Source: a virus. Taken from it: DNA of 49,414 bases. A program made the position numbers and the translations under genes. The stretch is from the IMG/VR virus record IMGVR_UViG_3300046167_000365, positions 1 to 49,414 of that record, one strand, 5' to 3'. The notes under the pieces are model-generated. The model was given only the letters and a program-made list of their open reading frames with translations. It made no database searches and had not been told where the DNA came from. Positions 1-49,414 of the stretch are shown here, in pieces (positions within the stretch are counted from its first letter, which is position 1; each line of letters opens with the position of its first letter).

Positions 1-364
1 GCCCCCTCCCCTCACGACTCGCCACCATTTTGGAAAGTCAATCCTATTTACCCAGCCCCCACCAGTCATTTCGTTTTGCGTAGCCACACCCCCTTCAGTG
101 TATAGCATTACTACTATCATCTATGTGTTACTATTCTATTTTTACCCCAACCTTTCACATATATGCCAGCCCACCTAGCCCATCATCATACCTCATCAGA
201 TGATCATGCTCCATATTCCTATAGATTTATTATTATTTCTTCGTATAAATAATCTTGAATCATTTCATTATATTTTTCTCGACAGTCGGTCGACGGATTG
301 AACGGAAATTCTGATTTGATTTGATTGATTAATTCTTTCATATTTATTATTTATTGGATTCATT

Positions 365-400
365 ATTATTATCCGTCTTCCTTCGTATTATGTCTGTATA
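365..400 (-). promoter_or_regulatory. Phage promoter-like motif, leftward copy
   Basis: Read on the - strand this is TAATACGA (390-383), nine bases, then GATAAT (373-368), preceded by ATACAGACA. Core and spacing match the seven + strand copies exactly. It points to position 1; on a circular map it would drive the terminase and the whole late arm. Transcription is inferred. Confidence 0.55.
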
Positions 401-431
401 CCCTCCACATTACACTGTATGTATAGCATCT

Positions 432-459
432 CCCCACCCCACCCCCTACCCTACCACCC
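432..459 (-). other. Potential G-quadruplex on the - strand
   Basis: Five C-runs of 3-5 bases (432-435, 437-440, 442-446, 449-451, 457-459) are separated by 1, 1, 2 and 5 bases. The - strand therefore has at least four G-tracts with short loops, which fits the usual G-quadruplex pattern. This is rare in such AT-rich DNA and lies in the non-coding control region. Confidence 0.5.
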
Positions 460-477
460 TCGCTCTCATACTTATGT

Positions 478-516
478 GACAGATTGTCATGACATTACGA
501 CATATGACAGATTGTC
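478..516. repeat. Two direct copies of GACAGATTGTC (operator-like)
   Basis: The palindromic word GACA-GAT-TGTC occurs at 478-488 and 506-516, start to start 28 bases, in similar contexts (TATGTGACAG and CATATGACAG). TGTGACA-type words recur around it. Paired palindromes beside divergent promoters suggest a regulator or replication-initiator site; no ligand is known. Confidence 0.45.
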
Positions 517-590
517 TTGTGTGTGACATCTTGACACTGTGTGGAATACTATTCTACTAATTTCTACTACTAAACAATTAATATACTTTT

Positions 591-631
591 ACAAATGTAA
601 TACGATTGATTTCAGATAATATAAATGTAAC
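591..631 (+). promoter_or_regulatory. Phage promoter-like motif, copy 1
   Basis: TAATACGA at 598-605, nine-base spacer, GATAATATAA at 615-624, followed by ATGTAAC. It lies about 130 bases before the first early gene, with a second copy downstream. Confidence 0.6.
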
Positions 632-681
632 TAACAAACTAACAAACAAACAAAAACAAAATCTTAAAAGTCTAATTAATC

Positions 682-722
682 TTACAAAACTAATACGACT
701 TCATTCAGATAATAATAATGTA
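682..722 (+). promoter_or_regulatory. Phage promoter-like motif, copy 2
   Basis: TTACAAAAC then TAATACGA (691-698), nine-base spacer, GATAAT (708-713), then AATAATGTAA. It sits about 30 bases before the start codon at 751. Confidence 0.6.
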
Positions 723-750
723 AATAAATAATAACTTAAATATAATAACT

Positions 751-978
751 ATGCAAAATTTAATTTCAAAAAGATTCGTCATCAGACAATCACTAATCGG
801 TAAAAATCAAATGATTACTGTTAACTTCAAAAATGGCAAAACTGTCACTTACAATCACGATAAAGTGTATGAAGTTATGAAAGAAAAACTTTCAACTATG
901 AATTGTTTTCTTAAATACAAAAGTTACACTTCTTCAACAAGTGTTCCAGTAATCTGTAGAGAAGTAGTAGAACAATAG
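751..978 (+). CDS. Small hypothetical early protein (75 aa)
   Basis: First gene of the rightward arm, directly behind two promoter-like motifs. The start at 751 follows an A/T-rich leader (ATAATAACT) of the type seen throughout the region. The protein is basic and mostly polar, with no recognisable domain, membrane segment or cysteine cluster. Being first in the early arm, it may be a host-takeover protein, but nothing in the sequence shows that. A shadow reading frame on the other strand overlaps its end and is less plausible. Confidence 0.6.
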   Translation: MQNLISKRFVIRQSLIGKNQMITVNFKNGKTVTYNHDKVYEVMKEKLSTMNCFLKYKSYTSSTSVPVICREVVEQ

Positions 979-998
979 TATACTACTTTAATACCAAA

Positions 999-1074
999 AG
1001 ACATAACGGTTTCACTCTGCATTTTGACTACGTGAGCTCTACTTTGTGAGGTGGTTCGATTCCACCGGTGTCTA
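999..1074 (+). ncRNA. tRNA-like element A, 76 nt, non-canonical body
   Basis: It has tRNA length and tRNA ends. AGACATA (999-1005) pairs with GGTGTCT (1067-1073) except at the seventh pair. The T-arm is GGTGG-TTCGATT-CCACC (1050-1066), and A follows at the discriminator position. The middle does not fold into normal D and anticodon arms; the best helix is TCAC (1012-1015) with GTGA (1046-1049 or 1032-1035). It shares its 5' part, AAAAGACATAAYGGTT, with the element at 1653. It could be a decayed tRNA or a deliberate tRNA mimic. Confidence 0.45.
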
Positions 1075-1100
1075 CTAATAACTAATAATAAAATAATACT

Positions 1101-1280
1101 ATGAACAGAAAATTTATACACTACGTACTAATCAAAATAACAGACATCGCTATTAAAGGATTTATAGCATCACTTGCAACCTTAGCCTTTGGCGGAATAG
1201 CTTACTTCGTTTTCATGATGGTAACAGGTCAAGTAGATTACTCAGCGATGGATTCTATTCCATGTGGTATATGTAATTAA
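1101..1280 (+). CDS. Small membrane protein (59 aa)
   Basis: An ATG after the typical AATAATACT leader opens a 59-codon frame ending in TAA at 1280. Residues about 20-42 (FIASLATLAFGGIAYFVFMM) form one clear transmembrane helix. The N-terminus is basic, suggesting it stays in the cytoplasm, and the short C-terminal tail contains two cysteines. Function unknown; small single-span early proteins in phages often act on the host envelope, which is only an analogy here. Confidence 0.6.
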   Translation: MNRKFIHYVLIKITDIAIKGFIASLATLAFGGIAYFVFMMVTGQVDYSAMDSIPCGICN

Positions 1281-1320
1281 TTTACAAATAAAATACGGCT
1301 AAAATCAGATAATATAATAA
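1281..1320 (+). promoter_or_regulatory. Phage promoter-like motif, copy 3 (variant)
   Basis: AAATACGG (1291-1298), a nine-base spacer and GATAATATAA (1308-1317), preceded by TTTACAAATA. The first box has two changes from the consensus. The ATG of the next gene follows four bases after the motif, so the transcript would be nearly leaderless. Confidence 0.55.
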
Positions 1321-1321
1321 A

Positions 1322-1462
1322 ATGAAACGCATAAAATACATATCGCTCTTATCACTCTGGCTACAAAGTAACCATGAAATACTACAAGTTCTTCCACAAG
1401 AATTACTCGATGAAGTATATGTATACCAACGCTTCCAAACTAAACTAATTAATAATCTTTAA
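1322..1462 (+). CDS. Small hypothetical protein (46 aa)
   Basis: A 46-codon frame begins at the ATG immediately behind promoter-like copy 3. The product is mixed in character, with a hydrophobic stretch near the N-terminus (ISLLSLWL) too short to be a sure membrane segment and a basic end. No family recognised. Support comes from position, spacing and the absence of a competing frame. Confidence 0.45.
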   Translation: MKRIKYISLLSLWLQSNHEILQVLPQELLDEVYVYQRFQTKLINNL

Positions 1463-1474
1463 AACAATATAACT

Positions 1475-1594
1475 ATGTCTACATTTTCATACACATTACT
1501 AAAAATATCTTGGCGACTATACGACAAGCATTACACTAAATTAACTGACGAGCAAAAGTCTAAAGTTATGGATATCTACTACGATTTCTACTAG
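1475..1594 (+). CDS. Small hypothetical protein (39 aa)
   Basis: A 39-codon frame from 1475 after the leader AATATAACT, ending in TAG at 1594. It is rich in tyrosine and lysine (SWRLYDKHYTKL, ending YYDFY). No domain recognised. It is followed by the tRNA-like block at 1605-1693. Confidence 0.45.
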   Translation: MSTFSYTLLKISWRLYDKHYTKLTDEQKSKVMDIYYDFY

Positions 1595-1609
1595 TGTACA
1601 AAAAGGTGA

Positions 1610-1646
1610 CTATCCGAACCTGCGGGCAACGAGCTTAACTGGATAG
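1610..1646 (+). ncRNA. Hairpin preceding tRNA-like element B
   Basis: CTATCC (1610-1615) pairs with GGATAG (1641-1646) around a 25-base loop containing AACGAGCTTAACT. A very similar word, AACGACGAGCCTTAACC, lies inside the closed stem at 4353-4413, and a related one (GACGAGTAGCTTAATT) begins the element at 4107. The repetition suggests a family of RNA elements, not chance. Confidence 0.3.
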
Positions 1647-1652
1647 AACAAA

Positions 1653-1693
1653 AGACATAATGGTTAACGTGAGTTCGATTCTCACCATGTCTA
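1653..1693 (+). ncRNA. Minimal tRNA-like element B (acceptor stem plus T-arm)
   Basis: AGACATA (1653-1659) pairs with CATGTCT (1686-1692) at six of seven positions. A perfect T-arm follows: GTGAG-TTCGATT-CTCAC (1669-1685), and A is at the discriminator position. Only nine bases, ATGGTTAAC, lie between the 5' acceptor strand and the T-arm, so there is no D or anticodon arm. The GG could make the usual D-loop/T-loop contact. It resembles the tRNA-like end of tmRNA stripped to its elbow. CCA is not encoded. Confidence 0.4.
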
Positions 1694-1722
1694 CTAATAA
1701 TAACTTTTTAAATAATAATACT

Positions 1723-1857
1723 ATGCAATATATACTAACTTGCCCTAACGGTAAAAAAATAGATATGTCACACGATATACTATTACAAATGGAGAATAAA
1801 ATAACTAGACAAGATGTTCTTAACAGAATAGAGTTCTATAAATCAACTAATAAATAA
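1723..1857 (+). CDS. Small hypothetical protein (44 aa)
   Basis: The frame is open from 1660, but the better start is 1723: it follows the standard AATAATAATACT leader, while the longer form would run through the tRNA-like element at 1653-1693. The product begins MQYILTCPNGKKIDMSH and ends in a basic amphipathic stretch. No family recognised. The next gene opens eight bases later with the same leader and also begins MQY. Confidence 0.55.
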   Translation: MQYILTCPNGKKIDMSHDILLQMENKITRQDVLNRIEFYKSTNK

Positions 1858-1864
1858 TAATACT

Positions 1865-2062
1865 ATGCAATATAATGACTATCCAGCGGAACAGATCGCT
1901 GCAAAATTAAAACAAGTACAAGAATTCGAAGCTAAGTGGGGTGAAAAGCCTGCAAGTAAAGCATGGAAAAAATGGTGTACTGATGCTAAATACAGACAAA
2001 ACGAGTGGAAATTCAGACAAGGTGTTGCCGCTAATATTAAACCTAACGTCGACTACAGATGA
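1865..2062 (+). CDS. Small hypothetical protein (65 aa)
   Basis: A basic, tryptophan-rich protein of 65 residues (three Trp), probably largely helical in its first half (AEQIAAKLKQVQEFEAKWG). No known domain. It starts behind an AATAATACT leader and its stop overlaps the next start as ATGA, indicating coupled translation. Confidence 0.6.
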   Translation: MQYNDYPAEQIAAKLKQVQEFEAKWGEKPASKAWKKWCTDAKYRQNEWKFRQGVAANIKPNVDYR

Positions 2063-2205
2063 AGAGAAAGCATTCACATAAACCACTGTTCAAGATAACG
2101 AGAGCTCAAATAGAGGCTGTAGAAAGACAGTACTGGGCGAGGTATAATAATAATGAGTTAGATTCTATGTTGTATTACAAAAATAATACGAACGAGAACC
2201 GATAA
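2059..2205 (+). CDS. Small basic hypothetical protein (48 aa)
   Basis: A 48-codon frame overlaps the previous stop (ATGA at 2059-2062). The N-terminus is strongly basic (MKRKHSHK), as in small nucleic-acid-binding proteins, and a helical middle follows. Its last codons run through promoter-like copy 4, so its C-terminus is constrained by that motif. Function unknown. Confidence 0.45.
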   Translation: MKRKHSHKPLFKITRAQIEAVERQYWARYNNNELDSMLYYKNNTNENR

Positions 2206-2217
2206 TAATGATGTAAC
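2174..2217 (+). promoter_or_regulatory. Phage promoter-like motif, copy 4
   Basis: ATTACAAAAA, TAATACGA (2184-2191), nine-base spacer ending ACC, GATAAT (2201-2206), then AATGATGTAAC. It overlaps the end of the preceding small gene and lies 17 bases before the start at 2234. Confidence 0.6.
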
Positions 2218-2233
2218 AAATAATATATAAACT

Positions 2234-2434
2234 ATGCAATCAATTAAATTCCAATCAAACAAAATTATTAAAATCGCCGGCCAAACTTACAAAGGCTATT
2301 CAATAGGCGAACTACCAAAAAGATTTGCTTTCATTTACGACGAAGACAAAGATCAAGAAGGTATCACCTCGTGGTTCAATCACAAAGGTCTTACTTACGT
2401 AGAATATAACCCTTCAATCTGGTCATATGTCTAA
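2234..2434 (+). CDS. Small hypothetical protein (66 aa)
   Basis: The ATG at 2234 follows promoter-like copy 4 and an A/T-only leader. The sequence alternates polar and aromatic residues and looks like a small beta-rich fold (KIAGQTYKGYSIGELPKRFAFIYD). No family recognised. It overlaps the next gene by eight bases. Confidence 0.6.
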   Translation: MQSIKFQSNKIIKIAGQTYKGYSIGELPKRFAFIYDEDKDQEGITSWFNHKGLTYVEYNPSIWSYV

Positions 2435-2684
2435 TCCAAGTAACATGAAAGAGCTGTGTGCCTATGTCGAAGCACAGCGTAAACTAAGGAAAGATGGGCA
2501 TAGACGTCTTATCCTTCACAACGGATCGTGCAGTGGACTCACTGAGAAAGAGTACAACAAAGTTGTAACAAGGCAAAAATCTAATTTTGCTAAGTCCAAA
2601 AAGTTCACTCACAACCGTATGTGGCAAGAAACAAGTAAGAAATTTGACAACAAGCAATTAAAATTAATAATAAAAACACTATGA
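2427..2684 (+). CDS. Small basic hypothetical protein (85 aa)
   Basis: Overlaps its neighbours on both sides (8 and 4 bases), typical of a translationally coupled string. The product is highly basic (RKLRKDGHRR; KSKKFTHNR) and has two cysteines, but no zinc-binding pattern. It may bind nucleic acid by charge alone. No domain recognised. Confidence 0.6.
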   Translation: MSNPSNMKELCAYVEAQRKLRKDGHRRLILHNGSCSGLTEKEYNKVVTRQKSNFAKSKKFTHNRMWQETSKKFDNKQLKLIIKTL

Positions 2685-3106
2685 GAGATTTATATCAAGA
2701 GCATATGGACTGGAAACAGAGACGTGCAGAACTAGTAGACTTATTCGCTGAGCGTATGTTTATCGAGTATAACATTAAAGAAATGACTACTGACAGACAA
2801 AAGAAAAATGGCACAAGACAATTTGTGTTACCTAATGGTGATCAGTTCGCCTCATATAAAACAGGTTATGTTAGAAGATGTAATTCTAGCGATAGAATAT
2901 ATCAACTAAACAAAGTATATAGGCAACATCAAAGATACACTGTGTTGAATGGTGGTAAGCTTAAGACAATGAAGTATACTGCTTATGCTAGAGAACTAAT
3001 AACTGATCCACTAGCAAGACTTATATACATAGTAGAATTTTGTAAAAGAAACTACAACTTAAAAAACTTAACAATGTACGGCGGAGTGTCTGTATGGAAT
3101 TATTAA
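2681..3106 (+). CDS. Hypothetical protein with YGGV-W ending (141 aa)
   Basis: The largest product of the first 4 kb. It is basic and probably mainly helical, and ends in a conserved-looking block, MYGGVSVWNY. The protein at 4543 carries a related block (TYGGVNSWELD) after a similar helical stretch, so the two are probably distant paralogues. No known domain. The start overlaps the previous stop (ATGA). Confidence 0.6.
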   Translation: MRDLYQEHMDWKQRRAELVDLFAERMFIEYNIKEMTTDRQKKNGTRQFVLPNGDQFASYKTGYVRRCNSSDRIYQLNKVYRQHQRYTVLNGGKLKTMKYTAYARELITDPLARLIYIVEFCKRNYNLKNLTMYGGVSVWNY

Positions 3107-3116
3107 AATATAAATT

Positions 3117-3236
3117 ATGAGTAAAATAAAAAACCCGTGGGATTTAGCCTACGAATTAAACAAAGATAATTATAGTAGAGCAGACATAGATGATATGTTG
3201 TTCTGTGAAGTAGAAGAATTAATAAATCAAGAATAA
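3117..3236 (+). CDS. Small acidic protein (39 aa)
   Basis: A 39-codon frame (MSKIKNPWDLAYEL... ending EELINQE) between two closely spaced genes, with one base before the next ATG. It is acidic and helical. No family recognised. Confidence 0.45.
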   Translation: MSKIKNPWDLAYELNKDNYSRADIDDMLFCEVEELINQE

Positions 3237-3237
3237 T

Positions 3238-3480
3238 ATGAGAGATGATATAAGAGTAAACGGCTGGGACTTTGAATTTGTAAGTCAAGATGATGGTAAA
3301 GATCAGTTTTACCAATGTAGAGGTGAGGTTATGTACGATGATGACCATGACGAGATGCCTGAACCAAGTCTTTGGCAAGCAGCAGAAAAGCTAGAAAAAC
3401 AACTAGAAGATCAAGGTATTAAATGCGAGGCAGGTCACTCTGAAAAAGGTTGGGTTGAAGTAACAATATACAATAAATAA
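3238..3480 (+). CDS. Small acidic hypothetical protein (80 aa)
   Basis: Strongly acidic (MYDDDHDEMPEPS in the middle), with mixed beta and helical character, ending in KGWVEVTIYNK. Acidic small phage proteins of this size are sometimes DNA mimics that block host nucleases, but nothing beyond the charge supports that here. One base separates it from each neighbour. Confidence 0.6.
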   Translation: MRDDIRVNGWDFEFVSQDDGKDQFYQCRGEVMYDDDHDEMPEPSLWQAAEKLEKQLEDQGIKCEAGHSEKGWVEVTIYNK

Positions 3481-3481
3481 T

Positions 3482-3679
3482 ATGGAAAAAGTAAAAGATT
3501 TTGTAGAGCACGAGCTACATATGTTAGATAAAGGTATTGTAGCCACGCCTAACGAACAAACACTAGAACAATTTACACAAGCTAATCATGGCACTAATGA
3601 TTTCTTATTAATGCAAATGGCTAAAAACTTTGGCTATAAATTAGCTTTATTAAATATAAAAGATAGATTTTATGAGTAG
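3482..3679 (+). CDS. Small hypothetical protein (65 aa)
   Basis: Helical, mildly acidic product with no recognised domain. It overlaps the next gene by eight bases, so the two are probably translated together. Confidence 0.55.
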   Translation: MEKVKDFVEHELHMLDKGIVATPNEQTLEQFTQANHGTNDFLLMQMAKNFGYKLALLNIKDRFYE

Positions 3680-3872
3680 AATGAAAGAAATAGACGAAAT
3701 AGCACAAGGTATTGCTGATGTTTCTATGGAATTAATGAGAGATAGCATACATTGGCAGATCGCTGACCAACACGTTGAAGGTGATTCTTATAACGACTTA
3801 CATGATTATGTTATGGCAAAAGCTATTGAGTACATGTACTTATCACAAGAAAGATTTCCTTTACAAAAATAA
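3672..3872 (+). CDS. Small acidic helical protein (66 aa)
   Basis: Starts inside the end of the previous gene. Predicted as two or three amphipathic helices (EIDEIAQGIADVSMELMRD...). No family recognised. Its last codons overlap promoter-like copy 5. Confidence 0.55.
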   Translation: MSRMKEIDEIAQGIADVSMELMRDSIHWQIADQHVEGDSYNDLHDYVMAKAIEYMYLSQERFPLQK

Positions 3873-3904
3873 TACGATAGCTTTCGGATAATATAAATGT
3901 AACA
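3860..3904 (+). promoter_or_regulatory. Phage promoter-like motif, copy 5 (closest to consensus)
   Basis: TTTACAAAAA, TAATACGA (3870-3877), nine-base spacer, GATAATATAA (3887-3896), ATGTAAC. The following gene starts at 3921. This copy and copy 1 share the longest downstream match. Confidence 0.6.
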
Positions 3905-3920
3905 ATTAAAATAACAAACT

Positions 3921-4109
3921 ATGTACTGTAAATGCGGCGACGAAGTCCACCCTTATCGATTAAACTTAGGATATAAAACGTGTCCACCTTGTTCTGAAGT
4001 AAAAAAACATTCTTATGTTCCTATTACTTATCACAAAACAGGTAACACAATTCAAATAGTAAGCCAAGAGCTTAGTGCTATTATTCACAAGTCGCAACGC
4101 AGAAGATAG
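3921..4109 (+). CDS. Zinc-ribbon-like small protein (62 aa)
   Basis: Begins MYCKCGDEVHPYRLNLGYKTCPPCSEVKK: two Cys pairs, CKC and CPPC, 18 residues apart, in the pattern of a zinc ribbon. The rest is a short beta-like stretch and a basic tail (HKSQRRR). This suggests a small nucleic-acid- or protein-binding zinc protein. It is the last gene before the structured RNA block, and its end overlaps the first acceptor-like strand at 4107. Confidence 0.6.
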   Translation: MYCKCGDEVHPYRLNLGYKTCPPCSEVKKHSYVPITYHKTGNTIQIVSQELSAIIHKSQRRR

Positions 4110-4348
4110 CTAGACGAGTAGCTTAATTAGGTAAATCAAGGTCAGTAAGTTCCTGCCTCTGGAATTACACATAAGCGAATAGCTAGCAACGAGAGAGTTT
4201 TACGGTATATGGCTCTATAGAAAATACGAAAACCGATGGCGAAAGCCGGCAACTAGGTCAGGTTTAGTACTGAAGTATGTAAACGTTTTCACGAGCATAT
4301 AATGACTATGGCTACCGACGGGTATGAGGTTCGAATCCTTACTAGTTA
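4107..4348 (+). ncRNA. Structured RNA D closed by tRNA-like ends (about 242 nt)
   Basis: TAGCTAG (4107-4113) pairs over seven positions with CTAGTTA (4342-4348), with G3 opposite T70. A T-arm, TGAGG-TTCGAAT-CCTTA (4325-4341), precedes the 3' strand. GTAGC (4118-4122) pairs with GCTAC (4311-4315) just inside. Internal hairpins include GTAAgTTCC/GGAATTAC around a 7-base loop (4145-4168), GGC-GAAA-GCC (4238-4247) and GTTTAGTAC-TGAA-GTATGTAAAC. The layout recalls tmRNA or an interrupted tRNA, but no clear tag, anticodon or group I core was found. TAGCTAG is repeated at 4180. Confidence 0.4.
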
Positions 4349-4352
4349 CAAA

Positions 4353-4413
4353 TGTGCAGCGAATAAATAACGACGAGCCTTAACCAACAGGATCAAGCGA
4401 GCATGACTGCACA
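4353..4413 (+). ncRNA. Closed 7-bp stem element F (61 nt)
   Basis: TGTGCAG (4353-4359) pairs perfectly with CTGCACA (4407-4413). It is packed four bases after element D and three before element E. No T-loop consensus is present, so it is not a normal tRNA. Its interior shares an AACGAcGAGCcTTAAC word with the hairpin at 1610. Confidence 0.35.
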
Positions 4414-4416
4414 TAC

Positions 4417-4494
4417 GGGGGTGACCTGGTTTTGACGTGATAGAAAGCCTACAAGGAACTATTACGGAAGACAGTTCGATTCTGTCCACCTCCA
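4417..4494 (+). ncRNA. tmRNA-like tRNA domain lacking the mRNA part (78 nt)
   Basis: GGGGGTG (4417-4423) pairs with CACCTCC (4487-4493), including a G3-T70 wobble. The next bases, ACCTGGTTTTGAC, match the D-loop region of bacterial tmRNA as remembered, not a tRNA D-arm. GTGATAG (4437-4443) pairs with CTATTAC (4459-4465) as a P2-like helix over a 15-base loop. The T-arm is GACAG-TTCGATT-CTGTC (4470-4486), and A is the discriminator. A host tmRNA is about 350-400 nt with a tag reading frame and pseudoknots; here that part is absent. G3-U70 plus A73 is the alanine charging signal. Confidence 0.55.
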
Positions 4495-4498
4495 CTAA

Positions 4499-4540
4499 TT
4501 ACAAATTTAATACGAATAAAAACCGATAATATAATAAAAC
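4499..4540 (+). promoter_or_regulatory. Phage promoter-like motif, copy 6
   Basis: TTACAAATT, TAATACGA (4508-4515), nine-base spacer ending ACC, GATAATATAA (4525-4534), TAAAAC. It lies just after the RNA block and right before the gene at 4543. Confidence 0.6.
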
Positions 4541-4542
4541 AA

Positions 4543-4782
4543 ATGGCAGAATTAAAAACAATTTACGACGAGCTTTTACCAGATGTAAAGCTAAAATTAA
4601 GAGCTAGTGCTAGAGAATACGCTACAGCTAAAAGATTAAAGTATACACTAATGTCTAAATACCTATGGTCACACTTAACGATTGACGAGGTTAGAGATCT
4701 ATTGACATATGGTGGAGTTAATAGTTGGGAGTTAGACTCCTTTAGTTTCATGTATGGTGATAAAATTATAGATAAAAACTAA
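4543..4782 (+). CDS. Hypothetical protein with YGGV-W block (79 aa)
   Basis: Starts directly behind promoter-like copy 6. The N-terminal half is basic and helical; the C-terminal half holds TYGGVNSWELDSF, resembling the end of the 141-residue protein at 2681. Function unknown. Its stop overlaps the next ATG (TAATG). Confidence 0.6.
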   Translation: MAELKTIYDELLPDVKLKLRASAREYATAKRLKYTLMSKYLWSHLTIDEVRDLLTYGGVNSWELDSFSFMYGDKIIDKN

Positions 4783-4997
4783 TGAGTGATACAATAAAAA
4801 AATACCACGAACTAGTAGAATCTGGAGATATAGATCCAAGACAAATGCCTATTAAACAAGATGATAAAATATATATTACAGCTTTAGAAAACAAGCTACA
4901 CGATATAGCTTGGCATTTACAAGAATATTATGGCAATATGTCAGACAAAGATTACTTAATAAATAAAATAGATAATATAATAAATAAAGAACTATGA
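4782..4997 (+). CDS. Small acidic hypothetical protein (71 aa)
   Basis: Helical, mildly acidic, ending NKIDNIINKEL. No domain recognised. It overlaps both neighbours by one to four bases. Confidence 0.6.
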   Translation: MSDTIKKYHELVESGDIDPRQMPIKQDDKIYITALENKLHDIAWHLQEYYGNMSDKDYLINKIDNIINKEL

Positions 4998-5350
4998 CTA
5001 AAATAGAATTACAAGAAAAAGTTGACAAACTGGAAACAACTTTAAACTCAGTAGAGTTAAACGCAAAAGTACTAAAGGACGATCTAATAGAAGCTCAGAA
5101 AAAACTAGCTGACGTTAGTAAACCTAAGCTTTATCCTTCTCAGATAGATGAGTTAAGAGAAGCTGTACATCAAGCAGTACAACAGATAAGTTTTGATAAC
5201 ATAGACTCTTATACTTATGACTTTGAAATTGACTACGATAACCAATTAAGATTATCTAACATAGAATTCGACGGTGAGTCTGATTTAGAAGAATGTATAT
5301 GTGACTATGTAGAAGATTGTTTTAATGTAATAGATGCTGAAGATGAATAG
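4994..5350 (+). CDS. Coiled-coil acidic protein (118 aa)
   Basis: Residues about 3-45 form a heptad-patterned coiled coil (ELQEKVDKLETTLNSVELN...). The second half is acidic, beta-like and ends in a very acidic tail (EECICDYVEDCFNVIDAEDE) with two cysteines. Probably an oligomer. No known family. The start overlaps the previous gene as ATGA. Confidence 0.6.
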   Translation: MTKIELQEKVDKLETTLNSVELNAKVLKDDLIEAQKKLADVSKPKLYPSQIDELREAVHQAVQQISFDNIDSYTYDFEIDYDNQLRLSNIEFDGESDLEECICDYVEDCFNVIDAEDE

Positions 5351-5603
5351 TGTTAAACAAAAAATACCTAAGTGGTTTGATGGCTCTGTGTATAACGAAG
5401 GTGATAAGGTTACTAACCCTTTTAGTGGTGAAACTTATGAACTTAATAACATAGAGCTATCTTTATACGACTTCATTATGGGTTGTAATCACGTGTGGGC
5501 TATGGGAATTAAGCCTACTAAACAACAGATTAATCATTTTGACAAAGCCTTAAGTTGGTTTAAAGTCAATAATGTAAAAGCATACATGGCATTACTCGAC
5601 TAA
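5343..5603 (+). CDS. Small hypothetical protein (86-89 aa)
   Basis: Two possible starts, ATG at 5334 and 5343. The second overlaps the upstream stop less and gives MNSVKQKIPKWFDG. The protein contains NPFSGETYELNNIELSLYDFI, with the look of a conserved small phage protein, followed by helices rich in Trp and Lys. No named family. It is followed by the tRNA gene at 5617. Confidence 0.6.
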   Translation: MNSVKQKIPKWFDGSVYNEGDKVTNPFSGETYELNNIELSLYDFIMGCNHVWAMGIKPTKQQINHFDKALSWFKVNNVKAYMALLD

Positions 5604-5616
5604 TGCTATACACATT

Positions 5617-5689
5617 TGCGCGGTAGAGCAGCAGGCAGCTCGCTAGCCTCATAAGCTAGAGGTCGGAGGTTCGAGTCCTCCCTGCGCAC
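5617..5689 (+). tRNA. tRNA-Met (anticodon CAT)
   Basis: A canonical cloverleaf. Acceptor TGCGCGG with CTGCGCA (one G-T pair), TA, D-stem GAGC/GCTC, anticodon stem CTAGC/GCTAG with loop CTCATAA (anticodon at 5650-5652), variable AGGTC, T-arm GGAGG-TTCGAGT-CCTCC. CCA is not encoded in full. It could be elongator Met, or Ile2 if the C is modified to lysidine. This is the only tRNA here with all arms intact. Confidence 0.88.
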
Positions 5690-5708
5690 CTAATTTTAAA
5701 ATATAATT

Positions 5709-6161
5709 ATGAGTACAAGAAGTATCACAATGGTTGTTGACAGATCAGAAGCTGAAAACAACGAGCTAGGTTTTGCTTGTAAACCATCTTTGCTAGCTGA
5801 CAAAAGCTATGTAAACATGTATTTACATCACGACGGCTACCCTGAAGGTCTTGGTGTTGACTTATCTAGATGGGTGAATTACATGCAAGAATACAAAAAA
5901 TTTAACAACTTCGGTGATGGATCGAGAATAGCTGCGCATTTGGTTGCAGATTTTCACTACAATAGTCAATATCTTTATCCTAACGTAGACAGTATTGACC
6001 ATCACTATACTTATATAATATGGGTAGGTAAGTCTGACGTTTGGATTAGTTGTTATGACAACTATTCGTCTGAGAACGTATTTGTTTTACCTTCATATAA
6101 TGTTGATATAAGATATAATAAACCTGATTATGGCTACAAAGAATGGCCTATACAAAAATAA
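5709..6161 (+). CDS. Conserved phage protein, MSTRS family (150 aa)
   Basis: Begins MSTRSITMVVD and contains MYLHHDGYPEGLGVDLSRWV, the hallmark of a widespread phage and plasmid protein family (usually MSTRS... with a YRHxDGYPEG block) whose function is unknown. Length is normal for the family. The remainder is beta-rich, with several Trp and Tyr residues (YIIWVGKSDVWISCYDNYS). The last codons overlap promoter-like copy 7. It is probably cytoplasmic: no signal peptide or membrane segment is present. Confidence 0.75.
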   Translation: MSTRSITMVVDRSEAENNELGFACKPSLLADKSYVNMYLHHDGYPEGLGVDLSRWVNYMQEYKKFNNFGDGSRIAAHLVADFHYNSQYLYPNVDSIDHHYTYIIWVGKSDVWISCYDNYSSENVFVLPSYNVDIRYNKPDYGYKEWPIQK

Positions 6162-6190
6162 TACGAACAAGAACCGATAATATAAATATG
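6150..6190 (+). promoter_or_regulatory. Phage promoter-like motif, copy 7
   Basis: ATACAAAAA, TAATACGA (6159-6166), nine-base spacer ending ACC, GATAATATAA (6176-6185), ATATG. The next start codon lies two bases after the motif, so the messenger would start at or just after the ATG if this is a sigma-70-like promoter. Confidence 0.6.
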
Positions 6191-6430
6191 ACAGACAAAC
6201 AAATTGACGAGTTGGCTAGTAAAATAGCAGAATTAGTACTTGACGGTATAATTCAACAAGCAGACGGCGTGTATGACACTCGTGAACTTCAGGAACAAAG
6301 CCTGTTAACCCAATTAGCTACAGCTATGACGGAGTTAGATTATAATTTAGATAAAGAAAATTATAGTGCCTGTGAAAAACTAAAGAAAAAAATAATAGAA
6401 ATAGAAAAAGAACTAAACAAATTTAAATAA
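6188..6430 (+). CDS. Small helical hypothetical protein (80 aa)
   Basis: The frame is open from 6143, but that start lies upstream of promoter-like copy 7 and inside the previous gene. The ATG at 6188 gives MTDKQIDELASKIAELVLDG and is preferred. The protein is acidic to neutral and helical throughout, ending in a Lys/Glu-rich coiled coil (KLKKKIIEIEKELNKFK). Function unknown. One base separates it from the ligase. Confidence 0.6.
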   Translation: MTDKQIDELASKIAELVLDGIIQQADGVYDTRELQEQSLLTQLATAMTELDYNLDKENYSACEKLKKKIIEIEKELNKFK

Positions 6431-6431
6431 T

Positions 6432-7277
6432 ATGATAAAACCAATGCTCGCATACAAAGTAGACAAAAAACCTGTCGACTGGTCCGAGAATGTATATATG
6501 CAACCTAAGCTTGACGGTGTTCGTTGTGTAATTAAACTCGGCGACAACAATGAAGTACAAGCTTTTTCACGTACTGGTAAACCGTGGCTTAATATAGCTC
6601 ACATTACTAATTCATTGCATTATTTCTTTACACAAAACCCTGATATTATACTTGACGGTGAGTTGTATAATCACGATCTAAGAGACGATTTTAACAAGAT
6701 CATATCATTAGTCAGAAAAACTAAACCAACGCCATCTGACAGAACTGAGGCATCTAAATTAGTACAATTTCATTGTTATGACTACATAGAAACTGTGTTA
6801 AACATGCCTTATAGTTACAGAATGGATCAACTAGCCTGTTCTGATATGTATTCTTATTGTGTTAAACACGTGTATACTACGCGTATAACTCAAGATCAAG
6901 CCAATATACAGCATCAAGCTAACTTAGACGAAGGTTACGAAGGTTCTATCTTACGTCTTGACAAGCCCTATGAATGCAAACGTTCTTACAACTTACAAAA
7001 GTTCAAAGACTTTCATGATACAGAGGCTACTATTATAGGTTATGTAGATGGTAAAGGCAAAAGGACAGGTACGCTTGGCAAATTTATAATGCAAGATGAC
7101 GAAGGTGTAGAGTTCGGTTGTCCACCGGGCAAAGGTTACAACTACAAAATGCTAGCTGATATACTAAATAATATAGGAGACTATATAGGCAAGCGTGCTA
7201 CCTTTACTTATTTCGAACGTACACCAGCAGGTAGTTACAGACACCCATTTTACAAAGCAATACGTAATTATGAGTAA
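6432..7277 (+). CDS. ATP-dependent DNA ligase
   Basis: Seals nicks in phage DNA through an enzyme-AMP intermediate. Residue K26 in PKLDGVR is the KxDG nucleotidyl-accepting lysine. Other class motifs follow in order: DGELYNH (motif III), FHCYDYI (IIIa), EGYEGSILR (IV) and LQKFKDF (V). The last 90 residues fit an OB-fold domain (TIIGYVDGKGKRTGTLGKF). At 281 aa it is a minimal viral-type ligase with no extra DNA-binding domain. It sits between unknown early genes and DNA-repair and regulator genes; its end overlaps the next small gene by eight bases. Confidence 0.92.
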   Translation: MIKPMLAYKVDKKPVDWSENVYMQPKLDGVRCVIKLGDNNEVQAFSRTGKPWLNIAHITNSLHYFFTQNPDIILDGELYNHDLRDDFNKIISLVRKTKPTPSDRTEASKLVQFHCYDYIETVLNMPYSYRMDQLACSDMYSYCVKHVYTTRITQDQANIQHQANLDEGYEGSILRLDKPYECKRSYNLQKFKDFHDTEATIIGYVDGKGKRTGTLGKFIMQDDEGVEFGCPPGKGYNYKMLADILNNIGDYIGKRATFTYFERTPAGSYRHPFYKAIRNYE

Positions 7278-7377
7278 GTTAATATACCAACTATACAACG
7301 ATAACATGATAAGCGAAGAAGTAGTACACTTATTATTAGATGCTCATTACAATAGAACAAGTAAACGAAGATACTAA
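7270..7377 (+). CDS. Small hypothetical protein (35 aa)
   Basis: Starts at the ATG overlapping the ligase stop (TTATGAGTAAG). A longer in-frame start at 7195 would lie inside the ligase and is unlikely. The product is MSKLIYQLYNDNMISEE... with a basic end (RTSKRRY). It overlaps the next start by one base. Function unknown. Confidence 0.5.
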   Translation: MSKLIYQLYNDNMISEEVVHLLLDAHYNRTSKRRY

Positions 7378-7892
7378 TGAATATATTTTATTTAGATAAA
7401 GATCCAGCCAAAGCAGCGAGCTACTTCTATGACAAACATAAAGTAAAAATGATATTGGAGTCAGCTCAAATGCTTTGCACAGCTCATCATCATTATGGTA
7501 ACGGAGACAATGTACCTTATAAAAAAGCACATTACAATCATCCGTCTACCATATGGTGTAGGCAAAATGCTATTCAATACATGTGGCTTTACGATCACAT
7601 GATTGCTTTAGGCGAAGAATATACAAAAAGATATAAAAAAACCCACTTAACAATTATTAAATGCAAAGAAGTTTTAAAACAATTACCACCCACAATTCCG
7701 GACAGTATTTTTACAGAACCTCCTCAATGTATGCCAGACCATCACAAAGTTCCAGACTGTAGCGTAACAGCTTATTGGAATTATTACGAGCAAGACAAAC
7801 ATAAAGTAGCTAATAAAAACGAAGAATTTAAATTTAGACCACATGAATATACTAATGTACATTATAGTGACAGCAACAATATACCATGCTGA
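7377..7892 (+). CDS. Putative DNA-repair protein, pyrimidine-dimer glycosylase-like family (171 aa)
   Basis: Begins MNIFYLDKDPAKAASYFYDKHKVKMILESAQMLCTAH, then HYNHPSTIWCRQN and PPQCMPDHHKV. From memory this is a conserved family in marine phages, often labelled pyrimidine dimer DNA glycosylase. Overall similarity to T4 endonuclease V is weak, so the activity is uncertain. The many conserved His residues (DKH, AHHHYG, HYNHPS) and aromatic residues suggest an active site. It would act on damaged DNA in the cell. It lies beside the ligase, consistent with repair. Confidence 0.55.
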   Translation: MNIFYLDKDPAKAASYFYDKHKVKMILESAQMLCTAHHHYGNGDNVPYKKAHYNHPSTIWCRQNAIQYMWLYDHMIALGEEYTKRYKKTHLTIIKCKEVLKQLPPTIPDSIFTEPPQCMPDHHKVPDCSVTAYWNYYEQDKHKVANKNEEFKFRPHEYTNVHYSDSNNIPC

Positions 7893-8178
7893 TCCTAACC
7901 AAACTGATAGTACACCATTTATAACCGCATCAGGAGCGCATATAGAACAATGCTGCCCAGGTGATCATAGATGGATTGCTGTTAGTAGAGATTTAGAAAA
8001 CTTAGGCTTTGTATTCGGAGCTAAGGTGCTAGTGTCAGGTGCTGGAGAAATGGATGGAGTATGGACAGTACAAGATAGAATGAATAAACGATGGACAAAC
8101 AGAATAGACTTTTTAGTTGACACAAACGTAAGAGGTGGAAAATGGGATGCCGTAAAAATAGAAATAATTTATGAGTAG
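7843..8178 (+). CDS. 3D/RlpA-like double-psi beta-barrel protein (111 aa)
   Basis: The segment TATIYHADPNQTDSTPFITASGAHI ... RWIAVSRDL ... FGAKVLVSGAGEMDGVWTVQDRMNKRWTNRIDFLV fits the 3D/RlpA-like fold: a Thr/Ser-rich entry, a Gly-rich turn and D-x-M near a terminal Asp. The family is found in lytic transglycosylases and cell-wall proteins. A short hydrophobic start (MNILMYIIVTATIYHA) might be a weak signal or membrane segment. It overlaps the previous gene by 50 bases; ATG at 7855 is an alternative start. It may act in host wall remodelling. Confidence 0.6.
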   Translation: MNILMYIIVTATIYHADPNQTDSTPFITASGAHIEQCCPGDHRWIAVSRDLENLGFVFGAKVLVSGAGEMDGVWTVQDRMNKRWTNRIDFLVDTNVRGGKWDAVKIEIIYE

Positions 8179-8296
8179 ATTAAAATTATATAAACACATT
8201 ATAACAACCGATTCCTTCGGTATAAGAACTAAAATTAAAAATTTTATTAAACCTAGGCTGACAAAAGCCCCTAAGAATACTAAAGTAAGACCCTAA
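8171..8296 (+). CDS. Small basic hypothetical protein (41 aa)
   Basis: Starts inside the end of the previous gene and stops at TAATG shared with the next one. Very basic (SRLKLYKHI; KNFIKPRLTKAPKNTKVRP). The DNA holds a short hairpin, ACCGA/TCGGT, near 8206. Function unknown. Confidence 0.4.
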   Translation: MSRLKLYKHIITTDSFGIRTKIKNFIKPRLTKAPKNTKVRP

Positions 8297-8919
8297 TGTC
8301 ACAAGATAGAAACATGAAATGGTTGAATGAACGTAGAGTAAGGTACAGACAAGACCCTATTAACGATAAACCGACTGAAGAAACCTCTTTATATAGATAC
8401 TACGCAGGTGGTACATATGAATGTTACCACTTGTTTCGTTCTAAAGCAAAGATCACAACGTATAGATCTTTAAAATGGCATTTTTTAGTTTTATATTATT
8501 TAAATCAAGAGAATGGTTTACTACCATCTCATGTGTATGAGTTTATAGCTGACAAACAGAATGGTTTTGTTACCTTCTTTATCAGTGATAAAAAACTACA
8601 AGAAATGATTGACGATGTTTTCAATACTGGTGGAGAACCTCCAGTTAATAAAATGCGTAAAATAATATTTAAAGACTATTGCGGGTTAACACCTAGTGAG
8701 AAGATGAGCATTGTAGGTAGGTTAATAGGTAGGTCGAGTAGAGTAGACGCAGAAGCTATATATCAAGCTATGTTAGATATATCTTATAAATATGAGAATA
8801 TAACATGGTCAAAAATAGCAGGTCTACTCGATTGCTCTACTAGAACAGTTCAACGTAACTTAACAAAACAGCTAAGAGACGAAAAAGAAATATTAAACAT
8901 GGAAAATGAAAAAATATAA
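8296..8919 (+). CDS. HTH DNA-binding protein, probable regulator (207 aa)
   Basis: The C-terminal 35 residues, ITWSKIAGLLDCSTRTVQRNL, read as a helix-turn-helix whose recognition helix ends TRTVQRNL. The N-terminal 150 residues are an unrecognised basic and aromatic domain (SLYRYYAGGTYECYHLF). It immediately precedes and overlaps the sigma factor gene by 14 bases, so the pair is probably co-translated and may act together in switching transcription. It could equally be a replication-initiation protein, since those often carry such HTH domains. Confidence 0.65.
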   Translation: MSQDRNMKWLNERRVRYRQDPINDKPTEETSLYRYYAGGTYECYHLFRSKAKITTYRSLKWHFLVLYYLNQENGLLPSHVYEFIADKQNGFVTFFISDKKLQEMIDDVFNTGGEPPVNKMRKIIFKDYCGLTPSEKMSIVGRLIGRSSRVDAEAIYQAMLDISYKYENITWSKIAGLLDCSTRTVQRNLTKQLRDEKEILNMENEKI

Positions 8920-9661
8920 CATACAAAACTATATAAGATACAAAGAAGATGTTAAGACATCTATAGCTAATCTAGAAGGTAAGTTTTATGATGAGTATAC
9001 AAGAAACGAACTAATTATAAAGTTTTTACCTTTAGTAGAAAGCCTAGCTAGAAAGTTTGCTACATCACAGCAGGCTTCAGGTGTGCTAAGTATAAATGAC
9101 TTATTGCAGGAAGGTAGTATTGGTTTAGTTTTAGCAGTAGATAAAATAGACTGGCTAATGATAGACGAATCACCTGATGTAGAGAAAACGTTAAAGTCTT
9201 TTCTATCAAAAAGAATTAAAGGTCAGATACGCAGAGCGATTGACATGAAGCGAGGTGATATACGTATACCAGAACATAAGCTCAATGAAATTAGAAATAA
9301 TCCTGAAGATGATAAAATGGTATCTATGTTTTTCAATTCAATATTTTCTAGTATAGATGAGTCAACTAGAAACGAAGACAATCCTATATATAACATAGAA
9401 GACAAAAGACCTTCTTACAATATACACTTAATGAACGCATATCTCATGGGTCTTATAAAAGAACATTTAACATATGAGCAAGGCGAGGTTGTTAGAATGA
9501 GCTATGGATTAGACTGTGATAAACACTCTGCTATAGAAATAGCTAAGAAACTAAATATGAAAGTTAACACAGCAATAGTTAGAGTTTCACAGATAAAAAG
9601 AGATGGTATTAAAAGCTTAATAGCAAACACAAAGCCATCGCAAGTGATTGACTACCTGTAA
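8906..9661 (+). CDS. Sigma-70 family RNA polymerase sigma factor
   Basis: Would redirect host RNA polymerase to phage promoters. Residues about 33-115 fit region 2: FLPLVESLARKFA, then INDLLQEGSIGLVLAVDKID (core-binding helix) and FLSKRIKGQIRRAI. Residues about 195-240 fit region 4, with an HTH: EQGEVVRMSYGLDCDKHSAIEIAKKLNM...VSQIKRDGIKSL. The linker between them is a long acidic spacer. At 251 aa it is a small, group 3/4-like factor. Its natural candidate target is the repeated TAATACGA-N9-GATAAT motif, although the early position of those copies would also fit host sigma. It overlaps the HTH gene. Confidence 0.85.
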   Translation: MKKYNIQNYIRYKEDVKTSIANLEGKFYDEYTRNELIIKFLPLVESLARKFATSQQASGVLSINDLLQEGSIGLVLAVDKIDWLMIDESPDVEKTLKSFLSKRIKGQIRRAIDMKRGDIRIPEHKLNEIRNNPEDDKMVSMFFNSIFSSIDESTRNEDNPIYNIEDKRPSYNIHLMNAYLMGLIKEHLTYEQGEVVRMSYGLDCDKHSAIEIAKKLNMKVNTAIVRVSQIKRDGIKSLIANTKPSQVIDYL

Positions 9662-9732
9662 GTTAAGCGAAAAATAAAATTTAATTAATAACGTTTATAT
9701 GTGATTATATATATAGACCAAATAAAAACCAT
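9662..9732 (+). promoter_or_regulatory. A/T-rich gap before the replication genes
   Basis: About 70 bases between the sigma gene and ERF, the longest gap in this part of the arm, made almost only of A and T (TTATATATATAG near 9706). It may hold a promoter for the replication block. No copy of the TAATACGA motif is present. Confidence 0.3.
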
Positions 9733-10281
9733 ATGAACTTAAATGAAAAACTGGCTACGATCCAGACAAAATTTAAATCTAAAAAATCAAGATTTAATTC
9801 ATTCGGCAAGTACAACTTCAGATCAGCCGAAGACATTCTCGAAGCAACAAAACCCTTTCTATTAGAGTTAGGAGTTACGGTAACAATCAATGAGCAAATA
9901 ATCAGTGTTGATCCTGTCCCTATGATGCAGTCTACTGCGTCTGTAAGTGACGGCGACAATGCTATACACGCTACTGCTATCGTCGGTGTAGACTTGAACC
10001 AAAAAGGTATGAACGTACCTCAGCAGTTCGGTAGTGCATCTTCTTATGCAAAAAAATATGCGTTAGGTAACTTGTTTCTAATTGATGATACAGCTGACAG
10101 CGACGCTACAAATGATCATGGCAAAAAGAAATTTACGCCACAAAAACCAACTTTAACCTCTAAAAAAGATCCAGCTTACGATAAAGCGGTTCAATACATA
10201 GCAGCAGGTGGTAAAGTATCGGCTATTAAAGCCAAGTATGCTCTTTCTCAAGAAGTAGAAGGCGCGTTAAACACACTATAA
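9733..10281 (+). CDS. ERF-family single-strand DNA annealing protein
   Basis: Anneals complementary single strands during phage recombination. The start KLATIQTKFKSKKSRFNSFGKYNFRSAEDILEATKPFL and the block QQFGSASSYAKKYALGNLFLIDDTADSD are typical of the ERF superfamily: a central aromatic and Lys-rich core and the SYAKKYAL...D-D-D end. A flexible Lys/Pro linker and a small C-terminal domain (SAIKAKYALSQEVEGALNTL) follow. It lies one base before a PD-(D/E)XK exonuclease, the classic partner in a two-component recombination system. Confidence 0.85.
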   Translation: MNLNEKLATIQTKFKSKKSRFNSFGKYNFRSAEDILEATKPFLLELGVTVTINEQIISVDPVPMMQSTASVSDGDNAIHATAIVGVDLNQKGMNVPQQFGSASSYAKKYALGNLFLIDDTADSDATNDHGKKKFTPQKPTLTSKKDPAYDKAVQYIAAGGKVSAIKAKYALSQEVEGALNTL

Positions 10282-10282
10282 T

Positions 10283-11014
10283 ATGAATAAAGATGAAGCA
10301 ATAGAAAAGTTACGTGATGATTCTAATTACTATGGTGATTTTGGTAAGAAATACCTTAGTAATTCAGACATCAGTACTTTACTTTCAAATCCTTTAGCGC
10401 TAGGCAAGCCTTTGGCACCAAGACCAGCGTTTTTAGTTGGTGGATATTTCCACACAGCTATACTCGAACCTGATAAACTTAAAAAGTTTAAAATTGTAGA
10501 GTCTAGCACTAGAAACACTAAGGCGTATAAAGAGATGTCAGGCGGAGAGCTTTGCTTGCTACAGCACGAGGTAGATTCTATAGAGATCATGACAGAAAAA
10601 ATGTTAGCCAATGATATATGTAGAGATTTAATTCGTGATAGCAACACAGAGTACGAAGTACCAGGCATTACTGAGCTAGAAGGTCATAGTTGGAAAGGTA
10701 AGGCAGATATAATAAACCATAACGAAAAGCTGATCATTGATTTGAAGACGACAGCAGATCTTAGTAAGTTTAAATATTCAGCAACCAAGTATAATTATGA
10801 CTCGCAAGCTTATATTTATAGTAAACTATTTGGTTACGAGATGTTATTTATAGTAATAGATAAAAACACACATCAAATAGGTATTTTTGACTGCTCACCA
10901 CAGTTTTACGAAAGAGGAAAGGACAAAGTCGAAAGAGCAGTACAGGCTTATGAATTATTTTATAAGTCTGAAGGCTTTGACCCAACTCAATATTTTATAA
11001 ACAAAACACTTTAA
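10283..11014 (+). CDS. PD-(D/E)XK exonuclease, RecE/YqaJ-like
   Basis: Probably degrades one strand of double-stranded DNA to provide the substrate for the ERF protein. The active-site pattern is visible: E near TELEGHSWKGKADII (Asp in KAD), followed by LIIDLKTTADL (D-x-K), then the Q of YDSQAYIYSKLFG as motif III. The N-terminal YLSNSDISTLLSNPLALG and GGYFHTAILEPD blocks are characteristic of the RecE C-terminal-like family. 243 aa is normal. It belongs to the recombination operon with ERF and the SSB-like protein. Confidence 0.85.
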   Translation: MNKDEAIEKLRDDSNYYGDFGKKYLSNSDISTLLSNPLALGKPLAPRPAFLVGGYFHTAILEPDKLKKFKIVESSTRNTKAYKEMSGGELCLLQHEVDSIEIMTEKMLANDICRDLIRDSNTEYEVPGITELEGHSWKGKADIINHNEKLIIDLKTTADLSKFKYSATKYNYDSQAYIYSKLFGYEMLFIVIDKNTHQIGIFDCSPQFYERGKDKVERAVQAYELFYKSEGFDPTQYFINKTL

Positions 11015-11016
11015 TT

Positions 11017-11193
11017 ATGGCAAGACCAAGAAAAAACCAAACAAAAATTTGCACAGTAACAGGATTAGAAACTAACAAAACCAACTTTTACACAAATCAA
11101 AACCATGTAAAAGCAGTAGATAATATGAGAAGAAATACTGGTGCTACAAAAGAACAATTAACAAGGATGTTTAACCAAATAAAAGCATATTAA
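11017..11193 (+). CDS. Small basic hypothetical protein (58 aa)
   Basis: A 58-codon frame starting two bases after the exonuclease. Very basic and Asn/Thr-rich (MARPRKNQTKICTVTGLETNKTNFYTN), it resembles a small nucleic-acid-binding protein. The C-terminal part looks helical (TKEQLTRMFNQIKAY). No family recognised. Confidence 0.6.
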   Translation: MARPRKNQTKICTVTGLETNKTNFYTNQNHVKAVDNMRRNTGATKEQLTRMFNQIKAY

Positions 11194-11194
11194 T

Positions 11195-11503
11195 ATGGCA
11201 AGTATAATTAAAGCAAGTATAAACCTTAATGATATCCCTAAAGATAAGATATATGTAGGTAAAAAAGGTAAGTATTTACCAATTACAATAACACTTAATG
11301 ATGAGATAGATCAATTTGGTAATCAAGGACCAGTTGTTGTTGAGCAATCTAAAGAAGAACGTGAGGCTAAAGTAGCTAAAACTTATTTAGGTAATGTAAA
11401 AGTGGTTTGGACTAATGGTGACAACGTTGCGGCAGCGCCAAGACAAGATCAACAAGCTCAAGCCGCGCCAGTTGCTCAACCTGTAGATGATCTACCATTT
11501 TAA
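11195..11503 (+). CDS. Putative single-stranded DNA-binding protein (102 aa)
   Basis: The C-terminus reads PVDDLPF after a flexible Ala/Gln-rich linker, the acidic tip used by bacterial and phage SSBs to recruit partners. The first 70 residues are beta-rich and could be a small OB fold (IIKASINLNDI...YLPITITLND...YLGNVKVVW). Its place between the recombination genes and the primase-helicase supports an SSB role. No strong match to a named SSB family is remembered, so the fold is inferred. Confidence 0.65.
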   Translation: MASIIKASINLNDIPKDKIYVGKKGKYLPITITLNDEIDQFGNQGPVVVEQSKEEREAKVAKTYLGNVKVVWTNGDNVAAAPRQDQQAQAAPVAQPVDDLPF

Positions 11504-11610
11504 TGTACAGAAACAATGGAGAGCTAGCGTGTCAAATGTGTCATGCTAGCATGTCTCAAGAAGAGATAGATTTCTGCGACATATGTCCAGATTGTAGAGA
11601 TGGCGAGTAA
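11503..11610 (+). CDS. Small zinc-ribbon protein (35 aa)
   Basis: Overlaps the SSB-like stop by one base (TAATG). Five to six cysteines are arranged as CQMC ... CDICPDC, a compact zinc-ribbon pattern in only 35 residues, with an acidic tail. Possibly a binding partner for replication proteins; function unknown. Confidence 0.55.
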   Translation: MYRNNGELACQMCHASMSQEEIDFCDICPDCRDGE

Positions 11611-11627
11611 CAATTAAATTAAATTAA

Positions 11628-13085
11628 ATGCAGACAACAGAGATCAATGGATTTTTGATTGATGAATTCAATCAACATAAGCTTGAAGAGGGAAAAAAGC
11701 AGGGTACATGCCCTCTTTGTTCTCACGATAGAAAACCCAAGAATCAAAAGGCAAAATGCGCGTCTTATGATTGGGAACGGGGTCTCGGTACTTGTCACAA
11801 TTGTAACACATCATTTCAGTTACATACTTATCAGCGTAAAGGAGCTAGTGAAAAAGAATATGTTAGACCTGTTGGTCCACCTAGTTCCACTGAGTACCCT
11901 GAGTTTTTAAGTGACAAAGTAATTGAATGGTTCAAAACAAGAGGTATAGGAACTCAAACCCTTTATGATTTAGAAATCAGCGAGGGTGATGAGTATATGC
12001 CACAGACCGGTAAACCCGAGAACACTATAAAGTTTAATTATTTCATGGGCGATCAACTTATTAATATTAAGTATCGTGATGGAAGAAAGAACTTTAAATT
12101 ATATAAGGGTGCTGAAAAAGTATTCTATAATATAAATAGCATAGTAGGTTATGAATATTGTATCATAACTGAAGGTGAAATGGATGTGTTAGCATTGCAC
12201 GAAGCTGGTATACCTAATAGTATATCTGTACCTAATGGTGCTACATTAAATTCTAATAATCTTGATTATCTTGATAATTGTATTGATTATTTTGAAGATA
12301 AAGAAAAAATAATATTAGCTGTTGACTCAGACGAAGCAGGTCAAGCACTACAATCAGAATTAGTCCGTAGACTTGGAGCTGAAGTTTGTTACCTCGCATC
12401 ATTTGATGATTGTAAAGATGCTAATGAATATTTACAAAAGTATGGCAAAGAAAAACTATCAGAGCGTATTGCAGGAGCAAGACCAGTACCGCTTGAGAAT
12501 GTTACGACGTTCAGGGATATTGAAGATGAAGTTACGGACTTTGTTCGTAATGGCTTTAAACCAGGATTTCAAGTTGGCCTTCAAAATTTTGATGACATAT
12601 TTTCAACTTACACTGGTCAATTCATTACTGTCACTGGCATTCCTTCTTCGGGTAAATCAGATTTCGTCGATCAAATGGTTGTTGGCTATAATGCAAATTA
12701 TGGTTGGAAAACAGCTTTTGCTTCGCCAGAGAATCAACCGACTTATTTACATGCTCATAAGTTAATGCGTAAGACTTGGCAAGGTATGCCAACGTCTGAA
12801 GATATACACGGTGATAAATGGAATCAAATTGCTGATCACTGTAATACTAACTATTTTCACATTGATATGGAGCGTTATACATTAGAATCTGTACTACGTA
12901 AGGGTGCAGAGCTAGTAAAACGTAAAGGTATTAAGTGTTTGGTTATTGATCCATTTAACAAGGTAAGAGATGTTGATTGTAAAACAGAAGACGTCAACCG
13001 TTATACAATGGAATACTTAACTAAGATAGAAGTATTTGCTAAGAAGTTTGACGTACTTGTTTTTATAGTAGCACATCCTACCTAA
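11628..13085 (+). CDS. Primase-helicase (T7 gp4-like), main part; interrupted by a frameshift
   Basis: Unwinds the fork and lays RNA primers. Domains in order: zinc-binding primase domain with CPLC (C28, C31) and CHNC (C56, C59); TOPRIM at about 178-260 with ITEGEMDVLALHEAG and LAVDSDEAGQ; RecA-like helicase with Walker A GIPSSGKS (about 336-343) and Walker B CLVIDPFN (about 438-445). The frame stops after IVAHPT at TAA 13083-13085. Dropping one T at 13083 continues as AHPTKMYKDKEGK in the next frame, the expected helicase motif. So this and 13087-13353 are one gene of about 574 aa. Confidence 0.88.
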   Translation: MQTTEINGFLIDEFNQHKLEEGKKQGTCPLCSHDRKPKNQKAKCASYDWERGLGTCHNCNTSFQLHTYQRKGASEKEYVRPVGPPSSTEYPEFLSDKVIEWFKTRGIGTQTLYDLEISEGDEYMPQTGKPENTIKFNYFMGDQLINIKYRDGRKNFKLYKGAEKVFYNINSIVGYEYCIITEGEMDVLALHEAGIPNSISVPNGATLNSNNLDYLDNCIDYFEDKEKIILAVDSDEAGQALQSELVRRLGAEVCYLASFDDCKDANEYLQKYGKEKLSERIAGARPVPLENVTTFRDIEDEVTDFVRNGFKPGFQVGLQNFDDIFSTYTGQFITVTGIPSSGKSDFVDQMVVGYNANYGWKTAFASPENQPTYLHAHKLMRKTWQGMPTSEDIHGDKWNQIADHCNTNYFHIDMERYTLESVLRKGAELVKRKGIKCLVIDPFNKVRDVDCKTEDVNRYTMEYLTKIEVFAKKFDVLVFIVAHPT

Positions 13086-13086
13086 G

Positions 13087-13353
13087 ATGTACAAAGATAA
13101 AGAAGGTAAGATTGAAGAACCATCTATGTATAATATTAAAGGTGGTGGTGAATGGTATGATGCTAGTTACCACGGTATATTAGTTCATAGAGACTATGAA
13201 GCAAAAACTGTTAAAGCTAAAGTTCTTAAGGTTAAGTTTCAAAACCTTGGTGAGAACGGTGCTGAAGCTCATTTTAAATGGGAGCCAAAGTCAGGTTGTT
13301 TTATACCTCATGAGCCATTAAATATTTCACAAGAGAAAATGCCTTGGGAGTAA
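13087..13353 (+). CDS. Primase-helicase, C-terminal part (after the frameshift)
   Basis: Continuation of the helicase in another frame. MYKDKEGKIEEPSMYNIKGGGEWYDASYHGILVHRD follows the AHPTK motif in T7-type helicases, including the glycine-rich segment and the conserved His/Arg region near the hexamer interface. The internal ATG at 13087 is not a real start. With the extra T at 13083 removed, the two parts form a full-length enzyme that ends KMPWE. Confidence 0.8.
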   Translation: MYKDKEGKIEEPSMYNIKGGGEWYDASYHGILVHRDYEAKTVKAKVLKVKFQNLGENGAEAHFKWEPKSGCFIPHEPLNISQEKMPWE

Positions 13354-13605
13354 ATGGCTAAAAGAGGAAAAGTAGATATGGGCAAGTATATGCCTAAACG
13401 TGAGGACTATGATGCGCAACAGTGGTGTATAGCAAACAACATAAAAATATCACCCTACGCAAAAAGTACTTATGAATGGTATATAGATATAGAGATGAAC
13501 AATAAAACAAGTAGATCACCATATATTTATTTAAAAGATCAAATATGGTCAGAGATATTTAAGTTTTATAGATATTATTATAAAAAGTATGAAAAAAAGA
13601 TTTAA
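13354..13605 (+). CDS. Small basic hypothetical protein (83 aa)
   Basis: Starts on the base after the helicase stop. The product is rich in Lys, Tyr and Trp (DYDAQQWCIANNIKISPYAKSTYEWYIDIEM) and ends in a strongly basic tail (KFYRYYYKKYEKKI). No domain recognised. It overlaps the next gene by 17 bases. Co-transcribed with replication genes, so a replication accessory role is possible but unproven. Confidence 0.6.
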   Translation: MAKRGKVDMGKYMPKREDYDAQQWCIANNIKISPYAKSTYEWYIDIEMNNKTSRSPYIYLKDQIWSEIFKFYRYYYKKYEKKI

Positions 13606-14231
13606 AAATGCTAACGAAGCTTATGAAGCTGTGCTAGACGAAATACTACAAGCAGGGTATAGACTTTGGTGATACTAAAGCTATATTTAATTGTGGGTTT
13701 TATATAGACAATCCTTCGGATAAGTATATAACAAATACTGAACGCAACTGGAGCAAGAACTACGCGTCAGCAGAATGGTATTGGTATCTATCTGGTGATC
13801 CTAGTGTTGATAAACTAGCTGAGCTATATGGTAAAGTACCACCAATATGGGCACGTATGGCTGATAACAGAGGAGAAGTTAATTCAAATTATGGTTATCA
13901 ATGGCAAAGGAGTGATCAACTAGGTTACGTAGTCAACAAACTAAGAGAAAATCCAGATACAAGACAAGCCGCTATAAGTATATACGATGCAAAAGAGTGG
14001 TATGATTATTCTAAAGATACACCTTGTACTTACGCTGTGCAATTTAGTATTATAAACAATAAGCTTTGTATGTCAGTCTATATGCGTTCTAATGACGTCT
14101 GGTACGGTTTCTGTAATGATCAGTATCAATTTGCATCATTGCAAGAGATGGTTGCAGACATGCTGTCTATTGAGACAGGTTGGTATTACCACCACGCGCA
14201 CAACATGCACTTGTATAAAAATAAATTATAA
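13589..14231 (+). CDS. dCMP hydroxymethylase-like enzyme (thymidylate synthase superfamily), frameshifted
   Basis: The frame from 13589 runs MKKRFKNANEAYEAVLDEILQAG and breaks at GGG 13655-13657. Removing one G gives IDFGDTKAIFNCGFYIDNPSD and reconnects to the long frame ending at 14231, about 213 aa. Superfamily residues are present: AEWYWYLSGD, IWARMADNRGEVNSNYGYQW, catalytic Cys in DTPCTYAVQF, RSND, and HAHNMHLY near the end. Where thymidylate synthase has Asn (GLPFN), this protein has Asp (GFCND). That exchange marks dCMP-specific hydroxymethylases such as T4 gp42. The phage may therefore contain 5-hydroxymethylcytosine. Confidence 0.75.
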
Positions 14232-14233
14232 AT

Positions 14234-14995
14234 ATGTATTACATATATCACATTCCCGGTAAAAAAATCGGAGTTACACGTAATCTTAATAAAAGGGTTA
14301 CGGAGCAACAAGGTTATGCTTCAGACGAATACGAAGTTCTACTTTCTAGTACAGATATTAATTTGATATCAAACATGGAAATAGAACTTCAAAAGTCTTA
14401 TGGCTACAAAAGAGACAGAACATTATATAAAAATTTATTCAAATCAAATATGAAAATAAATCCAACAGAACAAACAAGTACGTTTCCTGTACCCCTAAAT
14501 AAACTAAAGGGCAACCTTTCGGATAACTTAGGAATAGAGTGGGAAACACCAGAGTTTAAGTTTAAATTACAAAAAGAGCATATACCCTGGATAATGCAGA
14601 ATGCTAAAACCTCGATGTATAATAACAATCGAAGCTACATATATAACAAGGCTTTTTATGAGGCCTTTTTTAATCCTGTACACAATCCAAATGAAATACC
14701 AGGTAGATTTGATCTTATAAGGTTTTGGGCTAAAGACAGAGGTTTATATGATAAAGGTAATTCACATACACAATATGTTAAGTTACAGGAAGAAGCTGGT
14801 GAACTTGCTAAAGCATTACTTAAAAATGATAAACCAGAAATAATAGATGCTATAGGTGATATAGTTGTTGTGCTAACTAATTTAGCTCATTTAGAAGGAT
14901 ATAATATAGAAGACTGTATTGATACCGCTTACAATGTAATAGCTAGAAGAACAGGTAAAATGATTAACGGAACATTCGTAAAAGATGCAGATTAA
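14234..14995 (+). CDS. GIY-YIG nuclease-like domain fused to a MazG-type NTP pyrophosphohydrolase (253 aa)
   Basis: Residues 1-75 fit a GIY-YIG fold: YYIYHIPGKK, IGVTRNLNKRV with the conserved Arg, and Glu in SNMEIELQKSYGY; the YIG tyrosine is replaced by Lys. Residues about 170-253 are MazG-like: KLQEEAGELAKALLK (EExxE-type metal site) and EIIDAIGDIVVVLTNLAH (ExxD). A linker of about 95 residues joins them. MazG enzymes hydrolyse NTPs or dNTPs to the monophosphate. It lies two bases after the dCMP hydroxymethylase gene and overlaps the next gene by 11 bases. A dCTPase plus nuclease role is a hypothesis. Confidence 0.7.
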   Translation: MYYIYHIPGKKIGVTRNLNKRVTEQQGYASDEYEVLLSSTDINLISNMEIELQKSYGYKRDRTLYKNLFKSNMKINPTEQTSTFPVPLNKLKGNLSDNLGIEWETPEFKFKLQKEHIPWIMQNAKTSMYNNNRSYIYNKAFYEAFFNPVHNPNEIPGRFDLIRFWAKDRGLYDKGNSHTQYVKLQEEAGELAKALLKNDKPEIIDAIGDIVVVLTNLAHLEGYNIEDCIDTAYNVIARRTGKMINGTFVKDAD

Positions 14996-15299
14996 AACAC
15001 AAGACAAGATAGTACAGAACGTACTAAGGAAGATGGACGAACGTAGCTTAATAGGCCAAAAGAAATATGGAGCTACAATGATGCAAGAAATCGAAGGTCA
15101 AAAGAAAGATCTTAATAGGTTTATTGTTGATGTACAAGAAGAACTAATGGATGCAATACTATACTTAGAATCAGCTAGACATTGTTTACAAGATGAGATA
15201 GAAGAAGCTATGCTTAATAGAATGAATATTGTAGGCCAAAATGGTAACGATGGTTTACACTATCATGATATAGAAGTTAATGAAGAAAAAATCTTATAA
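14985..15299 (+). CDS. MazG-like / all-alpha NTP pyrophosphohydrolase-related protein (104 aa)
   Basis: The core VLRKMDERSLIGQKKYGATM followed by DLNRFIVDVQEELMDAILYLESARH fits the small phage branch of MazG-like proteins, in which K/RYG and EExxDA(I/V)YLE recur. All-helical, with a disordered tail. It would hydrolyse a nucleotide or bind one. It follows the MazG fusion directly, so the phage has two members side by side, perhaps with different substrates. It overlaps the resolvase gene by 20 bases. Confidence 0.6.
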   Translation: MQIKTQDKIVQNVLRKMDERSLIGQKKYGATMMQEIEGQKKDLNRFIVDVQEELMDAILYLESARHCLQDEIEEAMLNRMNIVGQNGNDGLHYHDIEVNEEKIL

Positions 15300-15735
15300 A
15301 AGAAAAAAAGGACCAGTACAGTCGAAGAAGATCTCATATGATGGGATCAACTTCGCTTCTGGTTTAGAGCGTTATATGTATATGGCATTACGTAAAGCTA
15401 AGATAACAGCTTTATATGAAGGTCAAACTTTTGAGTTATCAGAAGCTTTTGATTTTCCTTTTGAAGCATACGAAAGATGTAGCAATGGTAAAGGAGAATA
15501 TAAAAACAGAGGTAATAAAAAGATATTAAATATAAAATATACGCCAGACTTTGTAGGTAAGGGTTTTATAATTGAAACTAAAGGTAGAGCTAATGAATCA
15601 TTTCCATTAAGATGGAAGTTATTTAAGAAGCTTATAACTGAAAGACGATTAGGACCTCTTACATTATATAAACCACAAAATCACAAGGAATGCGACGAAA
15701 CAGTAAGATTGATCCTAGCCAAGCAAAAAGAATAG
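15280..15735 (+). CDS. T7 endonuclease I-like Holliday-junction resolvase
   Basis: Cuts branched DNA and helps break down host DNA or resolve phage recombination intermediates. The PD-(D/E)XK site is visible: Glu in FASGLERYMYMAL, Asp in YTPDFV, and E-x-K in GFIIETKGR. The order GLE...YTPDF...ETKG is that of T7 gp3. 151 aa matches the family. The N-terminus is basic (MKKKSYKRKKGPVQ), suiting DNA binding. It lies in the DNA-metabolism operon before the reductase genes. Confidence 0.88.
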   Translation: MKKKSYKRKKGPVQSKKISYDGINFASGLERYMYMALRKAKITALYEGQTFELSEAFDFPFEAYERCSNGKGEYKNRGNKKILNIKYTPDFVGKGFIIETKGRANESFPLRWKLFKKLITERRLGPLTLYKPQNHKECDETVRLILAKQKE

Positions 15736-15851
15736 CCAGGCAAAAATACGGGGAACGTCAACTTGATAAATGGCTGAGTTGGAGATGGGAACAGTTTGGA
15801 AAAATAAGATACAAGGATTTAGTAGAAAAATGTAAAGAATATAAAATATGA
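15690..15851 (+). CDS. Small basic hypothetical protein (53 aa)
   Basis: Starts within the resolvase gene (46-base overlap) and overlaps the next start by four bases. Basic and Trp-rich (IARQKYGERQLDKWLSWRWEQF). The 53-codon frame is too short to be certain, but the tight coupling supports it. Function unknown. Confidence 0.5.
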   Translation: MRRNSKIDPSQAKRIARQKYGERQLDKWLSWRWEQFGKIRYKDLVEKCKEYKI

Positions 15852-15994
15852 CAGAATCAAAAAATTGGAGCCTTAGCCTTGGTTTGTACCCAGGGTTTTT
15901 AATAGGCATGAGAACGTACGAAGAAAAAGAACAAACCACTTATGTGCTATACATACCTTTCGTAGATTTAGCTCTAGAAGTTTTTGAAAACTAA
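15848..15994 (+). CDS. Small conserved phage protein next to nrdB (48 aa)
   Basis: LYPGFLIGMRTYEEKEQTTYVLYIPFVDLALEVFE resembles a small protein remembered from Bacteroidota phages beside ribonucleotide reductase or DNA-metabolism genes. Beta-rich, with no membrane helix. Its stop shares bases with the NrdB start (TAATG). Function unknown. Confidence 0.6.
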   Translation: MTESKNWSLSLGLYPGFLIGMRTYEEKEQTTYVLYIPFVDLALEVFEN

Positions 15995-16962
15995 TGGGTT
16001 TATTTGATGAGCGCATAGCGTACAAACCGTTTGAATACCCTGAATATTACACAGAGGGCTGGTTAAAACAAGCTCAAGCATTTTGGTTACATACTGAGAT
16101 CTCAATGCAGAGCGATATAAAAGATTGGAATGAAAGACTTGACGAAAAAGAAAAAAACCTTGTTGGGAACATACTTCTTGGATTCGCGCAAACCGAATGC
16201 GCTGTTTCAGACTATTGGACCCAGAAGGTCGTATCGTGGTTTCCTAAACACGAAATAAGACAAATGGCCATGATGTTTGGCTCACAGGAAACTGTACATG
16301 CAGTAGCTTACAGTTATTTAAATGAAACTTTAAAACTAGAAGACTATGAGGCGTTTTTACACGAACCAGCGACGTCTGAAAGATTTGATAATTTGGTTGC
16401 TTACAACGGTAGTGATACTACTGGTATTGCGAAAAGCTTGGCTGTATTTTCAGCCTTCGCTGAAGGAGTTAGCTTGTATAGTGCTTTTGCAGTGTTGTAT
16501 AGTTTTCAGCTTCGAAATTTACTCAAGGGCATCGGGCAACAAATGAAATGGTCTGTAAGAGACGAATCATTGCATAGTAAAATGGGTTGTCAATTATTTA
16601 GGCACATGTGTCAAGAAGATTCTAAGTTACTAGAAGCTTGTAGAGATGACGTTATTGAGGCAGCTGAAGCAATGGTTAATTTAGAAGAAAAATATATTGA
16701 CAAAATGTTTGAAATGGGTGACATTGAAGGCATTAAAGCAGGAGACTTAAAACAATTTATAAGAAAAAGAACAAATGAAAAACTTACAGAACTCGGTTAT
16801 ATTGATCTTGGATCGTATTTCTCGTATGACGTTAAAGCAGCAGCTAATCTTGATTGGTTCTATCATCTTACCGGCGGGGTCACTCATACTGATTTTTTCG
16901 CAATTAGGCCGACTGATTATTCGAAAGCTGGGGAAAACGAAGACTTCGAAGACATCTGGTAA
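15994..16962 (+). CDS. nrdB: Ribonucleotide reductase class Ia, beta subunit
   Basis: Supplies the tyrosyl radical for making dNTPs with NrdA. Diiron ligands are visible in order: Glu in WLHTEISMQSDI (position usually Asp), Glu and His in GSQETVHAVAYSY with the radical Tyr seven residues after the Glu, Glu in SAFAEGVSLYSAF, and Glu/His in WSVRDESLHSKMG. The end GENEDFEDIW is the acidic tail that docks on NrdA. Length of 322 aa is normal. NrdA follows about 490 bases downstream with three small genes between. Confidence 0.93.
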   Translation: MGLFDERIAYKPFEYPEYYTEGWLKQAQAFWLHTEISMQSDIKDWNERLDEKEKNLVGNILLGFAQTECAVSDYWTQKVVSWFPKHEIRQMAMMFGSQETVHAVAYSYLNETLKLEDYEAFLHEPATSERFDNLVAYNGSDTTGIAKSLAVFSAFAEGVSLYSAFAVLYSFQLRNLLKGIGQQMKWSVRDESLHSKMGCQLFRHMCQEDSKLLEACRDDVIEAAEAMVNLEEKYIDKMFEMGDIEGIKAGDLKQFIRKRTNEKLTELGYIDLGSYFSYDVKAAANLDWFYHLTGGVTHTDFFAIRPTDYSKAGENEDFEDIW

Positions 16963-17044
16963 AATAGATATAACTGAAGAGGATATATACCACGATCTTA
17001 ACTGGAACGGTATGTATAACTACTTTAAAAATAAAAGACAATGA
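16775..17044 (+). CDS. Possible small protein overlapping nrdB (start uncertain)
   Basis: The C-terminal part after the NrdB stop, GKIDITEEDIYHDLNWNGMYNYFKNKRQ, looks like a real small protein and its stop overlaps the next ATG (ATGA at 17041). The only in-frame ATGs lie well inside nrdB, where the frame is probably a shadow, so the true start may be a non-ATG codon near 16940. Kept at low confidence. Confidence 0.3.
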   Translation: MKNLQNSVILILDRISRMTLKQQLILIGSIILPAGSLILIFSQLGRLIIRKLGKTKTSKTSGKIDITEEDIYHDLNWNGMYNYFKNKRQ

Positions 17045-17256
17045 AAGAAAGTAAATTAATACAAATGGACCAAAGGCTACAACAAGTAGCCAAGGTCCTA
17101 AACCAAATAGCTCAAGAGCAGTCTCACATAAGAGAACTAGCTGTGGGGACATTAAAAACAATTCAAAAATTTAAAGAATATGATGAAGCCTTGGAAAAAC
17201 TTAAAGAAGACGCTAGCAAAGAATCTAGTGAGGCAAAGACGTTTGACTTGGAATGA
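17041..17256 (+). CDS. Coiled-coil protein (71 aa)
   Basis: A helical protein with heptad-like spacing over most of its length (LIQMDQRLQQVAKVLNQIAQEQ ... EYDEALEKLKED), ending in an acidic tail. Probably an oligomer or adaptor. It overlaps its neighbours on both sides, lying between nrdB and nrdA. Function unknown. Confidence 0.55.
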   Translation: MKESKLIQMDQRLQQVAKVLNQIAQEQSHIRELAVGTLKTIQKFKEYDEALEKLKEDASKESSEAKTFDLE

Positions 17257-17446
17257 AAGAATAACAACTAGAATTGGATATATGGGTGCTGGTTTTTTAA
17301 TAGCAGCACAATGGACTTTGGAACCTAGGCTTTACATCTTAGGTTTTATATGTGTGATGGTACAAACAGCATCGAGAAAACAATGGAATTTAGTAGCTTT
17401 AAACTTTAATGGTTTAATAGCTTGGATAAAACACTTTATAGTATAA
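17180..17446 (+). CDS. Small membrane protein between nrdB and nrdA (88 aa)
   Basis: After a basic N-terminal part, the sequence LTWNERITTRIGYMGAGFLIAA, LEPRLYILGFICVMVQTA and KQWNLVALNFNGLIAWIKHFIV gives two or three membrane-spanning segments. The RIGY...QWN...NGLIAW pattern is remembered from other Bacteroidota phages. It overlaps the coiled-coil gene by 77 bases, so the true start may lie downstream of 17180. Function unknown. Confidence 0.55.
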   Translation: MMKPWKNLKKTLAKNLVRQRRLTWNERITTRIGYMGAGFLIAAQWTLEPRLYILGFICVMVQTASRKQWNLVALNFNGLIAWIKHFIV

Positions 17447-17450
17447 AAAT

Positions 17451-19169
17451 ATGTGGAATAATGAATGGATCAAAGGAGAAGATTACCCTGCGTGGGGTAA
17501 TACGGACGTCTACAAGAAGACAATATCCGGGGGATATTTATATCACGGAGAAACACCTAGAGAAGCATACCAAAGAGTCGCTAAGACGGTTGCTCGTAGG
17601 TTATATAAACCAGAAATGGCTGAAACTTTTTTTAATTATATCTGGAATGGTTGGTTGTGTCTTGCTAGTCCTGTACTCTCCAACACAGGGACTGACCGCG
17701 GCCTTCCTATTAGCTGTTTTGGTATTGACGTTGCTGATTCGATACAGGATATTGGACAAAAGAACCTAGAAATGATGCTACTCGCTAAGCATGGCGGTGG
17801 AGTTGGTATCGGTATAAATCAAATAAGACCCGCTGGCGCTAAAATAACAGGAAATGGAACATCTGATGGAGTTGTGCCGTTTTGTAAGATTTACGATTCA
17901 ACAATACTTGCCACTAATCAAGGATCTGTCCGAAGAGGAGCTGCTTCAGTTAACATCAATATTGAGCATGCCGATTTCGAAGACTGGATCGAAATTAGAG
18001 AACCTAAAGGAGACGTTAATCGTCAGTCCCTCAACTTACACCAGTGCGCTGTGGTCGGCGACAAGTTTATGCGAAAAGTTGAAGGAGGTGATAAAGACGC
18101 AAGAAAAAGATGGTCAAAATTATTACAAAAGCGTAAAGCAACTGGAGAACCTTATATTTTATTTAAGGGAAATACAAACAAAAATAATCCAGTCGCATAC
18201 AAAGACAACGGTCTCAAGGTACATATGACAAACATATGTTCTGAGATCACATTACACACTGATGAAAACCATAGTTTTGTATGCTGTTTATCATCATTAA
18301 ACCTAGCTAGATATGAAGAGTGGAAAGGCACAAACCTTATTTACGACAGTATATGGTTCCTTGATGGAGTCATGGAAGAGTTTATACAGCGAGCTAAAGG
18401 CTTACGAGGCTTTGAAAACGCGGTTAGGTCAGCTACGAAAGGAAGAGCTCTTGGCTTGGGAGTTTTGGGCTGGCACACGTACCTACAAGAAAAAGGTATC
18501 TCGTTCGAAGGTTTACTTGCTCAGTTTGAAACTAGGAAAATATTTAGTCAAATTAAAATTGAAAGTGAAAGGGCTAGTATGGCACTTGCAGAAACTTATG
18601 GAGAACCTTTGTGGTGTTCTGGAACTGGTATGCGTAATACTCATTTACGCGCTGTGGCTCCCACTGTTTCTAACAGCAAGCTTAGTGGCAATGTTTCGCC
18701 GGGAATAGAACCTTGGGCAGCAAATGTATTTACAGAGCAAACCGCTAAAGGAACTTTTATACGTAAAAATCCTTCTTTAGTTAAATTGTTTAGAAAACTT
18801 AAAATAAATAACAATGAAACATGGGACAAGATCTTGGCCGATGGTGGTAGCGTGCAGAATATTACTGAGCTTGATGATGTTGTGTTGGCACACGAAACAC
18901 CCGCAAAGGAGGTATTTAAAACTTTTAAGGAGATTAATCAACTAGAATTAGTTAATCAAGCTGGACTGAGACAGCAATATGTAGATCAGTCGGTAAGTTT
19001 GAACTTAGCTTTTCCTAGTGTAGCAACACCAAAGTGGATTAACAAAGTTCATTTTGAAGCATGGAAAAAAGGTGTTAAAACCTTATATTATACGCGGACA
19101 GAATCTGTCTTGCGTGGAGATATTGCACAGCAAGCGATGAGTGAAGATTGTCTTGCGTGTGATGGTTAG
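17451..19169 (+). CDS. nrdA: Ribonucleotide reductase class Ia, alpha subunit
   Basis: Reduces ribonucleoside diphosphates to deoxy forms. Catalytic features are visible: first redox Cys in LPISCFG, active-site N-x-C-x-E in NICSEI (about residues 260-264), partner Cys in HSFVCCLSSLN, radical-path tyrosines in LYYTRTESVLRG, and a C-terminal CLAC pair for re-reduction. The frame starts without the usual N-terminal ATP-cone, so the enzyme (572 aa) probably lacks dATP feedback inhibition, as in many phage enzymes. It is the last gene of the rightward arm and ends in a (TTAG)4 run before the terminator. Confidence 0.93.
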   Translation: MWNNEWIKGEDYPAWGNTDVYKKTISGGYLYHGETPREAYQRVAKTVARRLYKPEMAETFFNYIWNGWLCLASPVLSNTGTDRGLPISCFGIDVADSIQDIGQKNLEMMLLAKHGGGVGIGINQIRPAGAKITGNGTSDGVVPFCKIYDSTILATNQGSVRRGAASVNINIEHADFEDWIEIREPKGDVNRQSLNLHQCAVVGDKFMRKVEGGDKDARKRWSKLLQKRKATGEPYILFKGNTNKNNPVAYKDNGLKVHMTNICSEITLHTDENHSFVCCLSSLNLARYEEWKGTNLIYDSIWFLDGVMEEFIQRAKGLRGFENAVRSATKGRALGLGVLGWHTYLQEKGISFEGLLAQFETRKIFSQIKIESERASMALAETYGEPLWCSGTGMRNTHLRAVAPTVSNSKLSGNVSPGIEPWAANVFTEQTAKGTFIRKNPSLVKLFRKLKINNNETWDKILADGGSVQNITELDDVVLAHETPAKEVFKTFKEINQLELVNQAGLRQQYVDQSVSLNLAFPSVATPKWINKVHFEAWKKGVKTLYYTRTESVLRGDIAQQAMSEDCLACDG

Positions 19170-19181
19170 TTAGTTAGTTAG
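19166..19181. repeat. (TTAG)4 tandem repeat at the end of nrdA
   Basis: Four exact TTAG units begin with the NrdA stop codon. They place stop codons in several frames just before the terminator, blocking read-through. Confidence 0.7.
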
Positions 19182-19190
19182 TTGGAAAGA

Positions 19191-19217
19191 GGGTGCTGGA
19201 AACGGCGCCCTTTTTTT
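19191..19217 (+). terminator. Hairpin terminator at the junction of the two arms
   Basis: GGGTGC (19191-19196) pairs with GCGCCC (19205-19210, one G-T pair) around an 8-base loop, followed by seven T. This is a typical intrinsic terminator for the rightward arm, and the last - strand gene ends at 19216, directly beside it. On the - strand the same hairpin is followed by CTCTTT, so it may work both ways. Confidence 0.85.
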
Positions 19218-19725
19218 AATCTTTTACTTTACCGTCAGGAGCAATTTTTTTATAAAACTTATCAAAATATTTTTTACTAAATTTTCTAGAGAATATAGAA
19301 GAAAGTGATCCAGCTAAATTATTAGTTGCATCTTCTATTGATTCTCTAACAGGTCTACCTTCTCTTATATTTTGAGCTTCATGAATTAATCCACCTACAT
19401 TAGAACCTATTATACCAGCTACTCTTTTTGTAATAGGTCCAAGATACTTAAGTTTATTTTGTATTGCTCTAGATGTTTCATCACCAGCGTTATAGTGTCG
19501 TCTAGCATCTCCATCTGGAAAAGAATTTTGTGCCTCAATTAAGCCGGTTACTGGATCTGGCTTTATGCCTAATTCTTCATCAGTTCTCTCTCTAGCTTTT
19601 TCTTGTGGAAAATCTAAAAACTCCTCACTTTTATGTTCTATATCTGATAATATAGTGGATTGATTTCTTTGCTTAATAGGGCTTTTGCTTACAAATTTTT
19701 TAGAAAAACTACTCACGTGTTTCAT
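19216..19725 (-). CDS. Hypothetical protein with SPIK motif (169 aa)
   Basis: Last gene of the leftward arm. The N-terminus has KFVSKSPIKQRNQ, a short motif shared with three other proteins of this arm. The middle is acidic and disordered; the second half contains a Gly/hydrophobic stretch (VAGIIGSNVGGLIHEA) and a basic end. No domain recognised. A virion or late accessory role is likely from position. The start overlaps the upstream stop as ATGA. Confidence 0.6.
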   Translation of the reverse strand: MKHVSSFSKKFVSKSPIKQRNQSTILSDIEHKSEEFLDFPQEKARERTDEELGIKPDPVTGLIEAQNSFPDGDARRHYNAGDETSRAIQNKLKYLGPITKRVAGIIGSNVGGLIHEAQNIREGRPVRESIEDATNNLAGSLSSIFSRKFSKKYFDKFYKKIAPDGKVKD

Positions 19726-19892
19726 TTCTTAACACAATTATTAACAGTTACCCCTGGTTTACTAGGAGATGGTTTTGTGCCTTGTTTCTTATAACCTTTC
19801 CAGCAATCAGAGTTTTTAGAGTTTGCTCCTTTAAATTTAATAGGTGAACCTAACCCTTGAGGTCCACAACCTTTTCTTTTTCCGTGTGCCAT
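19722..19892 (-). CDS. Small Cys/Gly/Pro-rich protein with SPIK motif (56 aa)
   Basis: Begins MAHGKRKGCGPQGLGSPIKF. The block RKGCGPQ-x-LGSP-(I/V)-K recurs in the neighbouring 91-residue protein, so the two share a common N-terminal tag. The rest is basic and disordered, with two further cysteines. Function unknown. Confidence 0.6.
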   Translation of the reverse strand: MAHGKRKGCGPQGLGSPIKFKGANSKNSDCWKGYKKQGTKPSPSKPGVTVNNCVKK

Positions 19893-19897
19893 GTTTT

Positions 19898-20173
19898 CTA
19901 GTAATTATATTTTTTTCTTCTTTTAGATTCTTTCTCTTCAATTTTAATTCCTCTATTTTCAAGCCTAGCTGCTTTTTTATATAACCTATTGGCTTTTCTA
20001 TCTCTGCCTTCGTCAACAGCTATTGCGGCTTTGTGAGCCTTTGCATCGGCCTTGTCTTGTATTTTTTCTGCTTTTATATAAAGTTTATCTGTAAATCCCG
20101 GAGTTTTTAGTTGCTTAACTGGTGAGCCTAATTCTTGTGGGCCGCATCCTTTTCTGTACAATGGTGTTTTCAT
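19898..20173 (-). CDS. Small basic protein with SPVK motif (91 aa)
   Basis: Begins MKTPLYRKGCGPQELGSPVKQ, sharing the tag with the protein downstream. The rest is an alanine- and lysine-rich helix (KADAKAHKAAIAVDEGRDRKANRLYKKAARLENRG) with a very basic end. It could bind DNA inside the capsid, but that is inferred only from charge. Confidence 0.6.
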   Translation of the reverse strand: MKTPLYRKGCGPQELGSPVKQLKTPGFTDKLYIKAEKIQDKADAKAHKAAIAVDEGRDRKANRLYKKAARLENRGIKIEEKESKRRKKYNY

Positions 20174-20781
20174 GTTATGTCTTTTGAACTTATTAATGTA
20201 TAAGTAAAATTGTTACTCCACTTTTCTCTAGCTATTTGGCATATGTCTAAGAACTCGTGCCAATCATCGTTGCTAGCTATTACTTGACAACCAGCAGACC
20301 ATTTGTCTATTCTTGAAGATGTTTTGCCTGATCTACCTGTTGCTCTATGTATATTAATACCAAACAAACCTGTTTGAGTATTATCATCATTTAAATCATA
20401 CTTATCATCTCTATTATTATCTCTATAAACAGTTACAGGATTTTGTTGTCCTAAAGCTAGATATTTACCAGCATGTAATCTAAGTTTGTGAGAGCTTTTA
20501 TATTGACCAGGTTTTAAAACAGCAACCCCTTCTTTTTTCATTATGTTTTCAACCCAGTGAGTACCTGGATCTGTAGTACATTTATAACAGTGAAACTGCC
20601 ATTCGTCTCCTATTTTATAAGACACCGTCATACAGTCATCAAACTTATTTGTTACTTCTGCACCAGTGCTTGAGTTTCTTACGCCAACAATGTTAACATT
20701 ATATTCTCCTGATTCGAACCAATTGTAACCTAAGTTTAATACAGCTTTTTTTATTTGATCACGCGTGTAGCAATTATCCAT
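20170..20781 (-). CDS. L,D-transpeptidase (YkuD)-like or endolysin-like protein (203 aa)
   Basis: The C-terminal half has H145 in GINIHRATG and WSAGC (S162, C165) 17-20 residues later, the pattern of L,D-transpeptidase-type cysteine enzymes that act on peptidoglycan. An earlier block, GTHWVENIMKKEGVAVLKPGQYKSSHKLRLHAG, is typical of the phage branch. No signal peptide is present, so export would need a holin. It sits among membrane proteins in a probable lysis group. It is probably the lysin or a wall-modifying enzyme. Confidence 0.65.
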   Translation of the reverse strand: MDNCYTRDQIKKAVLNLGYNWFESGEYNVNIVGVRNSSTGAEVTNKFDDCMTVSYKIGDEWQFHCYKCTTDPGTHWVENIMKKEGVAVLKPGQYKSSHKLRLHAGKYLALGQQNPVTVYRDNNRDDKYDLNDDNTQTGLFGINIHRATGRSGKTSSRIDKWSAGCQVIASNDDWHEFLDICQIAREKWSNNFTYTLISSKDIT

Positions 20782-21007
20782 TCTTCTTTCTACCTTTCCT
20801 AGCTTTACCCTTCACCGCATCATCTATATCTCCTAATTGATTACCAACCTCTTTAATAGCTTTAGCAACATCCGCTAGCTCTCCAGCCGTAAGTTTATAT
20901 CTTTTTTTAATTTCTTTCACTGTGGCTATAGCTTTTTCATCTATACTTGTTTTGCTCCATAATAAAGCCCACACGTCTTTCCAATACTGTTTTGTTAATT
21001 TCCACAT
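20774..21007 (-). CDS. Small hypothetical protein (77 aa)
   Basis: Helical protein starting MWKLTKQYWKDVWALLW and ending in a very basic tail (KGKARKGRKKNG). The Trp-rich amphipathic start could contact membranes. Overlaps the transpeptidase-like gene by eight bases. Function unknown. Confidence 0.6.
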   Translation of the reverse strand: MWKLTKQYWKDVWALLWSKTSIDEKAIATVKEIKKRYKLTAGELADVAKAIKEVGNQLGDIDDAVKGKARKGRKKNG

Positions 21008-21009
21008 AA

Positions 21010-21327
21010 TTAATTGTTTTTTTCTCTTTCTATTGCTTTTAATATATCATCTTTCTTTAACACTAATCTAAAACTTATATCTGCTGACCACTGCATTATA
21101 GGTCTACCATCTTTGTACAGTATAACTAAAGGAACTGATTTTACCTTTTTCTTAAAACTAGCTGTTTGTTCCTCTAGATAAGCTATTTGGTGTGGTATGT
21201 TTTTTACTTTGTCTATTTTTGCTTGGTTTGACCAATTCCATTCTGAATTTATTTCTAGTAATACGTATTCTTGAGAATACATAGTGCAGCATAATAGAAG
21301 CGTTAATAGTGTTATTGTTTTTTTCAT
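21010..21327 (-). CDS. Exported thioredoxin-fold-like protein (105 aa)
   Basis: Residues 1-19 (MKKTITLLTLLLCCTMYSQ) form a signal peptide of a style common in flavobacteria, ending in SQ. The rest resembles a thioredoxin-like fold: EINSEWNW at strand 1, then VPLVILYKDGRPIMQW with the cis-Pro element. There is no CxxC, so it is probably not an oxidoreductase. It would be periplasmic. It is one of few exported phage products here and lies in the lysis group. Confidence 0.6.
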   Translation of the reverse strand: MKKTITLLTLLLCCTMYSQEYVLLEINSEWNWSNQAKIDKVKNIPHQIAYLEEQTASFKKKVKSVPLVILYKDGRPIMQWSADISFRLVLKKDDILKAIEREKNN

Positions 21328-21330
21328 GAT

Positions 21331-21612
21331 TTATTTTTTTATAATTTGATATAGCTTTTCATCTATCTTGTCAAGCTTATCACTATTTTCCTCTACTTTT
21401 TCCTGAGTGTTCATTATAGTTTCTCTAATCAACTGATCCTTTAGATCATATTCAGTTCTAGTAACTTGTGGTTCAGGTAGCTCTTTTGCTAACTGTATAT
21501 CTGTCTGTATAGCGAACCACATGCCCACAACCGTAACGACGAAGCTTACTATGATTATTAACGTCTTTAAATCTAATGTTAATTCAGTGTTTTCTGATAA
21601 TTTGTTAGCCAT
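21331..21612 (-). CDS. Small membrane protein with coiled coil; possible holin/spanin-type partner (93 aa)
   Basis: One transmembrane helix at about 17-36 (LIIIVSFVVTVVGMWFAIQ), then a charged coiled coil to the end (DLKDQLIRETIMNTQEKVEENSDKLDKIDEKL). The ELPEPQVTRTEYDLKDQ block is remembered from other Bacteroidota phages. The topology fits a holin accessory, spanin or tail-anchored protein; the exact role is unknown. It follows the giant virion protein in transcription order. Confidence 0.6.
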   Translation of the reverse strand: MANKLSENTELTLDLKTLIIIVSFVVTVVGMWFAIQTDIQLAKELPEPQVTRTEYDLKDQLIRETIMNTQEKVEENSDKLDKIDEKLYQIIKK

Positions 21613-21644
21613 TGCTTGTTTTCTTTTTTTTGTTTATTTTTTGT

Positions 21645-24600
21645 TTATTGGTCTTTATTTTTTTTTCTGTTTTCGCTTAGTCGTTTTTGTAAATTAACTA
21701 TAGCTATAGAGTCTTTTATTCTTTTGTTTCTTTTTCTAGTTTCAGCACCTTTTTTAGCAGACTCAGATCTTTTTCTTTTTTTCTCAGCCTCATATTCAGC
21801 TCTCTCTATAGGGTCCATGTTTGCTAAACGTTGAGCTTCTTTTATTTTGTTTTGCTCTCTAGTTTCTTTAGCTTTTATCTTACCAGCTTCTTTTCTTCTA
21901 GCTTTAGCGTCTGATTTTATTTGCTCATGTGTTTCGTTAGGCTCAGCTTTTAAATCCCATGTATTCCATCCAAATGCAAAGAAAGCTCTTTTCCATATAG
22001 CGTTCCTCTCGTCCAGCGCTGCATTTATGTTGTTAAACTTCTTAACAAGCCTGTCTAAAGGAACATTTGTACCGCCACTTACTAGATTACCTATCACAGA
22101 CCAAGAAGGACTATCTAAATTTAATCCTCTTTCTTTTATAACATCTTTCTCAAATCTATAGGTTTGTATAGCGCTATATACTTTTCTTAGTTTAGAACCT
22201 AAAGGTGGGGATAAGTTAGCCAATTCTAATATAGTGTATGTGTGATCTGCTGTAAATCCTTTATTTTCCTGTTTTCTAAATTGTCTTATAGCATTTTTAA
22301 GCGTTGCTCCTACAGCACCATAAAGTCCACTACCTCTAAGAATACTGTCTGCCATACTATTACCAACATCTACTTTCCACTCTTTATTTTGACACGCCTC
22401 AAGTTTCTTACCTTCTAAACCTTCACATCGTTCTTCTTCATCTTCAAACAACATGCTAAATAAAGCTTTCTGCATAGCGGAGAATATAAAGTTTTGTATT
22501 GCTCCATAGTAAGCTATCTTAGAAACATTAGTTTTCCAGTCTCCTCTACCATTTATTAAATCTCTACCAGCTTTCTTAATAAGCCTATTGTACTGCATAG
22601 GTGTATTTTGGAAAGCTAAAACAAACCTACCTAAAGGACCAGCTTGTTGTGCGGATATTAAAGACGGATCAGATGACTGTTGAGTTTCTTCTGCTAACAT
22701 AGAGAAATCTTCCCAAGCTTTATCTTCAGCTTGTTTTTGATCCATGCCTTGTTTTAAATATGTTTTTATTCTATTTCTGTACATTGTAGCACCACCTGAA
22801 GCTATAGCAAAACTATCCGCTATTTGAGTAGGTGTAAAACCTATTTTTAATAAGTATTGAAAAGCAGCTTGTGCTTTGTTCTTGCTACCAGCCATTGCAT
22901 TAGCTAGTTCAGCCTCATTTACATCTGTCTTTAAACCTTTACGTCTTTGTTTTAATTTATCTGAATTAAATATAGTTGCAAAGTCTCTCCAGTATTGAGG
23001 TTGGTTTGCAAACGCCAACGCGGCCTTAGCAGGGTTATTATCTGTCCAGTTAACAAAGTTTACAGTTGACAGAGTTTGTAGCAAAGCAGATCTCATGTTA
23101 AAAAACATTATAGCACCAACAGAGTTGTTTAACCAATTACTCCATTTGTTTGCAAGTTTGTTTTTACCAAAAGTCCTATTAGTACCATTCTCCATTCTGT
23201 AGAGTATGTCTTCTAGTGATTCTCTAAAGTTTTGACCATAAGCAGCCTCAATCTTGTTTAAGTTTTCTTCACTAAATATTTCTTTTGAATTATCTATAAA
23301 CTCTTTTATAAACTCTTTTCTACCTACTTTTTGTGTTATATCATTTAAGTCACTAGCTATACTACCTGTTAACCAATATTCTCCTGGGGCAGTGTAACCT
23401 TCTTTTTGATTAGATATTAAACCAACACTGTCTGCAAATAGTTTAACTCTTTGATCTCCGTTTACTATAGTTAATAAATCTTTTAGATCACTTTTAGATA
23501 ATCCAGGTATTTTATGCCCTGCTTTAGTGTACAAGTATACTCTAATAGCTTGATCGTAAGTAAAACCTAAGTCTGGTATTTGCTTGCCTAGTTTTTTTCT
23601 TACATCTTTAAATTCTGATCTTAAAGCGTTGTAAGAAGTTTGTATTGCTTGCTTAGCTCTTTCTATATTGGCAATACCTCTTGAGTAAGGCTTCATCAAG
23701 TTATCTTCTATCCACTTTTTATCTGCATCACCTTTTTTACCTTTACCTAAGAAGTTATACATTAAACCCATGAAGTCTTCTGCTGATGGAGGTAGAAAAT
23801 ATCTAAATCTACCTTTACCTCTACCTAACATTTCTCCTTTTGCTTTAGAGAAAGTTTTTACGGCATCAATACCAGTTCTAGCTTCTAGCATCTCGTTAAA
23901 CTCTTGGCTTCTACCTTTGTTTGATTTTACTATAGCTTGTTGCACATCACCTTTAACATCTAAAACACTAAGTGCTTCTTTAACTGCTTTGACATTTTTA
24001 ATAGCATCATCAGCAAAATAAAAGTCATTGTAACCATCAGCCGCTTTACCTACTATCCAATCTGCCTTAGCTTGAGCCGTGCCGTCTGCTAAACCTGTTA
24101 TATTAGCTATTTTAAGATCTAAACCTATTTCTTTTAAAAACTTTTGAATAGCAATATCAGAGGCTTGAGGTCTTGCGGTTAAAACAAAAATATCACCACT
24201 ACCAAACTTGCCTTGACGTTTTAGAGCTAAGTCAGCTAAAGGACCTTTTTTACCGTCTATTACTTGGCTAAACTCGCTAAAATCAAAAACAGCTCCCTGA
24301 GCCTCTAAGTCAGCCGATTGAGCTGCGAACTGTGTAGCATCTATTTTTCCTTTAGTGCCGTCAGGCATTGTGTATAGCACATTAGACTTGGTCTGAGCCA
24401 ATGTATCATCAAAATCAAAAACAGAAATACCTTTTACCTTCTTATTAGGGTCAAGGGCATTGTTTAACGCGTCAGTCCTATTTTGATTATTTATATAATT
24501 ATCTACATTTACTCTACTTATTATTTTATTTATAAAATCTATAGATAAGTTTTCTCTTTTTATATACTCTACAGCCTGTATGCCTTCCGATGTTAAGAAT

Positions 24601-27600
24601 GTGTTGTAGGAATTAGGGTCAACTGTTAGTCCTCTAAAGTCACCAAGCTTAGACGTTGTACCTAGTGAGTTATCTTGAATAGCTGAAAACAACTCTGAAC
24701 CAAGTGTTTGACTATAAGTACGTAGTATTTTATCCATCTCCAACCCAGCAAAAGTATTTATAGCACGTAATTGCTTAGGCTTGTTGAGTAAACCCATTTG
24801 ATGTATCTTAGCTGCTGTTTTTAATGCAACTTTAGCTAAGTCAAGCATGACGTTTGCAGCTGGATCAACATGCTCACCTTTGAACTTTAAATGTTTTTCT
24901 GGTGGATGTTTCTCTAATCTTTCATCTATAAACTGCTGTAGTGTTACTTCTTTTTTAGTTTTAGCTGGTAGCTTATCATACATTGCTGTAGATCTTTCAA
25001 TAGCAAACTTCTTAGCTTGATCATAGTAGACATGAGTTTCATTTGCTTCCATTGATCCATCAACATATTGTATTAATGGTAACCTTGTTAAACCTCTTTG
25101 AGCTTTTACATTGTTTGTTGAAGTTTCCATCCATCTCATAAAACCAGGAGCTAACGAAGGATCTTTAGCTATAAGCTCAGTAGCTTTGTCCATTATGTAC
25201 TTTAAAGCTTCTATGTTTGCTATTTCAGCTTTAGCTATTATGTCTCCAAACTTCTCTTCAACCATAGCCTGCTTTTCAGCTGCTGTTATGTCTTTTTTAA
25301 GTATAGTTGTTATTTGCTTCATAACTCCACTAGCAGAGTTGAATATTCTTATATCTGAAGGATTAAAAGTTAGCTCTATATCAGATTCTTGATCTGCTTT
25401 TGCTTTTCTTTTTTTAGCTAAATAATTATACTTACCTGGCTTACCATCAGATTTTTTCTCTGCACCATCTAGGTATGCGTACACTATAGCAAACATATCA
25501 TTACCAACAGCATCAACTAAATCTGGAGGTAATATATCTATCAAACCGTTTGAAAAATCAGCCAATTGCTTCATTGACTCATCTTTAGTTTTATTTGTTA
25601 TGGTTCTCTTATACGTTTCTGCTGCAGGCTTAAATAGTAGTGGCATATCAGACCACTCTAGTAAAGGTTTTTTATAACCAGTTTTACCTTCATCAAAATA
25701 AGTACCTAAGCCAATCTCTTCAGCGTAAGCCTGTATATCTTTAGGTTGTTCTGATTTATAAAGTAAATAAGAATCTGAATTACCGCCATTTAATATAGCT
25801 TCATTCATTAAATTGAACAAGGCTTCTTGTACCACTTCTGGAGACTTGTTTGACTTAGCGTTACCTCTCTCTATATCTCTACCTATATCAAGTATGTCTA
25901 TAGAAGCTGATACTACACCTAGTCTCTCTTGATTACTGGTTAATTCATTAAATACTTCAGAGTCGTTTGCTATAAGTTCTAAACCAGTTTCTTCAGCCAT
26001 AGCTTTAGCTAAGGACTCTTTTCTACCTCTAGTTAAAGATTTTAATGTAGGTTTACCATCCTTAACTACAACTTCACCAAAGTAAGATAAAAACTTTTCA
26101 TCAGATATATCAGTATCTCTTTTTACCATTTCTAACCCAGAAGTTCTACCTGTCTCTGCACTAGACTCAAAGTCTACTTTTTTACCTTTCCAGTCTGGTG
26201 TCCATCTACCATCAACCTTCTTTTGTACAGCTGCTGGTATTGCTCCACCTAACCAAGTGGTTGTCATATTTTCTAATATAACCTTTTTGTTTTTTAATAA
26301 GTATTTAGAGAATTTATCATTAGCTAAACCACCCATTATTTTTTTAAAAACTATATCGTTCTGTTTACCTACTTCTTTTTTAAACTCTCTTATCCAAGGA
26401 GCTATTGTTACGTTTTTAGAAGTTGCTTTGAATACAGATGTTTTTAAAACTCTAACAACTTTAATAACACTTTCCTTTAATTGTCTTTTAGCAAAACTAG
26501 GTACAGCGTTTGTCTTTAATATATTAGTATATTTACCTTTGTTTATACTTGGACCTTTAGCACTTTTTGTACTAAACTCTTGAGCTTCTTTACCTAAGTT
26601 GTAGCTTTCTACTATACCTTGTATTTTGTTATCTAGCTGACCATTGATCCATCTGTTAAGCTCTATAGCTCCACTGTATCTTTCAACTATACCAACAATA
26701 CCTTGTACTTTTACTTCTTTACCGCTTTTACCTTGTTTTGTAGTACCATAAGTTATATCAGCTAAAATGCTTTCTTCAACAGCTTTGAATCCTGGTATCT
26801 TACTAAATTTTCTTAATCTCTTCTTTACTTCATTAGTATACTCGTAACCCACTAATTGTCCTAGTCTAGTTTTCTTAGACTCAGACATATTACTCATGTG
26901 TTCTATTCTGTCGTCTTCTGTCATAGACTCGTCAAGTCCCATGATCATTTCAGTGCTACTATATAAATCTTTAGAACTTTTAGTGTTTTCACTAGTACCA
27001 GTAGGTCCAAATAATCTACCTATCTTATCTGTAAGAGATACAGGATCAGAGTTATTGTGGTTTTTAACTATATCAAGTATTTTAGCTTGAACTTCCCTAA
27101 CTTGACCAACCAAAGCTTTGTTACCGTAGAGACTCTTGTTGCTACCGAATACTGCTTTCTTTATATAAGGAGTGTAAAAGTTTACTATTTCAGCACCATA
27201 CCCTTTAGCTTTAGTATCAAAAGATTTGTTTACTTTTCTTTCTAATGCTGTTTGAGATCCTATACCGTTAACTAAACTACCCTTAGCACCTTTTTTAGCT
27301 ACATCTAATATAGAACCTTTAATACCTTTACCACTAGCCATTGACTTATTATAGTCTTTTAGAAAGTTATAAACATCTCTACCTGTATTAAACTCTATAC
27401 CTTTTATACCTAAATTTTGAAAGGTTTGTCTTAAAACATCTTTTATTTTAGTAAACGTGTTTTCTTCAAAACCTATGAAACCTTGAGCCATACCATCTGA
27501 AAAGAAAGTAAGTAATTCCTCTGCTTGAACATCAGCTGAGTTATTCTTGTAAGCTTGTAGTTTAGCTGACAAGTATGAACTAGGATCATAACCTTTAGCT

Positions 27601-30575
27601 ATCATGCTGTCCACTTGCTCTTTTAAAACACCAGCCATAGCTTGAGCTGCTTTAGGGTTTTTCATTAATGTTTCATTTAAAACACTATGTAAAACCTCGT
27701 GTTGAGCAACTGTTGTTTCACTATTTTTTTCTGACTTAGTTTTGTTTATTATTATTTCTTGAGTACCATCTTTATATTGTACTACAAAACCATTATCGCC
27801 TACTCTTTTTACGTTTACTTTTTGATCCTGTTCATCTTTGCTTTTACCTTTGTTTCTTTCAGGTAATCCAGCGTTTATTTCGTTTATTCTATCTTTAACT
27901 TTTTGATCAGCTGTTTTACCACCTTCGACAGAAGCATCGTCGTCTTCAAAGGTATTCATATCGATACCTAGCTTTTTAGCTGTTTTCTCAGAAGCTTCAG
28001 TTGTTTTCTTTGATATCTCTTCTTTGTTCTGCGTTACTTTTCCACCAGCTATTTCACCATCTATTTCTGATATCTTATCGTTGATACCTTGTAAATCTCC
28101 AGTAAAAGTAGTAGCAACGCCATCAATCATCATCTCTACAGTTGCTGTAGCTTTAGCACCTAGATTTTTTTTAGCATCAATTAGTTTTTGCTTTTGTATA
28201 TATAAATCTATTTCTTTATCAGTAACAAACTCTCCACCTAGGTTTATAGCGTTTTTGATATCATTACCATGTTGTAAAGCGGCATTAGCCTGATCGAGAT
28301 CTAGCTTAGCTCTATCCATCAAATCTTGCTTACCAGCAGCTTTAGCTCTGTCATACAGGTTTTGATTGTACTCTTTATTAGCTTTCAACGTTTCCATAAC
28401 GCCGGTAATATTTGCTCTTGCTTCTAAGTATACTTGTTTTTTAACATTGCTGTAACCACCACCTACAGTAGATGTTGCTACAGATGTTGAGCCTGAGAGT
28501 ATAATTGTACCCATCAAAGTTTCAAACTGAGTCTGAGCGTCTAAAAAACCAGTTTGATTAGACAATCCAACTGTTAGCTTAGCCATGTCTGTAAGAAGTA
28601 GTTCCATTTCTTCTTCACCAATTTCTCCAATAAGATTGTTAACAAATTGCTTGCTTACTTCTTTTATAGCCTTATTGCTAGCTGCTTTACTCAAATCGCC
28701 TTTAAAAGCGTTTAATAATCCTTTACCAGCCGCTGTGTTAAAGAAATTAGCATCTGGCATTATACCTTGAACAACAGATGTTGCAAAAGATGCCATATTA
28801 CTGTACGCTAAAGCTTGACCTTCATCTAAGCCCATGTCTATAGCTTCGTTGTAATTGTCTCTTATGGTTCCCATGTAAGCGACTTGGCCCATCCTAATAG
28901 TGTTCATGTTTATACCACCAATAGTTTTTCTACCACCTTCTAATAAGGTTTTACCACCTATTTTTATTTTAGGAACGTTTAAACCAATGTTACCATACTT
29001 TAATCCAGATTTGTTTTTACCAAACAGCTTATATACATCTTTAAGTTTACGTAAGTCTCCTTTTTTAACTGAAGCTGCTAAAGCTAAAGTGAAAGGAAGC
29101 ATGTTACCTAAAGTTTTAACGCTAGATCTAACATTAACACCATCTTTCCATAAAGAACCTCCTACATCAGATGTTCCAAATGTATTATTTTTAAGAAAGC
29201 TACTGTCCACTAAATCGTCCATGTAGTTCAACCTGTCATACATACCTTGAGTATTTACACCAGCTTTTGTTAAACCATATAGCGCTACTCTATTTACCAT
29301 AGACGCTGTTCCATAGAAATACTCTGTACCAAAATCTCTTAAACCTTGCCCCAACGTTGCAACAAAATCAGCGGTGCTTGATACAAACTCACCGTCTTCT
29401 ATTTTCTTATCTCTCCATTCTTGAAACTCAGCTGTGGTTTCAAAGTTTGTAGTCATGAAAGCCTTAGTAGCTAAATCAAAATCATATTGACCAGCTAGGT
29501 TATAAAACGTATTTTGTATCTCCTTAGCCTTTAAGTTATAATCATCAATAGCCGCTTGCGTTAAATCTTCTTCAGAGTCAAACTCTTTATAAAGATCATT
29601 CTGCAAACGCTCCATATCTTTTTGAGCTTTGTCAGAAGCACTACTAATAACCTGCATTTTAGCATTGTTTATTATCTGCTCTTTTTGCTCAAAACCCATA
29701 GTAGCTGTAATAGCTTCGTCGCTAACAGATCTAATTAATCTCTGCTTAGCTCTTCTGTCACTACCTACGGTATTTAATATCTCGTCTTCTACTTGTTGTG
29801 TTAACTCTATTTGTTCTTCTTCATTATCAGAGTGTATCTGAAAGCCAGAACTATTAGCCTCATTATCTGTTGTTTTAGATATATTCTCTAAAATCTTTAA
29901 GTTTTCTTCGTAATCTTTTTTTTCAGCCTTAGATATACCGAAGTTTAAATAAGTATTTTTATCCTCTATTACAGCAAGCTCTAAAGTTTTTTGCTCATCT
30001 ATGCTTAAACTTTCGTCACTGTATATTCTAGTTATTTGATCATCATATTCAGACAGCTTATTCTTTACTTCTCTATGATTTCTAGATCTTCTTGTTCTGT
30101 TTCTTTCACCTGTGTCGTTTTGCTCGAACTCAAGTCTTTTTATTTCGTCATCTATATCAAAAGATTTTTGATCCATCATGGAATACTTTTCTCTCTCTTT
30201 TTTTAATAGATTTATATTGTGCTCGAATCCACCACCCATTAAAACTTGTTGGTCTCTAGCAGATGGATCATAAGGATTTTGCTCGTATATTTGTGATATC
30301 CACTCAGGTGTTTCTTCTTTTATTTCATCTCTATTCAATAGTGATACCGATGAAGAAGGATTTCCAAACGAACCCGATTCTTTTTGGTTTGAGGCTTGAT
30401 TGTTCTCCGACCCTGCATCCGCCTCCGCATTTCCTGCAGGATCTAATTGGTTTCCCGCCACTAACTTGGCGTTGAAAGTTTGTTTCCAGGTGCTTAAATC
30501 TATACCTAAACCAGAAGCAGCAATTTTTGCTTCGTCTTCTGTATATTTTCTGTCACCTACTATATAATCTGGCAT
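21645..30575 (-). CDS. Giant polyvalent virion protein (2976 aa) with metallopeptidase motif and HAD phosphatase domain
   Basis: The largest gene of the window, 18% of its length. Visible parts: a disordered N-terminus; long helical regions with membrane-active-looking stretches at about 470-720; H959 in AQHEVLHSVLNE, a zincin-type HExxH; a HAD-like phosphatase at about 2045-2190 with FDFDDTLA (DxD), VLTARP and FADDAIKN; and a C-terminal helical region (about 2240-2930) with a very basic tail. This combination matches large polyvalent proteins of phages, injected with the DNA or packed in the virion. No polymerase motifs were found. It lies next to two internal virion proteins. Confidence 0.75.
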   Translation of the reverse strand: MPDYIVGDRKYTEDEAKIAASGLGIDLSTWKQTFNAKLVAGNQLDPAGNAEADAGSENNQASNQKESGSFGNPSSSVSLLNRDEIKEETPEWISQIYEQNPYDPSARDQQVLMGGGFEHNINLLKKEREKYSMMDQKSFDIDDEIKRLEFEQNDTGERNRTRRSRNHREVKNKLSEYDDQITRIYSDESLSIDEQKTLELAVIEDKNTYLNFGISKAEKKDYEENLKILENISKTTDNEANSSGFQIHSDNEEEQIELTQQVEDEILNTVGSDRRAKQRLIRSVSDEAITATMGFEQKEQIINNAKMQVISSASDKAQKDMERLQNDLYKEFDSEEDLTQAAIDDYNLKAKEIQNTFYNLAGQYDFDLATKAFMTTNFETTAEFQEWRDKKIEDGEFVSSTADFVATLGQGLRDFGTEYFYGTASMVNRVALYGLTKAGVNTQGMYDRLNYMDDLVDSSFLKNNTFGTSDVGGSLWKDGVNVRSSVKTLGNMLPFTLALAASVKKGDLRKLKDVYKLFGKNKSGLKYGNIGLNVPKIKIGGKTLLEGGRKTIGGINMNTIRMGQVAYMGTIRDNYNEAIDMGLDEGQALAYSNMASFATSVVQGIMPDANFFNTAAGKGLLNAFKGDLSKAASNKAIKEVSKQFVNNLIGEIGEEEMELLLTDMAKLTVGLSNQTGFLDAQTQFETLMGTIILSGSTSVATSTVGGGYSNVKKQVYLEARANITGVMETLKANKEYNQNLYDRAKAAGKQDLMDRAKLDLDQANAALQHGNDIKNAINLGGEFVTDKEIDLYIQKQKLIDAKKNLGAKATATVEMMIDGVATTFTGDLQGINDKISEIDGEIAGGKVTQNKEEISKKTTEASEKTAKKLGIDMNTFEDDDASVEGGKTADQKVKDRINEINAGLPERNKGKSKDEQDQKVNVKRVGDNGFVVQYKDGTQEIIINKTKSEKNSETTVAQHEVLHSVLNETLMKNPKAAQAMAGVLKEQVDSMIAKGYDPSSYLSAKLQAYKNNSADVQAEELLTFFSDGMAQGFIGFEENTFTKIKDVLRQTFQNLGIKGIEFNTGRDVYNFLKDYNKSMASGKGIKGSILDVAKKGAKGSLVNGIGSQTALERKVNKSFDTKAKGYGAEIVNFYTPYIKKAVFGSNKSLYGNKALVGQVREVQAKILDIVKNHNNSDPVSLTDKIGRLFGPTGTSENTKSSKDLYSSTEMIMGLDESMTEDDRIEHMSNMSESKKTRLGQLVGYEYTNEVKKRLRKFSKIPGFKAVEESILADITYGTTKQGKSGKEVKVQGIVGIVERYSGAIELNRWINGQLDNKIQGIVESYNLGKEAQEFSTKSAKGPSINKGKYTNILKTNAVPSFAKRQLKESVIKVVRVLKTSVFKATSKNVTIAPWIREFKKEVGKQNDIVFKKIMGGLANDKFSKYLLKNKKVILENMTTTWLGGAIPAAVQKKVDGRWTPDWKGKKVDFESSAETGRTSGLEMVKRDTDISDEKFLSYFGEVVVKDGKPTLKSLTRGRKESLAKAMAEETGLELIANDSEVFNELTSNQERLGVVSASIDILDIGRDIERGNAKSNKSPEVVQEALFNLMNEAILNGGNSDSYLLYKSEQPKDIQAYAEEIGLGTYFDEGKTGYKKPLLEWSDMPLLFKPAAETYKRTITNKTKDESMKQLADFSNGLIDILPPDLVDAVGNDMFAIVYAYLDGAEKKSDGKPGKYNYLAKKRKAKADQESDIELTFNPSDIRIFNSASGVMKQITTILKKDITAAEKQAMVEEKFGDIIAKAEIANIEALKYIMDKATELIAKDPSLAPGFMRWMETSTNNVKAQRGLTRLPLIQYVDGSMEANETHVYYDQAKKFAIERSTAMYDKLPAKTKKEVTLQQFIDERLEKHPPEKHLKFKGEHVDPAANVMLDLAKVALKTAAKIHQMGLLNKPKQLRAINTFAGLEMDKILRTYSQTLGSELFSAIQDNSLGTTSKLGDFRGLTVDPNSYNTFLTSEGIQAVEYIKRENLSIDFINKIISRVNVDNYINNQNRTDALNNALDPNKKVKGISVFDFDDTLAQTKSNVLYTMPDGTKGKIDATQFAAQSADLEAQGAVFDFSEFSQVIDGKKGPLADLALKRQGKFGSGDIFVLTARPQASDIAIQKFLKEIGLDLKIANITGLADGTAQAKADWIVGKAADGYNDFYFADDAIKNVKAVKEALSVLDVKGDVQQAIVKSNKGRSQEFNEMLEARTGIDAVKTFSKAKGEMLGRGKGRFRYFLPPSAEDFMGLMYNFLGKGKKGDADKKWIEDNLMKPYSRGIANIERAKQAIQTSYNALRSEFKDVRKKLGKQIPDLGFTYDQAIRVYLYTKAGHKIPGLSKSDLKDLLTIVNGDQRVKLFADSVGLISNQKEGYTAPGEYWLTGSIASDLNDITQKVGRKEFIKEFIDNSKEIFSEENLNKIEAAYGQNFRESLEDILYRMENGTNRTFGKNKLANKWSNWLNNSVGAIMFFNMRSALLQTLSTVNFVNWTDNNPAKAALAFANQPQYWRDFATIFNSDKLKQRRKGLKTDVNEAELANAMAGSKNKAQAAFQYLLKIGFTPTQIADSFAIASGGATMYRNRIKTYLKQGMDQKQAEDKAWEDFSMLAEETQQSSDPSLISAQQAGPLGRFVLAFQNTPMQYNRLIKKAGRDLINGRGDWKTNVSKIAYYGAIQNFIFSAMQKALFSMLFEDEEERCEGLEGKKLEACQNKEWKVDVGNSMADSILRGSGLYGAVGATLKNAIRQFRKQENKGFTADHTYTILELANLSPPLGSKLRKVYSAIQTYRFEKDVIKERGLNLDSPSWSVIGNLVSGGTNVPLDRLVKKFNNINAALDERNAIWKRAFFAFGWNTWDLKAEPNETHEQIKSDAKARRKEAGKIKAKETREQNKIKEAQRLANMDPIERAEYEAEKKRKRSESAKKGAETRKRNKRIKDSIAIVNLQKRLSENRKKNKDQ

Positions 30576-30594
30576 ATTTTTTTATTTTATTTTA

Positions 30595-31767
30595 TTATGA
30601 AGTTAACCAAGCTAAAGCTTCAGCGTCGTTGTTCAATTCAATATCTGTCTTTATTGAGCCATTCTCAACAGGCATATAATCAACTCCACTACCATCCGCT
30701 CTTGCAATAGTTTGAATTGAAATTGAAGATCTTCTACCTGGTATAAAAGTCCTAGGTTGACCCTTCATTTTGTTAAAATATTCTGTAACTTTTTTAATTT
30801 TTTGATTATTAACAATCTCACTTCTATTTGGTTTGGGTCTATTTCTTATTTCTTTTTGTTTAGCAGCTGATGCAGCTACTGTTTTTAAACTATCCATGTA
30901 AGTGTTAGACAACCACTCTCTAAGCTCTCCTTCTCTTTCTATATCAAACAAACCCTGATCAAAATCCGCACGGTCTTTTAAAGGTGTGTTATTAATAACC
31001 GTGTCATACATCATAGACATTAGATCTTCTCTACCCATAGTATTAAACAATCCGTTTAATTGGTATCTATAGTTCTGCTCTAAACCTCCTTGTATTTTAA
31101 CAGCCCCCTTTGTTGCCGTGTCAGTAAGCTGCATTAATTTATTAAAATCCTCTGCATCTGTTAAAAAATAATTATACTCAGTGTCTTCTTCAAAATCAGT
31201 CATAGGAACATACTCTCCATCATTCTCAACCGAAAGATTACCATACTCGTCTATCTCTATAGCGTAGTCACTGTTTTTAAATAAAGAGTTTAAAGCATCT
31301 AAGTTAGAACCCTTACTTATAGAGTTGTTTCTTACGTCATCATAAAACTGTGTTCTCTTTTCTTTAAAAAGATCTAGATTTTTACTTAAAGATTTAAAAG
31401 CAGAATTTATTCTATTCATTTCAGAAACAGCCTCCATGTATGCTGGATCATCAGCATCTAAATCAGCAGCTAATCTAGCAGCTTCAGCATAATTGTTTTT
31501 ATTATCCACTAAAAACTGAGTAACCTCAGGTCTCATAGAGTCTTCAACCTTACCTATTTCAACATCTTCTAGTTTGTTTACATAATTCTTTAACTCAACC
31601 TCATCTTGTTTTCTTTTGTACGCGGCTTCTTGTAAAGCTCTTCTACCAATCTCAGACATAGGTGTGTTCATACCTTGAACATAGGCAGACTGTAGATTTA
31701 CAAAACCTCCGGTTTGTGAACCTCCTGAAGCAAATCCAGCTCCTTTTATTAATGTTTCGTTTGCCAT
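30595..31767 (-). CDS. Internal virion or structural protein (390 aa)
   Basis: Mostly helical and acidic with coiled-coil stretches (YKRKQDEVELKNYVNKLEDVEIGKVE; AAASAAKQKEIRNRPK). The N-terminus is Gly-rich (GAGFASGGSQTGGFVNLQSAYVQGMNTPMSEIGRRAL). Position between the Ala/Gln-rich internal protein and the giant protein suggests an ejection-type core protein, like the internal proteins of podoviruses. No enzymatic motif. Confidence 0.6.
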   Translation of the reverse strand: MANETLIKGAGFASGGSQTGGFVNLQSAYVQGMNTPMSEIGRRALQEAAYKRKQDEVELKNYVNKLEDVEIGKVEDSMRPEVTQFLVDNKNNYAEAARLAADLDADDPAYMEAVSEMNRINSAFKSLSKNLDLFKEKRTQFYDDVRNNSISKGSNLDALNSLFKNSDYAIEIDEYGNLSVENDGEYVPMTDFEEDTEYNYFLTDAEDFNKLMQLTDTATKGAVKIQGGLEQNYRYQLNGLFNTMGREDLMSMMYDTVINNTPLKDRADFDQGLFDIEREGELREWLSNTYMDSLKTVAASAAKQKEIRNRPKPNRSEIVNNQKIKKVTEYFNKMKGQPRTFIPGRRSSISIQTIARADGSGVDYMPVENGSIKTDIELNNDAEALAWLTS

Positions 31768-31777
31768 TTTTATATTT

Positions 31778-32416
31778 TTATCTGTTATCTATCATGTCTC
31801 CACCAGCTCCCATTATAGAACCAACTCCTCCCATTATAGATTGAGTAGCCGCGTCTCTCGCAGCATTAGCAGCACCAAGCCTTTGTTGTGACATACCTAG
31901 CAGAGTTTCTGTTTTATTTTGCTCTGCTTGTCTAGCGGCTTGAGCACCAGCCATTTCAGCGTTTTGAATACTCATTCTTCCACCAGCAGCTTTCATTTGA
32001 TTAGACTGTTCTTGTTGTCCTATACTTACAGCTGCTTGTTGCGCTTGTTGATTTCCAGCACCTGCCAAAGCTTGAGCCATAGCCGCTATACCAGATCCAC
32101 CTGCAGCACCACCCATACTGTTCATGGTATTAGCCATGTTTTGTTGTGATTGATCTCTAGCAAAATCTGCAGCCTGAGTATTCACGCTTAAGTCTTCGTA
32201 TGCGTTATCTAGGTTTGCTGCTAGGTTTGAAGTGTCTAGATTTTCAAACCTTGCTTTATTCCTGTTCATTTCTGCTTGAGCAGCTTTTTGCTCTCTTCTT
32301 CTTTTTCCACCACCAATTATACCACCGGCAATACCCATAAGGCCTCCAGCTGCCTGAGCCATCATACCTCCAGTTAAAAGTTTAATGGGTGATTTTTTGT
32401 AAATTCCTTGTGCCAT
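31778..32416 (-). CDS. Internal virion protein, Ala/Gln/Gly-rich (212 aa)
   Basis: Begins MAQGIYKKSPIKLLTGGMMAQAAGGLMGIAGGIIGGGKRR: an SPIK tag, then a Gly/Ala-rich hydrophobic membrane-compatible segment (about 14-37), then a long Ala/Gln-rich helix with coiled coil and a second Gly-rich hydrophobic end. This composition is that of ejection proteins such as T7 gp14-like internal proteins that form a channel in the host envelope. Inferred from composition and position. Confidence 0.65.
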   Translation of the reverse strand: MAQGIYKKSPIKLLTGGMMAQAAGGLMGIAGGIIGGGKRRREQKAAQAEMNRNKARFENLDTSNLAANLDNAYEDLSVNTQAADFARDQSQQNMANTMNSMGGAAGGSGIAAMAQALAGAGNQQAQQAAVSIGQQEQSNQMKAAGGRMSIQNAEMAGAQAARQAEQNKTETLLGMSQQRLGAANAARDAATQSIMGGVGSIMGAGGDMIDNR

Positions 32417-32447
32417 GTTAATTCTTTTATGTTATTATAATTACAGG

Positions 32448-32789
32448 TTATTTACTACTTTCAAATATTTCTGATCCTACTGAAAATAATTCAACCTCTG
32501 TTGTTTTGTCATTTCTAAATTGTGCCTCTGCGTAATAGCCTTTTAAATTAGAAGTATTACCTTGAGAATCTTTAGTAAAAAATATATAACTGCTATTTGT
32601 GGGCGGTGTTGTTAAGGTGTCTATATTAGCCACTATTGTAACTGATCCGTTAGAGTTTGTAGTTATACTGGTTATTGGACCTATTTCTACTATTTCCTCG
32701 TTAGCAGCTAGATAATAAACTGTGTCACCAACCTGTAGTGATACGTTTACAGCTGTAGGGAATAATAATGTTATCGGTTGTGTCGCCAT
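32448..32789 (-). CDS. Small structural protein, beta-rich (113 aa)
   Basis: Beta-rich, Thr/Asn/Val-rich sequence (VNVSLQVGDTVYYLAANEEIVEIGPITSITTNSNGSVTIVANIDTL), as in small tail or decoration proteins. No signal peptide or cysteines. Between the fibre-like and internal virion genes. Function unknown but very probably virion-related. Confidence 0.55.
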   Translation of the reverse strand: MATQPITLLFPTAVNVSLQVGDTVYYLAANEEIVEIGPITSITTNSNGSVTIVANIDTLTTPPTNSSYIFFTKDSQGNTSNLKGYYAEAQFRNDKTTEVELFSVGSEIFESSK

Positions 32790-32799
32790 GATTTATTTT

Positions 32800-34851
32800 T
32801 TAAGGTGTGCAATTTAGATTAGTTAATGTTATTGTAGCTCCTCCATCACCTGGATCAACGCTTACTGGTGTTTGTCTTGTAGCACACTGTGTTATAGCTG
32901 GTGATAAAACACCTATGTTTATTGTTTCTTCAGCTAATGTTTCACAGTTTATATAAGTTACAGCAACTTGTTTTGCTCTTGGTGTGGTAGCTGGGTTGTA
33001 CTGTATAGTCCAAGTAGCGCATGTTTGATCAACACCAGTTGTATCACAAGTATCACCATTAGCAGTAGCAGTCATAGTACCTGTTAACACGGGAGCTGGG
33101 CTAGTTAATGCACATATAGAAAAATTAGTATCACCTTTGTTTGTGTATATAACTCTTTTTGTTTTAGTAATACAATCGTAATACTGTACAGTTCCACCAG
33201 CGTTACCAACAACTATGTCATATTCAACACATCCATTAGCAGATCCTACAGTAACAACAGAGGTTAAATCTAAGTTAAAAGTAACATCTGAGTCTCCGTA
33301 CGCTTGTATAGTACCAGGTCCAGTAATAGTAGCTTCGGTTGCCGCATCATTTAAAACCGCAGTAACAGGTAGTATTAATTCAGAACCTTTTCTATTATCA
33401 AAACTAACATTTGTGTTATCTGGCAATGTTAAGTTAGGACCACCTGTTAACGTAACGTTATTACTATTAACACTAGCAACAGTATATACATCGCTTGATG
33501 AAAAGTAAGGTGTAGAGAATCTCATACCAGCAACTATACCTGTAGCATCTTGAACAGGTAAAACCAAAGTGTTAGCTATTGCACTCGACAGAGCATTGTC
33601 CACACTGTCTAAATTAGACCACGTAGCGTAACCCACGGTATCTTGATTATTTAGAGTTAAAATTTGACCTGTATTACCGGTTACTTTAAAGTTGTAATCA
33701 ACTTGAGAAGCGGTTGAAGCACCACTGGTAGGTTGACTATTAGCATCAAACGTTTTTACGAAACTAGTTTGACTAGGCAAAACGTTGCTTACAACCATAT
33801 TAGCACCACTAGCTGAAAAAGTTAAATTAACTTTAGCTTTTTGGTATATATAAAAAGGATTAGGTTGTGGGAAAGGACTAATTAAATTACCACCAGCTAG
33901 TGTAAATGTATAAGTTACGTTTGAACTAGAAGCCGGTATGTATATTTTTATATCAAAATAACCAGAGGCTGGCATAGTGATAGTTGGTGTGGTTGCGTAA
34001 AAAACAATAGTTTCAAAAACGTCGGTTGTAACCTCTCCAATATCCAGTATTGATCCATTAGAACTAGCTAATGTAAACGTGGTTGTAGGGTTACCGTATA
34101 TTCTAACTGTTCTTACAGCACCAGGTTCTTGAACTTGATTGTTTCCGTTAATAAAAGAGTAGTTTCTAATCTTATTAACAACAACATATGTAGCCTCCGT
34201 AGCTGGTATTGTTACGTTTATGTTATTACCATATATACTTCCTTGATTTGTAAAAGTGTAATAAAATTTTAAGTTTATAGCTGTCAACTTGTTGTTTGAA
34301 TCATATGTTTTTGTTTCTACACAGTTATAATTTTCAACAACCATATTAAAGCCAGAGTAATCTATATTAAAGTCTTCAACAAAGAAGTAACCACTTGCTG
34401 CTGTGTAGGTTTTTTCTAAAAACATAACAGCTGAAAGAGCGGTTCCTGATATATCATAACTTATTGTTTCAGGAATAGGACTTTCTTGGTCTATAGTCAT
34501 GTTTGTAGATGACCCTGTAGCATTGTAAGTACCCACAACTTGAACTGTTGATATTTTAGCAGAACCACTTATGCATAGAGCTAATATAGTTGTTGCTGCA
34601 GGCATAGCGAATGGGTTATCAAAAGTAACAATACATCTAACATCAGTCCCATCTTGCGTAAAAACAACAGTGTTTATGTTAGCTAAAGTAGTGTTTACCC
34701 AAGAAAAATCCTCAGCCTCAACAACATAACCACTTAAAGGTGATATTATCAATATTGCCGTAGCGTGCTGCAAAGCTACATTTGTTCCTGCCGTAACAGA
34801 GTATGTAACTTGTGATACCGTATAGTTATTTATAATTGTTTGATCTGCCAT
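32800..34851 (-). CDS. Tail or fibre-like structural protein (683 aa)
   Basis: Almost entirely beta-structure, rich in Thr, Asn, Val and Gly, with repeated stretches such as AATTILALCISGSAKIS and TATYVVVNKIRNYSF that look like repeated beta-sandwich domains. No enzymatic motif. Several cysteines cluster near the end (NGDTCDTTGVDQTCATW; INCETL; LNCTP), perhaps for trimer or tip stability. It lies downstream of the large neck/tail protein and abuts it with a one-base overlap. A host-recognition fibre or tip is likely but unproven. Confidence 0.6.
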   Translation of the reverse strand: MADQTIINNYTVSQVTYSVTAGTNVALQHATAILIISPLSGYVVEAEDFSWVNTTLANINTVVFTQDGTDVRCIVTFDNPFAMPAATTILALCISGSAKISTVQVVGTYNATGSSTNMTIDQESPIPETISYDISGTALSAVMFLEKTYTAASGYFFVEDFNIDYSGFNMVVENYNCVETKTYDSNNKLTAINLKFYYTFTNQGSIYGNNINVTIPATEATYVVVNKIRNYSFINGNNQVQEPGAVRTVRIYGNPTTTFTLASSNGSILDIGEVTTDVFETIVFYATTPTITMPASGYFDIKIYIPASSSNVTYTFTLAGGNLISPFPQPNPFYIYQKAKVNLTFSASGANMVVSNVLPSQTSFVKTFDANSQPTSGASTASQVDYNFKVTGNTGQILTLNNQDTVGYATWSNLDSVDNALSSAIANTLVLPVQDATGIVAGMRFSTPYFSSSDVYTVASVNSNNVTLTGGPNLTLPDNTNVSFDNRKGSELILPVTAVLNDAATEATITGPGTIQAYGDSDVTFNLDLTSVVTVGSANGCVEYDIVVGNAGGTVQYYDCITKTKRVIYTNKGDTNFSICALTSPAPVLTGTMTATANGDTCDTTGVDQTCATWTIQYNPATTPRAKQVAVTYINCETLAEETINIGVLSPAITQCATRQTPVSVDPGDGGATITLTNLNCTP

Positions 34852-37800
34852 TATAATGTATTCATTGTTGTTATGTGAGTAACTATTCCATTTTCAAATG
34901 TTATAAACTTCCAAGCACTATCAAGACTTGACCAGCCAGCATCTGTTTTTAATGAGTTGCTTGATGGTGAAGTGTAAGACCAATAACCATTAGGTATTGG
35001 AGCTGAGTTAGTGTTGTGCCCAAATATACCATCTGTAGCAATTGGACCAATATCATTGTGAAGCTGAGCTCCAACAACTAAACCAGTTGCACCGGAATAC
35101 TTGTATATATCAGATTGTCTAATTAATCTATTTGAACTCACTTGACCTACTAATGGACCAGTTAACCAATCTTTTAATTGTGTTTTAGCTAGAGCTGCTC
35201 TTCCAGAAGGAGTACCGTGTTGTGCTGCCGTACCGGTTAACAAATTAGTAGAGTTACTACCAACCCTGTAACCAACAAACAAAGAAAAGTCTACAGCCAC
35301 AAGAGGTGTTCCACAACTAGCTAAAGTATTGTATTGAGTTTTAGCGGTTATAACACCATTTGTTACAGTTAATATAAAGTAAGTATTTGGAACAGCAGTG
35401 CCAGAAACATTAGCGTTTAAAGCGTTGTTGTCAGGCGTTGAAGCTGGTTCCACATATAAAAACTTACCACTAGTAGATATAGACTCGTTGTTTTCGTTAT
35501 AAAGTATAGTGTTTACGTTAACACCTGAAGAATTAAAGAATTTAAAATTAAAATAATTCTTATCAATACCAGTGTAATTGTTAGGGAAATTATTATAAAA
35601 CTCTTCTATACCACATTTAACAAGTTGGTCTGTTGCTGTCTGTCTTATATCTACGTTTACGTTAGATCCTGTTTTAGTACATGTCCAATAGTACCAGAAT
35701 TTTTTAGTAGTGTCTGGCAGTGGATCATTACCTGTTCCTGTAGAACAAGAAGCGTCAACCTTAACTGTTAATTTAAACGCAGTTGGAGCAGATGAAGTTA
35801 CGGTAGCAAAGCCTAATCCTTGAGTTTGAAAAGCAGAAGAATCAATATTATTATCACAATCATCATTGTAGTAAGTTTTTATACCTTTTATTTTGTTGAA
35901 GTATTTATTTTCTTTCTTAACAAACTCTTTTATCATACCTTCCTCCATGTCAGTATTGATATAGTTAGTATACCAACCAGGCGTGTAGTTTTCAGCGTTT
36001 ATTATAGAAGGTGATATTTGTTGAGCTACAACCTGATCTATACTCAACCCCGTTAAACCACTAGACGTGTTATAAGAGTATTTTCTAGAATCAGTACCAG
36101 AGTAGTTTAATGTTTTAAACCCTTTGATAGACTCTGTAACGTCATTTATCACTACGTTTACAGAACTATCATATTGAGTACCATAGAAGTTGTTATAAAT
36201 GGGATTAGATGCGTGCTCCCATATCAACCCTTTGTTAAAAGTGTAATACTTGTCATTTAAAGATTCACCGCTTTCTAGTGGATAAAAAACGCTACCAGTT
36301 TTAGTGTAATAAGATTTTCTACTAGTCCAACCGTCAACAGTTTCTTTAAATGATACTGTAGTTGTTTCTATGTCATCAGATTCAACATTAGGTACTTCAC
36401 AGTGTGTTTTGTCTTTGGGTGTCTTAGATAGCTTGTCTTGCCATTCGTCAGTCAAGTAATCTAATGTTAAATTATAGTTTTCTTTATCATCATTGTAACT
36501 TCCAATTATCTTATTAGAACTAGGTAGATTGTCTGCAAAAAAGTCAGACATACCTTTTAGCGCTATGTTAGTTATACCATCTTGTGATAATCTAATTACA
36601 GCTCCTCTATTTTTATCTGAAAAATAAGCTCTAAATCCGTAAGAAGCAAATGATTCTGGATTAGTACTAATACCAAATTCACCAGCATAAGGAACAGCTT
36701 GACCCAAAACAGCTTTGTTAGATGTTATATTAGTGCTTCCGTCAGCATTAAATAAAGCGTCTTTGTTAGCTAGTATTTTTAAACACTTGTCTTCGCAAAG
36801 TGTAATTAGGTTTGTGTTTCTAGAGTGTAGTTTTTGTATAGAACCATACTCAGGGTTTAAATCTTTAGTTATAGGCTGTGCTTGTATGAATTGGTTTAAT
36901 CTATTTATACCTGCTTGAGAGTTGTATATTTGAGAAAATATAAGACCACTTGACCTTCTTTCTTCCATATATGGTTCATCTAGTAAAGCAGACACTTTAA
37001 CTCCTTTACCTATTCTAGGTGCGTTGAAATCATCTCTTATTCTGTCAGACTCAACACCATTTCCAAAGCTATAACAGTTATAATAATTTAATATTTTTGA
37101 TTGTTGATTTATAGTTGATATAGGTAATGCGTTTGATGCTTCGTAATATATATCAATATCTACAGCTTCTTTTGGCTCTGTTTCAAAAACAGCTGGATTG
37201 TTAGAAGATATTATTTTGTTATCATCACTTATAACTTCTTCAACTATTTGAAAACCTCTTATGTTGGTTAAGGCTGATTCTGATCCGTTACCAACCCAGT
37301 CTTCTTGAACCTTGCTAGTTAGCTCTAGCGCTAAAGAAAAAACTCTATTACTTCCAAGCGTACTTTTTTGACAGCCACCACAACCCTTGCTACAAAAACA
37401 TCTTCTTATACCCCTAGCACCTCTGTATCTCCAGTGGTTTTTAATTTCATAAGGTTTAGAAACTCTACCGTCTATGTGTACTATTCTTACTAAAGCCCCT
37501 TTTACAGCTTTTTCTGCAAAAAACGCTTTTTGACTACCTAAGTTTTCATAAATAGGATTTGAAAAACCAGCTCTAAGAATACCTAACCACTCTCTATTAT
37601 AAGCGGCACCAGCGTGAAAAGCCTGCTCCATACCTGTTTGACCTTCTATAAATACTTTTGAATTTGAAGGAATTCCATTAAAACCGTTTAACCTATTACC
37701 GTTACCACCTAGCTCGACACCTTTGTGTCTCCAACTAGAAGGACATGAACATCGAGTACTACCATTTTTTTGTGACTCTCCCGCATCTCTAAAAAATGTC

Positions 37801-38495
37801 CCCCATCTTGATGACTCACCTCTCAAAGAAGGGCTACAGCTAACTCTATCTACGTAAGCAGCGCCAACTATACCGTACCTTTTATTTAAAGATGAAAAAG
37901 TTTTTATTATGTTAAAATCAAAATCTGTATCTCTATTTATTTTAACAAAAAATCTACCTTCAAACTCTGGTAGTCTTTCTTCTTCGTTTTTATAAACATT
38001 TATAGTAATAGTTGCACCCTCTACTAAACCTGATATTCCAAAGAAAGAAGCGTCTGCTCCAAATGGCTCATCTAATTGCACCTCGTACATTGTACCATTA
38101 CTTGAAACAGGTCCACCAAATTTAACCCCTAATATATCTGTTGTATTACCACCGTCGGATATTGTAATAAAGCTATCGCCATTAAAAGCTGTTGCAAACT
38201 GAGAATTATCATCAGCGTTAGGTCCTGTAAAAGTTATTAAAGAGAAATCTTCTTGAAAACCAGCGTCAACTTCACAGCGAGCTGAAGCTATAATCTTTTT
38301 AGAATTAGCAACAAACTCAGGAGCTTGAGACTGAACATCTAAAACTTTATATCTACAAGGACCAACAGAAGGATTATCTACGTCGTGTTGTTTTTTTAGT
38401 ATAAGATAACTATCTATTTGAACTTTACTTCTTTCTGATGAAGGAAAACTCAACCAAACGTTACCATCTTCAGCGAAGTAATAATACCTATCCAA
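34851..38495 (-). CDS. Large neck/tail protein, C-terminal part (1214 aa) of a frameshifted gene
   Basis: C-terminal piece of a very large structural protein. Extending the frame past 38495 gives ...KDTSNEYYNLALDRYYYFAEDGNVWLSFPSSERSK, a block remembered from neck/tail stabilisation proteins of marine phages, so M at 38495 is not the start. The middle holds a cysteine-rich region (CFCSKGCGGC; TRCSCPSSW) that could bind metal or form disulphides. The rest is beta-rich. Joining all pieces up to 40470 gives about 1,870 residues. No enzymatic motif is seen. Confidence 0.7.
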   Translation of the reverse strand: MDRYYYFAEDGNVWLSFPSSERSKVQIDSYLILKKQHDVDNPSVGPCRYKVLDVQSQAPEFVANSKKIIASARCEVDAGFQEDFSLITFTGPNADDNSQFATAFNGDSFITISDGGNTTDILGVKFGGPVSSNGTMYEVQLDEPFGADASFFGISGLVEGATITINVYKNEEERLPEFEGRFFVKINRDTDFDFNIIKTFSSLNKRYGIVGAAYVDRVSCSPSLRGESSRWGTFFRDAGESQKNGSTRCSCPSSWRHKGVELGGNGNRLNGFNGIPSNSKVFIEGQTGMEQAFHAGAAYNREWLGILRAGFSNPIYENLGSQKAFFAEKAVKGALVRIVHIDGRVSKPYEIKNHWRYRGARGIRRCFCSKGCGGCQKSTLGSNRVFSLALELTSKVQEDWVGNGSESALTNIRGFQIVEEVISDDNKIISSNNPAVFETEPKEAVDIDIYYEASNALPISTINQQSKILNYYNCYSFGNGVESDRIRDDFNAPRIGKGVKVSALLDEPYMEERRSSGLIFSQIYNSQAGINRLNQFIQAQPITKDLNPEYGSIQKLHSRNTNLITLCEDKCLKILANKDALFNADGSTNITSNKAVLGQAVPYAGEFGISTNPESFASYGFRAYFSDKNRGAVIRLSQDGITNIALKGMSDFFADNLPSSNKIIGSYNDDKENYNLTLDYLTDEWQDKLSKTPKDKTHCEVPNVESDDIETTTVSFKETVDGWTSRKSYYTKTGSVFYPLESGESLNDKYYTFNKGLIWEHASNPIYNNFYGTQYDSSVNVVINDVTESIKGFKTLNYSGTDSRKYSYNTSSGLTGLSIDQVVAQQISPSIINAENYTPGWYTNYINTDMEEGMIKEFVKKENKYFNKIKGIKTYYNDDCDNNIDSSAFQTQGLGFATVTSSAPTAFKLTVKVDASCSTGTGNDPLPDTTKKFWYYWTCTKTGSNVNVDIRQTATDQLVKCGIEEFYNNFPNNYTGIDKNYFNFKFFNSSGVNVNTILYNENNESISTSGKFLYVEPASTPDNNALNANVSGTAVPNTYFILTVTNGVITAKTQYNTLASCGTPLVAVDFSLFVGYRVGSNSTNLLTGTAAQHGTPSGRAALAKTQLKDWLTGPLVGQVSSNRLIRQSDIYKYSGATGLVVGAQLHNDIGPIATDGIFGHNTNSAPIPNGYWSYTSPSSNSLKTDAGWSSLDSAWKFITFENGIVTHITTMNTL

Positions 38496-38918
38496 AGCTA
38501 AGTTGTAGTATTCGTTAGATGTATCTTTTATAAAATACTTATAATGCGTTACCCCAGCTAGGACTATCCTTGTGCTATAGGTGCAGAATACGGTTGGACT
38601 ATAAATTTAGCTGTCTCCTTCAGCTTGCAGCTTTGTCTATATTTACACGTGGCCTCTGCGTCCGCTAAAAACCGGTGTCTGTCTTCCGTAAGCGTCTTGT
38701 AAACACTATGCCTACTTGGTATTTTCTTATAGACTTTATCGCTGTGTAGTGGTCTCTCTAAAGTTAGCTTCATCTGAGATTTCCTCGTCATTATCTGAAC
38801 CAGTGTGATCCTTCGTAGCTTACTACTTGACACGGTTAGACCTAATTTTACTTTTGGAACATTATAATTTTGTATATAGTTAGCGTATATAAGTCTATTA
38901 GCTGATACCTCTTGAGCT
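38496..38918 (-). pseudogene. Frameshifted junction of the large neck/tail protein
   Basis: No single frame is open through this stretch, but pieces in three frames read as continuous protein: KAQEVSANRLIYANYIQNYNVP..., then IRKYQVGIVFT, DAYGRQTPVFSGRRGHV, then KETAKFIVQPYSAP, and finally THYKYFIKDTSNEYYNL. At least four single-base shifts are needed between 38930 and 38540. They are probably sequencing errors, though true decay cannot be excluded. Confidence 0.6.
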
Positions 38919-39959
38919 TTAGCTGCTTCTTGGTACGTTATCCCAGGGTCTTAGTAGTTGGTTAGCTTCTACAGCAGCACCTATTAATTCTGTTTTTAAA
39001 TTAAATTGATTAGGGGGTGAGACATTTAAAGCGTCTTTATCTTCTCTTTTTAAAGTATCAACTACATATATATTATTAGATCTTGATTTTTTCATCAACA
39101 CGTCAACCTCTATAACTTCTTGACTGCCCCAGTTAAAACCGCTTATTATTAAAGATCTTAAATGATTTTGCATACCCAAGTTATATCCGTCACTTGACAA
39201 GTACTCAAAGTCATCTCCTTCAAAAGCAGGTTCTGTAAAAGGTGAAAAAGTAGAATACTCTCCGTTTTCATATTTCCATCTATAAGCAAATCTAGGAAAT
39301 TCAAACTCAAACATAGGATCTTTCTCTTCTAAAATAGCTTCCCAAGAAACAAGTTCTTCATCGTCCTCTGAAAACCTTAATATAGTTGATGGAGTAGACA
39401 TTATATGAAACTCTACTTCGTTACCGTTTATACCATTAGGTATTATCTCAAGTCTAATTGAATATTCATCTATATTGTTATAATCACCTACTGCACTACC
39501 GGTTAAAGTTATTATATCACCATCTTCCCAGCCAGTAGGCGTTGCGTTAAAAACCAATGAAACTGTTTCCATGTTAGCAGCGTACTCTCTAACATCTGGA
39601 GCTAATTGACTATCTTCAAACCATTCTTGATATGTAGGTAACGGCTCGTAAGTAGCCGCTTGACTTCCATTTGAAGGCCTAGATATATATGTAAAATTAG
39701 TATATTTATCGCCTGATGCAGGAAAGTTTCCTACAAGATTATAAGTAGTATTTAAAGGGCTGATACCAGTTCCAGGTACTTCTTCTCCAGCACTAGATCT
39801 TGAACTAGTAGCCATAGTAAGTGTTGGCTTACATAAAGGTGATTTTTTTATAACAGTAACATCTGCTTCTGTAAAACTATCTCCACTAGGGTCATACTGG
39901 TATGTTATTAACATTGTAAGTTGGTATCTTACTATGCACGAGGAAACTTGGTGTTCCAC
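38919..39959 (-). CDS. Large neck/tail protein, middle part (346 aa)
   Basis: Continuous with the N-terminal piece: the true reading joins near 39905-39930 (TYQYDPSGDSFTEADVTVIKKSPLCKPTL). Beta-rich, with a FEFEFPRFAYRWKYENGEYSTFSPFTEPAF block typical of this family. The frame ends artificially (VPRSS) where the real sequence continues as KAQEVSANRLIYAN. Not a separate gene. Confidence 0.6.
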   Translation of the reverse strand: MEHQVSSCIVRYQLTMLITYQYDPSGDSFTEADVTVIKKSPLCKPTLTMATSSRSSAGEEVPGTGISPLNTTYNLVGNFPASGDKYTNFTYISRPSNGSQAATYEPLPTYQEWFEDSQLAPDVREYAANMETVSLVFNATPTGWEDGDIITLTGSAVGDYNNIDEYSIRLEIIPNGINGNEVEFHIMSTPSTILRFSEDDEELVSWEAILEEKDPMFEFEFPRFAYRWKYENGEYSTFSPFTEPAFEGDDFEYLSSDGYNLGMQNHLRSLIISGFNWGSQEVIEVDVLMKKSRSNNIYVVDTLKREDKDALNVSPPNQFNLKTELIGAAVEANQLLRPWDNVPRSS

Positions 39960-40470
39960 CGTTTGAAGAACCTTCTTTAAACTTTTTAATGTTTACTTTC
40001 TTAGGTTCGTTAATGTTGTCTGTAAAAAATAACAAGTCGTCTATTATGTTTGCACCTGTTATTAAGTTGTTTTTAGTGAAGTTTAATATACCCTTAGTAT
40101 CAACAAACACTGGCGTTACATCTCCAGTTTTTTGATTAAACTCAGCTATAACGCTAACGCTAGATCTAGTCGTACCTTTAGCGGTAGCGATAAACCAATA
40201 TATACACTCTGTAGGCTCATGTCTAACAGAACCTATACAAACTGGGTCGTTTAGGGAATTAATGTAATCAGAAGACCAATTACCAGAGGAAGCAGGAGAA
40301 CCTTTAAGTTCTATGTTACCTTTTAAGTTTTGCAAAGCACCAACGTTGCTAGATTCAGAAGTAGCTACAGTTACATTTAGAGCATCTCTATATTGACCAT
40401 TTGGAACCATTCTTTCATCAAGATCATGATTCATCTTCCCCTGAGTAAAGTTATGAATAAATTCTGGCAT
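39892..40470 (-). CDS. Large neck/tail protein, N-terminal part (192 aa), true gene start
   Basis: Begins MPEFIHNFTQGKMNHDLDERMVPNGQYRDALNVTVATSESSNVGALQNLKGNIEL, a very recognisable start of a conserved structural protein in marine phages of small genome size, usually over 1,000 aa. It contains a WFIATAKG...VIAEFNQKTGDVTPVFVDTKGILNF block suggestive of a beta-propeller-like repeat. The start at 40470 follows the upstream gene by three bases. The frame breaks near 39910 by one base. Confidence 0.7.
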   Translation of the reverse strand: MPEFIHNFTQGKMNHDLDERMVPNGQYRDALNVTVATSESSNVGALQNLKGNIELKGSPASSGNWSSDYINSLNDPVCIGSVRHEPTECIYWFIATAKGTTRSSVSVIAEFNQKTGDVTPVFVDTKGILNFTKNNLITGANIIDDLLFFTDNINEPKKVNIKKFKEGSSNGGTPSFLVHSKIPTYNVNNIPV

Positions 40471-40473
40471 ATT

Positions 40474-41640
40474 TTAGTGTTTTATTATCTTAGATTTACC
40501 TCTCATTACTTGAGCAAGTTCCTCTGATTTTAAATTTGATAATCTTAATTTAGCTTGTCGTGTTGCTGCAAACTTTTCTTTCTTAAATCTTAATACTAAA
40601 TACTCTTGAGTATTAGCTCTTGTAGCTAATATAGCGTGAGCTATGTGTTTGTATAAAGCTTCTTCAGCAAACTTGTGAACAACCATTTCGTTGTCTGTAC
40701 CTAGAGAATCACTTATGTATTTTAAAGTTATTATTTTACCTGTTAAGCTAGAGTCAAAAAATATTCTACCTCTTAAATTGTCTATATAATAAACACCATT
40801 GCTATTAGCTAATTCAGGTTCTAGTCCATATCTACCACCTTGAGCGCCTCTGTATCTTTCAAACTCATCTAAATTATCCTGATTAGTGTTGTTTCTATTT
40901 GTTGCGTCTTTAAATTTATCCCAAGTTTCAGAATTAGCTGCGGCTAACAAAGTTCCGTCTGTATCAAAACTATAATCGTAATTATTATCTTGTATCAACG
41001 CTTCAGGATTACTAGTTTTTCTAGTAGGCATTATTATTCTTTCTATACCATCATTATCTAACCATGATAATTTTACATAGTTAACAAAATCATGAGGTAA
41101 TTTCATAGATAGAGAAGGTGGTACTTCGATCTCTTGAGACTTAAAAGATTTTAAAGTATCATAACTAAGCTCAGCCAAACCTCTTTGAGCGTGAAAAGCG
41201 ATATCCGTTCTTCTTACTTTAGATATTATTTTATCTTCACCCACGTAAGATATTATAAAGTTGTTTATTATATTCTCTAAAGAAACATATTGATAGTTAC
41301 CAAACTGCTCGGTAGCTAAAACCTCCCTAAACAATACAATTAAACCCGCTAAAGGAGATCCATCAGCAGCTTGCACATTCGTGTTTGGATTTGTGTTATT
41401 AAATAATATATCGTAAGAATCGTCAGGAGTAGTGTCACCTGGGTTTGTACCATTATACGAGTAACTATTTTTGTTTATTTCTACGCCGTTTATAAAAACC
41501 ACTATGTCAACCTGTTGAGTTGGTCTAGTAGCAAACGCAGCTGTAGTTACTGGTCCAACCGTAAGGTTTCCAGCCCCAGCACCTACAAAGCTTTGGCTTT
41601 GCTCATAGTAACCTTGTTGTGTTCCGTTAAATAATGGCAT
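40474..41640 (-). CDS. Conserved structural (head-tail/neck) protein (388 aa)
   Basis: The block LENIINNFIISYVGEDKIISKVRRTDIAFHAQRGLAELSYDTLKSFKSQEIEVPPSL is a conserved signature remembered from marine podovirus-like phages. The N-terminal 120 residues are a separate beta domain (TQQVDIVVFINGVEINKNSYSYNG) perhaps exposed on the tail. The C-terminal end is helical and basic. It is directly upstream of the large neck/tail protein, so a head-completion or tail-tube role is likely. Confidence 0.65.
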   Translation of the reverse strand: MPLFNGTQQGYYEQSQSFVGAGAGNLTVGPVTTAAFATRPTQQVDIVVFINGVEINKNSYSYNGTNPGDTTPDDSYDILFNNTNPNTNVQAADGSPLAGLIVLFREVLATEQFGNYQYVSLENIINNFIISYVGEDKIISKVRRTDIAFHAQRGLAELSYDTLKSFKSQEIEVPPSLSMKLPHDFVNYVKLSWLDNDGIERIIMPTRKTSNPEALIQDNNYDYSFDTDGTLLAAANSETWDKFKDATNRNNTNQDNLDEFERYRGAQGGRYGLEPELANSNGVYYIDNLRGRIFFDSSLTGKIITLKYISDSLGTDNEMVVHKFAEEALYKHIAHAILATRANTQEYLVLRFKKEKFAATRQAKLRLSNLKSEELAQVMRGKSKIIKH

Positions 41641-41643
41641 ATC

Positions 41644-42345
41644 TTATTGTTTTTCTTGTTGGATTGTTTGCATCTCTTCTTGATTAGCAATTTGGTACAT
41701 CTGAACTTCTTTTGTAGATAAGCCAGCAAATTCTAATATTTTTTCAACCAAAGCTATTTCTTCAGACTGATGTAACTGAAAATCAGTGCTGCCAGTAGCG
41801 TTATAAAGCGCTTCACCGTAAACCATAACGTAGTTCCAGTTTGGAGGTGTTGGCTTAGATATTATATCACACGTTACATTGGCTACTATTGTAGCTGGGT
41901 AAAGCTGTATCGTTGATTCACTAGTTCTAGTATACGCTGGTCTGATTAAGTTTGGAGTTGTCAGTGGAGACATTTGAAGTATCTGTATGTCTTTTTTGTT
42001 TAGCTTTTCAACTATTCTAGCTACACCGTTAGTAGTATGCATAACATTACCTAACCTATAGTTGGTTGGTAAAGTACCTATACCCGTGTTAGCCATAGTA
42101 ACATTCACTGGAGGTGCTTCGAATACACTTAATTTTTCTTCAAGTATATCTAACATGTCTGAATATTCTGTACTGTTACCGTGCAGTCTACCAAATTGGT
42201 TTATATCATAGAAATATTGCTCGAATATATCTAATTGAGCTTGTTCTGCAAATAAATTAAACTCTTGAGGCGTAACGTACCCACGTTGCTCTTTGTTTAA
42301 TGTACTCAAAACAGTTTGGTAAACAGTATCTACACTTACAGCCAT
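41644..42345 (-). CDS. Structural protein, probable head-tail connector (233 aa)
   Basis: Mixed helical and beta protein starting MAVSVDTVYQTVLSTLNKEQRGYVTPQEFNLFAEQAQLDIFEQYFYD, with LPTNYRLGNVMHTTNGVARIVEKL and NWNYVMVYGEALYNATGSTDFQLHQSEE. This layout (helical N-terminus, beta core, acidic helical end) is that of small head-tail or tail-tube proteins in podoviruses. Three bases separate it from the next structural gene. Confidence 0.6.
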   Translation of the reverse strand: MAVSVDTVYQTVLSTLNKEQRGYVTPQEFNLFAEQAQLDIFEQYFYDINQFGRLHGNSTEYSDMLDILEEKLSVFEAPPVNVTMANTGIGTLPTNYRLGNVMHTTNGVARIVEKLNKKDIQILQMSPLTTPNLIRPAYTRTSESTIQLYPATIVANVTCDIISKPTPPNWNYVMVYGEALYNATGSTDFQLHQSEEIALVEKILEFAGLSTKEVQMYQIANQEEMQTIQQEKQ

Positions 42346-42347
42346 AA

Positions 42348-42509
42348 TTAATAAGGGAATTTTTTATTTAAATATTCTTTTCTTTTGTCACAACCACAGT
42401 CTTTTCCCGTGGCTTTGCTTATTTTTTCAACTACTTTTTTTATTCCTGTAGCTTTTGTAATAGCCTCAACAGTATCGCCGAAGCCTTTTTGTTTCATGTT
42501 AAAAGCCAT
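42348..42509 (-). CDS. Small conserved protein with CGC motif (53 aa)
   Basis: A 53-codon frame: MAFNMKQKGFGDTVEAITKATGIKKVV ... KDCGCDKRKEYLNKKFPY. The GFGDTVE...TGIKKVV...DCGC-KR-E-LN-KFPY pattern is remembered from flavobacterial phages in the same position. Two close cysteines may bind metal. Probably a small virion or assembly protein. Confidence 0.65.
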   Translation of the reverse strand: MAFNMKQKGFGDTVEAITKATGIKKVVEKISKATGKDCGCDKRKEYLNKKFPY

Positions 42510-42530
42510 ATTTTATTTTTAAGTAAATGC

Positions 42531-42548
42531 AACCGCCCGAAGGCGGTT
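42531..42548 (-). terminator. UUCG-type hairpin after the gene at 42560
   Basis: On the - strand: AACCGCC-TTCG-GGCGGTT, a perfect 7-bp stem capped by the very stable TTCG tetraloop. No T-run follows directly, so it may be an attenuator or messenger 3'-end stabiliser and not a full terminator. Confidence 0.6.
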
Positions 42549-42559
42549 ACTTTACATTT

Positions 42560-43339
42560 TTATTTTACTTTTTTTGCAAACTGCTTATAGACTTCCATTC
42601 CTTGATCAGTCTTAAACCAAGCAGCTAAAGCATTATATGGGTGTTCGTCATAAGGAACAGCACATAGCTTTTTACCATTAGGATATGAAAATATCCTTTG
42701 ATCTGCTGATAATTTTATAAGGTTTTGTTCAACCGCCTTAGCACCAAAGTTTCTTAATTCAACATTTTCATCATTAGCTAACTGTAGAAACATTCCTGGG
42801 TTTCTTCTAGCCATTAGTAAAACATCTCTTTTTACTTCTTTGCTTGTTAATTCGTTAACATCACTACCTATTTGAGCTCTTAATATAGCTTCTGCCGCGT
42901 CAACATCTAGTGCTTTAGCAGCTAATAAAGCTTCTATTTCGTACTCCATGTAAGCTAAATCATCTTGAGCCTCTTCAATTTTATCATATTCTGAATAAAC
43001 AGTACCTCTTAATGGGTGATAAATTGATAATAGTTTTTGTAAGCATTGTTCTTCTTTTGGTACAAATAACTTACCGTTTCTCATTATGATTCTACCTAAT
43101 GTAGCTTCACCTTCTTGTTCGTCTACTAAAGGACTAGCCATATTAGTAGCATACTTAAGTTCTCTTTGATATCCAAGTTTTTCATCAAAATACAACAATG
43201 GTCTTTTAGACGAGTGCTTTGATGGTATTGTATATACTAGAGGTTTGTTTTTGGCTTCCATTGTATAAAGCCTATCTTTTATTTCCCAGTTCATACCTAG
43301 AGGTATGCCTAGTAATTTTTTTGTTTTTACTTTTTCCAT
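42560..43339 (-). CDS. Hypothetical protein between capsid and tail genes (259 aa)
   Basis: Starts MEKVKTKKLLGIPLGMNWEIKDRLYTMEAKNKPLVYTIPSKHSSKRPLLYFDEKLGYQRELKYATN and contains helical stretches (EEAQDDLAYMEYEIEALLAAKALDVDAAEAILRAQ) and a compact end (RIFSYPNGKKLCAVPYDEHPYNALAAWFKTDQG). No named family remembered, but its position, just after the major capsid protein and bracketed by hairpins, suggests an abundant head protein or assembly factor. Confidence 0.6.
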   Translation of the reverse strand: MEKVKTKKLLGIPLGMNWEIKDRLYTMEAKNKPLVYTIPSKHSSKRPLLYFDEKLGYQRELKYATNMASPLVDEQEGEATLGRIIMRNGKLFVPKEEQCLQKLLSIYHPLRGTVYSEYDKIEEAQDDLAYMEYEIEALLAAKALDVDAAEAILRAQIGSDVNELTSKEVKRDVLLMARRNPGMFLQLANDENVELRNFGAKAVEQNLIKLSADQRIFSYPNGKKLCAVPYDEHPYNALAAWFKTDQGMEVYKQFAKKVK

Positions 43340-43375
43340 GATATAATATAATTAAATAGTTTATAAGGGTAATAG

Positions 43376-43402
43376 TTACCCCCGTAGTTACAACGAGGGT
43401 AA
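43376..43402 (-). terminator. Hairpin between major capsid gene and next gene
   Basis: TTACCC (43376-43381) pairs with GGGTAA (43397-43402), and CGT (43383-43385) with ACG (43393-43395), with one bulge each side and a 7-base loop. It lies just after the capsid stop codon. Partial termination or messenger protection after the most expressed gene is the likely role. Confidence 0.5.
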
Positions 43403-43419
43403 GAATTACCTGTGTTATG

Positions 43420-44874
43420 TTATACTTTTTTAAGTAGAACAAAGTTATTAGCAGCTTGTACACATAAACATCTTTCTGATAAGAAGTTTACAGTCATGCT
43501 ATCTAAGTCGGAAGTAAAGTTTCCACCAACAGATCCAGTGATCCAAGACTTCATTTTTCTGTCATCTGCTTCAGAAGCTCTGTAACGGATGTGTAAGAAA
43601 GGTCTTGAGATATTTTTACCTAATGATTGGTCGTATACTGTACTTGTTCCTGCAGGCACCATGATACCTTCTACGTCAGCAATTAATCCACGAGTAGTAG
43701 CATCGTTTAAGTATTTCCAGTCAGATTTGTAGAAATCGTAAGATCCACGTCTGAAACCAGAGAAACCTAAATTTAAAGCCATATCCTCAGAATTATCGAA
43801 TACACCGTAAGATGTACCTCCAGCTCCGTAAGAATTTTGATTAGCTAACATTTTATCGATAGATAAGTTAGTAGCTCTATCTAAGAACATCATGTTCTCT
43901 TCGATAGCTCCTTGCTTGTCTAATTCTTGTAAGATGTTATCAAATTCTTGAATACCATTTGCAGGTACAGCGTTTCCAAAGTCTTGGTTGTTGTAAACCA
44001 ATCCTCTAGATTCAACAGCAGCAAATAAACCTTCAGATCCACCGAAAGATCCAGAAAGACCAGATCCAGCTACAGTTTTCTCAGCTTCAATCATTGCCAT
44101 TTCTAATTTGTCTTCAAATCTAATTCTTGTTTCAGATTCAGATTTTAAGTACCATAAGTAACCAGAAGCACCAGCTTCAGTAGCTACTTCAACCCAACCG
44201 ATTTGAGCAGTATCAGATCCTGAGATAGAATACTTACCTTTTAATATGATTGGCTTGTTAGTAAATTTAGTGAAAGGAGAGTCTACAGATTGTTGTAGCG
44301 AGTTATCAGTTCCTTTTGCATACTCAGAACCAAAGATGAATAGTTTTACCGCAGCAGCAGCAAACCCAGCATTTCCAGCACCAGCAGCTTGAATAGCAGC
44401 ATAGTCGTAAGCAGATACAGTAAGTACAACTCCAGCTATACCTTGTACTCTTGCTTTTACTGTTTTATTTCCTTGAGAAATTACTAATGTATCTCCTACA
44501 GAATATAAAGCAGCTTGTTGAGCAGCAGTTAATCCGTCACCGTTTCCAGCAGGATCAGTTACTAATGTGATCGCGTCACTTGTTCCGTTTACGTTTGCGA
44601 TTGTAGCGTTGTTAGATGCTACATGGATTCTACCTTGTTCAGACCATACAACTTCATCAGAAGCCATAGGCATTTCAGCTCCTACCATTCTTAAGAAACC
44701 AGAGATAGTACGGTTACCGTATCTTTCTACTTCTTTCTCATATACTTCTGGTAAGAATTGTTTTGCAAAGTTAAAATCATTGTCAGCAATTGACAAATAG
44801 TTATTGTCATATGCAAGTTTGTTTGGGCGAGGTACCACGTGTGATAACTCAGCGCCAGTTCCAGCTAAAGCCAT
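43420..44874 (-). CDS. Major capsid protein (484 aa)
   Basis: Builds the head shell. Begins MALAGTGAELSHVVPRPNKLAYDNNYLSIADNDFNFAKQFLPEVYEKEVERYGNRTISGFLRMVGAEMPMASDEVVWSEQGRIHV, in the style of a HK97-like capsid protein: extended N-arm, then WxExxRI. The middle has an inserted beta domain with an Ala-rich stretch (AIQAAGAGNAGFAAAAV). Codon use is more GC-rich than its neighbours, as usual for the most abundant late protein. It follows the scaffold gene, the usual order. Confidence 0.8.
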   Translation of the reverse strand: MALAGTGAELSHVVPRPNKLAYDNNYLSIADNDFNFAKQFLPEVYEKEVERYGNRTISGFLRMVGAEMPMASDEVVWSEQGRIHVASNNATIANVNGTSDAITLVTDPAGNGDGLTAAQQAALYSVGDTLVISQGNKTVKARVQGIAGVVLTVSAYDYAAIQAAGAGNAGFAAAAVKLFIFGSEYAKGTDNSLQQSVDSPFTKFTNKPIILKGKYSISGSDTAQIGWVEVATEAGASGYLWYLKSESETRIRFEDKLEMAMIEAEKTVAGSGLSGSFGGSEGLFAAVESRGLVYNNQDFGNAVPANGIQEFDNILQELDKQGAIEENMMFLDRATNLSIDKMLANQNSYGAGGTSYGVFDNSEDMALNLGFSGFRRGSYDFYKSDWKYLNDATTRGLIADVEGIMVPAGTSTVYDQSLGKNISRPFLHIRYRASEADDRKMKSWITGSVGGNFTSDLDSMTVNFLSERCLCVQAANNFVLLKKV

Positions 44875-44901
44875 AATTTTTAATTTTTAAGTTTTGTTAA
44901 T

Positions 44902-46101
44902 CTATTTTCGTTTTTTAAATCCCCACTTAACTGACTGACCATCTGCATCGACAGATCTATATGTTGTACCTTGTTGAGGTGCAGCACTTTGACCTTTCCT
45001 AGGATCCATGCTAATGTTTTTCGTAGCAGCAATACTTTGCTTCATAGCATCAGCTTTTCCTTGTTCGTAAAAATGGTTTGCAATTGCATCAGGATTCATT
45101 GCGGTGAATAAAGATTTATGATAACCAGTAGCGTCTTGCATCTCGTTGTTTTTATTAAGAAACTTCTTAACAAAATTATTGATGTTGCTTTGGCTGTCTT
45201 TTACTTCATTCGGGTTTTTAACATTAAACCTATACCTCTTGTCTCCGACTTTGTATTCAAAACCTTTGAAATCGTCATTAAAAACTTGGTTAGTTTTATT
45301 GTTGAAAGTTTGAGTTTGCTTTTCAGCAACCTCTTTGTCTTTGTTATATCTATTGAAAAAATCTACAGCTTTTTGTTGTTCGTTAGTGAGCTTACTTCCA
45401 GCTTTAATTTCTTCATAGTATTTGGACTTTTGCCCGTCCAAGTGGCTTTTAGCGTTCGCAACTTGCTCTTTTAACGCTAATTTTTTTCTTCTTATATCTA
45501 TCTCCTCATCTTCTTCTTCATCCCAAGAAAATTTATCTTCTAACATGAAGTTTATTTCTTCTGAGTTTAAGTGAGGTTTTGTTTGTTTGTAGTACTCGTA
45601 AAGCAAATCTGAATCTTCTAGTTTACTATAATCTTGATTAAGCTTTACGTAATCGTTTAAATCTCCCCCAGTTTCTTCCATAAAGTCCATTAACTTTTGG
45701 ATATTTTCTGGTAGTGGTTTTCCTGTGACTTCAGCTTCCGCAACAGCTTCTTCAATTTGCTCTTCAACCTCAGCAACTTCTTCTTCTGTAGAGTCTTCAG
45801 TAATTTCTTCTAATACTGGAGCTTCCTGTGTTTCTGCTTCCGGTTGTACTTCTTCTTGTTCTTGTGTGGACTCGGCATCTTCAGGCTCTGCAACCACTCC
45901 GCCGTCGTCAGCGTTATCTTTTTTAGTTTCATTTTCTTCTTTTGGTGTTGGTGGTTTACTTAAATCTACTTTTATTACACTGTCATCTTCAGCAGATTCA
46001 AATTTACTTTTATCAACTTTCACCACGTTTTCGTCACCTGGATCACCTTGATTATTTTTCGGTGTAGTCTCTTCGACTACGTTTTCTTTTTCTTCTTCCA
46101 T
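44902..46101 (-). CDS. Scaffolding protein (399 aa)
   Basis: Guides head assembly and is not kept in the mature virion, by analogy. The first 150 residues are extremely acidic and disordered (EVQPEAETQEAPVLEEITEDSTEEEVAEVEEQIEE). The middle is coiled-coil and helical (LALKEQVANAKSHLDGQKSKYYEEIKAGS), and the C-terminus is basic (KWGFKKRK), as expected for binding capsid protein. The position between portal and major capsid protein is that of phage scaffolds. Confidence 0.75.
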   Translation of the reverse strand: MEEEKENVVEETTPKNNQGDPGDENVVKVDKSKFESAEDDSVIKVDLSKPPTPKEENETKKDNADDGGVVAEPEDAESTQEQEEVQPEAETQEAPVLEEITEDSTEEEVAEVEEQIEEAVAEAEVTGKPLPENIQKLMDFMEETGGDLNDYVKLNQDYSKLEDSDLLYEYYKQTKPHLNSEEINFMLEDKFSWDEEEDEEIDIRRKKLALKEQVANAKSHLDGQKSKYYEEIKAGSKLTNEQQKAVDFFNRYNKDKEVAEKQTQTFNNKTNQVFNDDFKGFEYKVGDKRYRFNVKNPNEVKDSQSNINNFVKKFLNKNNEMQDATGYHKSLFTAMNPDAIANHFYEQGKADAMKQSIAATKNISMDPRKGQSAAPQQGTTYRSVDADGQSVKWGFKKRK

Positions 46102-46128
46102 AATATAATATAATAATAATTAATAAAT

Positions 46129-46992
46129 TTATCTAGGGTCAAACGAACCTAAATCAAATCCTCCGCCTAGTATATCATTACCTGCGGACTCAAAGTTTTT
46201 AGGTGGTTTACCACTATTTCTTTGGTCAATCATTTCTGATTGTTGTGTAGCTTGTATTTTTGTTCTTTCGTCTTTACGATCTTCTTTTTCTTTTTCTCTG
46301 CTTTTCATACCATCAACCTCAACTCCTTTAAGCTGCATGTTATATTGAAACTCTAAAGCCATCAACTCTTTTTTATGCAATACTTCTTGTTGCATTTTTT
46401 GAGCTTCAATTTGAGCTTTCATTTGTTCTAGTTGCGCTTGACCTTGAGCTAAAGCTTGTTCTTTTTGTAATTCAACTTGAGCAGCAGCTTGAGCAGCTTG
46501 AGTATTAGCTTGAGCTTGCATTTGAATATTTTGCTGCTGAATAGCCTGGTCTTTTTCGCCTTTCTTTTTTCTACGTATTTTAAGAAGTTGATTAGCCATT
46601 TTAATATTCTTAATATCTCTAAGGTCTATAGCGTCTTCAAGTTCTATACTTTTTTGTTGTAAAGCCATTTGAATATTATTTTCTAAAATAGCTTTTTCTT
46701 CTTCGTCTGGCATTAAGTCTATAAATATACCAAAATCGTATAAATGTAAACTTTGCATCTCTTCAAGAGTCGCAACATTATGAACTCCTATTGCTTGTAT
46801 AAAAGCATCTTTAGTTGGAGAATACTCTATAATATCAGATATCCTTAATGATAAACACTCTGCTGTTTCAGCTGTTAAATATAAACCAGCTTGTAATATA
46901 TGTCTAGTTGCTGTATTACTATTTGCAGCCGCTAACTTCTGAACGCCTACTAAAGCATTTTTATCTGGCATACTACCGTCTCCTAGCTTCAT
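46129..46992 (-). CDS. Portal protein, C-terminal part (287 aa)
   Basis: Its real start is not at 46992: dropping one base near 46980 joins it to the preceding frame as TGLNEAR-DGSMPDKNALVGVQKLAAANSNTATRHILQ, a signature remembered from portal proteins of marine phages. The middle contains AFIQAIGVHNVATLEEMQSLHLYDFGIFIDL. The last 130 residues form a Gln/Ala-rich coiled coil (portal barrel) and a basic, disordered tail. Confidence 0.7.
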   Translation of the reverse strand: MKLGDGSMPDKNALVGVQKLAAANSNTATRHILQAGLYLTAETAECLSLRISDIIEYSPTKDAFIQAIGVHNVATLEEMQSLHLYDFGIFIDLMPDEEEKAILENNIQMALQQKSIELEDAIDLRDIKNIKMANQLLKIRRKKKGEKDQAIQQQNIQMQAQANTQAAQAAAQVELQKEQALAQGQAQLEQMKAQIEAQKMQQEVLHKKELMALEFQYNMQLKGVEVDGMKSREKEKEDRKDERTKIQATQQSEMIDQRNSGKPPKNFESAGNDILGGGFDLGSFDPR

Positions 46993-48376
46993 TAAGTCCG
47001 GTTACATCTCTTATCATTTGTAAATAATAGTTGTAGTTACCTATAAGTGCTTGCATTTTGTTTCCACCACTACCTGATGTAATTTCTTGAATAGGTACTT
47101 TACCTGGATTCATATCACCTTCAGAAGTGAAACTTCGCCCTATTACGGATCCAGTTTGGAAGAACATGTTTAAAGCTTCTTGTGGGTTGTAGTTTGTACC
47201 ATTTCCTAAATCAACTTCAGCTAAACCGTCAGCGTCTAAGTAAACACCATCTGGTACCATTCTAGCCATAACTTGCTGTAACTTCAAGTGTGTTAACTGA
47301 ATCATATCAGCAAAACCAGTTATACGCTTAACTAGTGAGTCTATCTTACCGTTGTACATTCTAGGCGCAACTATAGCATAATTCATTTTTACTTTAGTGA
47401 AATCACTTTTAGGCCTCATCATGTTTCTTGACATTTCCCACCTAAGTAATTTATCAGTACCTAATATCATCGCTCCATCATAAAGACACTCAATAGATCT
47501 TAGCATTCTAGTATAACCACCTTCTTTATCTTGTGGTGGATTAAACGAATCATCTTTAGGTATTATTTTATCAGCACCAGTCGCTGTTTCTTTTACTTTA
47601 TATACTTCATTCATGTAGGTCTTGTAATTAAAGTATAAAACCTGAATAGTATTATTATCTTCTTTATCTTCGCTATGTCTAGAATTATAGTTTGATCTGT
47701 TATAAGATTTATTTTTCATTATATCCTCAAGATCACTTTCTGTTAAGTGTGGAAATTGTTTTGCCAACTCATTAACAGGTATACTTTTTACTTCACCAAC
47801 ATAATATATATCATCAAAATATGGGGACTCAGTGTAAGAGTAAACTAAGTTTGCAGGATCAACATAATCTATAACAACACCTTCAGACGTGTTGAACGAA
47901 GTTTTAACAGCACCTATACCTAAAACTGTCAAATCATAATAGAATTGCTTTTTAATAAGTTCGTACTTATTACCTTCAAACAAGGTGTTTATAGCTTGTT
48001 CTTCAGCTATTTCAACAGATTGTTTGTAAGTTAATTGCATGTGAAGCTCTAGCTCTTCAATAGTTTCTGGTAATTTTTCAATATCATTTTCAGCAGTTGA
48101 TATACCAAAGTTTTCTTTTGCAAAAGCGTCTAACTCTTTAGTACGCATGTCAGCCAATATAGACTCCATGTAATCCGTACGTTTAGCTACTCCATATGGA
48201 TCTTGAGAATAAGCTTTTACATCGTAAGTTCTTTCAGCAATACCGTTAACAACTATATCTACAAACTTAGATATGATAGGCACAGGCTTCCAGTCTAAAT
48301 TAAGATAGGACAAATCACCATTTATAGATAACTCATCCTTATATTTTTGTATTGATTGCTCGCCTCTAGCGTACAA
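46973..48376 (-). CDS. Portal protein, main part (467 aa)
   Basis: Forms the dodecameric ring at the head vertex where DNA enters. Helical and acidic clip, wing and stem regions are suggested by NLDWKPVPIISKFVDIVVNGIAERTYDVKA, ATKTSFN-like loops, and KMNYAIVAPRMYNGKIDSLVKRITGFADMIQLTHLKLQQVMARMVPDGVYLDADGLAEVDL. The frame is broken at both ends: the true N-terminus lies upstream to 48549, and it continues downstream into 46129-46992. The joined gene is about 800 aa, usual for this portal family. Confidence 0.75.
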   Translation of the reverse strand: MYARGEQSIQKYKDELSINGDLSYLNLDWKPVPIISKFVDIVVNGIAERTYDVKAYSQDPYGVAKRTDYMESILADMRTKELDAFAKENFGISTAENDIEKLPETIEELELHMQLTYKQSVEIAEEQAINTLFEGNKYELIKKQFYYDLTVLGIGAVKTSFNTSEGVVIDYVDPANLVYSYTESPYFDDIYYVGEVKSIPVNELAKQFPHLTESDLEDIMKNKSYNRSNYNSRHSEDKEDNNTIQVLYFNYKTYMNEVYKVKETATGADKIIPKDDSFNPPQDKEGGYTRMLRSIECLYDGAMILGTDKLLRWEMSRNMMRPKSDFTKVKMNYAIVAPRMYNGKIDSLVKRITGFADMIQLTHLKLQQVMARMVPDGVYLDADGLAEVDLGNGTNYNPQEALNMFFQTGSVIGRSFTSEGDMNPGKVPIQEITSGSGGNKMQALIGNYNYYLQMIRDVTGLNEARRR

Positions 48377-48549
48377 CCTTAAACTATGAAAATCATTTTG
48401 ATTAGTTCTATATCTATTAGAACCTCTGTCGTTATTAAACCACTCTTGCTCTATTGCTTTACCTACTTCAAACCATAGTCATAGCTTAACTTTTCAGCGT
48501 CGCTAACTGTTTGACTCGGGAAATAACTTCTAATGCCAGACTCTGCCAT
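48377..48549 (-). pseudogene. Portal protein, N-terminal part with frameshift
   Basis: ATG at 48549 opens MAESGIRSYFPSQTVSDAEKLSY; one missing base near 48478 moves to the frame FEVGKAIEQEWFNNDRGSNRYRTNQNDFHSLRLYARGEQS, which runs straight into the main portal part. So the portal gene starts at 48549, six bases after the terminase stop. Probably a sequencing error. Confidence 0.6.
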
Positions 48550-48554
48550 ATTTA

Positions 48555-49414
48555 TTATTTGATTATTTGTGAATTTGTTCCAGTATTACTATACTTGGAA
48601 ATGTTTATGTTTAATGGTTGTTTTTCAACCTTTGCATTTGGTGCGTATAAATGTCTATTGTTAGCCATTATAGCTAAACCAGAACTTATAGACGCATCAA
48701 ACTTTGTTCGTTTATTTATATCAAACCTACTCCAGTCGTTTAAAAGATCATTAAAATACAAATCTCCAAACGTTCCATCTTGCTTCATACCTACGTGATC
48801 TTGTATATACATTTCGATTGCAGGCGGCATGTGCTTGTTTTATATCTTCGCTAGAGTTAGGTATACCACCTACTTCTTTTTCTGCAACAGATAATTTATT
48901 CCATACTTTATCAGGTCTATTCATACTAAACCCTCTATATCCTCTACGTCTCTAAATAATACAAGAGACGAGGTTTATTGTTCTCTGCTAGTATAGGCAT
49001 CCCGTAAAATACTAAAGCCATTAGAACGTCCTCAAAGAATATCTCGGCTGTCTGGTGGTCTTGCTAAGTACTCTAAAAAGAAACTGTTTGCAGGAGCATC
49101 TTCCATACTAAACTTTGTTAACCGTGTAAAGCTCCTTTAGATCCTTCTACCATCTACAGTACCTGATATATCATAACTAGTCACAACCAAATGCACCCAT
49201 GTGTTCGTTACCTGGGTATTTCATACCGTTTTTAACAACTGTAAAGTTTTGCTTGTTAGATGGCGGCTCCCAGCTGACTTTGAACCTTCCTGCTGGATCT
49301 GGGTAAAACATTACTCTTGAATCTTTTACACCGTTAACCCATTGAAAGCTACCTATTAGTTATTTGAGCATCATTATTTAAATCCTCATTATAATCTATT
49401 TGTTCGTATATTTT
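48555..49414 (-). CDS. Terminase large subunit, C-terminal part, truncated by the window end and frameshifted
   Basis: The motor that packs DNA into the head. Only the nuclease-domain side is present; the gene runs off the window. Pieces read together as SRVMFYPDPAGRFKVSWEPP, GAFGCDSYDISGTVDGRG, LTKFSMEDAPANSFFLEYLARPP, TAEIFFEDVLMALVFYGMPILAENNKPR, GYRGFSMNRPDKVWNKLS, GGIPNSSEDIKQAHAAAIEMYIQDHVG and KFDASISSGLAIMANNRHLY, a strong match in memory to marine phage large terminases. At least seven single-base shifts (near 48822, 48930, 49037, 49110-49140, 49175, 49355) break the frame. Codons 48555-48830 are open. Confidence 0.7.

Follow-up and report, generated by a model that had tools for sequence, protein, structure and literature searches.

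A Phage tmRNA Gene Reduced to Its tRNA-Like Domain and Its Putative Role as an Antagonist of Host Trans-Translation

Positions 4,417 to 4,494 (plus strand) of a 49,414-bp virus contig, referred to here in its entirety as the window, hold a 78-nt RNA gene that is a complete tRNA-like domain (TLD) of tmRNA, from G1 to A73, with no mRNA domain. On balance, we think it probable that this is a functional phage tmRNA gene reduced to its TLD and a putative antagonist of host trans-translation. The contig is that of a marine phage, with genes for a portal protein, a primase/helicase, a ligase, and a ribonucleotide reductase. The primase shares 44% identity with the one from Cellulophaga phage phi10:1 (Assiduviridae), a resemblance that makes a flavobacterial host likely.

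Anatomy of the RNA at 4,417 to 4,494

The Rfam tmRNA model (RF00023), recommended as a check in a preliminary description of this DNA, matches positions 4,417 to 4,497 on the plus strand over model positions 1 to 374, with a score of 65.9 bits against a gathering cutoff of 47 and, for a search of the window as a whole, an E-value of 1.5e-23; the covariance model R1 gives 84.9 bits for the mature RNA. The Rfam alignment covers both TLD halves and deletes about 290 model positions between the two halves of P2, and the RNA accordingly has no resume codon, tag reading frame, or pseudoknots. The preliminary description had allowed that a full tmRNA might be found here, but no full-length, permuted (RF04321), or second tmRNA scored above cutoff anywhere in the 49,414-bp record. 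ARAGORN missed the gene, reporting only a tRNA-Met at 5,617 to 5,690 in the window. A blastn search of the region against phage records returned no match, which is why patterns and a covariance model were used to look for relatives.

The minimum free energy fold of 4,417 to 4,494 (−26.6 kcal/mol, z −2.4) is the one predicted in the preliminary description, whose coordinates, G3–U70 pair, and A73 were all correct by Rfam alignment and fold. Helix 1, the acceptor, has 7 bp as claimed, with a 5' strand GGGGGTG (4,417 to 4,423) and a 3' strand CACCTCC (4,487 to 4,493) that contains U70; it includes G1–C72, G2–C71, and G3–U70, and is followed by the discriminator A73 (4,494). Between helices 1 and 2a is a 12-nt D-loop analogue, ACCTGGTTTTGA (4,424 to 4,435), which in the alignment to the Rfam consensus holds GG and the GA of the GA/GA motif and lies within the 10 to 13 nt of single strand expected at this point in a TLD. 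Helix 2a pairs CGTGATAG (4,436 to 4,443) with CTATTACG (4,459 to 4,466) and opens with C–G; described beforehand as a P2-like helix of 7 bp, it in fact has 8 bp, like helix 2a of an ordinary tmRNA. It is closed by a cap, AAAG/CCT-ACA-AGG/AA (4,444 to 4,458), in which a 3-bp hairpin stands in place of the tag frame, the pseudoknots, and helices 2b to 2d. A GAA linker (4,467 to 4,469), the second position of which is A in 100 of 100 aligned family members, leads to the T-arm (helix 12), GACAG-TTCGATT-CTGTC (4,470 to 4,486), which also folds as claimed. The alanine identity elements G3–U70 and A73 are thus present, while CCA is not encoded, as the letters after A73 are CTA. The structure first proposed, a TLD that lacks an mRNA domain and bears alanine identity, is fully borne out.

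The structure also bears the marks of selection. Across 101 members aligned to the covariance model, standard pairs fill 97.3% of pair cells (65.6% when shuffled), two-sided changes occur at 19 of 23 pairs, and the covariation score is 0.773, compared with 0.158 for shuffled alignments and no more than 0.105 when the structure is slid. Fitting the alignment to the structure under test biases the result in that structure's favour, yet the margin remains very large. Covariation was seen in helix 1 (at positions 4 to 7), both strands of helix 2a, the cap, and the T-arm, so that the element is shared by related phages with compensatory changes, a check the preliminary description had called for. 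By contrast, G1–C72, G2–C71, and G3–U70 do not vary in the family. A pattern that fixed U70 but not G3 found G3 kept in 149 of 150 sequences, the single exception (L183) being a register artefact, and a pattern that fixed G3 but not U70 found U70 and A73 kept in 23 of 23. Since the pair is kept where the pattern left one partner free, its invariance is not merely an artefact of the search. The 8-bp helix 2a, the helix 1 invariants, the GA/GA motif, and the single strand before helix 2a, which measures 10 to 14 nt in the family, fit canonical tmRNA (PMC1168896). With this anatomy kept, the truncation coincides with the end of helix 2a, close to where SmpB binds (PMC1168896).

A family of mini-tmRNAs and its carriers

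A first pattern, describing a TLD with only 25 to 55 nt between its halves, matched 36 viral contigs, and the same search across 257 Gb of prokaryote sequence (84,980 bacterial and archaeal genomes) had a single match, in a MAG contig. Together with the covariation, this disparity places the window element far beyond chance. Further patterns extended the family to at least about 290 viral loci and at least 228 distinct sequences, of which 63 encode CCA. At least seven isolated phages carry the gene, namely the Streptomyces phages LuckySocke, GiJojo, Alone3, pSt2308, BRock, and Shaeky and the Stenotrophomonas phage Jojan60; Streptomyces phage Tomas has a more diverged copy (50 bits). None of the isolates' records examined labels the gene as a tmRNA.

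Some candidates were set aside. Four (L041, L212, L246, and L187) match the pattern by chance or fit it poorly. The Mycobacterium phages Nibb and Validus (L129 and L130 among our loci) carry a 3'-end tmRNA fragment, likely an attP in ssrA, just upstream of a tyrosine integrase. Tunturiibacter phage Tunturi_4 (L131) has instead a permuted tmRNA (RF04321, 79 bits), which adjoins a gene for an RF-1-domain (ArfB-like) release factor.

Nine further contigs of the window-phage kind carry the RNA. In those whose flanking genes allow a comparison, the early-region site is the same, with a 62-aa ORF on one side of the RNA and the ligase gene on the other, and this position is constant while the noncoding modules upstream are reshuffled. 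The RNA was found in none of the 33 nearest relatives by portal protein, a count that is uninformative because the window's early-region ligase gene is not seen in those records either. In the isolate phiPsal1, an exonuclease gene that lies upstream of the RNA in another lineage is present and the RNA is absent, suggesting that in places the gene can be dispensed with or is a recent acquisition. Mini-tmRNAs lie within 1 kb of a tRNA in 25 of 100 cases, a weak trend relative to the 14% for random positions. Four loci (L138, L159, L167, and L182) have a major head protein gene immediately 3' of the mini-tmRNA on the same strand, and in another (L149) a second, diverged TLD-like RNA with a G3–U70 acceptor is found at 3,208 to 3,291 (38.8 bits), about 1.8 kb from the first.

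The carriers appear to depend on their hosts for the rest of the system. No SmpB gene was found in any of 50 phage records carrying a mini-tmRNA, and we infer that the family uses host SmpB. In 24 of 24 records no tmRNA besides the TLD scores above cutoff, and a full-length tmRNA is absent from nearly all of 50 more; many of the records are fragments. The exceptions are two very large phages (G093, locus L322, and G102, locus L290, with records of 340 and 436 kb), in which a full-length tmRNA accompanies weak or doubtful TLD-like matches, and a third record (G103), whose candidate was rejected as an ordinary tmRNA.

Proposed function and alternative explanations

In the mechanism we propose, the mini-tmRNA would be transcribed in the phage early region and matured in the manner of a tRNA, with RNase P acting at G1, 3' trimming, and CCA supplied by a host enzyme. 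Charging with alanine would follow through G3–U70 and A73, and the charged RNA would be bound by host SmpB and EF-Tu and compete with host tmRNA for SmpB and stalled ribosomes. Because the mini-tmRNA has no resume codon or tag, trans-translation could not be completed, and rescue and proteolytic tagging would be suppressed during infection, presumably to the benefit of the phage.

The closest precedent is mycobacteriophage DS6A, which, according to PMC4131195 and PMC11915505, both of which cite Mao et al. 2009, has a TLD-only tmRNA sequence. The same papers report that a TLD-only molecule similar to that of DS6A strongly inhibits tmRNA in E. coli, whether chargeable or not, and that it does so perhaps by titrating SmpB. 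By analogy, the function of the window RNA is most likely the same, that of an SmpB-binding, probably alanylated antagonist of trans-translation. The preliminary description had guessed at competition with host tmRNA or titration of SmpB, which would agree both with this published behaviour and with the dependence on the host. One point counts against so simple an analogy: the published inhibition is independent of charging, and pure titration of SmpB needs no alanine pair, yet the family keeps it. Its strict conservation suggests that entry into stalled ribosomes matters, beyond titration alone, although the pair could reflect either A-site entry or an inherited constraint.

That conservation would also suit a tagless form of rescue, in which an alanyl-TLD, accompanied by SmpB, enters stalled ribosomes and accepts the peptide, the complex is resolved by drop-off, peptidyl-tRNA hydrolase, or ArfB-type factors, and truncated phage proteins are left untagged. 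Tag-less mitochondrial tmRNAs persist alongside SmpB and are believed to aid with incomplete mRNAs (PMC11915505), a parallel in its favour. However, TLD-only molecules inhibit in E. coli according to the literature cited above (PMC4131195, PMC11915505), and no release step is known; we regard tagless rescue as unlikely relative to antagonism.

RNase P matures the 5' end of tmRNA at G1, a position that in part of the family coincides with the end of a gene. In 19 of 244 nonredundant mini-tmRNAs the TAG stop codon of the upstream gene ends on G1 (TA^G, at −1). By upstream protein these fall into about 8 mutually unrelated groups, a phosphoesterase/exonuclease and a portal protein among them, and the overlap was viewed in this way as well because clustering at 75% identity merges most mini-tmRNAs. 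No such overlap occurs among 348 tRNAs of the same loci, or among the 216 of them that start with G (cluster-level Fisher p 0.0013 for mini-tmRNAs versus G-start tRNAs, with the caveat that the shorter upstream frames may include some that are not genes). At L005, L007, L020, L035, L270, L289, L298, L375, and their relatives, G1 completes or directly follows the upstream stop. RNase P cleavage at G1 would take away the final base of an overlapping stop, and a nonstop mRNA should result. The window copy has no overlap with an upstream stop, and neither do most family members.

The overlap, recurring as it does across protein groups and not in tRNAs, could be taken to mean that the TLD acts mainly in cis, as a landing pad for RNase P and RNase Z at which phage transcripts are cut, with the stop overlap limiting upstream translation through nonstop mRNA. 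This we consider improbable, as most members, that of the window included, do not overlap a stop, and the constraint on G3–U70, the D-loop analogue, and the GA/GA motif exceeds what processing needs; ordinary tRNAs would do. Under the preferred reading of the RNA as a decoy of host tmRNA, the overlap can be accommodated in a broader proposal, which we put forward tentatively and at a little under even chances: TLD-only tmRNAs may be widespread, largely unannotated phage anti-rescue RNAs using host SmpB, and several lineages may couple release of the decoy to a nonstop mRNA from the upstream gene, where host tmRNA and decoy would compete for the stalled ribosomes.

Directly upstream of the window RNA, positions 4,107 to 4,415 form a noncoding mosaic whose modules have a closing stem apiece: module A (GCTAG..CTAGC, with a hypervariable inner hairpin), module B (AACTAG..CTAGTT, with a T-arm-like hairpin), and module C (TGTGCAG..CTGCACA). 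Similar mosaics precede the mini-tmRNA in L004, L010, L015, L017, L018, L021, L024, L036, and L038, and the three modules are exchanged between related phages; in L015, L036, and L024, module B holds a short open frame within the noncoding cluster (MAKDTISDHTIAGKLGMDVTGVIKLNRVHYY in L015 and L036). The modules have no match in phage records or Rfam. Positions 4,107 to 4,352 were considered as the missing mRNA domain, an idea dropped on finding two or three separate modules that are swapped among relatives.

Two-piece tmRNAs exist, and with a structured noncoding cluster so close it might be supposed that the RNA is one half of a split tmRNA with its mRNA-like piece elsewhere. This is very improbable, given that a single piece supplies both strands of the acceptor, a hairpin within the RNA closes helix 2a, no other RF00023 or RF04321 match above cutoff is found in the record, and the upstream modules are missing or exchanged in relatives. 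Least credible, and contradicted by the evidence, is an origin as an attP site or as what the preliminary description called the "dull" alternative, a leftover of a host ssrA gene. Phages do integrate in ssrA, and Nibb and Validus have their fragment beside an integrase, but such a site would consist of one gene half next to an integrase. The window RNA has both halves intact, belongs to a large conserved family whose helices covary across many lineages, and is of a kind almost absent from bacterial genomes; of the families formed by 111 flanking proteins, the 25 commonest include no integrase.

Comparison with known systems

Trans-translation is nearly universal in bacteria, and DS6A is the sole phage TLD-only inhibitor noted in the literature we found. 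If the proposal is correct, blocking or diverting ribosome rescue would be a common phage strategy, given hundreds of phages with a conserved alanine pair and a need for host SmpB. Common annotation misses the RNA: the window gene is unreported by ARAGORN, and the isolates' records examined leave theirs unlabelled as tmRNA. Some of the isolated phages grow on laboratory-type Streptomyces hosts, among them LuckySocke on the laboratory strain S. lividans, and the proposal is thus testable now. The TLD-only kind itself is already known, from one phage (DS6A) and from organelles, and the 2025 tmRNA database has 9 'standard, no CDS' entries among 97,179 sequences. A text search, with subscription papers and bioRxiv largely outside its reach, found no published report of a wide phage TLD-only family; the breadth of the family and the stop-codon overlap look new.

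The DS6A RNA (tmRNA Website tmID 11587; Mao et al. 2009) is, like the window RNA, a phage-encoded TLD without a coding region, the latter lying in a virus record among phage genes; the two are likened here by description, and DS6A is a single mycobacteriophage, whereas the window RNA comes from a flavobacterial-type phage and a much larger set. Mitochondrial tmRNAs without an mRNA-like region (jakobids and oomycetes; RF02544) are equally tag-less, but they are organellar, their gene is usually permuted, they co-occur with a mitochondrion-targeted SmpB, and they are not viral antagonists. The plastid tmRNA of about 65 bp in Mallomonadaceae is likewise tag-less but organellar. Full-length phage tmRNAs, such as those of mycobacteriophage Kumao and Stenotrophomonas phages, are also phage-carried but keep the tag frame, and complete trans-translation is possible with them. 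Standard bacterial tmRNA (RF00023) shares with the window RNA helix 1 with G3–U70, the D-loop analogue, the 8-bp helix 2a, the T-arm, A73, and the GA/GA motif, and differs from it in having helices 2b to 2d, pseudoknots, a resume codon, and a tag frame.
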